Source: Paenibacillus sp. FJAT-26967
Lineage (GTDB): Bacteria > Bacillota > Bacilli > Paenibacillales > NBRC-103111
Assembly: GCF_001541095.1 (NCBI RefSeq)
Contig: NZ_LMXH01000001.1
Location: 2,072,842 to 2,136,841 of the forward strand
Length of the DNA: 64,000 nt
Reading direction: 5' to 3'
Shown here: positions 1 to 64,000 of the stretch, piece by piece
Layout of the letters: each line of letters starts with the position of its first letter
Position numbering within the stretch: the first letter of the stretch is position 1
Position numbers and translations under genes: made by a program
The notes under the pieces: model-generated
Databases searched by the model: none
What the model was told of the DNA's origin: nothing
The model's input: the letters and a program-made list of their open reading frames with translations, nothing else

Positions 1-2184
1 GTTGCAGGGGAACTGTGTATTGGCGGCGCCTCCGTGGGACGCGGTTATCTGAACCGGCCGGAGCTGACGGCCGAGAAGTTTGTTCCGAGTCCTTTTTCAG
101 AGGGGGAGAGACTCTACCGTACGGGCGATCTCGCACGCTGGCTTCCGGACGGCCATATCGATTTCATCGGACGGATCGATTACCAAGTGAAAATCCGCGG
201 ATACCGGATCGAACCGGGGGAGATAGAGTCCGTCCTGCTCAGACAGGAAGGTGTGAAGCAGGCGCTCGTTACGGACAGATCGGACAAAACAGGGCAGAAG
301 TATTTATGCGCGTATGTGGCAGGTACAGCAGACAAATCGGACCTTAAGGCAGAGCTGGAAAGAGAACTGCCCGGTTATATGGTACCGTCGCATATTATGC
401 TGCTGGAGCAATTGCCTTTAACACATAACGGTAAAATTGATCGTCGTGCACTGCCGGAACCGAGTGATTTTGTATTGACAGGAATAGAATATGAGCCTCC
501 CCAAACCGAACTGGAGAAAACTCTTGCTTCGATCTGGGAGGAAACGATAGGCGTTAAGCCGATTGGCCTTCGCAACAACTTCTTTGAGCTCGGAGGCGAT
601 TCGATTAAAGCGCTGCAAATCGCCATCCGTTTAAATGCAAAAGGTCTCAAATTGGAAGTGAAGGACTTATTCCGTTATCCGCAGATTGACCTGATCGTTC
701 CTTATATTAAAAAAGTAACTCGCGTCATTCCGCAAGGAGCCGTACAAGGAACGCTTGAACTGACTCCTATTCAAAAAGACTTTTTTGAAAATCACCGGAC
801 GGACAGGCATCATTTCAATCAGGCTGTTATGCTCCAGAGTACAGATAGATGGAACGAAGACTGGCTGCAAAGCGCTATGGAAAAGCTGATCACGCATCAT
901 GATGCTTTGCGCGTAACGTTTGATGAGAGCAAGGAGGGTCCGTTGGCTTACAACAGAGGTGTGGGCGAGGGTGAGCATTTCACTCTTGAAAGCTATGATT
1001 TCATACACTCGGAGCAAGCGGAGGAAGATGTGCGCCATATCGCGGAGGAACTTCAAAGCCGCTTTGATTTGCGAAGAGGACCTCTCGTACGGCTGGCATT
1101 ATTCCGTCTCGCTCAAGCGGATCATTTGCTGATTATCATTCACCATCTCGTAGTGGACGGCGTGTCCTGGAGAATCTTGCTGGAAGATCTGGGCACTGCC
1201 TATCGTCAAGCGGCCGGCGGCGAGCTGCTTCAGCTGCCCTCCAAGACAGATTCATACAAAGTATGGGCTGAACAACTCTCCCTTTATGGACAAAGCACAC
1301 AGGCACGGCAGGAAATCAGCTATTGGAATGCTGTGGAATCCCGTCCGGTCTACCGGCTGCCGAGAGACTACGAAGTTTCAACCAACCTCATCCAAGATGT
1401 GCGGAAGTCAGAAGTGAATCTAAGCGCGGAAGAAACGGAGAATTTGCTCAAACATGTGCATCATGCCTACAAAACGGAAATTAATGATCTCTTGCTGACA
1501 GCCCTGGGGTTAGCCTTCCGGGAATGGTGCGGCAATTCTGAAATTCCGGTTTTACTGGAAGGCCACGGCAGAGAGGAATTAATCAAAGATATCGATATTT
1601 CCCGCACCGTCGGCTGGTTTACCACGATGTATCCGTTCGTTCTTGAGGTGAGCAGCCCCGATGATCTGGGCTATCAGATTAAGCTGGTCAAGGATAAACT
1701 GCGGAGAATGCCTAACAAGGGCATAGGCTATGGAATATTGCGTTATTTGTCCGGCAGAGATCCGGGGAGCCTGGTTTCCCTCGCTGCGGTACCATCTCCT
1801 GAGATCAGTTTCAATTATTTGGGACAGTTTGATGAGGAAGCCGGAGCCGATATGCCGTGGCGGACTTCGGATTTATCTGATTGTATCGGCGCAGAAACGA
1901 GCCTTCAAGCTGAGAAAACGCTCACTTTTGATATTAACGGGATGATTATGAATGGAAAATTGCGGCTCGTATTTGAATACAACGGACGTGAATACGAATC
2001 TTCGACAGTGGAGCGTCTGACAGCGGGATATAAGAAGCATCTGGTTCAGCTTATCCGGCACTGCTGCGGCAAGGAAACAGCAGAGCAAAGTCCGACCGAT
2101 TTTACATATGGGCAGTTGTCTATCGGCCAGCTCGATACGTTATCGAGCAGCTTGTCGGATAAACTGCTAAAGAAATTAAAATAG
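1..2184 (+). CDS. NRPS subunit, C-terminal part (A-PCP-E), start lies before the window
   Basis: The frame is open from base 1, so this is the 3' part of a peptide synthetase gene. In order it shows the end of an adenylation domain (YRTGDLARW near residue 39, KIRGYRIE near 64, A10 lysine in NGKIDRRALP near 143), a carrier domain with LGGDSIKA (phosphopantetheine serine near residue 201), and an epimerization domain with HHLVVDG near 381, EGHGREE and FNYLGQF near 604. The subunit therefore ends by loading one residue and inverting it to D. The pocket-forming part of the A domain is outside the window, so its substrate cannot be read. The charged tail after the E domain (ending KLLKKLK) sits where COM donor peptides are found. 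The next gene starts 54 bases later with a D-accepting condensation domain, so the two subunits very likely interact in trans. Confidence 0.95.
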   Translation, partial: VAGELCIGGASVGRGYLNRPELTAEKFVPSPFSEGERLYRTGDLARWLPDGHIDFIGRIDYQVKIRGYRIEPGEIESVLLRQEGVKQALVTDRSDKTGQKYLCAYVAGTADKSDLKAELERELPGYMVPSHIMLLEQLPLTHNGKIDRRALPEPSDFVLTGIEYEPPQTELEKTLASIWEETIGVKPIGLRNNFFELGGDSIKALQIAIRLNAKGLKLEVKDLFRYPQIDLIVPYIKKVTRVIPQGAVQGTLELTPIQKDFFENHRTDRHHFNQAVMLQSTDRWNEDWLQSAMEKLITHHDALRVTFDESKEGPLAYNRGVGEGEHFTLESYDFIHSEQAEEDVRHIAEELQSRFDLRRGPLVRLALFRLAQADHLLIIIHHLVVDGVSWRILLEDLGTAYRQAAGGELLQLPSKTDSYKVWAEQLSLYGQSTQARQEISYWNAVESRPVYRLPRDYEVSTNLIQDVRKSEVNLSAEETENLLKHVHHAYKTEINDLLLTALGLAFREWCGNSEIPVLLEGHGREELIKDIDISRTVGWFTTMYPFVLEVSSPDDLGYQIKLVKDKLRRMPNKGIGYGILRYLSGRDPGSLVSLAAVPSPEISFNYLGQFDEEAGADMPWRTSDLSDCIGAETSLQAEKTLTFDINGMIMNGKLRLVFEYNGREYESSTVERLTAGYKKHLVQLIRHCCGKETAEQSPTDFTYGQLSIGQLDTLSSSLSDKLLKKLK

Positions 2185-2238
2185 GATAACGCGCAAGCTT
2201 GAGCCTAAATTTTGCATGTAAATGGAGAGGTGAATTTT

Positions 2239-5200
2239 TTGGAACAGGTAAAAATTAAAGATCTCTATCCGTTATCCCCTATGCAGGAAGGATTATTGTT
2301 TCATTCTATCCTCGATGAAGTGTCAGAGGCCTATTTTGAGCAATCGATCATTACTTTTCATGAAATATTGAACGCCGGCCTGGTCCAACAAAGCTTACAG
2401 AAGCTGGTCGACCGGTATGATATTTTCCGTACGGTCTTTATCTACAAGGAAACCGAGCGCCCTCTTCAAGTGGTATTGGAGCAGCGTCAGGCGGAAGCCA
2501 TTCATACCGAAGATTTAAGCGGCCTTCCTGAAGAGGAGAAAAAGAGCCGGTTTGAAGCTTTTCTGAAGGGAGAACGGCAGAAAGGATTCCATCTGGAGGA
2601 GGATATTCCGATCCGGCTTGCCTTGACCGAGTGGGGGGATGGGACGTGTAAGCTGACCTGGAGTGTGCATCATATTGTGATGGACGGCTGGTGTATGGGA
2701 ACGGTAGTCAAAGATTTCTTCGATATTTACACATCACTTCGCGATGGCGTTCCTATCCAATTAGCGCCCGTCTATCCGTTCAGCAGCTTTATCCAGTGGC
2801 TGGAAAGACAAAATAAGGATGAAGCGAAAGCTTATTGGCAGCGGTATTTACTGGACTTTGAGAGTGAAACGACTGTTCCCGGGTATACGCGTTCACCGGA
2901 TCGCTCATTTCAGTCGGAACGGTTTACATACAAATGGGCTGAGAAGCTGACTCAAGGTATGGAGCTTGTAGCCAAGCAATACCGCGTTACAGTAAGCACC
3001 TTATTTCAAACTCTTTGGGGAGTACTTCTGCAAAAGTACAACAACAGTACGGATGTTGTTTTCGGATCTGTTGTTTCCGGCAGACCGGATGAAATTCCGG
3101 GTATTGAGGATATGGTCGGATTGTTCATTAACACAATACCGGTCCGTATCCATAGCGAAGCGGAAATGCGGTTCTCCGACCTGATTAGTTCCGTTCAGAC
3201 TTCCAACATGGAATCCAACCGGTATTCGTATATGTCATTGTCTGATATTCAAAATTATACGGTCTTGAAGCAAAATCTGATACGTCATATTATCGTTTTT
3301 GAAAATTACCCTTATTCCGAGGAACTGATTAACGCTAAAGATCCGGATGCGCTTCAAATTGCCGAAGTAGAAGATGTTGCACAGACGAATTACGATCTCA
3401 ACGTAATTGTCGTACCCGGCAGAGAACTTGAAATTTGCTTCAGTTTTAACGGGGCCGTCTATGACAAACAGGTGATCGAACGAATTGCGGGGCATCTCAG
3501 CCAGGCCATGGAGCTGATTATTCAGAACCCGGACATTCAAATTTCGGATTTGGATTTCCTGACAGTCGAGGAGAAGAAGCAGATACTGGCGGATTTTAAC
3601 GACACTCAGAACGGGTATGAGGCCGAGTCTACCATTCATCTTTGTTTCGAGAAGCAGGCTGCCAAGACACCGGAAGCGGTAGCGGTTGTGTTTGAAGAGC
3701 AGACACTGACTTATCGTGAATTGAACGAACGAGCCAACCGTCTTGCACGCACTCTGCGCAGCCAAGGTGTAACCAGGGATCGTCTGGTCGGCCTGATGAC
3801 CGAGCGATCGGCAGATATGATTGTAGCGATTTTCGGAATTATGAAAGCGGGCGGCGCCTATGTGCCGATTGACCCGGCTTATCCTGAGGAACGTATTCGT
3901 TATATGCTGGACGACTCTGGTGCTGATTTACTGTTAACCCAAAGTCATCTGAAGGATAAGGCCGAATTTAACGGTAAGATTCTTGTACTGGATGAAGAGT
4001 CGCCGGTGTATCACGCCGATGGTTCAAATCTTGAGCCGGTGTCAGGTCCTGACGATTTGGCTTATGTGATCTATACGTCGGGAACTACAGGGCAGCCTAA
4101 GGGCGTCATGGTTGAACATCACGGTCTGTGCAACCTGAAGTCGTATTTTGATCACACGTTACAAATCGGTTTATCAGACCGTGCACTGCTGTTCGCCAGT
4201 TATTCGTTTGATGCCGCTTGCTGGGAGATCTTCCAGGCGCTATTCTGCGGAGCTGCGCTGTATGTGCCAACGTCGGAGACCATTCTGAATTACGAACGGT
4301 TTGAACAGTACATGGCGGACAATCAGATTACCGTGGCCGCCTTACCGCCGACTTATGCGGTATACCTGAAGCCGCAGCGGATGCCGGACCTGCGGATTCT
4401 GTTCACGGCGGGATCTGCTTCCTCCGCTGAACTGGTGCACAAATGGAAAGACCGGGTTGCCTACTACAACGGCTATGGACCTACTGAAAACTCGGTAGCG
4501 ACGTCGATCTGGCCGGTATCGGAAGATCCGAGGGCAGGAGAGCTTATTTCGATTGGCCGCCCGATGCCGAACCACCGGGTGTATATGGTGGATGGGCATG
4601 GTCATCTGGCGCCTGTAGGCGTAGCAGGTGAGCTGTGCGTGACCGGTCCTGGTCTTGCACGCGGGTATTTGGATCGTCCGGAGCTTACGGCTGAGAAATT
4701 CGTACTAAATCCATTCTCCGGCGGAGAAGCCGGCTATGAAAGAATGTACCGGACGGGGGACTTGGCAAGATGGATGCCGGACGGCAACATCGAGTACCTG
4801 GGGCGGATTGACCATCAGGTGAAAATCCGGGGATACCGGATTGAGCTGGGCGAGGTCGAAGCGCAGATATTGAAAGTGGAAGATATACAGGAAGTGATCG
4901 TGCTGGCCCGTGCGGACGAGCAGGGCCAGAATCAACTTGTTGCCTACTACGTGGCCGAGCGTAATATTCAATCAAGTGAATTGCGCCGTTTACTGGGCGA
5001 GGAACTTCCGAACTATATGGTGCCGTCGTACTTTATGCAGATGGAGCAAATGCCGCTGACTCCTAACGGGAAAATTGACCGGAAATCTCTGCCTGCACCA
5101 GAAGGAAACGCTCAGAGCCGAAGTGAATATATGGCTCCCCGGACCTCCGCGCAGCAAGCGCTGGTTACTGTCTGGCAAACCGTGCTGGGAGCGCCAAAAA

Positions 5201-8200
5201 TCGGGTTGCTGGATAATTTCTTTGATTTAGGCGGAGACTCGATCAAAGCCATTCAAGTGTCATCGCGTCTGCTTCAGGCAGGCTACAAGCTTGACATGAA
5301 GGACTTGTTTAAGCATCCGACTGTAGGTGAGCTTGCCGGATATCTGCGCATGGCCGGCACCAAAACTGCCGAACAAGGCGAAGTAGCGGGTAAGGTGCCG
5401 CTAACACCGATCCAGCTGTGGTTTGCGGAGCAGGATCACTTAGCACCACAGCACTTCAATCAGGCTGTTATGCTTCACAGGGAACAGGGATTCCATGAAC
5501 CGGCGCTGCGCCAGGCGCTGACGAAGCTGGTCCGGCATCATGATGCGCTCAGGATGGTTTTCCGCAAGACAGCGCATAGTTATGAAGCGTGGAATCGCGG
5601 AACCCATGAAGGTGAGCTGTACCATCTGGAGGTAATGAACTTCCCGTCTTCGCTCACAGGTCCCGAATTGAGCCGGGCCATTGAATCCAAATCCAATGAG
5701 ATTCAAAGTAGCATTCGACTGAGTGAAGGCCCTCTCCTGAAACTCGGATTGTTCCGCTGCGCGGATGGCGATCATTTACTGATGGTGATTCATCATTTAG
5801 TTATAGACGGAGTATCTTGGCGCATTCTCTTTGAAGATTTGGCGAATGCCTATGAACAAGCTTTGGCCGGAGAAGTTATTGTATTGCCTGACAAAACGGA
5901 TTCTTTCCGTGACTGGTCCGAGCGGTTGTCTGTTTTCGCCGACAGTCCGGAAATGGCAAATGAACGTGCCTACTGGGAGCGTGTAAACGATGCGGCCGGC
6001 TCAGACTATGTTCCGCTGCCTGAAGATCTGGAGCATGATGGCAAATTTTTGATACGTGATACAGAAACAGTTGCGGTGAAGCTCACCAAGGAAGAGACCG
6101 ATCAGCTGCTGAAGCAGGCACATCGCGCATACAACACAGAAGTGAACGATTTACTGCTGACCGCCCTTGGCAGGACGCTGTACGACTGGACAGGCAAGGA
6201 ACGGACCTTGATCCATCTGGAAGGACACGGACGTGAAGATATTTTGCCGGATACGGATATTTCGAGGACGATCGGCTGGTTTACGAGCCAATATCCGGTG
6301 CTGCTGAATATCGGCCCATCCTCAGATGTTTCGGGACAGGTTAAACAAATCAAGGAAGAATTGCGTCAGATTCCGAACAAAGGGATCGGTTACGGGATTT
6401 GGAGATATCTCAGCCAAGCCGGACAGACAAGCGTCCTTTATACGGAGCCGCAAGTAAACTTCAACTATTTGGGCGAGTTTGATCAAGTTCTGCACAATAG
6501 TGACATGCGCACTTCGCCTTATTCGACTGGGTCGGACGTTAACGATCAAACCGAGATGAAGTTCCCTCTGGATGTAGGCGGAATGGTGACGGACGGGATG
6601 CTGGAGCTGGACATCCGGTATAACCGTAAGGCGTTAAGCAGGGATACGGCCCTTTATTTGGCTGAGCGTCTGAAAGATAATTTACTTGAAGTAATCCGGC
6701 ACTGCGTATCCCGCGAGCGGGTTGAGCTGACCCCGAGCGACGTCCTTATTAAAGATATTACGCAGGAGCAGCTGGACATTATTGTGGACCAGACCCGGCC
6801 GGTCGGAGAGCTGGAGAATGTATACAGAATGACCCCGATGCAGAAAGGAATGCTGTTTCACAACCTTCTGGATTCACAGTCTGGTGCTTATTTTGAGCAG
6901 TCCTCCTTTGACCTGAAGGGGCATTTCACTATTGCTGCGTTTGCGGAAAGTCTGGATCTGTTGGTGCAAAGACATGCGGTACTCCGGACGAACTTCTACA
7001 GAGGCTGGAAGGACGAACCTCTCCAGGTGGTATACCGCAATAAACGCAGGGAGCTGTATATTGAGGATTTGCGTGATGTGCAGGAAGAGCACCGGAATGA
7101 TTATATTGTTGAATTTACGCGAAAAGATAAGCAAAGAGGCTTTGACCTGGAAAAGGATGCCTTAATGCGTGTGGCGATTTTACGCACAGGTGAGGAAGAG
7201 TATCGTCTTATCTGGAGTTTCCACCATATTCTGATGGATGGCTGGTGCCTGTCGCTGGTGACCAATGAAGTGTTTGCAAGCTACTTTGCGCTTCTTGCCG
7301 ACAAGCAGCCGGAGTTGTTGCCGGTCACGCCTTACAGCCAGTACATTGAGTGGCTGGAGCAGCAGGACCGTCAGGAAGCCTCCAATTACTGGAGTACTTA
7401 TTTGGATGGGTACGAGGAGCAGTTCCGTCTGCCCCAGGCAAGCGTTCAGGATAAAACAGGCTACCAAGCGGAGCACTTTGATTTTGACCTGGACAATGAG
7501 CTGAGTGACAGACTTCAGCAGATCGCAAAGAGATATCAAGTGACGATTAATACGTTGATGCAGAGCGTATGGGGGACTCTGCTGCACAAATACAATGGCG
7601 CTAAAGATGTTGTATTTGGCAGTGTCGTCTCCGGTCGGCCGACGGATATTCCGAATGTGGAGCATATCATTGGCCTGTTTATTAATACGATTCCAGTCCG
7701 TATCCAATCCGTTGGGGATGAGACTTTTGGAGAGTTGATGCAGAGAACTCAGGTCCAGGCTCTTGCTTCCAATGCTTACGATACGTTCCCGCTGTATGAA
7801 ATCCAAGCGCTTACGGATCAAAAACAGGACTTGATTAACCATATTATGGTTTTTGAGAATTATCCTATGGAAGAGCAAATCGAGCAACTGGGTGACGGTG
7901 ACGACGCCACATTCACGATATCGAACGTCGTGGCCATGGAACAGACGAACTATGATCTTAATGTGATCGTGATGCCGGGGAATGGCATAAAAATCAGCTT
8001 CCTTTATAATGCGCTCGCTTTTGACCTATCAGGAATACAAAGGTTAGGAGGGCATTTAGCCCGCTTATTGGAACAAATTTCCATTAAACCTGATATACGG
8101 TTAGAAGAGCTGGAACTCGTCACTGCAGCCGAAAAAAGAAAGATACTCGTTGAATACAACAACACTACAGCTGAATATCCGCGCGATCATACTATTCAAG

Positions 8201-11200
8201 AACTGTTTGAAGAACAGGTTGAACGTACACCGGACCATATTGCCGTTGCGCTCGGAAGTCAATCTCTGACCTACCGGGAGCTTAACGAGACAGCTAACCG
8301 CTTAGCGCGTACTCTGCTGGAAGCGGGAGTGAAGACGGATGAGCCTGTCGGTATTCTGAGCGAGCGTTCGTTGGATATGATTATAGGAACACTGGCGATT
8401 CTGAAAGCCGGGGGTGCTTATGTGCCCGTGGATGTGGAATACCCGGAAGACCGCATTCGTTATATTCTGGAAGACTCGGGAGCCGGCATAGTTCTGGCAC
8501 AGCACCATCTGCTGGACCGCTGCTATTTTGACGGGCAGGTTCTTGATTTGAATGCCGAGAGATCCTACAATCCGGATGATTCCAATTTGGCGCTTGAAGG
8601 TTCGGGGAACAATGCCGCATATGTCATCTATACTTCCGGATCGACAGGTAAACCGAAAGGTGTGGTCGTTGAGCACCAAAGTGTGGTTCGTCTTGTGCGG
8701 AATACAGATTATGCACAGTTCGACGAATCAACCCGGATGCTGCAGACCTGTGCGTTTGTATTCGATGTGTCGACATTTGAAATATGGGGCGCTCTGCTGA
8801 ACGGAGGACAGCTTGTACTCGTGCGCAAGGATGACCTTCTGGATGCGGCGAAGCTCAAGAAAACGATAAGTGATCATCACATTACGATGATGTGGCTGAC
8901 TACGCCGCTGTTCAATCAGCTCTCTCAACAGGACAGCAGATTGTTCGGTGATGTGAAACACTTGCTTGTCGGCGGCGATAAGCTGTCTGTTCCGCACATT
9001 AACCGGGTGCTGCAGGATAATCCGGCTATGAGCATCATTAACGGGTACGGGCCGACGGAGAATACGACCTTCTCGACCACTCATCTTATTGAGGGGGAAC
9101 AATTCGATACCGTACCGATCGGTCGACCGATCCGCAACTCTACAGCATATGTTGTGGATGCAGCTTTTAACCTCCAGCCGGTGGGAGCCTGGGGCGAACT
9201 GGTTGTCGGCGGAGACGGGGTTGCGCGGGGTTATTTGAACCGTCCGGAACTGACAGCCGAGAGATTTATCGCGAACCCGTTTGCAGCGGGGGATCGCTTG
9301 TACCGGACAGGGGACCTCGTGCGCTGGCGTGAGGACGGGACATTGGAATATCATGGCCGCATGGATGAGCAGGTCAAAATTCGCGGCTATCGCATTGAGC
9401 TGGGCGAAGTCGAAGCTCATTTGCTCAATCTGGATTCCGTAAGAGAAGCAGTCGTGATTGCGCGGGAGGATGAGTTCGGACAAAAGGTTCTCTGCGCTTA
9501 TTTTACAGCTGACCGTGAGTGGAATGTCGGAGAGCTTAGAACTAGGCTCGCACAAGAAATACCGGCGTATATGGTACCTTCCTATTTTGTACGGCTGGAT
9601 CATATTCCTTTAACGCCAAACGGTAAAATCAACCGTAAAGCATTGCCTGAACCGGAAGGAAACATTCTGAGCACAACCGAATATGTAGCTCCTCAGACAG
9701 CTGCGCAGCAAGCTTTGGCTTCTGTATGGCAAACCGTATTGGGTGTGCCGAAAGTAGGTATGCTGGATAATTTCTTTGATTTGGGCGGGGATTCGATCAA
9801 GGCTATTCAGGTCTCATCCCGATTGCTCCAGGCGGGATATAAGCTGGAAATGAAAGACTTATTTAAGTATCCGAGCGCACTCGATCTTGCCGCACATCTC
9901 CGATTAGCCGGAATCAAAACGGCCGAGCAAGGTGAAGTTACGGGCAGCGTTGCGCTGACTCCGATCCAGCACTGGTTTGTCGAGCAAGATCAGGAGGCAC
10001 CGCATCACTTCAATCAGGTTGTCATGCTTCATAGGGTGGACGGCTTCAACGAACCGGCACTGAGACAAGCCCTAACGAAACTGGTCCAGCATCATGATGC
10101 GCTGCGGACGGTATTCCGCCGGACGCAGCATGGTTATGAAGCGTGGAATCGCGGGATTCATGAAGGTACGCTCTATCATCTGGATGCAGCCGACTTCAGA
10201 CAAATAACGGACGAAGCTGAACTAGGACAGGCTATTGAGGCCAAATCGAGTGAAATTCAGAGCAGTGTAAACCTGAATGACGGTCCGCTTCTGAGGCTCG
10301 GTTTGTTCCGCTGCACAGACGGGGATCATCTGCTGATCGTTATTCACCATCTGGTGGTTGATGGAGTTTCATGGCGCATTCTCTTTGAAGATTTGGCGAA
10401 TGCTTATGAACAAGCTTTGGGCGGAGAAGTCATTGTATTGCCGGACAAAACGGATTCGTACCAAGCCTGGTCCGAGCGGCTGTCTGTTTATGCGAATAGT
10501 ACGGCCATGTTGAACGAGAAATCCTATTGGGAAGGTGTAAACGAAGCTGCTGTATCTAGCTACGTTCCATTACCTGAGGACATGGAGCATGACGGCAGAT
10601 TTAGAATAACCGATACGGATGCAGTAAGGGTGAAACTTTCGGAAGAAACGACGGATCAGCTTCTGAAACAATCCCATCGTGCATACAACACGGAAGTGAA
10701 CGACCTGCTGCTTACCGCTCTCGGCAGAGCTTTGTATGACTGGACGGGCAATGAACGGACATTGATTAATCTGGAAGGCCACGGGCGTGAAGATATTTTA
10801 CCGGGTACCGATATATCGCGTACGATCGGCTGGTTTACGAGCCAGTACCCGGTGCTGCTGGACATCGGCAAATCACCGGAAGTATCCGGACAAATCAAAC
10901 AGGTCAAGGAAAGTCTGCGCCATATTCCGCATAAGGGGATTGGCTACGGTATTTGGAAGTACCTCAGCCAGTCGGGACGCGCGGGCATGAATCATCCTGA
11001 GGCGGAGATATGCTTTAACTATCTGGGTGAGTTCGACCAGGATCTTCATAATAGCGATATGATGACTTCTCCTTATTCTACCGGGTCGGGTGAAAGTGAC
11101 CGGACGGAGATGAAATATGCACTGGATATAGGCGGTATGGTAACGGGAGGAAAGCTGGAGCTGGAGCTGCGGTATAACCGTAAAGCGTTCCGCAGCAGTA

Positions 11201-14200
11201 CTGTTGAGCATCTGGCTGAACGCCTCAAGGAGAATCTGCTTGAAGTTATCCATCACTGCGCGTCTAAAGAACGGTCAGAATTGACACCGAGCGATGTCCT
11301 GTTTAAGAAGCTGACAGCTGAGCAATTGGACGAAATTGTGGAGCAGACACGGCCGGTCGGGGAACTGGAGAATATATACGCGCTGACCCCGATGCAGAAG
11401 GGAATGCTGTTTTTTAACTTAATGGATTCGCAGTCCGTTGCCTATTTCGAGCAGTCGTCCTTTGATCTTAAAGGGGACTTTAAAATCGAAGCTTTTGCGG
11501 CGAGTTTGGATTTGCTGGTGCAGAGGCATTCCGTACTGCGGACCAATTTCTATAGCGGCTGGCAGGATGAACCGCTTCAAGTGGTATTCCGCAACAAGCG
11601 CAGTGAACTGATTGTAGAAGATTTGCGAGATCTGCAAGAGGACAGACAAAGCGAGTATATTCTCGCATATACGCGTAAAGACAAAGAGAGAGGATTTAAC
11701 CTGGCGCAGGATGCTTTAATGCGTGTGGCGATTCTGCGCACGGGAGAAGATTCCTATCGTTTTGTCTGGAGCTTCCACCATATTGTGATGGACGGCTGGT
11801 GCTTGTCCCTGGTAACGAATGAAGTATTTGCCGGTTATTTTGCGGCGCTTGCCCATAAACAGCCTGAACTAGCACCCGTAACACCTTACAGCTGGTATAT
11901 TGAATGGCTGGAGCAGCAGGATCATGAGGAAGCTTCGCGTTACTGGAGCAGTTACCTCGATGGATTTGAGGAACCGTCTCGGCTGCCTCAGGCCAAATCT
12001 CAAGGGCGGCAGGATTATCAGTCGGAGCATCTTGACTTTAGTCTGGGTGTGGACTTGACGGCTGGACTTCAGCGGATCGCCAAGCATTATCAAGTGACGA
12101 TCAATACGCTGATGCAGACGATTTGGGGTATTCTGCTGCAAAAGTACAACGGGACGAATGATGTGGTGTTTGGAAGTGTCGTATCCGGACGTCCCTCTGA
12201 CATTCCGAATGTCGAGGGCATGATTGGCTTGTTTATTAATACAATACCGGTTCGTGTTCTGTCCGATGAGGGTGAAACTTTTGCCGATTTAATGAAAAAA
12301 ACTCAGCTGAATGCACTGTCCTCCGGCTCCTATGACACGTTCCCTCTATTTGAAATTCAGGCGCTGACGGAGCATAAGCAGGATATGATCGATCATATTA
12401 TGGTGTTCGAAAATTATCCGGTGGATGAACAAATCGAGCAGTTAGGTGATGGGGAAGAAGCGAGTTTCAGCATAAATTCAGTCGAGTCGGTCGAGCAGAC
12501 AAACTATGACTTCAATGTGGTGATTCTGCCGGGGAATTCGATCCGGATCATATTTGGCTACAACGCTCATAAGTTTGACCGGGAAAATGTAGAACAGATA
12601 CAAGGGCACCTGATACGTCTACTGGAGCAGGTATCGGCAAATCAATACATTCGAATTGATGAACTGGATGTAGTAACCGATCAGGAACGTGAGCTTATCG
12701 TCGATGTTTGGGGCGATACGGCAGCGGAATATGCCCGTGAGCATACGATTCATGGCTTGTTCGAAGCGCAAGCAGCGGAGACACCGGAGCAACCTGCACT
12801 CTTCTTTGAAGGCAAGCAGTTGACTTACCGCGAGCTGAACGAACGTGCAAACCGCTTGGCCCGTACTCTGCGTAATTACGGGGTGACAACCGATCAATTG
12901 GTCGGACTGATGACCGATCGGTCGTTAGATATGATCGTAGGTATTCTAGGGATTTTGAAAGCCGGCGGTGCGTATGTGCCCGTTGATCCGGCCTATCCGG
13001 AGGAACGTATTCGCTATATGCTGAAAGACTCCGGTGCGAATCTGCTCGTGGCTCAAAGCCACCTGTTGGAGAAAGCGGCTTTTGACGGAAAAGTGATTAT
13101 ACTGGATGGCGAAGAGAAAGGACAGCCAGCTGGCGCAAACGGAGATGGGGAATCGGCTGCGCCTCTGATCTGCTCTCCTGTGTATCACGAAGACGGTTCT
13201 AATCTGGAACCGGTATCTGGGCCTCATGATCTGGCGTATGTGATCTATACATCGGGAACAACCGGACAGCCCAAAGGTGTGATGCTCGAGCATCAGGGTC
13301 TGTGCAACCTGAAAACATATTTCGATCGAACGCTGAACATCGGTTTAGCCGACCACGTTCTTCAATTTGCGAGTTATTCATTCGATGCAGCATGCTGGGA
13401 AATGTTGCAGGGGTTACTGTATGGAGCGACACTGTACATGCCGACGTCCGAGACGATTATGGACTATGAGCTTCTGGAGCAATATATGGCGGAACACCGG
13501 ATTTCGATTGCGACGCTGCCACCGACATTTGCGGTATACCTGGAACCGCAGCGAATACCTCACTTGCGCATTCTGTTCACAGCCGGCTCGGCCGCCACTA
13601 CAGAATTGGTTAACAAGTGGCAGAGTGAGGTTGCCTACTACAACGCTTATGGCCCGACGGAGAACTCGGTAGCAACGTCCGTATGGCCGGTGTCGGCAGA
13701 TCCGAGGGCAGGTGAGCTGATTTCCATCGGACGTCCGGTGCCGAATCACCGGGTGTACATGGTAGATGTGCACGGGCATCTTGCGCCAATCGGTATAGCG
13801 GGTGAATTATGCGTCTCAGGTCCGGGATTGGCACGAGGATATTTAGGCCGGGCGGAGCTTACGGAAGAGAAATTTGTTCCGAATCCTTTCCATAGCGGTA
13901 CTAAGGGCTACGAACGAATGTACCGTACAGGAGATCTGGCGAGATGGATGCCGGACGGTAATATCGAGTATCTGGGGCGGATCGACCATCAGGTGAAAAT
14001 CCGGGGCTACCGGATCGAACTGGGTGAGGTGGAAGCCCAAATTCTGAAGGTGGATGACGTACAAGAGACCATCGTGCTCGCGCATGAGGACGCGCAGGGA
14101 CACAATCAATTGATTGCTTACTATGTTGCGGAGCGTGAGGTGAGCGCAAGCCAGCTGCGCAGTTCATTGGCGGAGAACCTTCCGAATTACATGGTGCCTT

Positions 14201-17200
14201 CTTACTTGATTCAGATAGAACAAATGCCGCTGACTCCTAACGGTAAAATCGACCGGAAAGCACTCCCTGCACCTGAAGGCGTTTATACAGGCGGGTCCGG
14301 TTATATTGCTCCGCGGACTTGGATAGAAGTTAAGTTGACTCGAATCTGGCAGGATATACTAGGATTGGCGCAGATAGGTATTAAAGATAACTTCTTTGAA
14401 ATTGGCGGGCATTCACTACGCGCGACAACGCTTGCCTCTAGGATTCATAAAGAAATGAACAAGCCGCTTCCTTTGCGGAGTATTTTTGAAGCACCTACAA
14501 TTGAGCAGCTGGCAGAGGTTCTGGGGAATATGCAGCAGATAGCCTACGCCTCCATACCGGTAACGGAAGACCGCAGCTGCTATCCATTGTCCTCGGCGCA
14601 AAAACGGATGTATGTCCTTCACCAGCTCGAACCGGAAGAGGTTAGCTACAATACATCGTCTGTCCTGCATGTGAGCGGCCCGCTTGACATCAAACGGGTG
14701 GAAGAAGTATTCCGCCAGTTGATCAGTCGCCATGAAACGCTCCGCACGACTTTTGAACTTGTAGACAGTGAGCCGGTACAGCGGCTCCAAGATTCCGTGC
14801 CGTTTGAGATAGAATACTTGAAACTGACGAAGCAGCAGGAAGCGAAGGAAAAATCAGTATCCGATGAAGCCTTGGAAGAGCGGATTCGCGGATTTATACG
14901 TCCGTTTGATCTCCAAACGGCTCCTCTGCTTCGCGTTGGACTTATCGACCTCGGTTTGCAGGGGATGGACGAAGAGCAGCAGTACCTGCTGATGCTTGAC
15001 ATGCACCATATCGTTTCAGACGGAATATCGCTTGGCGTACTGGCCGATGAATTTGTCCATTTGTACAGCGGCGGGGAATTGAATCCCCTTAGAATTCAAT
15101 ACAAGGATTACGCTGTATGGCAGCAAAGCGAATCGCAGCAGGAATGGATGAACCAACAGGAAAGGTATTGGCTGGATACATTCCGGGGAGAGCTGCCTGT
15201 TCTGGACCTGCCGACAGACTTTGACCGCCCGGCCGTCCGCAGTACGGATGGGGATATGGTGGAATTCAGATTGGAGCGAGAAGTCAGTGATCAGTTGAAA
15301 GACCTGGCGGCAAGAACGGGATCGACATTATATATGGTCCTGCTGGCAGCATATACGGCGCTTTTGCATCAGTACACAGGGCAGGAGGATATTGTAGTCG
15401 GTACACCGATTGCAGGAAGGTCGCACGCCGATCTGGAACCGATTCTGGGGATGTTCGTCGGCACACTAGCTCTGCGTAATTATCCGAATGAAGAGCAGAC
15501 ATTCCTTAGTTACCTGAAGGATGTGAAAACGACTGCGCTGCAAGCTTATGAGAATCAGGATTATCCTTTCGAAGAATTGGTGGAGAAACTGAATATAAAG
15601 CGCGATATGAGCCGCAATCCGCTCTTTGATACGATGTTTGTCCTGCAAAACACTGAGGAAAGCGAACTGAAACTTGAAAATCTCATTTTCCGGCCATATG
15701 GTCTGGAGCAGACTCCGGCAAAGTTCGATTTGACTTTAGAGGCCAGTGAAGAAGATGAGGGTATTCAGTTCGGTTTACAGTTTGCGACTTCACTTTATAA
15801 GCGGGAAACAATCGAACTGATGACGCGTCATTTCGTCAGGCTGACTGAGGCCGTTGCAGCCCAGCCGGATATGAAGCTCGGTGAGTTCGAACTGTTCACA
15901 GAGAAAGAATCCGCTCATGCACTAAAAGTACACCGGGAGCGCAGACAAGCTTTACATTACTGGAGCAACTACTTGCAGGGATTCGAGGAGCCGTCCCGGT
16001 TGCCGCAAGCCAGAATTCATCAGAATGCGAATGAAAAGACGGAGTATCTGGATTTTGATCTGGGTAATGGTCTGACTGATGAAATCAGGAGGATTTCGAA
16101 TCACGTCCAAGTTACGATTCACACGCTGATACAGTCCGTATGGGGCATTCTGCTGCAGAAATACAACGGAACTCATGATGTCGTTTTTGGCAGCGTCGCT
16201 GCAGGTTGCTCTGCGGACATTCCGGATGTGGAGGGCATGATTGGCCAGCTCGTCAATACGGTACCCGTCCGCATTCAGGCGATTGACGGCGAAGGCTTCG
16301 CCGAGCTGCTGCGGAGAACGCATCAGCAAGGGCTTGCTTCTAACGTCTACGCGGCATTCCCGTACAAGGACATTCAAGCGTTGACAGAGCTTAAACAAGA
16401 TTTAATAAATCACATCATGGTCTTCGAGCATGATCCGGTTCACATTAAGAAGGAGCCGTTCGGTGAGAGCTTCAATCTCTCTGCAGTAGAGCTGGCAGAA
16501 CAGACCGGTTATGACTTTAGCATGGCGGTTCTGCCGGGGGACACGATTCGGATTAGATTCAGCTACAATTCACAGGCGTTTGACCGAGAAAGCATTGTGC
16601 GAATTCAGGGACATTTAACACAACTGCTGGAGCGGGTAGCTGTAAATCCGGACATACGGATAACTGAGCTCGATGCAGTGACTGAGCGTGAGCGTGAGCA
16701 AATACTTCGCGTATGGGGCGATACATCAGCGCAGTATGCACATGAACAAACCATTCACGGCTTGCTGGAAGCGCAAGTTCAGCAGACACCGGAGCAGCCG
16801 GCACTGTTCTTTGAAGGAGAACAGTTAAGCTATCGTGAGCTGAATGAGCGTGCAAACCGCCTGGCCCGTACTCTGCGCAGCAGGGGTGTGACAACGAATC
16901 AATTAGTCGCCCTGATGACTGAACGCTCCGTAGATATGATCGTAGGGATCTTCGGGATTTTGAAGGCCGGGGGCGCCTATGTACCGGTTGATCCGAGTTA
17001 TCCGGCGGAGCGGATCCGCTATATGCTGGATGATTCCGGTGCGGCAGTCCTGTTGACGCAAAGCCATCTGGTAGAAAAAGCAGTCTTTGACGGTAAAGTG
17101 CTAGTTCTGGATGGAGAAAAAGATGCGGGAGCAAGTGATTCCGGCGGGGCGGCAAACCGCAGTGTAGAGACGTCCGTGTATGACGAGGACGGAACGAATC

Positions 17201-20200
17201 TGGAGCCATTATCTGGCCCGTACGATCTCGCATACGTGATTTATACATCAGGAACAACAGGCCAGCCCAAAGGTGTAATGCTGGAGCATCGAGGACTTAG
17301 TAACCTCACGACACATTTTCATCAAATGCTGCGCATTAGCGCTTCTGATCATGTGCTGATGTTTGCCAGCTATTCGTTTGATGCATCTTGCTCCGAGATC
17401 ATCCAGTCTGTTCTGTGCGGAGCGACACTTTACGTGCCGACCTCGGAGACGATCTTGAATTATGAGCAGCTGGAAGAGTATATGGCGGAGCACCGGATTA
17501 CGATTGCGACGCTCCCTCCGGCTTATGCCGTTTATCTGCAGCCGCAGCGGATTCCGGATTTGCGTATTCTGCTCACAGCCGGTTCGGCGTCTTCTGCCGA
17601 ACTCGTGTACAAGTGGAAGGACCATGTAGAGTACTTCAACGGTTATGGACCGACAGAGAATTCGGTTGCGACCTCATTCTGGCCGGTATCCCAAGATCCT
17701 AGAGCCGGAGAAATCATTTCCATCGGCCGCCCAGTATCAAACCACCGGGTGTACATGGTGGACGGACATGGCCATCTGGCACCGGTAGGCGTACCGGGGG
17801 AACTGTGCGTTTCCGGTCCGGGTCTGGCACGAGGATACTGGAACCGGCCGGAACTCACCGCTGACAAATTCGTGGCGAATCCTTATGCTGCCGGAGAAGC
17901 GGGTTATGAAAAGATGTACCGGACAGGAGACCTGGCGAGATGGATGCCGGACGGTAATATCGAGTATCTGGGGCGGATTGACCATCAGGTGAAAATACGC
18001 GGATACCGGATTGAGCTTGGAGAAGTTGAAGCGCAAATTCTGAAAGTGGAGAATGTGCAGGAAGCGATCGTGCTGGCACATGCTGACAAGCAGGGTCAGA
18101 ATCAATTGGCCGCGTACTATGTTGCTCGGCGGCAAGTAAGTTCAAGCCAGATTCGCCATTCACTGAGCGAGAACCTCCCGAATTACATGGTGCCTCCGTA
18201 CTTCCTTCAGCTGGAACATATGCCATTGACGCCAAATGGCAAAATCGACCGGAAAGCACTGCCTAAACCGGAAGATAACCATCAGACGGGTGTCGAATAC
18301 TTGCCTCCGCGTACAACGTTGGAAGTGCAACTGGAAATTATATGGAAAGAAATTCTTGGTATTCCGTCTGTCGGAATTAAGGATAATTTCTTTGAAATTG
18401 GAGGACATTCACTGCGGGCGACAACATTGGCGGCAAGAGTTCACCAGTCGCTGGACGTTGCATTCCCGCTGCGGAATATTTTCCTGTATCCGACGATTGA
18501 ACAGATGGCACAAGCCATTGAAAAATTATCGCCCAACCCGTATGCCGGGATTCCGGCAGCCGAATATAGGGACAGCTATCCGGTCTCCACGGCACAGAAG
18601 CGGCTGTATATCTTAAGCCATATGAACAATTACAATATGTCAGCGATGCTGCTGATGGAAGGTGAATTGGATCTTACGCGGCTTGAGATGGCGTTTGCCC
18701 AGCTGATTCGCCGCCATGAAACGCTTCGGACTGCATTTGAACTTGTTGAGGGTGAACTGGTTCAAAGGATAGTTGACAAGGTCGATTTCAAGCTGGAGCG
18801 TATGCAGGCAATTGGTGAAAGAGATGCCGGAGCGTTGATGAACAAGTTCATCCGCCCGTTCGATCTAGACAAAGCGCCGCTGCTGCGAGCAGCGCTTGTG
18901 GAGGAAGCGCCTTTGCGCCATCGTTTATTGTTTGATATGCACCATACGATCTCTGACGGTGTATCCATGAGCATCTTATTGAATGAACTTCCTCAGCTGT
19001 ATGAGGGCTTGGAACTGCCTGCACTGCGTATCCAGTACAAGGACTATGCCGTATGGCAGCAGGCGGACACAGCCAGCGAATGGATGAATAAGCAGGAAGC
19101 CTATTGGCTGGAACGAATGAGCGGAGAAATTCCTATCCTGGATATTCCGGCCGATTATGCGAGACCTTCTACGCGCAGTTCTTCCGGAAGTATGCTGGCA
19201 TTCACGATTGATCCGCAAGAAGCGGCAGCATTGAAGCAGATCGCCCTGCAGACAGGGGCAACCTTATTTATGGTCCTGCTGGCTGCTTACAAGACATTGT
19301 TGTTCAAATACAGCGGACAGGAGGACATGATTGTCGGGACGCCGATTGCAGGCAGACAACACGCTGATTTGCAGCCTATTATCGGCATGTTTGTCAACAC
19401 GCTGGCACTGCGCAGCTTCCCAGAAGGAGAGAAGACCTTCCACGACTTCGTGCAGGAAGTGAAGGATCTGGTGCTGAATGCTTATGAACATCAGGATTAC
19501 CCGTTCGAAGTGCTGGTGGAAAAGCTGGATGTCAAGCGTGACATGAGCCGTAATCCGCTCTTTGATACAATGTTTGTCCTTGAAAATGCGGAGCCGGCTA
19601 AGCTGCCGGGCTTTACAGATTTGCAGGTCAGCCTTTGTCCCGGTGAGCAGAACGAGGCAAAATTCGATTTGACGCTCAGTGCCTCAGACAACTCTGAAGG
19701 CATGGCATTCAGTATCGAATACGCGGATAGCCTGTACAAGCGTGAAACCGTTGAACGGATGGCTCAACATTTTGTTCAACTGCTGCGCGCCATCGCAAAC
19801 GATCCGAAGACGAAACTTTCCGCAATCGAGATTATTACTCCCGAAGAAAGCAAGATGATTTTGGAAGTATGGGGCGATACGGAGACGGACTATCCGCGGG
19901 ATAAGACGATTCATCAACTGTTCGAAGAACAGGTCGAAAGGACACCGGATCAGACAGCGGTTGTTTTTGAAGGCGGCGTAATGACATACCGCGAGTTAAA
20001 CGAGCGGGCAAACCGCTTGGCTCGCGTGTTGAGAGCCAAAGGCGTTAGAGGGGATCATCTGGTCGGCATGATCATGGAACGCTCGTTAGAGATGATCGTC
20101 GGGATCTTCGGGATCTTAAAAGCCGGCGGTGGATATGTGCCTATCGATCCGGAGTTTCCGCAGGAGCGCATCCACTTTATGCTGGAAGACAGCGGTGTGA

Positions 20201-23200
20201 ATATCGTCCTTGCGAAGCCCGAGTTCTCTTCTCTTGTACCGGCAGATGTGCAGATCATTCCGCTTGACCGTGAGCTGCTGCTTCAAGGAAATGCTTCCAA
20301 CCTGACAAGCGCATGCAACCCGGACGATCTGGCCTATGTCATGTATACCTCCGGTACGACCGGCAGACCCAAAGGCGTCATGATCGAGAACTCCAATGTC
20401 ATTAACATGACAACCGGATTTACCCGGCAGGTCTACAGCAAGTACGAGGCTCCTATGCGTATGGCGTGGCTGTCTCCGTATGTATTCGATGCATCGGTGA
20501 AGCAAATCTTTCCTTGCTTGCTTATGGGACATACGCTTTACGTCATACCGAGAACAATTAGTACCAGCGGCGAGCAGCTGGCTGATTATTACAGAACGGA
20601 GCAAATTGATTTTTCGGACGGTACGCCGGCTCATCTGCAGCTCCTAACGGAAATGCAAGATCCGGTGGCGGATTTAAACGTCAAACATTTTATTTTTGGA
20701 GCGGAGGCTCTGCCTGTTCATCTTGTTAACGAGTTCTTAAGCAGGCGTCCCGGATATCGCCCGAGCATGACGAATGTCTACGGCCCGACGGAATGCTGTG
20801 TGGATTCAACCGCTTATGACATCGGCGATGACATACAAACAGCATGGACGCATACTGTTCCGATCGGCAAGCCGCTTGCCAATCAATGTGTTTATTTGAT
20901 GGACCCGCAGAACAGGCTGGTGCCTGTAGGGGTTGCAGGTGAAATATACATTGGCGGCGACGGGGTCGGACGCGGGTACATGAGAAACAAAGTGTTAACG
21001 GATGAGAAATTTGTAACCGATCCGTTCAAGCCGGGCAAACGGATGTACAGAACCGGCGATTTGGCCCGCTGGATGTCGGACGGTACGATTGAATACCTGG
21101 GCAGACTTGATCATCAGGTGAAAATCAGGGGCTATCGGATAGAGCTGGGAGAGGTAGAAGCGCAGATGATGGCGATACCTTCTGTCCGGAAAACGATCGT
21201 AGTGGCCCGGGAGAACGAAACAGGTCAGAAAGACTTGTGTGCATATTTCGTGGCGGATAAAGAACTGACGGTCAGCGAAATTAGAGCGGCACTCACTCTG
21301 AATCTTCCAGGGTACATGATGCCGGCCTATTACGTCCAATTGGATCGGATGCCGCTGACACCGAACAACAAGATCGACCGCAAGGCTCTGCCTGCGCCCA
21401 AAGGGGACATTCAGACAGGCATTGAATACGCCCCGCCGCGGAACCCGACAGAAAGCCGGCTGATCGATATTTGGAAAGATGTTCTGGGAGCGGGAACGAT
21501 CGGCATCGATGATAATTTCTTCGAGCTTGGCGGCCACTCTTTGAAGGCGATCCAGTTTGTCTCAAAAGCGCAGAGCGCCGGCATCGAAATCGGGATCAAT
21601 GAGGTCTTCCAATACCAGACGATCCGTCAGTTATCGGCACTAGCAGGAAGTGCCGGTTCCGAAGCTGACACACTTGTTGACAATTATACGGACGCTGAAG
21701 CTATTCTGGAGGCTACCTTCGGCGTGCGGGCACAATTTGAATCCGCACCGCTTGAAGGGAAGAATCGTGTGATCTTACGGGTGGACCCATTCATTACGGA
21801 ACGGGCAGATGAACTGAACGAATTTATTCAATCCCATCTGCATCCGAACCTTCATCCGCACTATGTTTCGCCTATCGAAGACGCGGGACAAGAAAGAGCC
21901 GGGTCGGGTGACGAAGGGGGTGTACAGGATTTATCCGCCGAGCAGTTGGATGACGAAACGGAGCAGCAGGCGAATTTGTGCCTGGAACAGCTGGCAGTCA
22001 TGAACGAAGCTTGGAACGGAACCGTACTATCGGCAATGCCCGAAGAGAGATATGCACTGGGACCTGCCCAGCTGTATCATCTCGAGAACCCGCTGTGTTC
22101 GGGCGGAGTGATCCCGTTTGACGCATTCATGTTGGATTCAGGCAGGTTAACCGCAGCCGTGAGCCGCCTTTTGAACCGCCATGAACTGTTGAGAAGCGTA
22201 TTGGTTCGGGCGCAAGGGCGCAGCGAGTGGGAACTGATGCCTGTGCCGGAGAAGATCCAATTACCGGTGCTGGATTTATCGGAATATCCGGCGGCCAAAC
22301 AGAAGCAGCTGCTCTCGCTGATACTGCCGCAGTTCTACATGACGCCTTATGAGATGACGGGATCTCTGCTGTATCGTATTGCACTTGTCCGTCTTAACTT
22401 ACGCGAGCATCTGCTGCTGCTTCCTTGCTCGCATATCATTTACGACGGAATGAGCGGCGATGTTATCAAAAGCGAGCTGTACCGCGAATATGCGGGTATA
22501 ACCGAGCAACCTGGAGCCGGAGCCGATTCCTATCGGGATTATATCCGTCAGGTTAGCAAAGGGCCTCAAGGAATGAACGATCAACAGCTTGTTGAAACAT
22601 TCAGGCTTTCATCTTTTGCAAGTGCCATGAACGAGCTGGCTTTCGCAGTGAGTAAGCGCAGTCGTGCGGGTTCTACCGAACTGGATCTTGAACTGGCGGA
22701 TTGGGGCGGGCCGATCGAAGCCGGTCAAATGTGGGATTTGTCCTTGCGGTTAGCGGCCCGGTTTTTCCGAAGCTATTTGCAAATGACTGAAATTCCGATT
22801 CTCCTCACCAACTACGGAAGGAAATATGAAGATAAACAATATTTTGATACCGTAGGCGAATTTATTGATCATATTCCTGTGCTGTTGACAGATGAGCTTG
22901 ATCTAAGCCGGGATATTCAAGGGAAATTGAATCTGGCTGTATCTCGAAATCTGAACTTCCTAAACCTGATTTACAGCGACGAGATGTCTTCGTCTTATCC
23001 GCTGTCCAAGCAGTATATGAAGCAGAGCCTGGAGCAGCTGCCTATCGTGTTTAACTATCTGGGTGAATCATCAGATAAAGCACAGTTATTTGAGGACATG
23101 CAGATGTTTGAGAATTTGGAAGATGGCGCAAAAATCTCTTCAGGCAAGCCGATCATTTTCTTCACGGTTCAACATCAGGATAACGCTCTGCGTATATCCC

Positions 23201-23301
23201 TTGAACTGCCCTATGAAGAGGAACAGTCCTTCATCAAAGAACTATTGGAGGCTGAACTCCGCAGGCTCCGCAGCAGCAAGCAAGATGGAGTGTTGATGTA
23301 A
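2239..23301 (+). CDS. Five-module NRPS, C-A-T-E/C-A-T-E/C-A-T/C-(half C)-A-T/C-A-T-terminal C/E-like
   Basis: A 7020-residue synthetase. The start is TTG, 6 bases after GGAGAGGTG; an in-frame TTG at 2212 has no ribosome site. Rough domains: C1 9-451 (HHIVMDGW ~144), A1 454-953, PCP1 Ser ~1001, E1 1051-1508, C2 1528-1964, A2 1971-2473, PCP2 Ser ~2519, E2 2571-3028, C3 3044-3485, A3 3491-4011, PCP3 Ser ~4060, C4 4115-4565, half C 4568-4821, A4 4823-5345, PCP4 Ser ~5391, C5 5447-5868, A5 5871-6388, PCP5 Ser ~6434, linker, terminal C/E-like domain 6594-7018. C1-C3 carry the PLSPMQ/LTPMQKG signature of D-accepting domains; C4 and C5 are LCL-like (YPLSSAQKR, YPVSTAQKR). Pocket codes aligned by hand to GrsA PheA: A1 DAWAFAGVAK (aromatic), A2 DVFWLGGTFK (Val/Ile-like), A3 DAWTFAAVAK (Phe-like), A4 DASTLAGVAK (Tyr-like), A5 DAKDIGVVDK (Glu). 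No thioesterase is present. Confidence 0.96.
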   Translation: MEQVKIKDLYPLSPMQEGLLFHSILDEVSEAYFEQSIITFHEILNAGLVQQSLQKLVDRYDIFRTVFIYKETERPLQVVLEQRQAEAIHTEDLSGLPEEEKKSRFEAFLKGERQKGFHLEEDIPIRLALTEWGDGTCKLTWSVHHIVMDGWCMGTVVKDFFDIYTSLRDGVPIQLAPVYPFSSFIQWLERQNKDEAKAYWQRYLLDFESETTVPGYTRSPDRSFQSERFTYKWAEKLTQGMELVAKQYRVTVSTLFQTLWGVLLQKYNNSTDVVFGSVVSGRPDEIPGIEDMVGLFINTIPVRIHSEAEMRFSDLISSVQTSNMESNRYSYMSLSDIQNYTVLKQNLIRHIIVFENYPYSEELINAKDPDALQIAEVEDVAQTNYDLNVIVVPGRELEICFSFNGAVYDKQVIERIAGHLSQAMELIIQNPDIQISDLDFLTVEEKKQILADFNDTQNGYEAESTIHLCFEKQAAKTPEAVAVVFEEQTLTYRELNERANRLARTLRSQGVTRDRLVGLMTERSADMIVAIFGIMKAGGAYVPIDPAYPEERIRYMLDDSGADLLLTQSHLKDKAEFNGKILVLDEESPVYHADGSNLEPVSGPDDLAYVIYTSGTTGQPKGVMVEHHGLCNLKSYFDHTLQIGLSDRALLFASYSFDAACWEIFQALFCGAALYVPTSETILNYERFEQYMADNQITVAALPPTYAVYLKPQRMPDLRILFTAGSASSAELVHKWKDRVAYYNGYGPTENSVATSIWPVSEDPRAGELISIGRPMPNHRVYMVDGHGHLAPVGVAGELCVTGPGLARGYLDRPELTAEKFVLNPFSGGEAGYERMYRTGDLARWMPDGNIEYLGRIDHQVKIRGYRIELGEVEAQILKVEDIQEVIVLARADEQGQNQLVAYYVAERNIQSSELRRLLGEELPNYMVPSYFMQMEQMPLTPNGKIDRKSLPAPEGNAQSRSEYMAPRTSAQQALVTVWQTVLGAPKIGLLDNFFDLGGDSIKAIQVSSRLLQAGYKLDMKDLFKHPTVGELAGYLRMAGTKTAEQGEVAGKVPLTPIQLWFAEQDHLAPQHFNQAVMLHREQGFHEPALRQALTKLVRHHDALRMVFRKTAHSYEAWNRGTHEGELYHLEVMNFPSSLTGPELSRAIESKSNEIQSSIRLSEGPLLKLGLFRCADGDHLLMVIHHLVIDGVSWRILFEDLANAYEQALAGEVIVLPDKTDSFRDWSERLSVFADSPEMANERAYWERVNDAAGSDYVPLPEDLEHDGKFLIRDTETVAVKLTKEETDQLLKQAHRAYNTEVNDLLLTALGRTLYDWTGKERTLIHLEGHGREDILPDTDISRTIGWFTSQYPVLLNIGPSSDVSGQVKQIKEELRQIPNKGIGYGIWRYLSQAGQTSVLYTEPQVNFNYLGEFDQVLHNSDMRTSPYSTGSDVNDQTEMKFPLDVGGMVTDGMLELDIRYNRKALSRDTALYLAERLKDNLLEVIRHCVSRERVELTPSDVLIKDITQEQLDIIVDQTRPVGELENVYRMTPMQKGMLFHNLLDSQSGAYFEQSSFDLKGHFTIAAFAESLDLLVQRHAVLRTNFYRGWKDEPLQVVYRNKRRELYIEDLRDVQEEHRNDYIVEFTRKDKQRGFDLEKDALMRVAILRTGEEEYRLIWSFHHILMDGWCLSLVTNEVFASYFALLADKQPELLPVTPYSQYIEWLEQQDRQEASNYWSTYLDGYEEQFRLPQASVQDKTGYQAEHFDFDLDNELSDRLQQIAKRYQVTINTLMQSVWGTLLHKYNGAKDVVFGSVVSGRPTDIPNVEHIIGLFINTIPVRIQSVGDETFGELMQRTQVQALASNAYDTFPLYEIQALTDQKQDLINHIMVFENYPMEEQIEQLGDGDDATFTISNVVAMEQTNYDLNVIVMPGNGIKISFLYNALAFDLSGIQRLGGHLARLLEQISIKPDIRLEELELVTAAEKRKILVEYNNTTAEYPRDHTIQELFEEQVERTPDHIAVALGSQSLTYRELNETANRLARTLLEAGVKTDEPVGILSERSLDMIIGTLAILKAGGAYVPVDVEYPEDRIRYILEDSGAGIVLAQHHLLDRCYFDGQVLDLNAERSYNPDDSNLALEGSGNNAAYVIYTSGSTGKPKGVVVEHQSVVRLVRNTDYAQFDESTRMLQTCAFVFDVSTFEIWGALLNGGQLVLVRKDDLLDAAKLKKTISDHHITMMWLTTPLFNQLSQQDSRLFGDVKHLLVGGDKLSVPHINRVLQDNPAMSIINGYGPTENTTFSTTHLIEGEQFDTVPIGRPIRNSTAYVVDAAFNLQPVGAWGELVVGGDGVARGYLNRPELTAERFIANPFAAGDRLYRTGDLVRWREDGTLEYHGRMDEQVKIRGYRIELGEVEAHLLNLDSVREAVVIAREDEFGQKVLCAYFTADREWNVGELRTRLAQEIPAYMVPSYFVRLDHIPLTPNGKINRKALPEPEGNILSTTEYVAPQTAAQQALASVWQTVLGVPKVGMLDNFFDLGGDSIKAIQVSSRLLQAGYKLEMKDLFKYPSALDLAAHLRLAGIKTAEQGEVTGSVALTPIQHWFVEQDQEAPHHFNQVVMLHRVDGFNEPALRQALTKLVQHHDALRTVFRRTQHGYEAWNRGIHEGTLYHLDAADFRQITDEAELGQAIEAKSSEIQSSVNLNDGPLLRLGLFRCTDGDHLLIVIHHLVVDGVSWRILFEDLANAYEQALGGEVIVLPDKTDSYQAWSERLSVYANSTAMLNEKSYWEGVNEAAVSSYVPLPEDMEHDGRFRITDTDAVRVKLSEETTDQLLKQSHRAYNTEVNDLLLTALGRALYDWTGNERTLINLEGHGREDILPGTDISRTIGWFTSQYPVLLDIGKSPEVSGQIKQVKESLRHIPHKGIGYGIWKYLSQSGRAGMNHPEAEICFNYLGEFDQDLHNSDMMTSPYSTGSGESDRTEMKYALDIGGMVTGGKLELELRYNRKAFRSSTVEHLAERLKENLLEVIHHCASKERSELTPSDVLFKKLTAEQLDEIVEQTRPVGELENIYALTPMQKGMLFFNLMDSQSVAYFEQSSFDLKGDFKIEAFAASLDLLVQRHSVLRTNFYSGWQDEPLQVVFRNKRSELIVEDLRDLQEDRQSEYILAYTRKDKERGFNLAQDALMRVAILRTGEDSYRFVWSFHHIVMDGWCLSLVTNEVFAGYFAALAHKQPELAPVTPYSWYIEWLEQQDHEEASRYWSSYLDGFEEPSRLPQAKSQGRQDYQSEHLDFSLGVDLTAGLQRIAKHYQVTINTLMQTIWGILLQKYNGTNDVVFGSVVSGRPSDIPNVEGMIGLFINTIPVRVLSDEGETFADLMKKTQLNALSSGSYDTFPLFEIQALTEHKQDMIDHIMVFENYPVDEQIEQLGDGEEASFSINSVESVEQTNYDFNVVILPGNSIRIIFGYNAHKFDRENVEQIQGHLIRLLEQVSANQYIRIDELDVVTDQERELIVDVWGDTAAEYAREHTIHGLFEAQAAETPEQPALFFEGKQLTYRELNERANRLARTLRNYGVTTDQLVGLMTDRSLDMIVGILGILKAGGAYVPVDPAYPEERIRYMLKDSGANLLVAQSHLLEKAAFDGKVIILDGEEKGQPAGANGDGESAAPLICSPVYHEDGSNLEPVSGPHDLAYVIYTSGTTGQPKGVMLEHQGLCNLKTYFDRTLNIGLADHVLQFASYSFDAACWEMLQGLLYGATLYMPTSETIMDYELLEQYMAEHRISIATLPPTFAVYLEPQRIPHLRILFTAGSAATTELVNKWQSEVAYYNAYGPTENSVATSVWPVSADPRAGELISIGRPVPNHRVYMVDVHGHLAPIGIAGELCVSGPGLARGYLGRAELTEEKFVPNPFHSGTKGYERMYRTGDLARWMPDGNIEYLGRIDHQVKIRGYRIELGEVEAQILKVDDVQETIVLAHEDAQGHNQLIAYYVAEREVSASQLRSSLAENLPNYMVPSYLIQIEQMPLTPNGKIDRKALPAPEGVYTGGSGYIAPRTWIEVKLTRIWQDILGLAQIGIKDNFFEIGGHSLRATTLASRIHKEMNKPLPLRSIFEAPTIEQLAEVLGNMQQIAYASIPVTEDRSCYPLSSAQKRMYVLHQLEPEEVSYNTSSVLHVSGPLDIKRVEEVFRQLISRHETLRTTFELVDSEPVQRLQDSVPFEIEYLKLTKQQEAKEKSVSDEALEERIRGFIRPFDLQTAPLLRVGLIDLGLQGMDEEQQYLLMLDMHHIVSDGISLGVLADEFVHLYSGGELNPLRIQYKDYAVWQQSESQQEWMNQQERYWLDTFRGELPVLDLPTDFDRPAVRSTDGDMVEFRLEREVSDQLKDLAARTGSTLYMVLLAAYTALLHQYTGQEDIVVGTPIAGRSHADLEPILGMFVGTLALRNYPNEEQTFLSYLKDVKTTALQAYENQDYPFEELVEKLNIKRDMSRNPLFDTMFVLQNTEESELKLENLIFRPYGLEQTPAKFDLTLEASEEDEGIQFGLQFATSLYKRETIELMTRHFVRLTEAVAAQPDMKLGEFELFTEKESAHALKVHRERRQALHYWSNYLQGFEEPSRLPQARIHQNANEKTEYLDFDLGNGLTDEIRRISNHVQVTIHTLIQSVWGILLQKYNGTHDVVFGSVAAGCSADIPDVEGMIGQLVNTVPVRIQAIDGEGFAELLRRTHQQGLASNVYAAFPYKDIQALTELKQDLINHIMVFEHDPVHIKKEPFGESFNLSAVELAEQTGYDFSMAVLPGDTIRIRFSYNSQAFDRESIVRIQGHLTQLLERVAVNPDIRITELDAVTEREREQILRVWGDTSAQYAHEQTIHGLLEAQVQQTPEQPALFFEGEQLSYRELNERANRLARTLRSRGVTTNQLVALMTERSVDMIVGIFGILKAGGAYVPVDPSYPAERIRYMLDDSGAAVLLTQSHLVEKAVFDGKVLVLDGEKDAGASDSGGAANRSVETSVYDEDGTNLEPLSGPYDLAYVIYTSGTTGQPKGVMLEHRGLSNLTTHFHQMLRISASDHVLMFASYSFDASCSEIIQSVLCGATLYVPTSETILNYEQLEEYMAEHRITIATLPPAYAVYLQPQRIPDLRILLTAGSASSAELVYKWKDHVEYFNGYGPTENSVATSFWPVSQDPRAGEIISIGRPVSNHRVYMVDGHGHLAPVGVPGELCVSGPGLARGYWNRPELTADKFVANPYAAGEAGYEKMYRTGDLARWMPDGNIEYLGRIDHQVKIRGYRIELGEVEAQILKVENVQEAIVLAHADKQGQNQLAAYYVARRQVSSSQIRHSLSENLPNYMVPPYFLQLEHMPLTPNGKIDRKALPKPEDNHQTGVEYLPPRTTLEVQLEIIWKEILGIPSVGIKDNFFEIGGHSLRATTLAARVHQSLDVAFPLRNIFLYPTIEQMAQAIEKLSPNPYAGIPAAEYRDSYPVSTAQKRLYILSHMNNYNMSAMLLMEGELDLTRLEMAFAQLIRRHETLRTAFELVEGELVQRIVDKVDFKLERMQAIGERDAGALMNKFIRPFDLDKAPLLRAALVEEAPLRHRLLFDMHHTISDGVSMSILLNELPQLYEGLELPALRIQYKDYAVWQQADTASEWMNKQEAYWLERMSGEIPILDIPADYARPSTRSSSGSMLAFTIDPQEAAALKQIALQTGATLFMVLLAAYKTLLFKYSGQEDMIVGTPIAGRQHADLQPIIGMFVNTLALRSFPEGEKTFHDFVQEVKDLVLNAYEHQDYPFEVLVEKLDVKRDMSRNPLFDTMFVLENAEPAKLPGFTDLQVSLCPGEQNEAKFDLTLSASDNSEGMAFSIEYADSLYKRETVERMAQHFVQLLRAIANDPKTKLSAIEIITPEESKMILEVWGDTETDYPRDKTIHQLFEEQVERTPDQTAVVFEGGVMTYRELNERANRLARVLRAKGVRGDHLVGMIMERSLEMIVGIFGILKAGGGYVPIDPEFPQERIHFMLEDSGVNIVLAKPEFSSLVPADVQIIPLDRELLLQGNASNLTSACNPDDLAYVMYTSGTTGRPKGVMIENSNVINMTTGFTRQVYSKYEAPMRMAWLSPYVFDASVKQIFPCLLMGHTLYVIPRTISTSGEQLADYYRTEQIDFSDGTPAHLQLLTEMQDPVADLNVKHFIFGAEALPVHLVNEFLSRRPGYRPSMTNVYGPTECCVDSTAYDIGDDIQTAWTHTVPIGKPLANQCVYLMDPQNRLVPVGVAGEIYIGGDGVGRGYMRNKVLTDEKFVTDPFKPGKRMYRTGDLARWMSDGTIEYLGRLDHQVKIRGYRIELGEVEAQMMAIPSVRKTIVVARENETGQKDLCAYFVADKELTVSEIRAALTLNLPGYMMPAYYVQLDRMPLTPNNKIDRKALPAPKGDIQTGIEYAPPRNPTESRLIDIWKDVLGAGTIGIDDNFFELGGHSLKAIQFVSKAQSAGIEIGINEVFQYQTIRQLSALAGSAGSEADTLVDNYTDAEAILEATFGVRAQFESAPLEGKNRVILRVDPFITERADELNEFIQSHLHPNLHPHYVSPIEDAGQERAGSGDEGGVQDLSAEQLDDETEQQANLCLEQLAVMNEAWNGTVLSAMPEERYALGPAQLYHLENPLCSGGVIPFDAFMLDSGRLTAAVSRLLNRHELLRSVLVRAQGRSEWELMPVPEKIQLPVLDLSEYPAAKQKQLLSLILPQFYMTPYEMTGSLLYRIALVRLNLREHLLLLPCSHIIYDGMSGDVIKSELYREYAGITEQPGAGADSYRDYIRQVSKGPQGMNDQQLVETFRLSSFASAMNELAFAVSKRSRAGSTELDLELADWGGPIEAGQMWDLSLRLAARFFRSYLQMTEIPILLTNYGRKYEDKQYFDTVGEFIDHIPVLLTDELDLSRDIQGKLNLAVSRNLNFLNLIYSDEMSSSYPLSKQYMKQSLEQLPIVFNYLGESSDKAQLFEDMQMFENLEDGAKISSGKPIIFFTVQHQDNALRISLELPYEEEQSFIKELLEAELRRLRSSKQDGVLM
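5200..12690 (+). repeat. Duplicated PCP-E-C blocks inside the NRPS
   Basis: The PCP1-E1-C2 stretch (about 5200-8130) and the PCP2-E2-C3 stretch (about 9754-12690) are close copies. Landmark motifs recur at an offset of about 4554 bases: DNFFDLGGDS at 5212 and 9766, HHxxMDGW at 7222 and 11776. The E domains share long near-identical protein runs, including the EVNDLLLTALGR and GREDILP stretches. The intervening A domains (A1 and A2) are clearly different, so the duplicated unit is the carrier-epimerase-condensation block, not a whole module. Confidence 0.75.
15940..16700 (+). other. Orphan C-terminal half of a condensation domain
   Basis: Between complete C4 (HHIVSDG at 15004) and A4 lies about 250 residues matching only the second half of C3: YWSNYLQGFEEPSRLPQA against YWSSYLDGFEEPSRLPQA, then TIHTLIQSVWGILLQKYNG and VNTVPVRI. 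The N-terminal half with the HHxxxDG catalytic motif is absent. The conserved SGRP motif of C2 and C3 reads AGCS here, and LFINT reads QLVNT, which suggests relaxed constraint. The frame stays open. Best read as a recombination scar retained in the protein. Confidence 0.85.
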
Positions 23302-23401
23302 GAAATCTGGGATCAACTAGAGAACGATATTCTTGGTTTGGGCTTGAAGCGGTGAAACAGATTCGCGGGCATCTGGAATCGATCTTCGCTACTACAAGCA
23401 C

Positions 23402-23430
23402 GGGTACCGGTGAGCAAGCTCGCGGTACCC
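23402..23430. other. Strong stem-loop between the NRPS and exporter genes
   Basis: GGGTACCG at 23402-23409 pairs with CGGTACCC at 23423-23430, and the loop contains a second short pairing, GAGC with GCTC. No U-tract follows, so it is not a canonical terminator. It lies in the 181-base gap between the NRPS stop and the exporter start and could stabilise or segment the mRNA. Function unknown. Confidence 0.45.
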
Positions 23431-23482
23431 CCCAAATTCAAGATGTCGTCTCTGACCATCCTGCACCTAAGGAGCTGAAGAT

Positions 23483-24748
23483 ATGAATCAATTGTTTAAA
23501 GACAGCCGGTTTGTCCGTTTCTTTGCATCTCGTACCTCAGCCAATATAGCGGACAGTATTTATTCCGTTGTGCTGCTTTATTTCGTTCAGCAATCGACCC
23601 AGTCGGTGGCATTTACCAGCTTTACGTATACAGCGGTATCCGCGGCAGCTATATTCAGCTTTCTCGTAGGTCCGTTGGTGGACCGTTATTCACCCGCTCT
23701 ATTAGCCAGTATGGCTTTATTTACACAAGGAGTTCTCATTCTGACTGTCCCGTTCCTCATTCAAGATGGGATGATCAATCTGATTGCCGTTCTTCTTATC
23801 GTCTTTATTGCATCCTGCTTCTCTACGCTGTTTTACCCGGCCAACAGTAAAATGCTCCCGCTGCTGGTGCGCTCACCCGATTTAATTATCCGGGCTAACT
23901 CCGTGATTTCATCTACGGATCAGATTATTAATATCGCAGGCTATCTGGCAGGAGCGTCGATTATTATAGCGATCGGTATGAAAAGCACCTTTTTTCTGGC
24001 CAGCGGTCTGCTGTTTCTTGCGGGTGCGATCTATGTCAGGCTCAGTAAACAGATTGATACCCGGTCAACGGAATCAAGAGACAGCGGTAACTCGCTTAAA
24101 TGGAGACCTTATCTGAAAGAGCTGCAAGAGGGCTATACTTTTGTGAAAAACCATACGTTTTTGAGAGTGATGCTGCCGTTTTTCGCTTTGACCAATTTCT
24201 CTATAGCGATTCTGATTATTACGATACCGTCACTAGCTGTATCCTACGGTTCGCCGATTTATTACAGCTTGCTGTATATTGCCTATTTTATCGGTATGTT
24301 TATGGGGTCTTTTCTGGTTAATGTTCTGAAAAAAAACGGCGCTACCATTGCGGCCTCCTGGGTAGCAATGGGGATTGCGATCTATCTGTTCTCCATCGTG
24401 CCGGAAATTTGGATGAAGCTGTCAGCCGCGCTGATGTTAGGTCTGTTTACAGGCGTTATCAGTGTTCTCCAAACTTCATTGATTCAGATTATTACGCCAC
24501 TGCCTTTGATGGGGCGTGTTACCGCTTTTATGAGCACCCTGTCAAGTGCAGCACTGCCGCTTGGGGCGCTGATCGGAGGTGCGCTCACCTTGCGTTTTGC
24601 CTTACCTGACGTTCTGTTCTTCAGTGCCCTCATTACCGCCTTGTGCGGAATTATCATGTTCTTATCCAAAGGAATCAGACAGTTCGAGATTCCAACTGTA
24701 GAGCGCAGCCAAGAAAGTCATGTCAAACCTGCTGAGGAAGCGGGCTAA
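23483..24748 (+). CDS. MFS efflux transporter of the NRPS cluster
   Basis: A 421-residue integral membrane protein of the major facilitator superfamily with about 12 hydrophobic segments and a central charged loop near residues 190-215. The N-terminal RFFASRTSANIADSIYSVVLLYF stretch is typical of MFS members found beside bacterial NRPS genes. The ATG follows AAGGAG by 8 bases. It is co-directional with the synthetase, and a strong terminator follows at 24777-24813, which marks the end of the cluster on this side. The likely role is export of, or self-protection against, the peptide made by the upstream synthetases. The substrate is inferred only from position. Confidence 0.88.
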   Translation: MNQLFKDSRFVRFFASRTSANIADSIYSVVLLYFVQQSTQSVAFTSFTYTAVSAAAIFSFLVGPLVDRYSPALLASMALFTQGVLILTVPFLIQDGMINLIAVLLIVFIASCFSTLFYPANSKMLPLLVRSPDLIIRANSVISSTDQIINIAGYLAGASIIIAIGMKSTFFLASGLLFLAGAIYVRLSKQIDTRSTESRDSGNSLKWRPYLKELQEGYTFVKNHTFLRVMLPFFALTNFSIAILIITIPSLAVSYGSPIYYSLLYIAYFIGMFMGSFLVNVLKKNGATIAASWVAMGIAIYLFSIVPEIWMKLSAALMLGLFTGVISVLQTSLIQIITPLPLMGRVTAFMSTLSSAALPLGALIGGALTLRFALPDVLFFSALITALCGIIMFLSKGIRQFEIPTVERSQESHVKPAEEAG

Positions 24749-24776
24749 GCTTAGAATCTTTGTTGAACTAAACTAT

Positions 24777-24813
24777 AAAAATACCAGGACCTCTAACAGG
24801 TCCTGGTATTTTT
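24777..24813. terminator. Bidirectional intrinsic terminator
   Basis: A perfect 15-bp stem (AAAAATACCAGGACC with GGTCCTGGTATTTTT) and a 7-base loop, with A-rich and T-rich flanks. It sits between the convergent exporter and pentapeptide-repeat genes and can end transcription in both directions. Confidence 0.9.
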
Positions 24814-24825
24814 ATATCTGCCCGA

Positions 24826-25704
24826 TTATCCCACTGAGGCGGACCAGTGCGCCGGATGAACGAGGGAGGGCGGCACTTTAGTCCGGTCGCTGCCTTTGGC
24901 CGAGTTGAGCTGGGCCTGGGTGAGGAAGAGGCTTCCTGTGAGGTCGGCATCGCGGAGGTCGGCATCCCGAAGATCGGCTCCGATGAGATCCGCCACTCTC
25001 AGATCCGCACCCCGGAGGTCAGCTGCAATAAGATAGGCCCCCCTCAAGTTGGCATATCTGAGGTCTGCTCCTCTAAGATTCGCGCCGATAAGATCCGCAC
25101 CGCGCCCCTGGCGAATCTTCCGCACGGCCGGCCCTTTATGCTGCCGGCGGGCTTCTTCACGCACAAGTTCGCTGGTCTGCAGAAGCAGAGCATTGACAAT
25201 GCCCCGCTGTGCGGCCACGTCCAGCTGCACCAGAGAGGCAGGACTAAGATGAGTGAGACGTTCTGTCTCCTCAAGCGCTGCGCCCAGTTCAGCATGAATC
25301 ACCCGGGCCGGCTCTAGCGTCAGCGCCTCGTTCAGATACCAGAGGAGCTCTTGAAGCTGCCGCATGACGGGGAATACCTCGAACATCAGCTTCGCTGAGC
25401 CGGGTTCTTGCCTCCAGTCGCGTCCGCCGAAGGTAGCTTGCGACACCTTCTGTCCCGCACCGAAACAATCATACACCGTGCAGCCGCGAAACCCCAGCTG
25501 CCTAAGGCTGGTGTGGATGCCGCAGCGGAAGTCGGGCTGCAAGTTGTGGCAGGGCTGTCCGGCATTTTTATCGACCGCAAAATCCGCTGAAGCCGCAAAG
25601 GGAAGGGCAACACAGCACAAGCCAAAGCAGTTCTCGCAGTCCGCCTGCATAGCCTGGCGGCTCCGGCCGGGAGAAGCTATAGAATAATCCTCATTTTCTA
25701 GCAT
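24826..25704 (-). CDS. Cys-rich pentapeptide-repeat protein
   Basis: A 292-residue protein in two parts. The first ~80 residues hold a cysteine cluster (CENCFGLCC near 23-31, then PCHNLQ, RCGIH and [11 protein letters not shown]), which looks like a metal-binding segment. Residues ~195-260 are pentapeptide repeats of the A(D/N)LRx type, expected to form a right-handed quadrilateral beta-helix. The start is ATG after AGGAGAT. Pentapeptide-repeat proteins include DNA mimics protecting gyrase (Qnr, MfpA, AlbG), but most have no known function, and the cysteine-headed form is commonly seen in Bacilli. It is convergent with the peptide exporter, so a self-resistance role is possible but unsupported by anything beyond position. 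Confidence 0.85.
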
Positions 25705-25809
25705 TACTTAATCTCCTATCGTTATAGTCACATACCTGGATCGTTTAATTCTACAGCAGTATAACGAGAGATTCCTAGCTGATTTTCTTTCTATAATGAT
25801 ATTTTACAA

Positions 25810-26868
25810 TCAGGAGGATTCACTGCCGATGGTCATCTCATGATTCAGCAGCCATTGTTTACGAGAGATACCGCCTCCATAACCGCCTAAGTCACCATTG
25901 GAGTTAATGACCCGGTGGCAAGGGATTACAAGGGCAAGCTGGTTAGCACCATTGGCCTGAGCAACGGCACGGTAAGAGCCTGGTTTTCCGATCGCTGCTG
26001 CAAGGCCGGCGTATGACGATGTTTGTCCAGGGGGGATTTTTTGTAACTGCTCCCAGACCTCACGTTGAAAAGAAGAGCCTAAATAAACGACAGGGGTATT
26101 AAATTGAGTTAAACTCCCTTCAAAATAATGAGTCAACTCATTTTCAATCGAACGGATTGGAGCTGTGTATCCGGGAAGAATCGCTGATTTGGTTCTCTTC
26201 CTGAGACGTTCAACTTCACGTTCCAAACCGCGGCGGTCGACGAATTCAAGCAGATAGAGCGCTTCTTCATCCGCAATAGCGATCATCGGACCGAGCCGAG
26301 TGTCTAACCATGCTGCTTTTAAAATAGTCTGATACCCGATCTGAGTAGGCGCGGCACCCATAATTTTGGAGAAGGCATCCCGAAATCCGCTGCTGGACTC
26401 ATATCCGGTCGTCAGCTGGGCATCGATTACGGGGTTGCCCGCCCGGATTTGTTTCAAGGCGATTCCCATACGCCGGGCTCTGGCATACTCAACGAATGTC
26501 ATGCCAAACCGTTTTTTGAACTGACGGCGTGCTGTTGAAGCATCTATAGACAGCTTCCGGAAGTCGGAATCCGTCCAGCGTTGTTCCGGGTTTTCTTCCA
26601 CCGCATTCACAAGCAGTTGAACCAGCTCCGAAACTTGATTCGGATGAGAGAGCGGACGGCAGCGCCTGCAGGGCCGGAATGAAGCCAGCAGAGCTTCTTT
26701 AGCGGTTTTATAAAATTCGCAGTTCTCAAATTTCGGCTTTCTAGCCGGACAGGTCGGACGGCAGAACACGCCTGTTGTCTTGACTCCTACAAAAAAAACG
26801 CCTTCATATTCCGAGTTTTTATCCAGTAAAGCCTGATAATAGTCGAGATTTCTTTCGTATGGTATCAT
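25810..26868 (-). CDS. ada: Ada: fused methylphosphotriester/O6-methylguanine-DNA methyltransferase and regulator
   Basis: A 352-residue protein that repairs alkylated DNA and activates the adaptive response. The N-terminal Ada zinc domain has GVFCRPTCPARKP (cysteines ~36 and 40) and CRRC near 67-70; the first cysteine accepts methyl from phosphotriesters. An AraC-type helix-turn-helix follows at ~85-185. The C-terminal methyltransferase domain has the active-site motif IPCHRVIN near residue 316 and the GxPGSYRAVAQANGANQ helix. This is the fused E. coli-type architecture; B. subtilis splits these functions into AdaA and AdaB. It is divergent from a GNAT gene, with under 100 bases between starts, so the promoters may overlap and Ada may regulate both. 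Confidence 0.95.
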   Translation of the reverse strand: MIPYERNLDYYQALLDKNSEYEGVFFVGVKTTGVFCRPTCPARKPKFENCEFYKTAKEALLASFRPCRRCRPLSHPNQVSELVQLLVNAVEENPEQRWTDSDFRKLSIDASTARRQFKKRFGMTFVEYARARRMGIALKQIRAGNPVIDAQLTTGYESSSGFRDAFSKIMGAAPTQIGYQTILKAAWLDTRLGPMIAIADEEALYLLEFVDRRGLEREVERLRKRTKSAILPGYTAPIRSIENELTHYFEGSLTQFNTPVVYLGSSFQREVWEQLQKIPPGQTSSYAGLAAAIGKPGSYRAVAQANGANQLALVIPCHRVINSNGDLGGYGGGISRKQWLLNHEMTIGSESS

Positions 26869-26962
26869 GGAACTCCTCCGTATCTTTTTGATACCATTAT
26901 ATAGGGGTTCCAGCTATGCCGCCGCCGAATTTCGTGCATTGATTTTTGGGGGAATGAATCTA

Positions 26963-27529
26963 ATGAATAGGAAGAAGCCGATTATGGTCATTAACAGACA
27001 AGAATTTTATGAAAATGGGATTTATTATACGATTAGATCCGCAGCCGGTAAAGATGCGAAAGAATTGTCGGAATTAAGAGTGCAAATAGATGGGGAAACC
27101 GAAAATTTAGACAGGGAGAGAGGGGAGGCATTCATAGATCCGTCGGGCTTTGAACATATCATTCAAGAAGATTCCGGGAACCGGAGAAGCTTATTTCTAG
27201 TTGCGGTCGCTGAAGGACGGATTGTAGGGTTTTCCAGGTGCGAAGGGAATGATTTGAAAAGGTTCTCTCATAAAGTAGAGTTCGGGGTCTGTGTATCCAA
27301 TGATTATTGGGGATATGGAATCGGGAAAAACCTTTTGAAAGAATCTATTTCCTGGGCGGATTCGAACGGGGTTAAAAAAATTACATTGAACGTTCTGGAA
27401 ACGAACGATAAAGCTATTAAACTATATTCAAAGCTTGGGTTTGAAATAGAAGGTCTCTTAAAAAAAGATAAATTGCTTTCGGACGGGAAATACTATGATA
27501 CCGTGATGATGGGCAGATTTCTTGAATAG
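26963..27529 (+). CDS. GNAT family N-acetyltransferase
   Basis: About 188 residues with a full GNAT fold. The acetyl-CoA loop appears as GVCVSNDYWGYGIGKNLL, followed by a beta strand-helix with NVLETNDKAIKLYSKLGF and the C-terminal YYDTVMMGRFL, the arrangement of RimJ/RimL- or SpeG-like transferases. ATG at 26963 is 9 bases after GGGGGA; ATG at 26954 is an alternative but too close to the ribosome site. The open frame extends back to 26867, but that would overlap the ada start. The substrate is unknown. The lower-GC stretch relative to its neighbours could mean separate ancestry, a weak impression only. Confidence 0.85.
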   Translation: MNRKKPIMVINRQEFYENGIYYTIRSAAGKDAKELSELRVQIDGETENLDRERGEAFIDPSGFEHIIQEDSGNRRSLFLVAVAEGRIVGFSRCEGNDLKRFSHKVEFGVCVSNDYWGYGIGKNLLKESISWADSNGVKKITLNVLETNDKAIKLYSKLGFEIEGLLKKDKLLSDGKYYDTVMMGRFLE

Positions 27530-27610
27530 CGTTCGGATTTAATGGAAGGTTCTTGTATAAAACTCCTTTGCCTAAATCATGCTAACTGCATGTTGGGGGA
27601 GGGAAACATA

Positions 27611-28921
27611 ATGCGCAATAACCGGTTGAACTGGTGGCACTTATCGTTATTCGGGGTGGGCTGTACAATCGGGTCCGGCTTTTTCCTGGGTTCCGGTATT
27701 GCTATTGCCAGAAGCGGCATCGGAGTTTTGGTTATTTTTAGCCTGGCTGCTCTGGCTGCCTTGTTTGTTTATGAAGCACTTGCTCAAATGATGGCTGTTA
27801 ACCCGAGTACGGGCTCGTTCCGTACATATGCCAGGGAAGCCTTCGGGCGTCCGGCCGGCTTCAGTATGGGGTGGATGTACTGGAGCTCGGAGATATTGAT
27901 TCTGGGAAGCACACTGACGGCGCTTGGAATATTCTCGCAAATATGGTTGTCCCAAGCTCCGCTCTGGCTCCTCTCAGCGGGTTACGCGCTGCTTGGCTTG
28001 TTTGTTGTCGTTCTGGGTTCCAAGAGCGTTAACCGCGCCGAGAATTTTTTTGCGATCATTAAGATAGCGGCTGTGATGGCTTTTATCCTCATTGTGGGCA
28101 TGATGATTTGCCGCGGCTCCATAATGACGCAAACCTTTGAAGTCAAGGCTCAGGTTTGGGGGGGCAGCGGACTTCAGGGCGCATGGAAAGGGTTCTTATA
28201 TGCGTTTTATGCGTATGGCGGAATTGAGGTCATGGGATTTATGGGTTCCGGGCTGCGCAGGCCTGAGGATGCACCCAAAGCGGGGCGTGTCATGTTGGCT
28301 TCTGTTACTCTGCTTTACACGCTGTCTCTCGCCCTAGTTCTCTGGATGACTACACCGGATAAAATTACACCTCACAAAGCTCCGATAATTAGTGCGCTGG
28401 AAACAGTGAATGCGGAAGTTTTTGTTCAAATTCTGAATGGTGTTATGATTGTGGCCGGGTTCTCCATCCTGGTTGCCTCGCTATATGCGGTATCAACGAT
28501 GTTGTTGACTCTTGCGCAGGATGGGGACGCACCCAAGCTGCTGGCCGTAACCAAAGGGAAACGGGAATTGCCGCTTTATGCCATTCTGGTAAATACGTCC
28601 GCTTTAAGTATCTCCATTGTGCTGGCCCTGCTGCTGCCCAAACAACTCTACGAACATCTGAGTACGGCTGCGGGCTTAGTTATCCTATACACATGGTTGT
28701 ATATTCTTGCTTCTTATCTGAAATTACTAAAGCCTGGTTATGCGGGGCAAATCAAAACATGGATTGCCATCCTGCTGATTATGACAGCCGTCAGCGGAAC
28801 GCTCGCCGAGAAATCAGGACGACCCGGCTTCTGGTTCAGCCTCCTGCTGGTAAGTGTCATCGGCGCCCTGACCTTCATTATGAAGCGGGTATGGGCACGC
28901 AGAACAACGGAGCGCTCATGA
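27611..28921 (+). CDS. APC-family amino acid permease
   Basis: 436 residues with about 12 transmembrane segments. The first segment carries GVGCTIGSGFFLGSGIAI, the unwound-helix glycine motif of the amino acid-polyamine-organocation superfamily, and the ARSG and STMLLTLAQDGDAPKLL loops fit the AAT/GabP-like branch. ATG at 27611 follows GGGGGAGGGA; the open frame extends upstream to 27542 without a better start. It overlaps the convergent YqcI/YcgG gene by 6 bases at the 3' end, so there is no room for a dedicated terminator. The substrate amino acid cannot be told from sequence. Confidence 0.9.
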   Translation: MRNNRLNWWHLSLFGVGCTIGSGFFLGSGIAIARSGIGVLVIFSLAALAALFVYEALAQMMAVNPSTGSFRTYAREAFGRPAGFSMGWMYWSSEILILGSTLTALGIFSQIWLSQAPLWLLSAGYALLGLFVVVLGSKSVNRAENFFAIIKIAAVMAFILIVGMMICRGSIMTQTFEVKAQVWGGSGLQGAWKGFLYAFYAYGGIEVMGFMGSGLRRPEDAPKAGRVMLASVTLLYTLSLALVLWMTTPDKITPHKAPIISALETVNAEVFVQILNGVMIVAGFSILVASLYAVSTMLLTLAQDGDAPKLLAVTKGKRELPLYAILVNTSALSISIVLALLLPKQLYEHLSTAAGLVILYTWLYILASYLKLLKPGYAGQIKTWIAILLIMTAVSGTLAEKSGRPGFWFSLLLVSVIGALTFIMKRVWARRTTERS

Positions 28922-29683
28922 TTGCGTCTTAGCGTCTTTGGGCTGATTCCAGACATGAGAAAAAGGACACCGCGACGGGCTGCTCTCATCCTCCCTCAGA
29001 AAATATTGCTTCCACTCCAGATTATCTTCTCCTCCGTACCACTTCAAGGAAGGATGAGCGGGTATGCGGTCATAAGCTGAGAGTTTTCCCCGAATCAGCT
29101 TCTTCATCTTGCGTCCGAGCGCCGTCGAATCGTTAAGCTCCTCAAAGACCCAGCGGGGCTGAAAGGCGATCAGGAAGCATGAAGCCCTGCGGCTGAGGCG
29201 GACTTCGTGTGCGGGCGTGGCGCAGAAGGCGAAGTACGGCTCGCCGCCGTAACAAAACTCCCACGTGTGATGTTCTGGATTCGGTGAAATCCCTTCCGGC
29301 CAGGGGGCGTGATCCTTCTCATTCACTTGACGAAGCAGGGACCAGAAGAGTTCTTCGAAGAATTCGACCGTAGCTTTGCGGATAAGCGACTCAGGCGTTT
29401 CGAAGAAGAGAACCAGCGAGGCATACGGTCCTGTATCACGTGAGACCTTATTATACTGCGAGAGAAGCGAGCAAATATCGTCTGCCGCTTCTTTGGAGCG
29501 GGGATCAGCGGCAAAACCGTACCGCAGATTATTCGTGAGATGTCCTTGGCGTCCTGGTATACAAGGATAAGTTTTCCCCGGATCGGCGATTTGGCTGTCA
29601 AAGTCTGAAAATGCCTGCCGCTGCCAGTCTGCCAGCTCCGGCAAATGTTCGTCGAGCCATCTTTTAGTCATTAAGCGAGGCAT
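28916..29683 (-). CDS. YqcI/YcgG family protein
   Basis: 255 residues of the YqcI/YcgG family, whose biochemical role is not established. Recognisable features are YPCIPGRQGH near residue 40, the RKATVEFFEELFWSLL helix, CYGGEPYFAFCATPAH, and the C-terminal HPSLKWYGGEDNLEWKQYFL segment that resembles the conserved family end. The ATG at 29683 is preceded by AGGAGG with 8 bases between; a further upstream ATG at 29704 would place the ribosome site inside the gene. It is probably a single-gene unit. Cytoplasmic, with no signal peptide or membrane segment. Confidence 0.82.
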   Translation of the reverse strand: MPRLMTKRWLDEHLPELADWQRQAFSDFDSQIADPGKTYPCIPGRQGHLTNNLRYGFAADPRSKEAADDICSLLSQYNKVSRDTGPYASLVLFFETPESLIRKATVEFFEELFWSLLRQVNEKDHAPWPEGISPNPEHHTWEFCYGGEPYFAFCATPAHEVRLSRRASCFLIAFQPRWVFEELNDSTALGRKMKKLIRGKLSAYDRIPAHPSLKWYGGEDNLEWKQYFLREDESSPSRCPFSHVWNQPKDAKTQS

Positions 29684-29767
29684 GTATCGAACCTCCTTCT
29701 TCATCTAAAGCATGGTATGCTTGGTGTGAAAAGAGGGTGAATGCCCGGTTTTGCAAAAGAATGACTA

Positions 29768-29814
29768 GTACAAAACAAAGAGGATTGCAGGGAGCAATCC
29801 TCTTTGTTTTGTAC
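29768..29814. terminator. Long perfect hairpin terminator
   Basis: A 21-bp perfect inverted repeat (arms 29768-29788 and 29794-29814) with a 5-base loop. T-rich runs lie inside the outer arms. It is placed to end the LysE-type gene reading leftward and to insulate the YqcI gene. Confidence 0.8.
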
Positions 29815-29871
29815 ATCATCAAATGATCGTCTGGCAGGGACCAACGAGCAAGAAACAAGGAATACATAGAG

Positions 29872-30498
29872 TTACACTGCAAGCAAGCAAACCGCCTGAT
29901 AGCCGAAATATAACCCGAAACCTATTAATGACAAGCCTGAAACCGCGGAAATGTACGGGAGCAGTTTCGGGCTTCCGAAACGATGGATTGAACTTGCAAA
30001 TCCCGCCATTAAGATATCCCATAGCAGGATTCCCGCGAAAATACCCGCGCTGTTAAGCAAGATATTACTCATCCCGAATTGCTGCATGCTGTCCGCCAGG
30101 ATGGATCCGTATATGCCTAGCCAGAATAAAATATTGAGCGGATTCATCAACGCCATTAGAAATCCGGTCCGGAAAGAGCTGCTATGAGCAGGATGGATGC
30201 GGTCCTTGTTACTGTTTGTCACCTTCAAAGACTGCAGCGTTTCGATGCCGGTATAGAGAAGCACGAAACTGCCGAAGAACCAGAGGAACGTTTTCAGAAA
30301 GGGCGTTGTCAGGAAGTGAGCCAGTCCAAAATAGATCAGCAGCATATAAATCAGATCCGCACACATAGCACCAAGTCCAATCAGCCACGCATGTGTGAAA
30401 CCATGCCTGGCACCCCGTTCCAGCTGAGCCGCATTAATCGAACCGATCGGAGCCGACAGTGAGATACCGAGAAAAAAATAGGTCATGAAATGATTCAT
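29872..30498 (-). CDS. LysE-type amino acid exporter
   Basis: 208 residues with six predicted membrane segments. The N-terminus has the family signature SAPIGSINAAQLERGARHG, close to the LysE/RhtB pattern of a P-G-P/P-I-G turn followed by a basic loop. The ATG at 30498 follows GGGGCGG. LysE-superfamily proteins export amino acids or small metabolites across the inner membrane; which one cannot be told. The N-terminal half of the region downstream is bounded by the long hairpin at 29768-29814. The gap to the next gene upstream (DUF1989, same strand) is about 90 bases, so co-transcription is possible. Confidence 0.88.
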   Translation of the reverse strand: MNHFMTYFFLGISLSAPIGSINAAQLERGARHGFTHAWLIGLGAMCADLIYMLLIYFGLAHFLTTPFLKTFLWFFGSFVLLYTGIETLQSLKVTNSNKDRIHPAHSSSFRTGFLMALMNPLNILFWLGIYGSILADSMQQFGMSNILLNSAGIFAGILLWDILMAGFASSIHRFGSPKLLPYISAVSGLSLIGFGLYFGYQAVCLLAV

Positions 30499-30590
30499 CT
30501 ATTCCGCCCCTTGAACAAAAAATTGTACAAGGCATTATATTCGGCGAATCATCGTGTTAGAACGAATCCTTCAATGGGAATCGAGGTTGC

Positions 30591-31178
30591 CTACCGAATT
30601 TCCACCTTGATCGGGGTGCAGTCGTAATTGTTACATTTGCTCTCCGAACAAGGACAAGCCGATATAGCGATAATCAGATCCGTCTCCGCCCGCAGCTCCG
30701 TATAATCTCCTGCTTTGGATAACGGCTTCTCTACCGTAATACGGCCGTCGGGATGGATGACCGTGTTCATGAACAAATTAAACGGATAGTGCTGATCCGG
30801 TGCCGGTATATGATAAGGGGCTAGCGCCGCATTCAAATTCTGATAGCAGCTGGCGTGCGGTGATTTGCCATACAGGACCTCGTACATTTCGGGCCGGCAA
30901 GCGGAATTAATAAAATCATGGCGACCGACCGTATCCGCAACAATGCATAGAAGAGGCTGATATTTGTTGGAGTACAACTGATCGCCTGGACGCACATACA
31001 TTTGGCCCAGTACATCCATAGTGACTCCGGGATCAAGGCGTTCCGTGTAGTCGCGGTCGCTAAAAGCGGCAAAATCAGCCACCTGCATCCCGTCAACATC
31101 CGTAACCCGGACAACCTGTCCCTTTGTGAGCCGGAGTCCCAGACCTTTTGTAGCCGGAATTAACCATTCTTGCGGCAT
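30591..31178 (-). CDS. DUF1989 / urea carboxylase-associated family protein
   Basis: 195 residues of the DUF1989 (urea amidolyase-associated) family. Recognisable blocks are IPATKGLGLRLTKGQVVRVTDV, QVADFAAFS, the NTVIHPDGRITVEKP strand, and the C-terminal cysteine cluster SACPCSESKCNN, suggestive of metal binding. Family members sit beside urea carboxylase or guanidine-handling genes in many bacteria, but none of those genes is visible here; instead a LysE-type exporter follows on the same strand. A GGGAGG lies 13 bases ahead of the ATG, longer than ideal. Function unproven. Confidence 0.82.
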   Translation of the reverse strand: MPQEWLIPATKGLGLRLTKGQVVRVTDVDGMQVADFAAFSDRDYTERLDPGVTMDVLGQMYVRPGDQLYSNKYQPLLCIVADTVGRHDFINSACRPEMYEVLYGKSPHASCYQNLNAALAPYHIPAPDQHYPFNLFMNTVIHPDGRITVEKPLSKAGDYTELRAETDLIIAISACPCSESKCNNYDCTPIKVEIR

Positions 31179-31311
31179 AAGTTTAGACCAACCTCCCGAT
31201 TCTGCTTGTAAGGTAAGTATGTCTCCTGCGGAAGGTGAACATGCATAAATTCCGCTTTATACATCCACATTAAGGAGGTACTATATTCCCCTTTCAAAGG
31301 AGCTTACAACC

Positions 31312-31959
31312 ATGCAGCAGGAGTCACAACAGCAGCCGCAATTCCAAAGTTATCAGCAAAATGGTCCGCAGTTTAATCATGGTACGCATGAATTATTTGA
31401 TTTGCATGAAGTGCTGGCAGGTCAGATCAATGTTCTGGATCAATTTATGCTGTTCCGTACGTTTATTCAGGATCAGAAACTCATAAGTATTCTGGATCGG
31501 CAGTACAATTTTATGCTGGCCCACTATAACATCACTTGCGAAAGCTTCAGAACAGGACAGAAGCCGTTCCAGGAAACGGCTACTTATCTGATCCCGAATA
31601 TGACTCAGCCTGTCTATGGAATGCATCCGGCACCGCCCAAAAAACCGAATCAGTCTCTGGCGGACATTAAAGACGCCGGAATCAGCGCTCATATGCTGGG
31701 TCTGATTAAATCCCATGCTTCCTTGCTGGCGATGGCTACACCGGAAGTAACCAATCCCGTTGTACGCCGGGTGTTGGCTTCACAGATTCAGAATTTCGTA
31801 GAAATGGCTTACGAAATCTTCTTGTACCAGAATCAGCACGGCTACTACCAAGTGCCGCAGCTGGCGGCTCCATTCATGGAGCAGATGCTGGGCGCGTATA
31901 CGCCTGCGACCGGCAGCCCTCAAATGCCCGGTTACAATGGGGGCAAATCGTTCCACTAA
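31312..31959 (+). CDS. Spore coat protein, CotF-like
   Basis: 215 residues. The Gln-rich N-terminus (QQESQQQPQFQSYQQ) leads into a helical ferritin-like core with GTHELFDLHEVLAGQINVLDQ and DRQYNFMLAHYN near residues 25-80, and a second helix pair with LGLIKSHASLLAMATPEVTNP near 125. This pattern matches CotF-like coat proteins of Bacilli, laid on the forespore surface. The C-terminus is rich in Gln, Tyr, Pro and Gly. AGGAG precedes the ATG. It is likely expressed in the mother cell, but no sigma-E or sigma-K promoter was confidently placed. Confidence 0.82.
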   Translation: MQQESQQQPQFQSYQQNGPQFNHGTHELFDLHEVLAGQINVLDQFMLFRTFIQDQKLISILDRQYNFMLAHYNITCESFRTGQKPFQETATYLIPNMTQPVYGMHPAPPKKPNQSLADIKDAGISAHMLGLIKSHASLLAMATPEVTNPVVRRVLASQIQNFVEMAYEIFLYQNQHGYYQVPQLAAPFMEQMLGAYTPATGSPQMPGYNGGKSFH

Positions 31960-31981
31960 CTCAAATTCAACGTAACAAGCA

Positions 31982-32016
31982 GACCCGGTATATTCCCGCA
32001 TGGAAGCTGCCGGGTC
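31982..32016 (+). terminator. Hairpin after the coat gene
   Basis: GACCCGG at 31982 pairs with CCGGGTC ending at 32016, with a short internal TTCC/GGAA pairing. The T-tract is weak, so this is a tentative terminator. Confidence 0.45.
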
Positions 32017-32126
32017 ATGCCTTTGCTTAATACAAATCAGCAGGCGGGTACCCGATCGTCAGATGCTAGAGCTTCAGGCTCTGGGAACAACGTATGCACA
32101 TCATGGACCAACCAGGAGGTATGAAC

Positions 32127-33674
32127 TTGACCAGGAACAATGAAGACTTCACGAGCACCTTGCCGCAGTTTCCCGAATCCTACTGGCTTCACTCTATCCA
32201 TCCCATTCCGGCTTTTCCTAAATTGACGAAAGATTTGAGTATCGATGTTGTCATTGTCGGTGCCGGTATAACGGGGATCACTACTGCTTACCTCATGGCC
32301 AAAAAGGGGCTGAAGGTCGCTGTTCTTAATGCCGGCCGCATAATGGAGGGGACCACAGGATACACGACAGCCAAAATTACCGCCCAGCACGATCTCACCT
32401 ATAGTGAATTTGTATCTCATTTCGGAGAAGAGAAAACCCGGCTATACTATGAGGCCAACGACGAAGCCTTGCAATTCGTAAAAAATACGGTTTCGGAGCT
32501 CGGTATCGATTGCCAATTCACCGAAGAAGATGCCTATGTGTACACAAGCGATGATTCCTATATTAAAAAAATTCAAGACGAGCATAAGGCATATGAGAAA
32601 TTGGGTATCCCGGGTGCTTATGCAGATGCGGCACCTTTGCCTTATGAGACGAAAGCGGCCGTGATTATGAAGAATCAGGCTCAGTTCAACCCGGTTCCTT
32701 TTCTGATCAGGCTTGTCCAAGAAATCGTTGAGATGGGAGGACAGATATTCGAACAGACAACAGTAGTCGGAGCGGATCTGGAGAAGCCGTTAATCGTGAA
32801 GACCAAGCACGGGCCTAAGATAACGTGTCATAACATTGTAAGTGCATCACACTATCCCTTCGTGGATTTCAAGGGATTGTATTTTTCCCGTCTGCATACG
32901 GAGCGGTCATACGTGCTCGCCGCCCGAACAGAGAAGCCTTATCCCGGCGGGATGTACCTCAGTGCGGAAGATCCCAAGCGCTCGCTGCGGTCCGTACTAT
33001 TGAATGGAGAACCGGCCGTGATTATCGGCGGCGAAGGGCATAAGACGGGCCAGGGGTTGTGCACTTTCCAATACTACGAACACCTCCAGAAGTTTGGCGA
33101 AGAGAAGTTCGGGCTGCGGGATATTCTCTATCGGTGGTCGGCGCAGGATATTTACACGCTGGACAAAATGCCCTATATCGGAAAGCAGCTGCCGAACGTT
33201 CCGAATCTTCTCCTTGCAACCGGCTACCGGAAGTGGGGGATGACGAACAGTATCGTGGCGGCAATTCTGAATACGAAGCTTGTAGCGGGAGAGAAGAGCC
33301 CATATGAAGAAGTGTTCAATCCGCAGCGTTTTCACAGTGATCCCGACATCAAGACATTCATGACACAGAATGCTAATGTAGCCATGCAGCTAATCGGCGG
33401 CAAGCTGGAAGAGACCCGGAAGGATGCGGGAGAACTTGCGGCTGACGAAGGTTCAGTCGTACAGCTGAATGGCAAGAGAGCTGGGGCTTACCGGGATTTA
33501 AGCGGGAAGCTCCATATCGTGGATACCACTTGTACTCACATGGGGTGTGAGGTGGAGTGGAATGAGGCGGAGCGGACGTGGGATTGTCCTTGTCATGGTT
33601 CGAGATACTCGTTACAAGGGGACGTTATCGAAGGTCCGGCGAAGAAGGCACTTGCGAAGGTGGATTTGGATTAA
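32127..33674 (+). CDS. FAD-dependent oxidoreductase with C-terminal Rieske domain
   Basis: About 515 residues. The dinucleotide-binding fold VVIVGAGITGITTAYLMAKKG opens a DAO-type FAD oxidoreductase domain (~40-400), with the second FAD contact near YIGKQLPNVPNLLLATGYRKWGMTNS. A Rieske [2Fe-2S] domain ends the protein, with ligands CTHMGCEV and CPCHGSRYS in the last ~60 residues. TTG at 32127 lies 6 bases after AGGAGGT; the ATG at 32121 is only one base from that site, and other in-frame ATGs at 32094 and 32103 lie before it. This fusion is widespread in Bacilli. The substrate is unknown. A terminator follows directly. Confidence 0.88.
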   Translation: MTRNNEDFTSTLPQFPESYWLHSIHPIPAFPKLTKDLSIDVVIVGAGITGITTAYLMAKKGLKVAVLNAGRIMEGTTGYTTAKITAQHDLTYSEFVSHFGEEKTRLYYEANDEALQFVKNTVSELGIDCQFTEEDAYVYTSDDSYIKKIQDEHKAYEKLGIPGAYADAAPLPYETKAAVIMKNQAQFNPVPFLIRLVQEIVEMGGQIFEQTTVVGADLEKPLIVKTKHGPKITCHNIVSASHYPFVDFKGLYFSRLHTERSYVLAARTEKPYPGGMYLSAEDPKRSLRSVLLNGEPAVIIGGEGHKTGQGLCTFQYYEHLQKFGEEKFGLRDILYRWSAQDIYTLDKMPYIGKQLPNVPNLLLATGYRKWGMTNSIVAAILNTKLVAGEKSPYEEVFNPQRFHSDPDIKTFMTQNANVAMQLIGGKLEETRKDAGELAADEGSVVQLNGKRAGAYRDLSGKLHIVDTTCTHMGCEVEWNEAERTWDCPCHGSRYSLQGDVIEGPAKKALAKVDLD

Positions 33675-33694
33675 CTCGGGGATACCTAAGAAAG

Positions 33695-33727
33695 ACAGCA
33701 GTCCTAACTGAACTGCTGTTTTTTTAG
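33695..33727 (+). terminator. Intrinsic terminator after the Rieske oxidoreductase
   Basis: ACAGCAGT pairs with ACTGCTGT around a 9-base loop and is followed by a run of T. An outer ATACCTAA/TTAGGTAT pairing flanks the T-run. Confidence 0.88.
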
Positions 33728-33755
33728 GTATACAAAAGGAAATAATGTTGCCCGA

Positions 33756-33786
33756 AATATAAATAGGTTGTAAACCTATTTATATT
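33756..33786. promoter_or_regulatory. Palindromic operator upstream of the MDR exporter
   Basis: A perfect 14-bp inverted repeat, AATATAAATAGGTT / AACCTATTTATATT, with a 3-base GTA centre. It sits 50 bases ahead of the exporter start, and a MarR-family gene follows the exporter on the same strand, so it is a natural candidate binding site for that regulator. A clear -35/-10 pair was not identified. Confidence 0.65.
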
Positions 33787-33836
33787 GTGATTAAATATTT
33801 AACAGATCTCTATTAAAGATGGAAGTGAGTGGGCCT

Positions 33837-35450
33837 ATGAATGAAATGACGGCTAAACAAAAGGTAGCGATCATGATTGCGCTTATGGCGGCGATGTTTT
33901 TTGCCGCGATTAATCAGACGCTCGTAAGTACGGCTATGCCCCGGATTATTTCGATGCTGGGCGGTATGGATTATTATTCTTGGGTAATCACCATCTACAT
34001 GCTGGCGTCCACCATCTCTACGATTCTAGTCGGCAAACTATCCGATATTTATGGACGTAAACCGTTTTTACTCGGCGGGATTGTCATTTTTATGATCGGA
34101 TCTTTTTTAACCGGCCTATCGACGGACATTTTTCAAATGATTATTTTCCGTGCTATTCAAGGTATCGGAGCAGGTGTTTTGATGTCGGCAACGACTACTG
34201 CCGTAGGTGATTTATTCGCTCCGCGCGAAAGAGCCAAATGGACAGGAGTCATGATGGCTATTTTCGGATTTTCCAGCATACTCGGTCCTACGCTAGGCGG
34301 ATTTTTGATCGATTATATGAATTGGAAATGGCTCTTTTGGATTTTCCTCCCGCTTGGTCTTGTTGCTTTTGTAATGATCTGGCGCATTTTCCCCAAAACA
34401 GGCCGGGTTTCATCTGAGTCCATTGATTTCTGGGGTTCTACAGTGCTGGCAGTGACTATTATCGTTCTGCTGTTAGGATTTTCATGGGCGGGCAATAAAT
34501 ATGCATGGGATTCACCGGAGATTTTAGGTCTCTTTGCAGCTAGTGTAATCGGCATGATTCTTCTGATTTTTATCGAAAGAAAAGCGAAAAGTCCTGTTTT
34601 ACCTTTATCCCTGTTTAAAAATAGTATCGTAACGATTTCTTTCTCTGTTGGATTTCTGATGAATGCCGGTATGATGGGGGCAATGATTTACATGCCATTC
34701 TTTGTACAGGGCGTAGAAGGCTTGACTCCTACACAGTCTGGGCTTGTGAATATCCCTATGTCGCTTACTATGATTATTCTTAGTACCCTGGTGGGACGCT
34801 GGATATCCAAAAGCGGGAAATATAAACGCTTTGCGCTTATTGGCGTAGCGATTATGATCGTCAGTATGATCATGCTGGCGAATATGCATAGTGTTAGCAT
34901 GGCCGTTATAAGCATGGCTGTTTTTGGAATCGGGCTTGGGTTTAGCATGTCCGTCTTCACCCTGACGGTACAAAATGCTCTGCCGCCCAGCCAGATAGGG
35001 GTTGCGACCGCAACTTCCACATTATTCCGTAACTTGGGAGGGACGATCGGTATTGCCGTATTCGGGTCCGTGATGAATTCTGCATTGACACGTAATCTGG
35101 AGAAAGCGATGAGTTCGAATCCGGCTTTAGACTTATCCCGGGTCGATCCTGGAATCACCGCACAATTCACTAAGTTAATGGACCCGAGATCACTGATGAA
35201 TCAGCCTTTGCTGGTGAACATACAGTCCAATCTGCCGAAAGAGGCGCAGCCATTGTTCACTCAATTGCTGGATACTCTTCGTTCTGTGTTAGGAGAGACG
35301 CTGTCAACTGTATTCATTATCGGGGCTTGTTTGATCGGTGTCGGTTTGGTCTTGACTGTTTTCTTGAAGGAGATTCCATTACGCTCGTCCAATGAAAAGC
35401 AGATGAATCATGCAACAAATAAAGCGGTCACGGACCAAGCGGGAATGTGA
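33837..35450 (+). CDS. DHA2-type MDR MFS exporter (EmrB/QacA family)
   Basis: 537 residues with about 14 membrane segments, the length and topology of drug:H+ antiporter-2 transporters. Segment 1 reads FFAAINQTLVSTAMPRI (the D1-like motif region) and the conserved loop-2 motif GKLSDIYGRKP follows segment 2; motif C appears as GFSSILGPTLGG. ATG at 33837 was chosen after GGAAGTGAG; an in-frame ATG at 33819 lies upstream. A perfect 31-base palindrome lies just upstream and a MarR-family regulator just downstream, a common arrangement for drug-inducible efflux. The substrate range is unknown. Confidence 0.9.
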   Translation: MNEMTAKQKVAIMIALMAAMFFAAINQTLVSTAMPRIISMLGGMDYYSWVITIYMLASTISTILVGKLSDIYGRKPFLLGGIVIFMIGSFLTGLSTDIFQMIIFRAIQGIGAGVLMSATTTAVGDLFAPRERAKWTGVMMAIFGFSSILGPTLGGFLIDYMNWKWLFWIFLPLGLVAFVMIWRIFPKTGRVSSESIDFWGSTVLAVTIIVLLLGFSWAGNKYAWDSPEILGLFAASVIGMILLIFIERKAKSPVLPLSLFKNSIVTISFSVGFLMNAGMMGAMIYMPFFVQGVEGLTPTQSGLVNIPMSLTMIILSTLVGRWISKSGKYKRFALIGVAIMIVSMIMLANMHSVSMAVISMAVFGIGLGFSMSVFTLTVQNALPPSQIGVATATSTLFRNLGGTIGIAVFGSVMNSALTRNLEKAMSSNPALDLSRVDPGITAQFTKLMDPRSLMNQPLLVNIQSNLPKEAQPLFTQLLDTLRSVLGETLSTVFIIGACLIGVGLVLTVFLKEIPLRSSNEKQMNHATNKAVTDQAGM

Positions 35451-35606
35451 TCTGCCGTTATAGGATTTTAATTAAAAATTTTCATAGGGTCCGTTTTTTA
35501 GTACACTATTATTAGATAAGTCATTCAGTTGTCTCCCATTGGAAAAGCTGAATCTTTTAGATAAACGGACAGGCAATTTCGGCATAGAAATGAGGTGAAA
35601 CTTGTC

Positions 35607-36065
35607 TTGAATGAAGATAGGTCCTCTCTTGTAAAAGAAATGATTGAAACCTTCACACTTTTCGCCAAAGCAGAATGGCGCAAACAATCCGTCTCAGGCA
35701 TTAAATCAAGTGAAGTCCGGGTGCTGCTATGTCTCAAAATGCTAAACGAAGAAAATGATCATGGCGTCAATATTTCGGATATTAGCAAACGATTATCTGT
35801 AACTTCACCGACTATCACTCAAATGATTAAAAGTCTGATCAACGGGGGGTACGTCGAACGTTACAATGACGCAAAGGACAAGCGGATTACCCTGCTCCGG
35901 CTGACGGATAAAGGGGCGGAGGCTGCGATGAAGGCTTCCGAGCGATATTTGCTCTATTTCTCCAGTCTCATCGAAAGGCTCGGGGAGGAGCAAAGTAAGA
36001 CCCTCATTTATCTGCTTAATGAGATGTACAGCCACTCACAGGAAATTCGGAACGCTGATGACTAG
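35607..36065 (+). CDS. MarR-family transcriptional regulator
   Basis: About 152 residues with a winged helix: the recognition helix region is NISDISKRLSVTSPTITQMIKSLINGG near residues 55-85, followed by the wing with DAKDKRITLLRLTDKG. TTG at 35607 is 9 bases after GAGGTG; a GTG at 35595 has no ribosome site of its own. It follows the MDR exporter by 156 bases on the same strand and probably represses it through the palindrome at 33756-33786. Acting as a dimer on a symmetric site would fit that inverted repeat. The inducing ligand is unknown. Confidence 0.85.
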   Translation: MNEDRSSLVKEMIETFTLFAKAEWRKQSVSGIKSSEVRVLLCLKMLNEENDHGVNISDISKRLSVTSPTITQMIKSLINGGYVERYNDAKDKRITLLRLTDKGAEAAMKASERYLLYFSSLIERLGEEQSKTLIYLLNEMYSHSQEIRNADD

Positions 36066-36163
36066 TTTGTTGGAAAGCGCATAAAGGCCATTCTTTAAGG
36101 AGGGTCTTTTTGTGTTGAGAGACAGTATACGTCAAGGTCACGTTTAAAGAAGGGGGATTGTTC

Positions 36164-37177
36164 GTGAGTCACAGCAAAGCGTTAAACGAAGCATTTGAAA
36201 AGTCGTCCTACCCGCTGGGAGGACATGGACACCGGGATATACAGGTTTTGAAGCGGGCGATTGAGGCAGTTGATGACAACATGGCAAGTGATATGTACGG
36301 CAAAGGGAAGTTGATCGAGGACTTTCAGGTCAGAATGGCTTCTTATCTCGGGAAGGAATCCGCTGTGTTCTTCCCTAGCGGAACGATGGCCCAGCAGATC
36401 GCGCTTAGAATTTGGTGCGATGCGCAGGGGCTGAAGCGGGTAGCCTATCATCCGCTCTGCCATCTTGAAATCCATGAGGAAGACGCGCTGAAGGAGCTTC
36501 ACCATATTGAGCCGTTTTTGCTTGCGAACAAGGAGCGGCTCATTACTCTTGAAGATGTGCAGCAGCTCGGTCAGGAGATTTCCTGCCTGCTGCTGGAACT
36601 GCCGCAGCGCGAAATCGGCGGGCAGCTGCCGGCTTACGAAGAGTTGGAGGCGATCTCTGTATATTGCCGTGAAAATAACATTAAGCTCCATCTGGACGGC
36701 GCGAGACTGTTCGAGATCACGCCTTATTATCAGAAATCGGCGGCTGAAATTTGCGCGTTGTTTGACAGCGTATATGTCTCCTTTTACAAAGGGATCGGCG
36801 GGATTGCAGGGGCTATTCTGGCAGGTGAGACCCCGTTTACAGAACAGTCTAAAGTATGGAAGAGGCGCCATGGAGGCGATCTGATTAGTCTATATCCTTA
36901 CATTATCAGTTCGGAATATTACTTCGGCCAGCGAATCGGTAATATGGAGCAGTACTTCGAGGAAGCGAAAGAGTTAGCGGGTTTCTTCAATGAGTGTGAA
37001 GGGATCTTCACCAAACCGGAAGTACCGGTGTCGAACATGTTCCATGTTCATTTCCAGCGGCCGAAGAGTCCATATAAACCATCGTCCAAGAATACCATCT
37101 CCGGCATATGTGGGGAGTCCATTTTTTTTAACCATTCAAGGCCGCGCATTGCGCGGCTTTTTGCTTTTCGGAGATAA
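36164..37177 (+). CDS. Threonine aldolase-like PLP enzyme, C-terminus replaced or lost
   Basis: 337 residues resembling the beta-eliminating lyase/threonine aldolase family. The PLP domain is intact to about residue 300: FFPSGTMAQQIALR, HLDGARLFEI with the cofactor-stacking region, and the Schiff-base lysine in VSFYKGIGG. After VSNMFHVHFQRPK the homology stops, and the last ~35 residues look random and are translated from a perfect terminator hairpin (37138-37168). The normal small C-terminal domain of this fold is therefore missing. GTG at 36164 follows AGAAGGGGGA by 6 bases. Probably inactive or degrading, though the reading frame is open. Whether this is a deletion or a local assembly error cannot be judged here. 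Confidence 0.75.
   Translation: MSHSKALNEAFEKSSYPLGGHGHRDIQVLKRAIEAVDDNMASDMYGKGKLIEDFQVRMASYLGKESAVFFPSGTMAQQIALRIWCDAQGLKRVAYHPLCHLEIHEEDALKELHHIEPFLLANKERLITLEDVQQLGQEISCLLLELPQREIGGQLPAYEELEAISVYCRENNIKLHLDGARLFEITPYYQKSAAEICALFDSVYVSFYKGIGGIAGAILAGETPFTEQSKVWKRRHGGDLISLYPYIISSEYYFGQRIGNMEQYFEEAKELAGFFNECEGIFTKPEVPVSNMFHVHFQRPKSPYKPSSKNTISGICGESIFFNHSRPRIARLFAFRR
37138..37168 (+). terminator. Intrinsic terminator inside the end of the truncated aldolase frame
   Basis: GCCGCGC at 37141 pairs with GCGCGGC at 37151 around a 3-base loop, followed by TTTTTGCTTTT. It lies within the last codons of the preceding open frame. Confidence 0.88.
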
Positions 37178-37331
37178 ATGACTCTGCGCTGCCATTTGAC
37201 CAATCCTTCCCGCTAACCTCCCTCTTATCCACCTTGTGTACCGTATTCTTTACACCTCATTCATTGTATAACTTCTAATATTTTCTGGCACTCTATACAC
37301 AAGAATGAATTGTCAGGAGCAGAAAAAGCTT

Positions 37332-38783
37332 ATGGCCATGAACCTAACATTAATGGAGTATATGAAAGAACAACTCACAGATAATGAGGACATTGTCTAT
37401 CAGAGTTTTCTCATTCACGGTCATACGTGTGTACTTATTTATATCGAATCCATTATTAATGTTCCTGTCATGCAGGAACGAATTGCCGCTGTCCTCATCC
37501 AAGAATCCGGTTTACAAGTGAATACCGGGAATCTGGTGGAGAGACTGGATCAGGGGACGCTGATTCCACTGCCTTCCGTACTGGCCCAGACCACGGAGGA
37601 GGCTGTAGATCAGCTGGTTCAGGGGAAGGTCCTTCTGTGCTTGAATGAAGCTCACAGAATATATTTGTTCGATCTTGTGAAATACGAGAAAAGAGCCGTT
37701 TCCGAATCCAAAAACGAACTCGTTGTGATTGGTCCCCAAGAGGCCTTTATAGAGGATATCAACACGAATTTATCTCTGCTAAGACACAAAATTAAACATC
37801 CCGGTTTGAAGACAATCCGATATGAAGTCGGAACCTATACGAAAACGATCATTTATATCGTATACATCGAAGGGTTATGTAAGCCGGAAATTGTGGAGGA
37901 ATTGGATCAGCAAATCGATCAGTTATCCATTGACGGAGTCCTTGGCATCAGCTACACGGCTGAACTAATGAAAAAAGGGATTCGCACTCCATTCCCTCAA
38001 TTCCAGTATACGGAGCGTCCTGATTCTGTCGCCGGTTCCCTTCTGGAAGGAAGAGTCGGGATTATGCAGGACGGGACGCCATCGGCACTTCTGGTGCCGG
38101 TTACCTTGTTCTCTCTGATGCAATCCTCTGAGGATTATTATCAGAGTTATATGGCTGCCAGCTGGATTCGGATCGTCAGAATGTTCTTTGCGATTATTTC
38201 CATGCTGCTCCCGTCACTGTATGTGGCGATTACAACCTTCCAGCCGGAGATGATTCCGACGGAGCTGCTGGTGACGATATCAGCGGCCCGGGAGAACATT
38301 CCATTCTCCGCGTTAACGGAAGCGCTCATTATGGAGCTGACCTTTGAGGGGCTTCGCGAAGCAGGAACGCGTATTCCCAAACCTGTCGGACAAACCATCT
38401 CTATCATCGGTGCAATTGTAATCGGACAAGCCGCAGTACAGGCGGGGATCGTCTCCGCACCTATGGTGATTGTGGTCTCGGTTACGGGAATAGCTTCTTA
38501 CATTATCCCTCACTTCGAGCTCGGACTGGCGTTTCGTCTGCTCAGGTTCCCTCTTCTTATAATAGGCGGAATGACGGGGCTGATCGGTGTCTTTATTGCA
38601 ACGTTTATCGTATTTGGACACTTGGCCAATCTGAATACCTTCGGAGCCCCCTATATGCAGCCCCTGGCTCCTTTAGTTTTTAAAGATTGGAAAGATATAT
38701 TTGTCCGGGTTCCGGCACCGGCTATGAAGGCAAGAACAACTGCTTACACGACACGGAATCCAAGGAGACAGAAGTTGAAGTGA
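37332..38783 (+). CDS. Spore germination protein, GerA (GerAA) family
   Basis: About 483 residues. A soluble N-terminal domain (to about 265) is followed by five or so membrane segments, including the family block PKPVGQTISIIGAIVIGQAAVQAGIVSAPMVI. GerA-type subunits assemble with GerAB- and GerAC-type partners in the spore inner membrane as germinant receptors. ATG at 37332 was preferred because AGGAG lies upstream, though the 12-base spacing is long; ATG at 37305 is the alternative. The stop overlaps the start of the GerC-type gene by 4 bases, so the two are translationally coupled. Expression in the forespore under sigma-G is expected for the family, but no promoter was assigned. Confidence 0.92.
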   Translation: MAMNLTLMEYMKEQLTDNEDIVYQSFLIHGHTCVLIYIESIINVPVMQERIAAVLIQESGLQVNTGNLVERLDQGTLIPLPSVLAQTTEEAVDQLVQGKVLLCLNEAHRIYLFDLVKYEKRAVSESKNELVVIGPQEAFIEDINTNLSLLRHKIKHPGLKTIRYEVGTYTKTIIYIVYIEGLCKPEIVEELDQQIDQLSIDGVLGISYTAELMKKGIRTPFPQFQYTERPDSVAGSLLEGRVGIMQDGTPSALLVPVTLFSLMQSSEDYYQSYMAASWIRIVRMFFAIISMLLPSLYVAITTFQPEMIPTELLVTISAARENIPFSALTEALIMELTFEGLREAGTRIPKPVGQTISIIGAIVIGQAAVQAGIVSAPMVIVVSVTGIASYIIPHFELGLAFRLLRFPLLIIGGMTGLIGVFIATFIVFGHLANLNTFGAPYMQPLAPLVFKDWKDIFVRVPAPAMKARTTAYTTRNPRRQKLK

Positions 38784-39928
38784 AATCCTCCAAATGGCTG
38801 ATAATTATGATTCCCGTCATACTTTTAAGCGGATGCTGGTCCAAAATTGAAGTGGATGAACAAATTTTCGTATTCGCCATTTATGTAGATGTAGGGCAGG
38901 AGCCGGGAACAGTAGAGGTTACCATAAGCAGTCCTCTACCCAACCGGATGATGGCTGGCCAGCAGGCAGGGAGCAGCGGTGCGAACGGGAAATCATACGC
39001 AATGGTCTCCAAAACGGATGTAACGATACCGGATGCCGTTCGTCAAATTCAAAAAGACCTTACCCGTCGTATAAATTTCGGTCATACCCGCGAAATTATC
39101 GTCGGCCGGGATTATGCTGAGTCTGGGATTGGAGATTTACTTGATTGGATAAGCAAAGAGCACAGCTTCCATATCAGCGCCTTTCTGGCCACGGCTCCCC
39201 ATAAAGCCAAAGATATAGCGGAATTGACTCCTCTCTATGAACAAATGCCTGCCGAAGTCCTTCGTAAAATGAACTTACAGCGCACCATGTTCAGTACCAG
39301 TGTGAAAGAAGCTCTCTTAGCCTACTCATCTAATGTAGGCTTCGGGACGAATTATATGTCGATCGGCTTCGAGACTATGCCCGGAGAGAATGAGAAGATG
39401 CAGAAGTGGGCGGGGATACAAGGTGCAGCGCTGTACCAAAGAGACAAAATGACAGGAACTTTGGACGCTCCAGAAGCTAGAGCAGTCGCTTGGGCCACAG
39501 GGCGGCTGGGCAGACAAGTCTTTTCAGTCACCTGGGATGAAGGAAAAAGCCGGGGGGGTGTGCTGCTCGATCAACTTAAGGCCACCCGTAAAGTGAAGAT
39601 GACTGAGCGGGGTCCACAGTTTACCATACATCTCGAAGCTACCGGGAACTTGATTTACAGCAAAGATATGAAGCGGCGAAGCGATACGGAACGGACCCTT
39701 ATGATTGCAAAACTGCTTGCATCTAAAATTGAGAAGGATCTTAATTCTGCGATAAGGTTGACGAAGAAATACGGCTCGGACACTCTGAAATTAGGATTGC
39801 TCCTGGAATGGAATTATCCCCAATATTGGAATAAAGTCCGTGAGGATTGGCCGGATTATTACAAGACTCAAAGTGATATTCAAGTCAAAGCGAAGGTGGA
39901 TGTCACTCATATTACCAATCAGCCGTAG
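38780..39928 (+). CDS. Ger(x)C family germination lipoprotein
   Basis: 382 residues. The N-terminus KSSKWLIIMIPVILLSGCW is a lipoprotein signal peptide with lipobox LLSGC, so the mature protein is expected to be diacylglyceryl-anchored. The rest fits the GerAC-type fold (DEQIFVFAIYVDVGQE, then DLTRRINFGHTREIIVGRDYAESG). GTG at 38780 overlaps the GerA stop (GTGA), which supports this start over the longer open frame beginning at 38687. It belongs to the four-gene ger operon with the GerA-type gene before it and a small membrane protein and GerB-type permease after it. Confidence 0.92.
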   Translation: MKSSKWLIIMIPVILLSGCWSKIEVDEQIFVFAIYVDVGQEPGTVEVTISSPLPNRMMAGQQAGSSGANGKSYAMVSKTDVTIPDAVRQIQKDLTRRINFGHTREIIVGRDYAESGIGDLLDWISKEHSFHISAFLATAPHKAKDIAELTPLYEQMPAEVLRKMNLQRTMFSTSVKEALLAYSSNVGFGTNYMSIGFETMPGENEKMQKWAGIQGAALYQRDKMTGTLDAPEARAVAWATGRLGRQVFSVTWDEGKSRGGVLLDQLKATRKVKMTERGPQFTIHLEATGNLIYSKDMKRRSDTERTLMIAKLLASKIEKDLNSAIRLTKKYGSDTLKLGLLLEWNYPQYWNKVREDWPDYYKTQSDIQVKAKVDVTHITNQP

Positions 39929-39971
39929 ACGATCAGGCGCGGGTTTGTTCGACTGAAAGGATGTGTCTTCC

Positions 39972-40160
39972 GTGCTCGCCATTTGCTTTGCAGTCATAGC
40001 TGTATTCGAGTGGAGACAGCGTGCAAATAAACCTTCCGGCGGACAAAAAGCATTCTGGTGGTTCTTTTCGCTGATGCTGGTCTGGAATTTAGCGGCGAAT
40101 ATTATCCCATGGTGGCCGAGTCCGATCCGATTGATTATGTATTTACTCGGCTGGATGTAA
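39972..40160 (+). CDS. Small membrane protein within the ger operon
   Basis: 62 residues, with two hydrophobic segments (LAICFAVIAVFEW and KAFWWFFSLMLVWNLAANII). GTG at 39972 is about 9 bases after GAAAGGATG. It lies between the GerC- and GerB-type genes on the same strand, where Paenibacillus and Bacillus germinant-receptor operons often carry a short GerD- or GerX-like hydrophobic subunit, so it may be an accessory receptor subunit. Homology was not recognised. Confidence 0.65.
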   Translation: MLAICFAVIAVFEWRQRANKPSGGQKAFWWFFSLMLVWNLAANIIPWWPSPIRLIMYLLGWM

Positions 40161-40211
40161 TCCGTAGTAGTCTGGTTTACAGCAAACACATGTGAAAGGG
40201 ATGGTGCATCC

Positions 40212-41306
40212 ATGCATACGACATCGTTTCAGACTTTCCGGTTCGCATGTATTTATATGCTTACAATCCCGCTGGCATTTATGATTCCGCCCTTGATCGC
40301 TTCTTCCGGGTACCAAGGGTGGATCGGAATAGTAATTGGCGGAGCCGTTAACATTGTGCTAATCCTCTGTACTCACAAATTAGGCAAAATGACAGCGGGG
40401 CAATCCTGGGCTGATTTCGGCGAGAAAATCGCCGGGAAATGGGGCCATAGGGCAGTTCTTCTCCTGCTTGTATTCTGGAGTGTTTATTATGTTTCTCTGG
40501 ACATTGAACAGTTCAGTTTATTTTATGGAACCATCTATATGAGAGAAACCCCATCTTGGGTGCTTCAATTAATGATCGGACTTGTTATTTTGGTAACGGC
40601 CCGATGGGGGTTTGCAACACTGGTTTATATTGCGGATGGCACTTTTATCATCATCCTTCTGGGGATTGTATTTTTATTAATCCTTTTCTCCGCGGATGCG
40701 GATTATCAGATGCTTCCAGCACTTATAACCCGGTACGATTCACGCATTGTCTTCAATGATGTCATCAGTGTAATTTCATGGATCGGAGAGTGGTTCATAT
40801 TCCTGTTCATTGCGCCGCAGATCCCCTTCGATAAGAAGACACTTCGAAATCTGTTGTTATCTAACACGCTAGTGACGTTCTCCGTCTTATTGACGTGGCT
40901 TCTCGTACTCCTTAATTTCGGGATTCATTACGGAAGCCAACTCAAGTATCCGATTCTTCAATTAATCCGGGGGACTTCTTTCACGGGGCTGATCGGCCAT
41001 GCAGATCCTGTCTTCATTGGTTTGTGGGCAACGTCCATGATTATTCATGATGCTTTCCTGATCTATGTGGGCGTGGCCTGTATAGGACATCTTCTTAAGC
41101 TGCAAGAGAAAAAACCTCTTAATGCAATACTGGTAGGAACAGCAACCGTGGCTGCCTTTCAGTACTCACAGAATATCAGCTGGTTTCAGAAGGAAATAAC
41201 AGAGGCTGGTTTCATTTTTTTCTGGGTAGCCATTAACGGGATTCCGTTGTACTATTTAATATTAGCCCTTGTCCGGGGGCAGCTGGGCAGGAAGAAAGTA
41301 CATTAG
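40212..41306 (+). CDS. GerAB-type spore germination permease
   Basis: 364 residues with about 10 membrane segments, a member of the APC-like spore germination family. Recognisable blocks are the N-terminal FRFACIYMLTIPLAFMIPP, the WADFGEKIAGKWGHRAVL loop and the GLWATSMIIHDAFLIY segment near residue 275. ATG at 40212 follows AAAGGGATGG. As the GerAB-type subunit it is expected to bind the germinant, with the GerA- and GerC-type subunits encoded upstream. It ends the operon, since a terminator follows at 41350-41371. Confidence 0.9.
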   Translation: MHTTSFQTFRFACIYMLTIPLAFMIPPLIASSGYQGWIGIVIGGAVNIVLILCTHKLGKMTAGQSWADFGEKIAGKWGHRAVLLLLVFWSVYYVSLDIEQFSLFYGTIYMRETPSWVLQLMIGLVILVTARWGFATLVYIADGTFIIILLGIVFLLILFSADADYQMLPALITRYDSRIVFNDVISVISWIGEWFIFLFIAPQIPFDKKTLRNLLLSNTLVTFSVLLTWLLVLLNFGIHYGSQLKYPILQLIRGTSFTGLIGHADPVFIGLWATSMIIHDAFLIYVGVACIGHLLKLQEKKPLNAILVGTATVAAFQYSQNISWFQKEITEAGFIFFWVAINGIPLYYLILALVRGQLGRKKVH

Positions 41307-41349
41307 GAGCCGGCTGGCTGCACCGAAGACAAGAATATTCACAAGAGAT

Positions 41350-41371
41350 CCGCGCGCAGCGCGGTTTTTTT
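41350..41371 (+). terminator. Terminator of the ger operon
   Basis: CCGCGC pairs with GCGCGG around a GCA loop, followed by TTTTTTT. Confidence 0.9.
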
Positions 41372-41473
41372 ATTGCAGCGGGGACCAATAGGAGATTCAA
41401 TGTTCAGAATCCGTTCAGGCCTAGGAGGTATAATTTTCATATGAGTTAGAATCAGAGGTGTAGAAGGGGATCA

Positions 41474-44019
41474 ATGATGAAGAAGAATATGGTTAAAGTA
41501 GTCACTACCGCTGCATTGTTTTGTTCTTTGGCGCTTCCTGCCCAAAGGCGCTGCAGCTTGATATATCCGCTGCACCAGCCCAACCGACGTTCGCAGATAT
41601 TCCGGTCATTCATTATGCGTTTCCATATGTAGAGGCGGCAGCCAAAGCCGGATTAATTCAAGGACAAGGAGCCGGAACTTTCGGGAACGGTCAGAATCTG
41701 TCCCGTCAGGATATGGCCATCATTTTCGTGCGTGCATTAGGAATCGATATCACCGGTAAAGCGGCTGATCTGAAATTCAGCGATGCGGATTCTATTGCCG
41801 ATTACGCTAAGGATGCAGTAGGAGCAGCGGTAGAACTAGGCCTCATAGTCGGCTATGAGAATGGTGCTTTCAGTCCCAAAGGCAGTGCAACCAGAGAGCA
41901 AGTCGCATCCGTCGCGATTAAATTCCTTTCAGAAGTACAGAAAAACCCAGCTCCAAATCCAACTCCACCTAATCCGGAGAAGCCGGAACCAGTGGAGCCG
42001 GCACCTGTGCCTACACCCAACATACCTGCACCGTCAGTCCCAAGCACAGGAGGAGGCAAAGTATATGCTGTCGATACCAGCTCGAATGTTTCCGTGCCCA
42101 GTTCTGTCCTTGAGCTGCGTGTTCCTCGAATGGGGCAGCCTGCCGTATCCTTTACCAGTGCCGATACGCTGGTGATTACCTATCAGGAAGACTTGGATTC
42201 AAATTCGATCCCGGCCCTGAACGATTTTGTTATTCTTGATGCGGATGACCCGCAGGCATCTCCTCTTCCGCTGCAAGAAGTGCGAGTGGAAGGTACGAAG
42301 GTACGCTTAAAGCTTTCTCAGGCAGTGAATTATTTAGCTCGCATACAAATTAATTATCAATCAGATAATGCTATTATTAGCGGAACAGGCAAAGTATCAC
42401 CGCAGATCTCGGAAGTGGTCACCTATGATCCTGGGAATCGGAATCCGATCGTTGTCCAAGAAATCACGGATCAAACGGGTACGGCAGGGGGAACCAAAAT
42501 CAGCATAAATCCGGCAGCGCATTTCAGTGATCCGGACGGGGATATTTTAACGTTTACCGTGACTTCCACGGATGGGAATATTGCATCAGCAGCTGTGGAC
42601 GGCAAGATATATATTAAACCGGTTTCAGTCGGGGCCGCTTCGATTACAATCACGGCAAACGACGGAAAAGGTGGAACGATTCAGAGGACATTTACAATAA
42701 CGGTGGAAGCTGATCCGGTAGCGGTTGCCGTAATCGCAACGGAACAATTATCGGCTGAGGATAAAGATTTTAGTAGGACAGAGAATCTGACGCCAGTTAA
42801 TCAAGCCCTTCAATCCGCCCAAATGTTAGTATCTGCTGTTGCGGATGCAACCCGGAAAGACGAATTCCAATTAAGGCTGAATGCTGTCCAATCTTTCCTA
42901 ACAACAGCAGTCCAAGCAACAGGAAAGGTAACGGCATTGGAGAACGCTACTGCGGATACCAAAAACTTGCTGCCGGGAAAAGCAGATCGTGTATTGGCGG
43001 GTACCGCATTCGCAGAGATTAATTACACCGGACTTAACAGCGCTACTCAAGTCTCATTGACGAATCGCGTTAACACGAGTGCCGCCTTAATGAACACAGC
43101 CGATACTTTAAAGATGAACGTAGAATCTTTAGAGGCGGCTGTTGCGGATACCAAAGATTTGTCGGCGGCAGCAGCGGATCGACTGACAGCAGATACGGCA
43201 GCGGCTCTTATTTCCTATACAAATGTAACAACCGGAACCAAGGATGCCGTTATCGGACGAGTTAACGCAGCGGTTGCAGCCCTGACAGCTGCCGATACAG
43301 CAGAAGCTCTGGTTATCGCTTTAGAGAACGCGGTAGCTGCGGGGAAAGATTTGACGGCAGGTACGGCAGATCGGATAGCGGCTGAGAATGCTCTGGCTGC
43401 AATTTCATATGCAGGGACCAACACGGCAACCCATACGTCATTATCGGCCCGCGCAGTAATAGCGGGATTGAAAATACCGGTGTTGGTTAACCAGCCGCCA
43501 GTTGTACAGAATATGATTACTCCGGTCATGGTTCCTATTGTATTAGGGGATCGGATCATTAATCTGGCCAACGTCTTTAGCGATCCGGATAACGATGCCA
43601 TGACGTATACGGCTGTATCTTCCGATCCGGGTAAAGCAACCGTAACCGTCAATGGTACAGACCTTACCATTACACCCTTGTTAAACGGTTCAACTGTCGT
43701 TAGAGTGACCGCAAATGATGGAAAAGGCGGAACCAACTATACAGAATTTAATGTCACCCTGGCAGAATCTATGCCGCCAATATTAACGGGTTTCGCTTCG
43801 CCGCTTATGGTAGAATTTTCATTCATCGATGACGCGAACTGGAGAAGTAAAATAACGGCTATTGAATGGGATAATCAGCCTATAACGCCGACTTATAATC
43901 TCTCAATTCCAGGGAGAATTATGATCCCGTGGATGGGTATGATAATACCCGGTACTCAATATAAGTTTAAAGTAAAGGCAACGGGTTATAGGGATGCGGA
44001 GATAATGGTCATGATTTAA
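41474..44019 (+). CDS. SLH-domain surface protein, frameshifted between signal peptide and body
   Basis: The body is an 832-codon open frame beginning near 41521: two SLH motifs (FADIPVIHYAFPYVEAA and FSDADSIADYAKDAV), a Pro-rich linker near 41945-42045, a cadherin-like domain (FSDPDGDILTF, NDGKGG), three ~63-residue repeats and a second cadherin-like domain. The open frame lacks a convincing start. A clear signal peptide (MMKKNMVKVVTTAALFCSLALPA) starts at ATG 41474 behind AGAAGGGG, but in the other frame: the two frames differ by one base, with the break somewhere in about 41520-41565. The protein would be secreted and bound to secondary cell-wall polymer by its SLH motifs. As it stands the gene is broken, or one base is missing from the sequence. 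Ends at a perfect hairpin. Confidence 0.78.
42916..43455 (+). repeat. Three tandem ~63-residue repeats in the SLH protein
   Basis: Protein units starting ALENATADTKNLL (near 42937), SLEAAVADTKDLS (near 43123) and ALENAVAAGKDLT (near 43318) recur every 186-195 bases, each with an AxISYTG-like strand. These look like tandem repeats of an Ala/Thr-rich domain between two cadherin-like domains. Confidence 0.7.
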
Positions 44020-44049
44020 ATGGTATTTTAATGCAGAAATCCAAACGAA

Positions 44050-44077
44050 AGAGATGTTCCATCACTGGAACATCTCT
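44050..44077 (+). terminator. Hairpin after the SLH gene
   Basis: A perfect 12-bp stem, AGAGATGTTCCA with TGGAACATCTCT, and a 4-base loop. The T-tract is weak. Confidence 0.75.
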
Positions 44078-44219
44078 ATTTATGTTAGGTTGAGTATTTA
44101 TACGAAGAAACCATTGCGTACTATTAATAGTGAGGGAAATCTAAATTAAAGTTTTTGTATCTACATTGTGTTTATAACGTGAATCCATTAAAAATTTATA
44201 ATGGAGGGCGGGATACCAA

Positions 44220-44417
44220 TTGCAGCAAGCTCTTGGCGGTAGAGATAAGGTAAGCAGAGAGTTTGCCAAACAATTGCAGGAATATTCCCTAACGAATCCA
44301 AAAGAATTCACTCAGCAAATACTGACCACTTACTTGGATCTTGATCTGACAATTCCTTCTTGTGTTTCGAAAACTTATAAAGGATACGCTTTTCTCAAAT
44401 GTTTCTGCTCGGCTTAA
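44220..44417 (+). CDS. Small Cys/Ser/Thr-rich protein of unknown function
   Basis: 65 residues with a TTG start 7 bases after the strong site GGAGGGCGGG, which argues that it is translated. The first ~40 residues are polar and helical with an LDLD-containing end. The last ~22 residues (TIPSCVSKTYKGYAFLKCF...) hold three cysteines with several Ser, Thr and Lys and are distinct in character. This split is reminiscent of a leader and core of a modified peptide, but no modification enzyme lies nearby and no family was recognised. A gene remnant is an equally fair reading, since the next 300 bases hold an SDR fragment. Confidence 0.45.
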   Translation: MQQALGGRDKVSREFAKQLQEYSLTNPKEFTQQILTTYLDLDLTIPSCVSKTYKGYAFLKCFCSA

Positions 44418-44486
44418 TCGGGGAGGCACCAAAGGAAGGATAGCAGGTCATGAGTCATAGAAAAGAAGGATGTTTCCATCGCACTC

Positions 44487-44526
44487 TTTTATTGTTTACG
44501 TAATTAATATTATGTAAACAATAAAA
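44487..44526. promoter_or_regulatory. Inverted repeat upstream of the SDR remnant
   Basis: A perfect 13-bp inverted repeat, TTTTATTGTTTAC / GTAAACAATAAAA, with a 14-base spacer. It lies about 45 bases before the reading frame of the SDR fragment, so it may be the leftover operator of the lost gene. A hairpin terminator is the other reading. Confidence 0.4.
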
Positions 44527-44570
44527 ATTTAACCGACCTAAATTAAACGTGTATGCAAGTGGAATTATAT

Positions 44571-44690
44571 TTGGGGGCTGTATGGAGAGTCAGGAGAATC
44601 GCCAATGCGTTCTTGGCATCAGATCTTGCTAGTTTTATTACGGGCGCGTATATTCCAGTTAACGGAGGCGACATCATGCCAGCTATTTAA
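44571..44690 (+). pseudogene. Remnant of a short-chain dehydrogenase C-terminus
   Basis: Reading from 44601 gives ANAFLASDLASFITGAYIPV followed by NGGDIMPAI and a stop at 44688, the typical C-terminal end of SDR-family oxidoreductases. The preceding codons (VWRVRRI) only partly match the usual GRVGRPEEI block, and no Rossmann fold or YxxxK catalytic motif is present upstream. Most of the gene has been lost. Confidence 0.75.
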
Positions 44691-44846
44691 GGCAGACAAG
44701 AGAAGGAGGCAAGCCAGACGAATCAATGACTAAAGGTGAGTACTTAACTTTTCCCCCTGTTACATTTATTCCGTGTTAAAATAATAGCGTATGGTTATAT
44801 TTTCCATTCTGACAACTAACCCATTTTAAAAGGAATGAGGCGCATT

Positions 44847-45323
44847 ATGGATCAAGTCGTGTTCAAACAAATTGAATTTGTACGTCATCTTACTATCCAG
44901 GCTGTTGAAGGTATATCTGAGAAAACTTTAGCTGTCATACCAGAAAGATTCAACAATAATGTGATTTGGAATTTGGGACATATTTACTCGGTTCAAGAGA
45001 AGTTCGCCTTTTATTTCTCTGGAGATCCTTTGCAGCTCCCGGAGAACTTTGATCGATTGTTTGCAAAAGGCACCAAACCTGCGGATTGGAATGAGGCAGC
45101 TCCAAAACTTGAGGAGTTACTTGAACTGCTGGCAGACCAGCCCAAACGTATTCGGCAAACCTTACAAAGCCGCTTAGGCGAACCTATACAGAAACCTTTC
45201 ACTTTGGGCAACGGATTAACTTTTGAGACAATTGGGGAATTGGTGAACTTTTCCATCTATCACGAAGGCATGCATTTTAATACGATTCAACTATTAAAAC
45301 GATTTGCAGATAAAAATCTGTAG
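44847..45323 (+). CDS. DinB-family protein
   Basis: 158 residues, a four-helix DinB/YfiT-type fold. Histidines in NLGHIY near residue 39 and in YHEGMHFN near 138-143 fit the usual metal-binding triad of the family. Members include bacillithiol- and mycothiol-dependent enzymes and many uncharacterised proteins, so the reaction is unknown. The ATG at 44847 follows AAGGAATGAGG with 6 bases between; the longer frame starting at 44835 overlaps that site. It appears to be a single-gene unit, with a terminator at 45356. Confidence 0.85.
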   Translation: MDQVVFKQIEFVRHLTIQAVEGISEKTLAVIPERFNNNVIWNLGHIYSVQEKFAFYFSGDPLQLPENFDRLFAKGTKPADWNEAAPKLEELLELLADQPKRIRQTLQSRLGEPIQKPFTLGNGLTFETIGELVNFSIYHEGMHFNTIQLLKRFADKNL

Positions 45324-45355
45324 CTGCATATAAAGTTTTGGATATGAACAACCAG

Positions 45356-45377
45356 CCGCCAAGTTTGGCGGTTTTTT
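45356..45377 (+). terminator. Terminator after DinB gene
   Basis: CCGCCA and TGGCGG pair around a short loop, followed by TTTTTT. Confidence 0.88.
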
Positions 45378-45530
45378 GCGTTGAATATATAAAATGCAGA
45401 TGGACTTCTGGATCAATTCTGGAAGGGAGAATAATGAAACAAGGGGGACGCTCCTTCGAACGGGCAGCGTCCGCTTTGTTAGTTATGTTCCAAACGAGGA
45501 GGTATATATTGGAAGGCTCTGATATAAGAC

Positions 45531-46025
45531 TCAGGAATGAGATTTGCCGCGTGCCGCGGAGCTCAGATGATGAATCTGCTCTTCCAGCACCGTACTTGCT
45601 TTATCTAGAAACTGAGTAATGAACTCAAGCTCTTCATCCGTATAGGAGGAAGCCAGTTTAATCATGGCGGCGTGAAGAGGTTGGTACGTATTGCTGACCT
45701 CTTCTTTATTTTCATACAAAGGAACAATAATCACTTTGCGGCGGTCGTTTGGATCGTTTTCCCTGCGGACAAAACCGTTTTTTTCAAGCCGGTCAATTAA
45801 TGTAGTAACGCTTCCTGTAGCAAGTCCCGTTAGTTTAGCCAGTTCACCGGCGGTAATAGGACCTTTCTCACGAAGGATATCTACGGATAAAAAATCATTA
45901 TTGTATAAGCCTAGAGAGGAAGCTGCATTTTGCTGGTATAGGACAGTCCGGGACCCCAGGCCCCGCATGCGCAAAGTAAAATTTTCCTGAAGATCTGTTG
46001 GTTGAGCTTGCCGATCACTTGACAA
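45531..46025 (-). CDS. MarR-family regulator divergent from the UvrA-like gene
   Basis: 164 residues with a MarR winged helix: ITAGELAKLTGLATGSVTTL near residues 57-76, then RLEKNGFVRRENDPNDRRKV, the wing with the DxR motif. TTG at 46025 follows AAGGAGGGG with 6 bases between. It is divergent from the UvrA-like gene, and between the two lies a palindrome of the form ATCTCGAT-T-ATCGAGAT. MarR-type repressors bind such symmetric sites, and B. subtilis MhqR binds a similar TATCTCGA-type box, so autoregulation and control of the UvrA-like gene are likely. The inducing compound is unknown. Confidence 0.88.
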   Translation of the reverse strand: MSSDRQAQPTDLQENFTLRMRGLGSRTVLYQQNAASSLGLYNNDFLSVDILREKGPITAGELAKLTGLATGSVTTLIDRLEKNGFVRRENDPNDRRKVIIVPLYENKEEVSNTYQPLHAAMIKLASSYTDEELEFITQFLDKASTVLEEQIHHLSSAARGKSHS

Positions 46026-46051
46026 GGATATCCCCTCCTTTTAAGATGTAA

Positions 46052-46088
46052 TATATCTCGATTATCGAGATATAAGATATTCGAGATA
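46052..46088. promoter_or_regulatory. MarR-type operator in the divergent promoter region
   Basis: An 11-bp inverted repeat, TATATCTCGAT / ATCGAGATATA, around a single T (46052-46074), plus a third half-site TTCGAGATA at 46080-46088. It lies just ahead of the marR start and between the two divergent genes. It resembles the published B. subtilis MhqR box. Confidence 0.72.
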
Positions 46089-46244
46089 CTAGATTTACTT
46101 ACGTTTTAACAAAGTTTATTGTATCGAAATCATAACGGAATTGCAAAGGGGCAAGAAATAAAGCTATAAACAAGCCAAGACTCAGAATGTCAGCCCTTCA
46201 ACTATAAGTTTATACGTTTAAAATGAAGCAAGAGGAGGATTTAT

Positions 46245-48740
46245 GTGAAAGAAGCTATAGTTATTAAAGGTGCGCGGGAAAACAATCTTAAGAATCTTTC
46301 TCTTACAATTCCAAAGTACAAGCTGGTTGTCCTTACAGGACCGTCAGGCTCGGGTAAATCGACCTTAGCCATGGATACGCTTCAGCGGGAGTGCCAGAGA
46401 CAGTACATGGAATCCATGGGGTTGACGTCGGATTCTATCAGCAAGCCGAAAGTCGAGTCTATTGAAGGACTGTCCCCATCTATTAGTGTCGGACAGCATG
46501 TCACCAACCGCAACCCGCGCTCGACAGTCGGGACTGTGACAGACATTTATACGTATGTCCGTTTTATTTTTTCACGGCTGGGGGAGCGGGTATGCCCATC
46601 TTGCAGCGGAAGCATTCCGCCTTCTTTTGAGCCGGCAGGGTTATTGGCGGAGGAAGACGAGGACATGGACTCTCAGATGATAAGCTGTCCGCATTGTCAT
46701 GCGCAGCTTGAGAAGCTGGGAATGCCACATTTCTCTTTTAACAAACCGGAGGGAGCATGCGAAGAGTGCGGCGGGCTTGGGCATGTGGCAACCATCAAGG
46801 AATCGGCGGTATTCAATCAGGAGCTTAGTTTACGCGGAGGAGGAGTAGCCTCGCTGAACGGTGTCCATCGCGATATTCAGATCCGTATATTAGTGGCTGC
46901 CGGCAAACATTACGGATTCGAGATTGACCCTGATCAGCCCTTGAAAGAGTATGGCGAAATTCAGCGTGATTTGCTGTACTACGGAGTTGAGAGCGAGGCA
47001 TTCAAGCGTCATTATCCGGATAAGAAACCGCCCCAAGGAACTAAATTTGAAGGTGTTATTCCTAGCTTATGGCGGCGTTACAAGGAAAAGGAAGGTGAAG
47101 CGGGCGCGCAGGAAAAAGACGGCGGTTTTTTCCATGAACAGCTTTGTCCGGAGTGCCGCGGAGCCCGTCTGAAAAAAGAAATACGTAATATTCGGGTAGC
47201 GGATGCCACGATCTCTGATGTATCTGATTGGTCACTCCGTGACGTTTATGAGTGGACGAAAGGGCTTGAGGCAGTGATACCGGCCGAAGGACTTCATCTG
47301 CTTGAGCCGATCCTCCATGACATGCCCACCCGGCTAAAACGGATTATGGATGTCGGTCTCGGCTACATTTCCATGAACCGGCAGACGGTAACGCTGTCCG
47401 GCGGAGAAGCGCAGAGGCTGCGGCTGGCGTCCTTGCTCGGTTCAGGACTGACCGGCGTGTTGTATGTTCTGGATGAACCAACGACAGGTCTTCATCCTCG
47501 GGACACGGTTGGCCTCATTCGGGTGCTTCAGGAGCTGCGCGATCTGGGCAATACCGTGCTCGTTATCGAGCATGATGTCGAGATGATGCGTGCTGCCGAT
47601 CATATTATCGATATCGGACCCGGTGCCGGTCCATATGGGGGGAGCGTGGTAGGGGAAGGCAGCCTCGAAGATTTGATGGCGAGCGATCTTTCGGTTACGG
47701 GTGCCTATTTGAGGGAAGCAAATCTTCCATCTCCCGCACGCATCCGCAGAAAGGGAAGCGGACAGCATATTACGATCAGGGAGGCACAAGTACGTAACCT
47801 TCATATTCCCGTCGTTTCCTTTCCGCTGGGCAGTTTAGTGTCCGTAACCGGCGTTTCGGGTTCGGGCAAATCTACACTTGTGTTCGATATACTTGCGCAA
47901 GGAGGTTCCAAAGAAAAGGAGTACACCGGTTGTAAGGAAATAACGGGCTTGGAGCATGTCGGCAACATCGTGATCTTTGATCAAACGCCTATGGGTAGAA
48001 TTCAGCGCTCGAATGTCGCAACCTATACCGATGTATTTACACACCTCCGACAGATGTTTGCAGGCTTGCCGGAGGCCAAAGCAAGAAAACTGACATCCAA
48101 GCACTTCTCATTTAATACGCCGGGAGGCCGCTGCGAGACATGCCAAGGTCTGGGTGTGCTGTCTGTCGATATGAATTTTCTTCCTGATCTGGAGGTGAAG
48201 TGCCACGACTGTAAAGGTAGGAGATTTACAGATGAGGTGCTGCAGGTTCAGTATCAGGGTTTCTCCATCTCTGATCTGCTGAATATGTCGATTCAGGAAA
48301 GTTTGCCGGTTCTCCAGTCGGAGAACAAAATTGCGGGCATAATCAGAATGTTGTGTGAGGTAGGGCTTGGTTACCTGCAATGGGGGCAATCGGTCAAAAC
48401 CTTATCGGGCGGCGAAGGACAGCGGATCAGGCTGGCCAAAGAACTGAGCAAACCGCCCAAGAGCCATACCCTTTATCTGCTGGATGAGCCGACGACGGGC
48501 CTGCATCCCTCTGACATCAAACAGCTGCAAGTCTTGCTCGATAAGCTGGTCGACACGGGAAATACCGTTGTCGTAGTCGAGCATAGTCTGGAGCTGATCG
48601 AGGAATCCGACTGGGTGATCGACATCGGACCTGAAGGAGGCGCAGCGGGCGGCAAGCTTGTAGCTGAAGGTACGCCGGAGCAGGTAGCCAAAGTGCCGGC
48701 TTCTTACACAGGCATGTTCTTGAAACGTATTTTGGCCTAA
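46245..48740 (+). CDS. UvrA-like ABC ATPase (class II/UvrA2-type, drug-resistance-like)
   Basis: 831 residues, shorter than the ~950 of housekeeping UvrA. Two ABC modules are present: Walker [10 protein letters not shown] near 32, LSGGEAQR signature and [10 protein letters not shown] in the first; Walker [10 protein letters not shown] near 537, LSGGEGQR and [10 protein letters not shown] in the second. Zinc-binding [16 protein letters not shown] and [16 protein letters not shown] cysteines are kept. The shorter length is consistent with loss of the UvrB-binding insertion, as in UvrA2 and the daunorubicin-resistance protein DrrC. GTG at 46245 follows AGGAGG. The divergent MarR gene and operator suggest inducible expression by a DNA-damaging or intercalating compound. 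A perfect palindromic terminator follows. Confidence 0.9.
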
Positions 48741-48777
48741 GGGTTTTAATTGTAAGCGGAGATGTTTCTTGTTCTAA

Positions 48778-48815
48778 CAAAAGAGCCCTTGCGATCGATC
48801 GCAAGGGCTCTTTTG
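48778..48815. terminator. Perfect palindromic terminator
   Basis: A 38-base perfect palindrome, each arm CAAAAGAGCCCTTGCGATC or its complement, ending in a T-rich arm. It follows the UvrA-like gene. Confidence 0.88.
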
Positions 48816-48880
48816 CATTTTATCCAAAGAACAGCCTTCAATGTCCTCCCGACTGTCTATAGAAAAAATTATTTGCAGTA

Positions 48881-48907
48881 TGTCGATTTTGCCGTCAGTG
48901 ATTCGTC
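48881..48907 (+). promoter_or_regulatory. Candidate ECF42-type promoter ahead of the alpha/beta hydrolase
   Basis: TGTCGA at 48881, a 17-base spacer, and CGTC at 48904 (extended CGTCGTC). The pair matches the -35/-10 consensus reported for ECF42 sigma factors, and two similar sites lie at 49937 and 51754 around an ECF42-like gene. Confidence 0.55.
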
Positions 48908-49040
48908 GTCTTAATAAAGGTTGATTTCACCAGGTGAATCCGCACATCCAAACGGCGCATTTTCACTAAAAGCTTTCCAAAAACTGTTATCCGTTTTAAG
49001 CTAGATCTAACAATCTGTCACACAACAAAGGAGACTTCAC

Positions 49041-49853
49041 ATGTATTCAATAACTTCCCAGGATGGTACGAAAATCACCTATGACAAAGTTGGTCATGGG
49101 CCGGCCCTTATACTTGTAGCGGGTGCATTCAGCTATAGAAAATTTCCCGGCCAGGTGCGGCTTGCTAATCTGTTATCGGAGCACTTCACAGTCTATAACT
49201 ACGACCGCCGGGGCAGAGGCGACAGTGGAGACACTCAGCCGTATGCCGTTGCCCGTGAGATCGAAGATTTACAGGCTCTGATTGATGAAGCGGGCGGGTC
49301 AGCAAATGTGTGGGGATTGTCATCCGGGGCGGTTCTTGCCCTGGAAGCGGCAGCGAGTGGGGTAAGGATGACTAAATTAGCGCTGCATGAACCCCCATTC
49401 GTTGTCCATGCTGCCGATCATAAGCCGCCAATTGACTTTGCTAGGCATGTCAGCGAGCTTCTTGCGGATAATCGAAGGGCTGAGGCTATCCGATATTTTA
49501 TGACAAAGGGCATGGGGGCGCCCTCGCTGGTTGTCAGCCTCATGCGCGTGATGCCGGGCGTATGGCCTAGACTCACGGCTGTTGCCCACACCCTGCCCTA
49601 TGATGCGGCTCTGTTAGACGGATATATGGAGGGAAAGCCGCTGCCAACCGGGATTTGGAATAATGTCACAATGCCTGTCTTGGTGCTCGAAGGCACGGAA
49701 AGCCCGGCTGGACTGCGGCATGGGGCCCAGGCGCTGGCTCATGTGCTTCCTCATGCGCGGCTGCTGAGTAAAAAGGGACTGGGCCATACGAAGAAGCTGC
49801 AGGCAGCATTAATTTCATCGGAACTTAAAACGTTCTTTCTGGGCAACCACTGA
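49041..49853 (+). CDS. Alpha/beta hydrolase
   Basis: 270 residues with an alpha/beta-hydrolase fold. The nucleophile elbow is GLSSGAV near residue 93-99, the oxyanion region lies near GHGPALILVAGAF, YDRRGRGDSG follows strand 4, and a late histidine sits in GLGHTKK near 253. An acidic residue in VLEGTES fits the triad acid. It is expected to hydrolyse a small ester or similar compound; the substrate is unknown. AAAGGAGACTTCAC precedes the ATG. A putative ECF42-type promoter at 48881-48907 links it to the sigma gene operon just downstream. Confidence 0.85.
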   Translation: MYSITSQDGTKITYDKVGHGPALILVAGAFSYRKFPGQVRLANLLSEHFTVYNYDRRGRGDSGDTQPYAVAREIEDLQALIDEAGGSANVWGLSSGAVLALEAAASGVRMTKLALHEPPFVVHAADHKPPIDFARHVSELLADNRRAEAIRYFMTKGMGAPSLVVSLMRVMPGVWPRLTAVAHTLPYDAALLDGYMEGKPLPTGIWNNVTMPVLVLEGTESPAGLRHGAQALAHVLPHARLLSKKGLGHTKKLQAALISSELKTFFLGNH

Positions 49854-49936
49854 CTTTGCTATGTGTAACTAGTTCTAAAAGTCATTTGTTGAATAGGCAG
49901 GAAATTTTTTCTCCTACCACAGAAAATTATGAATGC

Positions 49937-49964
49937 GGTCGATTCTGGTCAATTCTTGTTCGTC
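49937..49964 (+). promoter_or_regulatory. Candidate ECF42-type promoter ahead of the YCII-sigma operon
   Basis: GGTCGA at 49937, an 18-base spacer, and CGTC at 49961, within the 190-base gap before the YCII gene. The segment is similar to the site at 48881, including ATTYTG-like bases after TCGA. Autoregulation of the sigma operon would follow. Confidence 0.45.
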
Positions 49965-50042
49965 GTAGAGATAGAAGCGGATTTACAGAAGAACGGACTC
50001 ATTGCAGTATACATGCTTCGTCATATATAAGGAGGAGTCATT

Positions 50043-50477
50043 ATGAGATTTATGATGATTGTCAAAGCAACAACGGATTCAGAGGCGGGTACTATGCCCA
50101 GCCAGGAGCTTATCGATGCCATGCAGAAGTATAATGAAGAATTAGTAAAAGCAGGTGTGCTGTTAGCTGCGGATGGCCTGCAGCCTACCTCAAACGGTAT
50201 TCGGATTGCCTACCCCGAGCCTGGGGGCAAACCAAAGGTAACCGATGGCCCGTTCACGGAGGCCAAAGAAATAATAGCAGGATACACGTTGATCGAAGTG
50301 AAATCCAGAGAAGAAGCGGTAGAATGGGCACTCCGTATGCCGGATCCCCATGGGTTGGGACAGGGTGAAATTGAACTGAGACAAGTGTTTGAGGTCGAGG
50401 ACCTAATGAATGATACCGAATCGTTGGCAAAAGAAGCAGAACTCCGCAAACAGGTCGAGGAGCGAAAAAAAGCGTGA
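50043..50477 (+). CDS. YCII/DGPF-domain protein, partner of the ECF sigma gene
   Basis: 144 residues of the YCII-related fold, recognised by MRFMMIVKATTDSE at the N-terminus and the KVTDGPFTEAKEIIAGYTLIEV block near residues 65-87, the DGPF motif that defines partners of ECF42 sigma factors. AAGGAGGAG precedes the ATG. The stop overlaps the sigma gene start by 4 bases (GTGA), a sign of translational coupling. YCII proteins are thought to act as small enzymes or ligand-binding proteins, and the exact role of the ECF42 partners is not established. Confidence 0.9.
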   Translation: MRFMMIVKATTDSEAGTMPSQELIDAMQKYNEELVKAGVLLAADGLQPTSNGIRIAYPEPGGKPKVTDGPFTEAKEIIAGYTLIEVKSREEAVEWALRMPDPHGLGQGEIELRQVFEVEDLMNDTESLAKEAELRKQVEERKKA

Positions 50478-51739
50478 CGTCTTCCCGTGCCTACCGAACT
50501 ATTGATGCGATATGGAGAATGGAGTCGGCTAAGCTTATCGCGGGATTAATGCGAATGGTACGAGATGTTGGCCTGGCCGAGGACTTCGCTCAGGATGCTT
50601 TGGTAACTGCCATGCAGCGATGGCCGGAAACCGGTATTCCAGACAAACCGGGAGCGTGGCTGATGACGACAGCGAAGCGGCGTGCGCTTGATTTCATGCG
50701 CAGAGCTAAGGTTCGGGATCAGAAATACATAGAGATCGCCCACAGTATGGATTTGTATACGAAAGAAGAGATGGACCAAGCTTTGGACGGGGAGATCGGT
50801 GACGATCTCCTTCGTCTGATCTTTATGACCTGTCACCCGGTGTTATCGCAGGATGCCAGAGTTGCCCTAACGCTTCGTTTGTTATGCGGGCTTACCACGG
50901 ATGAAATTGCCCGCTCTTTCCTTGCAGCCGAATCAACGATCGCCCAGCGGATTGTCCGGGCCAAAAGAACCCTCAGCGCGGAGAAGGTCCCTTTTGAAGT
51001 GCCTGCAGGAGATGAACGGAGTGCCCGTATGTCTGCCGTACTTGAGGTAGTTTACCTTCTGTTTAACGAAGGGTATTCCGCAACCTCAGGGGATTGCTGG
51101 ATCCGGCCGCTGCTATGTCAGGAGGCGCTGAGACTGGGCCGAATACTCGCTGAGATTGCTCCTAATGAATCCGAAGTTCACGGTCTGGTTGCCTTAATGG
51201 AGATTCAATCCTCGCGGTTGAGGACGCGAGTCAATCCTGCAGGCCAACCCGTGCTTTTGATGGATCAAAACCGGGCACAGTGGGACCGGCTGCTGATACG
51301 AAGGGGTCTAGCTGCACTTGAACGCAGTCGTAAGATTGGATGCCCGCTTGGTCCATACTCACTGCAGGCTGCAATTTCGGCTTGCCATGCCCAAGCGCCC
51401 ACGTCAGCTGAGACAGACTGGATTCGGATTGCAGCTTTGTACGAAGCCCTGTCAAGAGCAGCGCCATCACCGATAGTCGAGTTAAACCGGGCGGTTGCCA
51501 TATCTATGGCGTTCGGGCCGGCATTCGGCCTGCAAATTGTCGATGCGCTTAGCGGCGAATCTTCCCTCAAAAGCTACCATCTGCTGCCGAGCGTACGTGG
51601 CGATCTTCTGGCAAAGCTGGGCCGGCTCGGTGAAGCTTGTTCTGAATTCGAACGGGCGGCTTCTATGACGCGAAATGTCCGTGAGCAGGAGCTTTTGCTG
51701 AATCGTGCAGCTGAATGCAGGAATGCAGCGGCCGAATAA
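50474..51739 (+). CDS. ECF sigma factor, ECF42-like, with C-terminal TPR-like extension
   Basis: 421 residues. Sigma region 2 is near residues 15-75 (AEDFAQDALVTAMQRWPE, then AWLMTTAKRRALDFMRRAK), and region 4 near 110-165 (RVALTLRLLCGLTTDEIARS and STIAQRIVRAKRTL). The remaining ~230 residues are helical with repeat-like units and match the TPR-like extension of ECF42 sigma factors. It starts at GTG inside the stop of the YCII gene. Unlike classical ECF sigmas no anti-sigma gene is seen. Three TGTCGA/GGTCGA...CGTC sites around it suggest a local regulon of the alpha/beta hydrolase, its own operon and a DUF1801 gene. Confidence 0.9.
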   Translation: MTSSRAYRTIDAIWRMESAKLIAGLMRMVRDVGLAEDFAQDALVTAMQRWPETGIPDKPGAWLMTTAKRRALDFMRRAKVRDQKYIEIAHSMDLYTKEEMDQALDGEIGDDLLRLIFMTCHPVLSQDARVALTLRLLCGLTTDEIARSFLAAESTIAQRIVRAKRTLSAEKVPFEVPAGDERSARMSAVLEVVYLLFNEGYSATSGDCWIRPLLCQEALRLGRILAEIAPNESEVHGLVALMEIQSSRLRTRVNPAGQPVLLMDQNRAQWDRLLIRRGLAALERSRKIGCPLGPYSLQAAISACHAQAPTSAETDWIRIAALYEALSRAAPSPIVELNRAVAISMAFGPAFGLQIVDALSGESSLKSYHLLPSVRGDLLAKLGRLGEACSEFERAASMTRNVREQELLLNRAAECRNAAAE

Positions 51740-51753
51740 TTTTGGGTCCTGCG

Positions 51754-51780
51754 TGTCGATTACGGCGTATCCCGTTCGTC
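51754..51780 (+). promoter_or_regulatory. Candidate ECF42-type promoter ahead of the DUF1801 gene
   Basis: TGTCGA at 51754, a 17-base spacer and CGTC at 51777, ~100 bases before the DUF1801 start. The spacer length matches the site at 48881. Confidence 0.5.
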
Positions 51781-51880
51781 ATACTAGTGGGGGAGGCTTA
51801 GAGCGGCCGCTGCCTCAAGGACAGGATGAGCATATTAATAAAAATTTAATATTATTCTATACTAAGGGAGAGTAAACAAA

Positions 51881-52222
51881 ATGAATCAGGAAGTAAACGA
51901 ATTTATTGAAGCGCTAAAAGAATCTTGGCAGAGAGATCTGTCCGCTAAGCTGCGTGAGGTTGTCCACCAGGCCATACCGGATGTACAGGAACGTATTCAG
52001 TATAAAAAGCCGCATTTTTTGAAAAACGGCAAATATGCGGCTGTGATCTCGACTTCCAAAGATGCAGTCAGCTTTACGATTTTTAATGCCGCCGTACTGG
52101 AGCTTCCTGAAGATAAGTTCGATGGTCCGCCGGAGAGAAAGACTTTGAAGCTGCGCCAAGGGGATCCTTTTGACCCCGGGTATCTTGTATCATTGGTTAT
52201 TCAAGCTTCAAGCTCGTTGTAA
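51881..52222 (+). CDS. DUF1801 family protein
   Basis: 113 residues of the DUF1801 fold, a small alpha/beta domain related to YdhG and frataxin-like iron chaperones. Recognisable are EFIEALKESWQRDLSAKLREVVHQAIPDV, the conserved helix, and YKKPHFLKNGKYAAVIS, followed by a strand with SFTIFNAA. AGGGAGAG precedes the ATG. No partner genes or membrane segments. A candidate ECF42-type site upstream groups it with the hydrolase and sigma genes. The molecular function is not established. Confidence 0.8.
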   Translation: MNQEVNEFIEALKESWQRDLSAKLREVVHQAIPDVQERIQYKKPHFLKNGKYAAVISTSKDAVSFTIFNAAVLELPEDKFDGPPERKTLKLRQGDPFDPGYLVSLVIQASSSL

Positions 52223-52234
52223 TCCGTTCCAGGC

Positions 52235-52272
52235 AAGAGTAGAAGCAGGGGCCCTGCCTCTGCTCTTTTTTT
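52235..52272 (+). terminator. Intrinsic terminator after DUF1801 gene
   Basis: AAGAGTAGAAGCAGGG pairs (with a few wobbles) with CCCTGCCTCTGCTCTT, followed by TTTTTTT. It separates the housekeeping region from the second biosynthetic cluster. Confidence 0.85.
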
Positions 52273-52370
52273 GGGTTCTGTGAGAGAAAGAATACATTAG
52301 GTAATTGTTCATATAATAAACATTTACATATTAAGGGAGTGAAAATTATGTAATAAAAATTTATTGGATA

Positions 52371-52407
52371 TTGACAATAAAATACATCTATGGGAGTATA
52401 GATGTAT
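52371..52407 (+). promoter_or_regulatory. Candidate promoter and operator for the second cluster
   Basis: TTGACA at 52371-52376 is followed by a perfect 10-bp inverted repeat, ATACATCTAT / ATAGATGTAT, around GGGAGT (52382-52407). A -10-like TATAGA lies inside the right arm at 52397, but the 20-base spacing from TTGACA is long, so a regulator may help or block the polymerase. It lies in the AT-rich 225-base gap before the cluster's first gene. No regulator gene for it is visible in the window. Confidence 0.45.
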
Positions 52408-52503
52408 AAAAAAATTACATAAATTAGTTAATTTATTTATTTACAGGTAAACCTATGATGATTCATTATTTTACAAAATAACTGATACAAGAAAGAAGTG
52501 AGT

Positions 52504-53520
52504 ATGAATTTGGGTATCAAGGAACTGGAATTGAGCATCCCGCCTCTTGTCGGATATCAGTATCTGGCATATCCCCTTTGTACGGTACTCACACGCACGG
52601 AGGCGCTGCCATGGTTTTACAGCAATTTCATCCACCTATATTGTCATCAGGATCTTGATGGAGAGGCGGCTTCGCGCTCTGTGCCTATGACCTTCTACGG
52701 TGAAGATTTTATCCGCTGTCCATGGCTGATCACACAAAAACTGGAGCGCGACTTCTTGCTGGATTCACAGCCTGGAATTACCGAATTTCTGATAAATAGT
52801 ATCCAATCCAAATATACGATCTCTCTTCATGTGGATGAGTTCTATATCCCTCGGAGACGAGTCTATCAACATACTCATTATGCTCACGATATTCTGGTTT
52901 ACGGTTACGATGATGCGAGCAGAACATTCCTTGTTCTCGGCTACGATGAGGAGATGCAGTTCCAGAAGACCGTGGTACCGTACCATGAAATGGAGGAAGG
53001 GTTCCAAAATCTCGAATGGACGGACAATTATGAAGAACAAATCTACCTCTATAAGTTCAATAAATCGGGAAGTTACCGGTTAGATTCGGCGTTCATTCAA
53101 GAATCACTGGAAGAATATATAGCAGGCAGTAATATTTCGTTGCGTAACCGGGGTACGGCGGGCCCGTTGGATGCGGCATTCGGTCTCAATGTTTATGATG
53201 CGCTCATTCGTAACATGCCTGTACTTGTACGTAAACGTGATATCCGGCCCATCCACATTCTGTGGGAGCACAAGAAAATGATGGGACTGCGGATGCGTTA
53301 TTTATGTGAGCAGGGACTTCTTTCACCGGATTTTGCAGAGTGTTTCCGGCCGGTAGAAGAGCAGGCATTCGGTTTGCGCCAGTTATTGATGAAGTATGCC
53401 TTAACGGGAGAGGATTACATTCTGAAGCAGGGACTCGACGAAATGACTCACATCATGGAAAGCGAAAAACGAATATTGGGAACGGTTGTGAAAGCGCTGG
53501 ATCATCAGGTTGTTTCCTAG
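52504..53520 (+). CDS. BtrH-like/C39-peptidase-like protein heading the second cluster
   Basis: About 338 residues, resembling proteins with a BtrH N-terminal domain that accompany Bacilli NRPS genes. YAHDILVYGYDDASRTFLVL near 120-140 has the H-D-x-V-x-G-Y-D layout of the BtrH/papain-like His region, and YCHQDLDG near 40 offers a candidate cysteine. BtrH itself moves an acyl group from a carrier protein to butyrosin. A role in acyl transfer or trimming in this cluster is an inference. ATG at 52504 and GTG at 52498 are both possible, and the ribosome site is weak. The stop lies 34 bases before the NRPS start. Confidence 0.6.
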   Translation: MNLGIKELELSIPPLVGYQYLAYPLCTVLTRTEALPWFYSNFIHLYCHQDLDGEAASRSVPMTFYGEDFIRCPWLITQKLERDFLLDSQPGITEFLINSIQSKYTISLHVDEFYIPRRRVYQHTHYAHDILVYGYDDASRTFLVLGYDEEMQFQKTVVPYHEMEEGFQNLEWTDNYEEQIYLYKFNKSGSYRLDSAFIQESLEEYIAGSNISLRNRGTAGPLDAAFGLNVYDALIRNMPVLVRKRDIRPIHILWEHKKMMGLRMRYLCEQGLLSPDFAECFRPVEEQAFGLRQLLMKYALTGEDYILKQGLDEMTHIMESEKRILGTVVKALDHQVVS

Positions 53521-53554
53521 TATTCGTAACTTATTCCGATTGGAGGTTATTTCT

Positions 53555-56500
53555 TTGGAGACATGCAAGCTCTATCCACTGACGCATCCGCAAAAACGTA
53601 TTTGGTATGTAGAAAATATATACCCGGGTACGAGCATACATAACATCGGAGGACTCATCAAAATTTACGGACCCGTAGATTTTTCTTTACTGGAGGAAGC
53701 AATCAATCAATTCATCCGGCTTAATGAGGCCGTCCGCATAAGGGTAGTCGAGCAGGACGGATCCGTTCAGCAGACGGTGACGGAATATCGCAGGAGAACG
53801 TTCCCGCTAATCGATTTTATGGCCCTGGAATCGGATGTGGATGACTGGGTAAGTGCGGAGTTCGCCAAACCGCTGGCACTGGACGGAGAATATTTGTATG
53901 ATTTTGCACTTGTCAGGATCAGCGAGACAGAAAGCGCATATCTGACAAAATTCCACCATATTATTTCGGACGGCTGGTCTTTTCAATTGATGACGACGCA
54001 CATCAACCAAATCTATACACAATTGATGCAAGGGGAGGAAGTCCGCCAGGAATCCCGCCCTACCTATCTGGACTATATTGAGCAAGAGAATAAGTATCTG
54101 TCATCTCCTCGCTTTATGAAAAATAAAAGGTATTGGAATAATAAATTCGATCACATCCATGACGTTGATCTTCAGAATACAGCAATCGGCACCGCAGGCA
54201 ACCGCAAAAAATTCTCGATAAGCCGGCCTGCTTCCGATTCCATCCGCGAATTTGCACGAACCCATCATATTTCGTTGAATACTTTTTTCGTAGCAACGAT
54301 GCTCCTTTATCTCCACAAAACGAATCAACAAAACCGCCTCCTGATAGGCACTCCTGTATTAAACCGTACGGGGGCCAAAGAAAAAAATACATTCGGAATG
54401 TTTACCAGCACGATGCCCTTTCTCATTGACATCGAGCGTGAGATTTCTTTCTCTTCGTTCATAGATAACGTCAACCAAGAGCTGATCCAATGTTATTTTC
54501 ATCAGAAATATCCTTATAACTTGCTCGTACAGGATCTTCAGCTTCAGCAGCGGGGATTGGATCAATTATTTCAAATATGCGTGAACTATTATAATACGGC
54601 ATTCGACAGGAAATTCGGTCCTGGATGGAAGATGCAGCAAATTGAAGTGAATAACGGCAATCAGCTGTATTCCTTGCAGCTCATCGTCACCGAATGGTCA
54701 TCGGATGAGGAACTGGAGCTGTACTTCGATTATAAGAAAGGCGATTACACGGAGAAGCAGATCGATGAAATACATGACCGGCTTCTCTATTTAACCGATC
54801 AAGTCTTGAGCCGTCCCGATGCCGTACTTAAGGATTTGCAGCTGCTTCTGCCGGATGAGCGTACGAAGCTGCTATATACGTACAACACTACGGATTGCGA
54901 ATATCCTTCGCACAAAACGATCTTGCAGCTGTTTGAAGAACAAGCCGGACGGGCTCCGGACCGCATTGCCGTTTCACATATGGGGCAATCGCTTACCTAC
55001 AGGGAGCTGAACGAACGCGCTAACCGGCTGGCACGAACATTACTGGAGAGAGGGGTCAGCCCTCACACACCGGCAGCTGTCATGGGCCGCCACTCTCTGT
55101 CCATCGTTGTCGGGATCTGGGCGGTTATCAAAGCCGGAATGGCCTATCTTCCGATCGATCCCGACTATCCGAAGGAACGGATCGAGTATATTTTGAAGGA
55201 CAGCGGATCTTCGCTGCTGCTGACGAGCGGCAAGGAATGGGAGCAGCTGTCTTACAAGGGTGAGGTTCTTGCACTCGATGATGAACGTCTGTACAACAAG
55301 GGCGGGAATAATCTGCCTGTCATGAGTACGGCAGACGATTTGGTTTATATGATCTACACCTCAGGATCAACAGGCAATCCCAAAGGTGCGATGATCGAGC
55401 ACAGAGGACTGGTGAACTACATCTGGTGGGCCGCCAAAACGTATATCCGCTCGGAAAACGATGTTTTTGCGCTGTATTCCTCCATTGCTTTTGATCTGAC
55501 CGTGACCTCTATCTTCGCGCCATTGATTAGCGGCTGCCGTATCGAAATCTATGAAGATGACGGAAGGGACTTTATTGTCAAACGAATTGTGGAAGACAAC
55601 AAGGCTACCGTTATCAAGCTGACGCCGGCTCATTTGGCTCTAATCAAAGACATGGATTTCAGCGCTTACACGGTCCGTACTTTCATTGTGGGCGGTGAGG
55701 ATTTGAAATGCTCGCTGGCTCGTGACATTTATGAAAACAGTCGGGGCGGTATTGAAATCCTAAACGAGTACGGACCGACCGAAACCGTAGTCGGTTGTAT
55801 GATTTACCGGTATGATCCTGCGGGCGACGAAGGGGTATCCGTTCCGATCGGGCAGCCGATTGATAATGTGCAGATTTATTTGCTGGATGAGCAGCTGGAG
55901 CCTGTCCCAAACGGATCGGTCGGCGAAATATATATATCCGGGGACGGGGTTGCCAGGGGCTACTTGTACAGGGATGAGCTGACTCAAGAGCGATTTCTGT
56001 CTAATCCTTTCCTTATGGGAAAAAGGATGTACCGGACGGGTGATTTGGCTGTACGCCACGAGAATGGCAGCATCGTTTATTTAGGCCGGATCGATCATCA
56101 GGTCAAAATAAAAGGATACCGAATTGAAATGGGGGAAATCGAGCATCAGCTCCTTGAAATAGACGGCATTGAAAAAGCCGTTGTCATGGACCGCACCGGA
56201 GAAGACGGACAGCAGCAGCTTGCCGCTTATTATGTAGCCAGGGGACCTCTTACGGCTCTGGAGCTGAGGATGAAGCTGGCAGAAGTGCTGCCTTCGTATA
56301 TGATACCTGCTTATTTTGTCCGTCTCGATCAATTGCCGCTTACCCCGAACGGTAAAGTGGACCGACGTCTTCTGCCTGATCCGGAGCAATACATCGAAAC
56401 AAGCGATACCGGACGGACCAGTGGAGTCGAAACAATGTTAATGGATATTTTCCAGGATGTACTCCGGTTGAAAGAAATCACGGTTCAGGACAATTTCTAC

Positions 56501-58027
56501 CGGCTGGGCGGTGACTCAATCAAGGCGATACAAATTGTATCGAAAGTGAAGTCGGCAGGTTATCAGCTTAAGGTGCAGCAAATTATGAGCTATCCGGTTA
56601 TCCGTGAACTGGCTGTGCTTATTGAAATAAACTCGGCGGCTCCGATTGAGCAAGGGCCTAGTCACGGGGAAGTTAAGCCGCTGCCGATTACATCGTGGTT
56701 TTTTACAAGACAATGGAATAATCCTCATTACTACGCGCAGTCAGTTTTGCTCCGCCTAACGCAAACAGTAACGATGGATCAGCTTCATGACGCATTATTT
56801 GCATTAATCAGCCATCATGACACTTTGAGGCTGCAGGTTGATGCCGGCCGCCTGGTCTACCGGACTGTCGGACGCGAGGACGTGGAGCTTGCGCACTTCG
56901 ATCTTGCCGGCATTCCGGAGGATGAGCGGGCTGCGGCTTTGAAGAAACAAGCCGAAACGTTCAAAGCAAGTGTGCGGCTCGGGCAGGGTATGCTGTTCAA
57001 AGCGCTTGTATTTGATGAAGGAAACCACGGACAACGTCTCTTGCTGACAGCACATCATTTGATCGTAGACGGCGTATCCTGGCGAGTTATGCTGGAAGAC
57101 TTAGACCGTCTGCTGAAGGCGGGTTTGAGCGGGTCGGTTGTGACTCTGCCGAATAAAACGCATTCGATTCAAATATGGTCGGATGCCATAGACGCTTATG
57201 GCAGCGAGAGGGCACTTGAACATCTCGACTACTGGAAGTCGGTCGCAGAGAACGCAGAAGACAGCCTTGCTGCGGATTTTCCTTCGGATGATGATCGGCT
57301 TGCCGTATGCGATACGCTAATCCGGGAGCTCTCCGAGCAGGAGACGAGCAAACTGCTGGGGGAGGCGAACACCGCATTCCGAACTCATGCGGGCGATTTG
57401 CTGGTCGCCTCGCTGGCAATGGCCGTGAGCGCTATCACTGGCAAGAATAAAATCACGATCGAACTGGAGGGACATGGACGCGAAGAGTTGTTCGAGAACA
57501 TGGATGTATCCAGAACCGTAGGATGGTTCACATCGCTGTATCCCGTTAATCTCTTGATGGCTGAAACAAAAACAGCGGGGATCATCAAGAGCATAAAAGG
57601 GCAGCTTCGTTCAATCCCGAACAAAGGAATTGACTATGGCATCTTGGCATATGGTTCAGGCAGTATCCCGAAGACCGGCGGCAGCCTGCTCCGCTTCAAT
57701 TATATGGGCGAAATCGATAATCATTTGCACAGCCCTGTGCTCGCCATTGCCGGGGACGATACCGGAAGAGATACATGCCCAAGCAACAGGTTATCCTGTC
57801 TGGCCGATGTGGTAGCCATGATTACGGATAGGAGGCTCCAGATCCGCATGACATACAGCACAGCCATGTTCAGCCGGGATACTATGGACGAGTTAATCCA
57901 AGTTTTTATGCAGCGGCTGGCTGAAGTCATTCAACTAGGCTCAGACAGGGGACAGGCTGATTTTACGCCCTCTGATTTTGAGACTGTCAAGCTCGCACAA
58001 GAAGAACTTGACGTACTCTTCAATTAA
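53555..58027 (+). CDS. Single-module NRPS C-A-PCP-E, predicted to load Asn and make D-Asn
   Basis: 1490 residues; TTG at 53555 is 8 bases after GGAGG, and an in-frame ATG at 53510 overlaps the BtrH-like gene. C domain (~8-440) has HHIISDG at 134-140; as the first module it is likely a starter C domain that adds a fatty acyl group. A domain (~446-943): pocket residues aligned to GrsA PheA read DLTKIGEVGK, the known Asn code. The carrier has LGGDSIKAIQ with serine near 987. The E domain (~1042-1479) has HHLIVDG near 1167, EGHGREE and FNYMGE. The product would be N-acyl-D-Asn, the prodrug cap of zwittermicin-, amicoumacin- and colibactin-type pathways. The end (SDFETVKLAQEELDVLFN) resembles a COM donor and should dock with the NRPS starting at 63700. 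Confidence 0.95.
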   Translation: METCKLYPLTHPQKRIWYVENIYPGTSIHNIGGLIKIYGPVDFSLLEEAINQFIRLNEAVRIRVVEQDGSVQQTVTEYRRRTFPLIDFMALESDVDDWVSAEFAKPLALDGEYLYDFALVRISETESAYLTKFHHIISDGWSFQLMTTHINQIYTQLMQGEEVRQESRPTYLDYIEQENKYLSSPRFMKNKRYWNNKFDHIHDVDLQNTAIGTAGNRKKFSISRPASDSIREFARTHHISLNTFFVATMLLYLHKTNQQNRLLIGTPVLNRTGAKEKNTFGMFTSTMPFLIDIEREISFSSFIDNVNQELIQCYFHQKYPYNLLVQDLQLQQRGLDQLFQICVNYYNTAFDRKFGPGWKMQQIEVNNGNQLYSLQLIVTEWSSDEELELYFDYKKGDYTEKQIDEIHDRLLYLTDQVLSRPDAVLKDLQLLLPDERTKLLYTYNTTDCEYPSHKTILQLFEEQAGRAPDRIAVSHMGQSLTYRELNERANRLARTLLERGVSPHTPAAVMGRHSLSIVVGIWAVIKAGMAYLPIDPDYPKERIEYILKDSGSSLLLTSGKEWEQLSYKGEVLALDDERLYNKGGNNLPVMSTADDLVYMIYTSGSTGNPKGAMIEHRGLVNYIWWAAKTYIRSENDVFALYSSIAFDLTVTSIFAPLISGCRIEIYEDDGRDFIVKRIVEDNKATVIKLTPAHLALIKDMDFSAYTVRTFIVGGEDLKCSLARDIYENSRGGIEILNEYGPTETVVGCMIYRYDPAGDEGVSVPIGQPIDNVQIYLLDEQLEPVPNGSVGEIYISGDGVARGYLYRDELTQERFLSNPFLMGKRMYRTGDLAVRHENGSIVYLGRIDHQVKIKGYRIEMGEIEHQLLEIDGIEKAVVMDRTGEDGQQQLAAYYVARGPLTALELRMKLAEVLPSYMIPAYFVRLDQLPLTPNGKVDRRLLPDPEQYIETSDTGRTSGVETMLMDIFQDVLRLKEITVQDNFYRLGGDSIKAIQIVSKVKSAGYQLKVQQIMSYPVIRELAVLIEINSAAPIEQGPSHGEVKPLPITSWFFTRQWNNPHYYAQSVLLRLTQTVTMDQLHDALFALISHHDTLRLQVDAGRLVYRTVGREDVELAHFDLAGIPEDERAAALKKQAETFKASVRLGQGMLFKALVFDEGNHGQRLLLTAHHLIVDGVSWRVMLEDLDRLLKAGLSGSVVTLPNKTHSIQIWSDAIDAYGSERALEHLDYWKSVAENAEDSLAADFPSDDDRLAVCDTLIRELSEQETSKLLGEANTAFRTHAGDLLVASLAMAVSAITGKNKITIELEGHGREELFENMDVSRTVGWFTSLYPVNLLMAETKTAGIIKSIKGQLRSIPNKGIDYGILAYGSGSIPKTGGSLLRFNYMGEIDNHLHSPVLAIAGDDTGRDTCPSNRLSCLADVVAMITDRRLQIRMTYSTAMFSRDTMDELIQVFMQRLAEVIQLGSDRGQADFTPSDFETVKLAQEELDVLFN

Positions 58028-58044
58028 TAAAGGGGCGGATAATC

Positions 58045-59586
58045 GTGGTAAAGAAACTTGTTTTCTATGTACTGATGATGCTGCTGCTAGTCAGTCCGCC
58101 GGCTGCAGCCGCCGAAGGCGGAGCCCCTTCTCCGCCAAGACAGCCGAATATAGATACGATTGCCATCGACCAGTTCGTGCAGGACCAACTGGTGAAGGCG
58201 CAAAGCCCGGGAGCCGCAGTTGTGGTCGTAAGCGGGGATCGTGTGGTCTATACGAAGGGATTCGGACAGGCTGATCGTGCAGCCGGGATTCCGGCAACAA
58301 GCACGACATTATTTGAATTGGGATCGACTTCCAAAGCATTCACAGGCCTGGCCTTGTTAGAGCTGGAGCGTGACAACGCGCTTAGCCTTGACGATCCGGT
58401 CACCCGCTATATTCCGTGGCTGTCGCTAACCTATCAAGGACAGCCGGCCAAGGTGACGCTGGGTCATCTCCTGCACCATACGAGCGGGGTGCCGTTCGCT
58501 TCGCTCGCTTCCATCCCGATCAGCTCGGGAGAGCAGGCGCTGGAACAGACTGTGCAGGCGTTATCGGGTACGGAGCTGAGCGGCCAGCCAGGGAATAAGT
58601 ATGAATATGCGACCATTAATTATGATGTTCTGGGATTGGTCATCCAGGAAGTATCGGGTATGTCATATGAGGCATACATGTCTGGAATGCTGCAGCGGTT
58701 TGGCATGAGCAACACGGTGACTGCCGCACAGCTGAATAACCCGCAGATGCTCGCCAGGGGATATAAGATCGGATTCGGCTCCCCTCGTTTATACGAAGCA
58801 CCCGTTTACAGGGGAAACACACCCGCCGGTTATTTAGTCTCCAGTGCGGACGATATCGGGCAGTGGCTGCTGCTCCAGCTCGGAACGAGGAGTATCTCCG
58901 AGGCGCAGCGGAACATCATCGAACGTTCCCATATGCCTGATACGAGCGTAGGGCCGGACGCGAGCGGAGCCTACTATGCCGCAGGATGGTTTGTAACGGC
59001 GGACGGCAAAGAGCTCTCGCACCAGGGATCTAACCCTAATTTCTCGTCCTATTTCATAATGCGCCCGCAAGAGCAGCTCGGTGTGGGAGTGCTTGCCAAC
59101 ATCAACTCGGCCTATACGTTTCATATCGGCCAAGGTTTGATGAGCCTGCTGCGGGAGCAAGAGCTTCCGCCCGCTGCAGCGGATTTCTATCCGCAGCTTG
59201 ATCGCATTTCGATGATCGTGCTGAGCCTTATCGGTGTCTTCATGCTTATGATGGCTGGTAAAACGATCGGAATACCAGGACAAATTCGTCGTCAGAGGCG
59301 CATTTTCGTTCCGCCAAAAGGTAGGAGGCTTGTAGGTCTGGGAGCTGCGCTTTTGTTGACCGGGACCTCATTGTGGGGAATCGGGCTGCTGCTCGAGGCT
59401 GCCTTTGCAGGCTTACCGCTTGCCGTAGTCGCGGTATGGTCGCCTGTGACGGTCATCTGGCTCGTCTATGCGCTCTACCTATTCGTCGGAATGGCGTTCC
59501 TGTTCTTTCTTGCAGTCTGGTTGTTTCCATCAGTGAAACGCCGCTGCGGGCCGGTTCTTCCCGCTTCTGCAGAGGAGGTGATCTAA
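58045..59586 (+). CDS. ClbP/ZmaM/XcnG-like prodrug-activating serine peptidase
   Basis: 513 residues. A signal peptide (VFYVLMMLLLVSPPAAAA) exports a class C beta-lactamase-like domain. The catalytic SxxK is S94-T-S-K97, almost exactly the position in ClbP (S95, K98), with LLHHTSGVP near 142-150 and the Y188-A-T tyrosine region as the general base. Three membrane segments follow at ~392-410, ~430-455 and ~470-495, as in ClbP, which anchors the domain on the outer face. GTG at 58045 follows AGGGGCGGA. Located next to the N-acyl-D-Asn-making module, it should remove that cap outside the membrane and release the active product. Confidence 0.9.
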   Translation: MVKKLVFYVLMMLLLVSPPAAAAEGGAPSPPRQPNIDTIAIDQFVQDQLVKAQSPGAAVVVVSGDRVVYTKGFGQADRAAGIPATSTTLFELGSTSKAFTGLALLELERDNALSLDDPVTRYIPWLSLTYQGQPAKVTLGHLLHHTSGVPFASLASIPISSGEQALEQTVQALSGTELSGQPGNKYEYATINYDVLGLVIQEVSGMSYEAYMSGMLQRFGMSNTVTAAQLNNPQMLARGYKIGFGSPRLYEAPVYRGNTPAGYLVSSADDIGQWLLLQLGTRSISEAQRNIIERSHMPDTSVGPDASGAYYAAGWFVTADGKELSHQGSNPNFSSYFIMRPQEQLGVGVLANINSAYTFHIGQGLMSLLREQELPPAAADFYPQLDRISMIVLSLIGVFMLMMAGKTIGIPGQIRRQRRIFVPPKGRRLVGLGAALLLTGTSLWGIGLLLEAAFAGLPLAVVAVWSPVTVIWLVYALYLFVGMAFLFFLAVWLFPSVKRRCGPVLPASAEEVI

Positions 59587-60318
59587 ATGAAAATGAAGTT
59601 GTTCTGTCTGCCTTACGCCGGAGGCTCCGCTACCATTTATACGAGATGGAAACGCCATCTGCACGGCGATATCGAATTGCATCCCGTCGAATTGTCCGGA
59701 AGGGGGAAAAGATTGCTCGAACCCCATTACGGCAGCATGGATGAACTGGTCGAGGATTTATACGGGTATCTGGACCAAGAGCTGGACGAAACTGATTTTG
59801 CTTTCTTCGGCCATAGTATGGGCGCCCTCATCGCTTATGAACTGGCGCATGCCGTCAAGAAGAAGAGAGGGCGCGAGCCCCTCCATTTATTCGTCTCGGG
59901 GACTTATCCCCCTCATGCCCGCAGGAGTCTTCCACTGCATCTTCTATCGGATGCAAGACTTCAGCAAGAAATTAGGCAGCTTGGCGGAACCGATGACGAA
60001 TTATTTGAGCGGGAGGAACTGCTGCGACTCTTTTTGCCAGGACTGCGGAGAGATCTGGAGCTGGTGGAAACGCACTGCTTCAAGAGCAGAGCGGAGCTTA
60101 TTCACTGTGATATATCCGTACTCAACGGAAAAGAGGATAAAGCGACCGAAGGTTTTAACCTTCTGGAGTGGGCCTCATATGGCAGCCGGGGCTGTCAACT
60201 TTATGAGTTCGAAGGAGGTCATTTTTTCATAAATGAACATACCGAGCAGGTAGTGTCGCTCATCCATGATGTGCTGCGCAGCCCTGTTGTACAAATGTCC
60301 ACTAAAAAGGAGTCGTGA
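59587..60318 (+). CDS. Type II thioesterase
   Basis: 243 residues with an alpha/beta-hydrolase fold. LFCLPYAGGSATIYTRW at the N-terminus, the nucleophile motif GHSMGAL near residue 76-82, and GGHFF near residue 216 (catalytic His) define the external thioesterases of NRPS/PKS systems, which remove wrongly loaded or stalled groups from carrier domains. The ATG directly follows the peptidase stop (TAA then ATG), with GAGGAGGTG ahead, so it is translationally coupled to it. It lies in the co-directional cluster operon with the cassette downstream. Confidence 0.92.
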   Translation: MKMKLFCLPYAGGSATIYTRWKRHLHGDIELHPVELSGRGKRLLEPHYGSMDELVEDLYGYLDQELDETDFAFFGHSMGALIAYELAHAVKKKRGREPLHLFVSGTYPPHARRSLPLHLLSDARLQQEIRQLGGTDDELFEREELLRLFLPGLRRDLELVETHCFKSRAELIHCDISVLNGKEDKATEGFNLLEWASYGSRGCQLYEFEGGHFFINEHTEQVVSLIHDVLRSPVVQMSTKKES

Positions 60319-60322
60319 ATTG

Positions 60323-61177
60323 ATGATACGAACGGTCGGAGTAGTCGGTGCGGGTGTAATGGGCAGTGACGTTGCTTTGGATCTGGCTTGCTATGGATAC
60401 GAAGTGGTGCTCAAAGATATTAACGAAGATGTCTTGCATCGAGCCAAAGAAAAAATCAGTACGGATTTTCGGCTGCTGAAGCTGGTCAAGCCTAAGGCGA
60501 AGCAGCTTACCGTGGAAGACGTTCTCTCCCGGATTACCTTTACAACGGCCTATGATGACTTCAGACGCGTCCAGTTTGTTATCGAGAACGTGACAGAGGA
60601 ATGGGAACTTAAGAAAGCGGTGTTTACGGAGCTGTCCAAGGTATGCGGCTTACATACAATCTATGCCGTTAATACAAGCTGCATTTCCATTACGAAGGTG
60701 GGCTCGTTAATGCCAAGACCGGAGAATGTTATCGGTATGCATTTCATGAACCCGGTCCCGATGAAGGAACTGGTCGAGGTCATCCGGGGCGAGCACACTT
60801 CCGACGAGACCGTTGCCACCGGGGAGCAGTTTTTGAAATCTTTCGATAAAGTCCCGGTAGTTGTTCGAGATTTTCCCGGTTTCGTGACGAATCGTGTTCT
60901 CATGCTGACGATCAACGAATGCGTCTGGACCGTGCAGGACGGAGTCGCAGAGCCGAAGGATGTCGATAAGATTTTCCGTCTGGGCTTCGGCCATAAGATG
61001 GGGCCGCTTGCTACATGCGATCTGATCGGCCTGGACACCATTCTCAATTCACTGCTGGTGCTGCAGGACAGCTACAAGGATCCGAAGTTCCGGCCCTGCC
61101 CGCTGCTTGTAAAGATGGTGGATGCCGGTTACCTGGGCAAAAAATCAGGAAAAGGATTTTTCGATTACAGCAAGTAG
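60323..61177 (+). CDS. 3-hydroxyacyl-CoA dehydrogenase-like, hydroxymalonyl-ACP pathway (FkbK/ZmaG-type)
   Basis: 284 residues. The N-terminal NAD-binding Rossmann fold GVVGAGVMGSDVALDLA and the NTSCISI and GMHFMNPVPMKELVE motifs place it in the 3-hydroxybutyryl-CoA dehydrogenase family. In zwittermicin (ZmaG), xenocoumacin and FK520 (FkbK) clusters this family oxidises the glyceryl-ACP intermediate. ATG at 60323 follows AAAAGGAG; the frame extends upstream into the thioesterase gene, but no ribosome site supports an earlier start. It is the first gene of a dehydrogenase, FkbH-like, ACP and acyl-CoA dehydrogenase set. Confidence 0.9.
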   Translation: MIRTVGVVGAGVMGSDVALDLACYGYEVVLKDINEDVLHRAKEKISTDFRLLKLVKPKAKQLTVEDVLSRITFTTAYDDFRRVQFVIENVTEEWELKKAVFTELSKVCGLHTIYAVNTSCISITKVGSLMPRPENVIGMHFMNPVPMKELVEVIRGEHTSDETVATGEQFLKSFDKVPVVVRDFPGFVTNRVLMLTINECVWTVQDGVAEPKDVDKIFRLGFGHKMGPLATCDLIGLDTILNSLLVLQDSYKDPKFRPCPLLVKMVDAGYLGKKSGKGFFDYSK

Positions 61178-61189
61178 GGAGGGATAACG

Positions 61190-62254
61190 ATGGATGGAGC
61201 AGCGGAAAAGCTAAAGGAAGTCAAATGCGTGATCTGGGATCTGGACAATACGATGTGGGACGGCATTTTGCTGGAGTCGGAAGAGGTCGAGCTAAAGCCG
61301 CGCATGCGGGAGCTTCTCGCGGAGCTGGATTCTCGCGGCATTCTGCAATCGATCGCAAGCCGTAATGATACGGAGCATGCGATGGACAAGCTTAAGGCTT
61401 TTGGTATCGACACCTATTTTCTTTATCCCGAAATCAATTGGAATGCCAAATCAATGTCGATCGATAAAATACGCGGGAACCTGAACATCGGGATGGACAC
61501 GATTCTGTTCATCGACGATCAGCCCTTCGAACGGGATGAGGTCTTAAGCGTCCATCCGGAGGTTGAGTGCCTGGATGTGACGCCATACGAGACATTGCTC
61601 GGTCACCCGCGTCTGAATCCCCGGTTCATTACGGAAGATTCAAGACGCCGACGCGTCATGTATCTGGAAGACATAGAGCGCAAAAGCGAAGAAGAATCGT
61701 TCGCGGGGCCCCAAGAAGCGTTCCTGAGCTCGCTCGGCATGCGCTTTGTCATAAGCGAGGCGAGAGAGGAGGATTTGAAACGGGCGGAGGAACTGACAAT
61801 CCGCACGAATCAGCTGAATGCGACGGGTTATACGTACAGCTATGAAGAGCTGGACAAGATCAGACAATCGGATAATCATATTCTGCTGGTATGTGAATTG
61901 ACGGATAAATATGGCTCCTACGGCAAAATCGGGCTCGCTCTGATCGAATTGAAGGAAAGCTGCTGGCACCTGAAAATGATGCTTATGTCCTGCAGGGTGA
62001 TGTCACGCGGAGTTGGTACCGTAATGCTCACCTATATCATGCAGCAGGCGAAAAACGAAGGAAAAGTGCTTAGGGCCGACTTCAAACAGACAGACCGCAA
62101 CAAGATGATGTATGTTACGTACCGTTTCGCCAATTTTACGGAAGTCTCCAATGACGGTGAAGGAAATATTCTGTTCGAGAACAATTTAAATCAAATTCAG
62201 CCGTTCCCGCCTTATATTGATGTGTTGGTCACGGTTGCAGGGAGAAAGGGGTAA
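61190..62254 (+). CDS. FkbH-like HAD-type glyceryl transferase
   Basis: 354 residues. The HAD-like domain starts with the nucleophile motif WDLDNTMWDG near residue 17, followed by SRND and FIDDQPFERDEV motifs; a GNAT-like region holds SCRVMSRGVGTVML near residue 262. This is the FkbH family, which draws a glyceryl unit from 1,3-bisphosphoglycerate, dephosphorylates it and attaches it to the ACP encoded next. ATG follows the dehydrogenase stop by 12 bases. It is the chemically committing step of the hydroxymalonyl- (or methoxymalonyl-) ACP pathway. No O-methyltransferase gene is visible yet. Confidence 0.93.
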   Translation: MDGAAEKLKEVKCVIWDLDNTMWDGILLESEEVELKPRMRELLAELDSRGILQSIASRNDTEHAMDKLKAFGIDTYFLYPEINWNAKSMSIDKIRGNLNIGMDTILFIDDQPFERDEVLSVHPEVECLDVTPYETLLGHPRLNPRFITEDSRRRRVMYLEDIERKSEEESFAGPQEAFLSSLGMRFVISEAREEDLKRAEELTIRTNQLNATGYTYSYEELDKIRQSDNHILLVCELTDKYGSYGKIGLALIELKESCWHLKMMLMSCRVMSRGVGTVMLTYIMQQAKNEGKVLRADFKQTDRNKMMYVTYRFANFTEVSNDGEGNILFENNLNQIQPFPPYIDVLVTVAGRKG

Positions 62255-62258
62255 CTAG

Positions 62259-62510
62259 ATGGAAACTAAACATAAAATCCGCAGTTTTATTGAAAGCAAT
62301 CTGGTTGTATTTGAGGATGAGGCAGTGTTCACCGACGATGATCATATCTTTCAGAAGGGTTTCGTCAATTCCTTATTCGCGATGAAACTTCTCAGCTACA
62401 TTGAACAAGAGTTCGGATTCACGGTGAGTAACGAGGATTTGGATATCGCCAATTTTAGCACGCTTAACAACATCGTAAAGCTAATCGAAAAGCATAAGCA
62501 GGAGGCCTAA
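62259..62510 (+). CDS. Acyl carrier protein of the hydroxymalonyl-ACP pathway
   Basis: 83 residues, a four-helix carrier protein. The phosphopantetheine serine lies in GFVNSLFAMKLL near residue 46, where the usual GxDS is degenerate as in FkbJ/ZmaD-type carriers. It is 4 bases from the FkbH-like stop and directly followed by the acyl-CoA dehydrogenase. It should carry the glyceryl unit through oxidation to hydroxymalonyl-ACP for delivery to a PKS module. Confidence 0.9.
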   Translation: METKHKIRSFIESNLVVFEDEAVFTDDDHIFQKGFVNSLFAMKLLSYIEQEFGFTVSNEDLDIANFSTLNNIVKLIEKHKQEA

Positions 62511-62513
62511 GCG

Positions 62514-63695
62514 ATGATTGCTCAGACATGCGCTTCTGCCGCCCAAATCATAGAGGAGGCTAAAATTTTTGCCGCCCGGGAAATCCGGCCGATCGCAGGG
62601 GAAATCGACGTCAAAGGCGAGCTTCCCCGCAGCTTAATTGGCAGAATGGGACAGCGGGGATATCTGTCGGCCAGCTGGCCGGAGGAATACGGCGGTCTGG
62701 GACTGGACCCGGTGGCCTATGGACTATTTACAGAGCAGATCGGCAAAGCATGCTGCAATACGAGGGCTCTCATAACCGTTCAAACCTCACTGCTGGGAGA
62801 GACTATACTGCGTTTCGGCACAGAAGCGCAGAAAAGATACTGGCTGCCGCCAATGGCGAGGGCCGAGAAGCTGGGCGCGTTCGCCTTATCGGAGCCAAAT
62901 GTGGGCTCGGATGCGAAAAACGTTCAGACCGCCTACCGCAAAGAAGGGAGCCATTATATTCTGAATGGCACCAAGAAGTGGATTTCTTTCGCCGCTATCG
63001 CTGATTTTTTCGTCGTGATCGCAGCCGATTCGGGCGGGCAAATCACCTCATTCATCGTCGAGCGCGAACGTGAAGGGGTGCATACAATCCCGATGCCCGG
63101 CATGCTCGGCAACCGGGCGGCTCATATTGCGGAGATTCAGCTTAATGAAGTGAAGATCCCGGCGGAGAACGTGCTCGGAATCGTTGGCGGAGGCTTTACT
63201 TATATTGTATCCACGGCGCTTGATCACGGCAGGTACAGCATTGCATGGGCAGGAGCGGCAATTGCAGGCGAGGCGCTGGAAGCGATGGTTGCGTACTCGA
63301 TATCGCGGTCCCAGTTCGGTGAGAAGCTGCACCAGTTCCAGCTGATCAAAGGGCTGATTGGCGATGCGGTCACCAAGGTTCATGCCGCGCGAACGCTTTG
63401 CATTGCCGCAGGTGAAATGCGCAAAAGCGGGGCGGCGGAAGCGGTTGACGAGACAGCGATCGCCAAATATTTTACATCGAAGGCGGCTGTTGAGGTCACT
63501 AACGATACGGTGCAAATACACGGTGGCAACGGTTGCCGCAGCGGTTACCCTGCCGAACGGTTATTCCGGGAAGCCAAGGTGCTGGAAATTATTGAAGGCA
63601 CCAGCCAAATTCAGCAGCAGGTCATTTCTCAATACGGACTTCGCAAGTATGCGGTGAAGAAGCAGGAGGAAGTTCGAACAGGAAAGGATGTGTGA
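62514..63695 (+). CDS. Acyl-CoA dehydrogenase-like oxidase of the hydroxymalonyl-ACP pathway (FkbI/ZmaE-type)
   Basis: 393 residues of the flavin-dependent acyl-CoA dehydrogenase fold. Recognisable are AFALSEPNVGSDAKNVQT near residue 120, KKWISFAAIADFFVV near 155, RSQFGEKLHQFQLIKG near 262, and the C-terminal QIHGGNGCRSGYPAERLFREAKVLEIIEGTSQIQ. In the related zwittermicin and FK520 sets this enzyme finishes oxidation of the ACP-bound three-carbon unit. It ends 4 bases before the next NRPS start, consistent with one long operon. Confidence 0.92.
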   Translation: MIAQTCASAAQIIEEAKIFAAREIRPIAGEIDVKGELPRSLIGRMGQRGYLSASWPEEYGGLGLDPVAYGLFTEQIGKACCNTRALITVQTSLLGETILRFGTEAQKRYWLPPMARAEKLGAFALSEPNVGSDAKNVQTAYRKEGSHYILNGTKKWISFAAIADFFVVIAADSGGQITSFIVEREREGVHTIPMPGMLGNRAAHIAEIQLNEVKIPAENVLGIVGGGFTYIVSTALDHGRYSIAWAGAAIAGEALEAMVAYSISRSQFGEKLHQFQLIKGLIGDAVTKVHAARTLCIAAGEMRKSGAAEAVDETAIAKYFTSKAAVEVTNDTVQIHGGNGCRSGYPAERLFREAKVLEIIEGTSQIQQQVISQYGLRKYAVKKQEEVRTGKDV

Positions 63696-63699
63696 TAGC

Positions 63700-64000
63700 G
63701 TGAAGGAACCTCAGAAGCTGGACAAAAGCAATGTTGAAGATATTTTGGCACTGTCCCCTATGCAGTCCGGGATGCTGCTTCAATACTTGAAAGATCCCGA
63801 AACTACGCAGTACGTCGAGCTAATCGCACTTAGCGTGAGCGGGGAGCTGGAGCCCTCGTTGTTTGAGCAGGCATGGGTATCCGTTGTGCAGACCAACGAG
63901 GCGCTGCGGTCATTGTTCCGCTGGGAAGAGGTGAACCAGCCTGTTCAAATCGTGCTGCGGGAGCACCGTCCCGTTATTCGTTATGAGAACTATTCCGGTT
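63700..64000 (+). CDS. NRPS, N-terminal part of a condensation domain (runs off the window)
   Basis: The first 100 residues of a larger synthetase. GTG at 63700 is followed by VEDILALSPMQSGMLLQYL near residues 13-31, the opening of a D-accepting condensation domain, and LRSLFRW near 73. The upstream segment KEPQKLDKSN looks like a COM acceptor. With the D-Asn-making module ending in a donor-like tail, this protein most likely accepts N-acyl-D-Asn and adds the next residue. The rest is outside the window. Confidence 0.88.
   Translation, partial: MKEPQKLDKSNVEDILALSPMQSGMLLQYLKDPETTQYVELIALSVSGELEPSLFEQAWVSVVQTNEALRSLFRWEEVNQPVQIVLREHRPVIRYENYSG

Follow-up and report, generated by a model that had tools for sequence, protein, structure and literature searches.

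A conserved Paenibacillus gene pair that very probably opens an amicoumacin-type cluster with N-acyl-D-Asn prodrug self-protection

Introduction

Among the natural products with which the present locus was compared, xenocoumacin has arginine as its second residue and is not known to have a C-FkbH-T end. PM-94128 and Y-05460M-A carry leucine- and valine-like parts. Colibactin uses an aminomalonyl extender set that is not known to include FkbH. The main point of comparison is the amicoumacin cluster, amiA-O, of Bacillus subtilis (PMC4894447; PMC5055758, Table 1). Amicoumacins were followed at 314 nm in PMC4894447. The xenocoumacin genes (xcn) of Xenorhabdus have a common assembly logic with our locus, including the peptidase XcnG listed in the same table (PMC5055758, Table 1), although they stand in a different order.

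Here we describe two adjacent genes, for a starter NRPS and a ClbP-type membrane peptidase, from a window of 64,000 nucleotides of Paenibacillus DNA. A preliminary description had proposed that the producer caps its product in an inactive form and uncaps it on export. The Asn-code C-A-T-E module, the ClbP-type peptidase and the amicoumacin gene order all point to such a scheme, and we consider it very likely that the pair stands at the start of a dihydroisocoumarin cluster of the amicoumacin type, whose producer protects itself by means of an N-acyl-D-Asn prodrug. This reading draws on sequence, namely genes, domains, codes, AT motifs, peptidase residues and conservation. Clusters of this type are of an already known kind; the present one extends the prodrug scheme to a conserved set that differs in its second residue and occurs across several Paenibacillus-type genera.

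Results and discussion

Table 1 Features of the locus, numbered from the first nucleotide of the window.
Feature	Position	Strand	Basis
BtrH_N-like protein, 340 aa, first gene of the conserved block	52498..53520	+	Pfam BtrH_N, 26.8 bits (under the 29.7 cut-off)
Starter NRPS, C-A(Asn)-T-E (AmiA position)	53555..58027	+	Pfam; code DLTKIGEVGK; E motifs
Starter NRPS, adenylation core, code DLTKIGEVGK	54932..55966	+	Pfam AMP-binding, aa 460-804
Starter NRPS, carrier (T) domain	56438..56614	+	Pfam PP-binding, aa 962-1020
Starter NRPS, epimerisation-type domain (borders approximate)	56684..57994	+	PITSWFF, HHLIVDGVSW, NYMGEI
ClbP-type membrane peptidase, 513 aa (AmiB position)	58045..59586	+	Pfam Beta-lactamase, 220.6 bits; ClbP alignment; residues
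Peptidase, catalytic SxxK, S94-T-S-K97	58324..58335	+	Sequence
Type II thioesterase (AmiD position)	59587..60318	+	Pfam Thioesterase, 164.5 bits
3-Hydroxyacyl-CoA dehydrogenase-like extender-unit gene (AmiE position)	60308..61177, start unsettled (open frame from 60266)	+	Pfam
FkbH-family extender-unit gene (AmiF position)	61190..62254	+	NCBIfam TIGR01686 FkbH, 271.2 bits (cut-off 146.65)
Acyl carrier protein (AmiG position)	62259..62510	+	Pfam PP-binding
Acyl-CoA-dehydrogenase-like extender-unit gene (AmiH position)	62514..63695	+	Pfam
NRPS-PKS, C-A-T-KS-AT-KR-T-C (AmiI position), 5' part	63688..64000, cut by window end	+	

Starter module, assembly line and predicted product

The open frame of the starter NRPS spans 53510-58027, and a GGAGG-like site precedes the TTG at 53555. 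Pfam identifies two condensation-family stretches together with AMP-binding, AMP-binding_C and PP-binding domains. The second condensation-family stretch bears PITSWFF (aa 1044), HHLIVDGVSW (aa 1167) and NYMGEI (aa 1382), which we take to be E-type motifs, and so the domain order is C-A-T-E, in agreement with the E domain described earlier. The assignment of the module to Asn also stands. A-domain codes were read by motif anchoring with PheA numbering, and the first of them, DLTKIGEVGK, is identical in all eight genomes compared. The Asp/Asn section of PMC12283262 covers this code, with which it treats a Cya-3 moiety as also compatible.

The preliminary description had suggested reading on beyond the window and comparing the cluster with characterised ones. 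The AmiI-position NRPS-PKS extends to G000:C1:2145768 and the cluster as a whole to about G000:C1:2173177, and the downstream PKS/NRPS modules found there follow amicoumacin in gene order and domains (amiA,B,D-M). The match to amicoumacin, like the comparison with xenocoumacin, was made by described architecture and sizes rather than by direct alignment. Both lines have a starter NRPS, a peptidase, a thioesterase, extender-unit genes, an NRPS-PKS, an A-T NRPS and three PKS proteins. The first AT, at the AmiI position, carries the motif GYSFG, as does the hydroxymalonyl-specific AT of ZmaA according to PMC4207774, and the remaining ATs of the window genome carry GHSxG/HAFH; we thus see one ZmaA-like hydroxymalonyl type followed by four malonyl types. 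A point against the match is that, in two genomes (G095 and G334), the AmiL-position protein has just a single AT motif set where two were expected. The AmiJ-position A domain has the Leu code DAWFLGNVVK. As in amicoumacin, an Asn starter, a leucine, one hydroxymalonyl and four malonyl units are predicted, along with the N-acyl-D-Asn prodrug logic. Zwittermicin has GYSFG and a prodrug start in common with this locus, but order and sizes here follow ami.

The modules at the AmiI, AmiK and second AmiL positions contain a KR, and those at the first AmiL and the AmiM positions contain none; from this pattern we predict an 8-hydroxy-dihydroisocoumarin. In the scheme that we propose, the starter NRPS would make an acyl-D-Asn, which later proteins would extend by an uncharged amino acid, by one hydroxymalonyl unit that is also ketoreduced, and then by leucine. 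Four malonyl units would follow, of which the first and third would undergo ketoreduction, and the chain would fold to an 8-hydroxy-3,4-dihydroisocoumarin. The capped compound would be inactive and would be exported from the cell, and the membrane peptidase would cut off the acyl-D-Asn outside the membrane; here, acylation, D configuration, folding, export and cleavage are predicted steps. The product had earlier been said to be possibly new. This can now be narrowed to an amicoumacin-type dihydroisocoumarin, which may be a new or a known member.

The locus also differs from that of amicoumacin. The A-domain code for the second residue, DAFLVGAVIK, is unlike those for Asn or Arg and does not correspond to the Asn second residue of amicoumacin. 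No paper in the literature collection searched gives this code, and we read the residue as a putative uncharged amino acid. Were it leucine or valine, the [M+H]+ calculated from the formula of amicoumacin A would lie near 423.249 or 409.233, respectively. Counterparts of amiC, amiN (kinase) and amiO (phosphatase) were not recognised in the cluster. A BtrH_N-like gene lies in front, with an ortholog in the matching place in 7/7 genomes, and a BpsA-GNAT-FkbH-ACP operon and an amidase-like gene lie behind the last PKS, which itself ends in an extra condensation-FkbH-carrier unit (C*-FkbH-T).

Conservation and a candidate cluster for the P. profundus isocoumarin

Seven other genomes and P. profundus YoMME carry the whole set in collinear order with few gaps; P. 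lutrae and P. solani are also among the carriers. The NRPS-peptidase pair is likewise collinear in the same seven genomes and at the nine closest named Paenibacillus loci (the two sets overlap), which argues that the pairing is not due to chance. P. profundus reportedly yields an isocoumarin antibiotic (PMC12698334, PMC12843358), and an antiSMASH analysis of strain M4.5, as given in PMC12698334 (2025), returned no cluster similar to known isocoumarin clusters. The cluster described here is a strong candidate for the source of that compound, via a link that crosses strains, and so supplies a candidate gene cluster for the reported antibiotic.

A conserved terminal unit without the catalytic histidine

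The vioprolide C-FkbH-T module adds glycerate through an ester bond, as described in PMC8949500. The terminal unit found here resembles the glycerate modules of vioprolide and corramycin (PMC8949500, PMC10099666) in its C-FkbH-T order and its FkbH motif, DCDNTLW, but differs from them in that it ends the line behind a PKS carrier and has HNIVSDG in place of the HHxxxDG expected of an ester-forming module. The change of HH to HN is seen in 13/13 orthologs, whereas 6/6 more distant C-FkbH modules have HH. In the window genome, the unit retains the HAD motif of FkbH together with the carrier serine motif LGGTSL; the FkbH motif reads DCDHTLW at two loci (L032 and L160). In 8/8 comparisons, conservation is higher in C* than in the AT with which it shares a protein, and we therefore reject decay of the unit.

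As the second His of HHxxxDG is lost, it is doubtful that C* performs ordinary condensation. We tentatively regard the unit as functional, with a part in hand-off, release or cyclisation and not in condensation of the ordinary kind. It is possible, if somewhat unlikely, that it represents a new kind of chain-end element, in which C* would hand the polyketide to, or cyclise it beside, a glyceryl-loaded carrier. If so, glycerate chemistry would be needed for release, whether the released product is the isocoumarin or a glyceryl/polyamine conjugate made with the BpsA-GNAT-FkbH-ACP operon. In either case, the end of this isocoumarin line presents a conserved oddity, a C domain without its catalytic His fused to a predicted glyceryl-loading unit.

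A related alternative accepts the prodrug start and holds that, through the terminal unit together with the tail operon, the line yields a product beyond the simple dihydroisocoumarins, for example such a conjugate. The retention and strong conservation of C*, the glycerate chemistry of the vioprolide module, and the BpsA-GNAT-FkbH operon that adjoins the cluster in seven further genomes and P. profundus are all consistent with diversion. Against it stand the lost His, the known isocoumarin that P. profundus reportedly makes (PMC12698334), and the occurrence of the tail operon on its own. BpsA-GNAT-FkbH lies beside other genes in 4/4 regions examined, and we do not regard its membership of the antibiotic pathway as proven. 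We judge a diverted product to be unlikely. GNAT and FkbH flank BpsA at 7/20 BpsA loci, and no PDB relatives of the tail-operon GNAT were found at E ≤ 0.001.

A ClbP-type peptidase beside the starter NRPS

The gene after the starter NRPS encodes a peptidase whose hydropathy peaks (residues 5-23, 390-408, 432-450 and 446-464, which overlap, and 473-491) are compatible with one signal segment and, towards the C-terminus, three membrane segments, as described earlier. The reported SxxK at residues 94-97 is likewise present. By alignment with ClbP, the catalytic S95, K98 and Y186 correspond to S94, K97 and Y188 (SxxK and the Tyr of YxN, as in the S12 fold), E92, which lies behind N331, to E91, and W466 to W465. 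The ClbP residues that touch the D-Asn side chain are given in PMC9889268 as S188 (S/T in prodrug peptidases), H257 (H/N) and N331; here they are T190, N258 and N330. These matches agree with the earlier naming of the protein as ClbP-like. Its SxxK and YxN domain, D-Asn contacts, putative C-terminal membrane domain and ClbP-like length are features of ClbP, AmiB, XcnG, ZmaM and the edeine and paenilamicin peptidases, although it has no counterpart of the additional stretch seen in proteins of the 1,100-aa ZmaM type. In PMC9889270, a ClbP inhibitor (compound 3) reportedly lowered zwittermicin and edeine levels and exposed the acyl-D-Asn precursors of both.

Two ClbP residues are replaced by Leu, which counts against the match. 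W460, in the membrane domain like W466, called strictly conserved in PMC9889268 yet reportedly without effect when changed to Ala, is L459 here, and is Leu in 8/9 of the closest named loci (with a gap in the ninth) and in L110. K235, which in ClbP positions E92 through a salt bridge, is L236, and Lys occurs in only 2/80 homologues. Also against it, the E92 position is Gln in two orthologs (L064 and L065), a change that in ClbP additionally admits D-Asp (PMC9889268).

The N331 position is Asn in 80/80 homologues, including the 26 whose fetched flanks contain no A domain, and the outgroups L002 and L003 have neither Asn for N331 nor S/T for S188. The D-Asn contact residues therefore separate the ClbP-like group from the outgroups and discriminate poorly within the 80 scored homologues. 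They place our protein in the ClbP-like group, short of proving a D-Asn prodrug role by themselves; the claim to that role is carried by the neighbouring C-A-T-E module with its Asn code and by the match in gene order to amicoumacin.

It could be argued that the peptidase belongs among the ordinary penicillin-binding or Flp-like proteins and adjoins the NRPS by accident, since its top PDB match by E-value is Flp of S. aureus (4gdn, 1.3e-59, query 35-359) and its Pfam and NCBIfam labels are just beta-lactamase-like. However, full-length ClbP (7mdc) follows at 3.7e-58 and aligns over residues 44-480, including the membrane part. The aligned Flp sequence has Leu for N331 and Asn for S188, and like the outgroups lacks the contact residues at these two positions. 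Together with the collinearity of peptidase and NRPS in 7/7 further genomes, this makes such an accident very improbable. The least probable reading, that the cluster is colibactin-like, as the literature suggests for some Paenibacillus strains, has the starter module and ClbP-type peptidase in its favour and is strongly disfavoured by features of the present locus, namely the FkbH gene in the extender cassette, the GYSFG of the first AT, and a gene order and Leu code that match amicoumacin.

An amicoumacin-type cluster

The preliminary description had proposed an N-acyl-D-Asn prodrug system, comprising a starter NRPS with an Asn code and an E domain, followed by a ClbP-like peptidase, and had advised reading on into the downstream modules and comparing them with characterised clusters. 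The observation is real and this reading is supported. The starter NRPS and its E-type motifs were found, the A-domain code is DLTKIGEVGK, and the cluster goes on past the window end in the 18-contig genome that carries it (G000), where it was read further. The amicoumacin line comprises the AmiA and AmiJ NRPSs, the AmiB peptidase, the AmiI NRPS-PKS and the AmiK-M PKSs, whose eight modules take up three amino acids and five malonates (PMC4894447). Table 1 of PMC5055758 adds the thioesterase AmiD, dehydrogenases AmiE and AmiH, the ACP AmiG, and AmiF, a 352-aa protein footnoted as a methoxymalonate biosynthesis protein. Judged from this described architecture, the gene order here is the same. 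Amicoumacin-type N-acyl-D-Asn prodrug clusters are a known kind, and this one is a variant set apart by an unusual, conserved chain-end unit. AmiL-M of X. bovienii is given as 3419 aa; its two counterparts in this cluster together reach 4761 aa, and most of the excess is the terminal unit. Upstream of the cluster lies a separate large NRPS, a 7029-aa open frame (window 2212-23301) partly matching condensation and carrier sequence.

Features of the cluster and of related stand-alone operons, with proteins of the downstream part in gene order
Feature	Coordinates	Length	Remarks
Starter NRPS	53555-58027		C, A and T by Pfam; E-type motifs in a second condensation-family stretch
Peptidase	58045-59586		adjoins starter NRPS; AmiB position
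NRPS-PKS C-A-T-KS-AT-KR-T-C		3079 aa	first downstream protein
Half-C-A-T protein		887 aa	
PKS KS-AT-KR-T		1577 aa	
PKS KS-AT-T-KS-AT-KR-T		2599 aa	
PKS KS-AT-T-C*-FkbH-T		2162 aa	last PKS; internal FkbH domain by motif
Terminator-like hairpin	about 94627-94682, extended window numbering (G000:C1:2167468-2167523)		
BpsA-like, GNAT, FkbH-like, ACP and dimethylformamidase-like proteins			in this order behind last PKS
Stand-alone BpsA-GNAT-FkbH operons	L167:9710-12735; L168:9716-12744; L169:9573-12597; L170:1054-4199		

Predicted product

The ketoreductase pattern predicts an 8-hydroxy-3,4-dihydroisocoumarin as in the amicoumacins. In the first malonyl module, the KR would act on the Leu carbonyl to give the lactone oxygen; the second module, without KR, would preserve the carbonyl with which the ring closes; ketoreduction in the third would lead to an aromatic CH; and the fourth, without KR, would leave the phenol at C8. 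The A-T protein carries DAWFLGNVVK, the commonest Leu code (PMC12283262), in 8/8 genomes. The code for the second residue is DAFLVGAVIK or DAFLIGAVIK, with the variant DAF.YGATVK in genome G268, which points to a residue that is probably uncharged and neither Asn nor Arg. Of the five ATs in the window genome, the first shows GYSFG, a motif found in the hydroxymalonyl-specific ZmaA-AT (PMC4207774, Table 2), and the remaining four show GHSxG and HAFH. For the AmiL-position PKS of genomes G095 and G334, one motif set (GHSxG, AFHS) was seen for two AT domains, and one module there may lack a working AT.

The terminal C*-FkbH-T unit and the tail operon

In C*, the condensation domain of the terminal unit, the motif is HNIVSDG in 13/13 orthologs, a first set of nine plus P. 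profundus, EZ-K15, sp. 2.1 and P. bouchesdurhonensis; HH is kept in 6/6 more distant C-FkbH modules, a count that leaves out two further distant matches (G248 and G318). In all eight comparisons, conservation was higher for C* than for the AT with which it shares a protein. The nearest relative of C* within the cluster (35%) is the C domain ending the AmiI-position protein, which likewise follows a PKS carrier. Elsewhere, a C-FkbH-T module makes a glycerate ester in vioprolide (PMC8949500), and a module of this kind has been suggested to bring glycerate into corramycin (PMC10099666). The unit here may serve in hand-off, cyclisation or release. In listings and abstract openings from the open-licence literature, a scope that leaves most subscription papers outside, we found no paper treating this Paenibacillus cluster or an isocoumarin line that ends in C-FkbH-T.

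Between the last PKS gene and the BpsA operon, a terminator-like hairpin with T6 was read by eye. A PDB match of the BpsA-like protein is N4-bis(aminopropyl)spermidine synthase (8e-25); those of the amidase-like protein are dimethylformamidase and N-acetyl-beta-phenylalanine acylase. The second stand-alone FkbH was recognised by 35% identity to the first. BpsA matches lay above the cut-off in 48/392 genomes; among the matches listed, GNAT and FkbH stood beside BpsA in 7 of 20 loci, none from the 17 genomes with a C*-FkbH match. Four such regions were read (20, 20, 20 and 9 kb), with an ACP called in two, and apart from a KS-like match of 24% in L170 they showed no isocoumarin-line genes; the tail operon therefore also exists alone. 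Standing in genomes that lack the isocoumarin line, this form suggests a small polyamine-plus-glyceryl pathway.

Spread of the cluster

A C*-FkbH query against 392 genomes of the order (E<=1e-120) gave matches in 17: nine of them, the window genome among these, share 68-100% identity with the query, and the other eight 38-44%. The cluster set was read in seven genomes besides G000. In G004 the flanking genes differ on both sides, which places the borders at the BtrH_N-like and amidase-like genes. The 3HCDH gene is absent at its place in G268, as is the amidase-like gene in G095 and G334, and G391 and P. profundus gave no call for the second ACP. Among the best 80 of 185 named loci, those with the closest peptidases are from P. 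lutrae, P. sp. UNC499MF, P. sp. EZ-K15, P. solani, P. profundus, P. apiarius, P. sp. 2.1, P. dendritiformis and P. bouchesdurhonensis.

According to PMC12698334, citing Kalinovskaya et al. 2013, P. profundus has yielded a known isocoumarin antibiotic; the same source reports for strain M4.5 two PKS-NRPS regions and no antiSMASH cluster similar to known isocoumarin clusters. Since P. profundus strain YoMME has the cluster set, the cluster is a strong candidate for making this orphan compound, although the link runs across strains and falls short of proof.

The ClbP-type peptidase

The observation on the peptidase is borne out by a hydrophobic N-terminal segment where a signal peptide was proposed, S94-x-x-K97, and a hydrophobic C-terminal region aligning with the membrane part of ClbP. 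PMC9889268 names the residues through which ClbP engages the side chain of D-Asn, and these were matched by counting along the ClbP alignment (ClbP S95 is chain residue 65, offset 30). E91, S94, K97, Y188, T190, N258, N330 and W465 fall at ClbP positions 92, 95, 98, 186, 188, 257, 331 and 466, and K240 at K241; ClbP K235 is replaced by L236 and W460 by L459 (window 59419-59421). W460 is called strictly conserved in print, yet is L in 8/9 of the closest named loci and in locus L110, with a gap in L065.

The contact residues separate the ClbP-like group from Flp and from loci L002 and L003. They are weakened as proof of a prodrug role because N occupies the N331 position in 80/80 homologues (best 80 of 185 named loci), including 26 without an A domain in the fetched flanks, and because position 188 belonged to the search pattern. 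They are weakened further by two orthologs, L064 (P. sp. 2.1) and L065 (P. dendritiformis G25-126), in which Q replaces E92, a change that in ClbP also admits D-Asp substrates (PMC9889268). By a strict pattern, an Asn-code A domain flanks 41 of these 80 loci. Assignment as a prodrug peptidase depends mainly on the neighbouring genes. Beside contact N330, residue 332 (window 59038-59040), third in an NPN motif, is N in 39/41 of the loci with an Asn-code A domain versus 6/26 without an A domain nearby (same best 80 of 185), and may mark prodrug peptidases proper.

Other ClbP-like systems

The same genome likely holds a second N-acyl-D-Asn system at G000:C1:1962000-1981999 (L171), where an A domain with the Asn code DLT.IGEVG accompanies a 42% peptidase homologue (L018) within a 1044-aa open frame of ZmaM-like length. 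A third ClbP-like peptidase (G000:C1:562119-563510; L019, L172; 42%, 527-aa frame) lies inside a PKS/NRPS region; the 20 kb of sequence read there contained no Asn-code A domain. P. arenosi CAU 1523 (L120) has relatives of this cluster's starter NRPS (59%) and FkbH (75%) close to a distinct ClbP-like peptidase (39%), which may represent a variant of the cluster.
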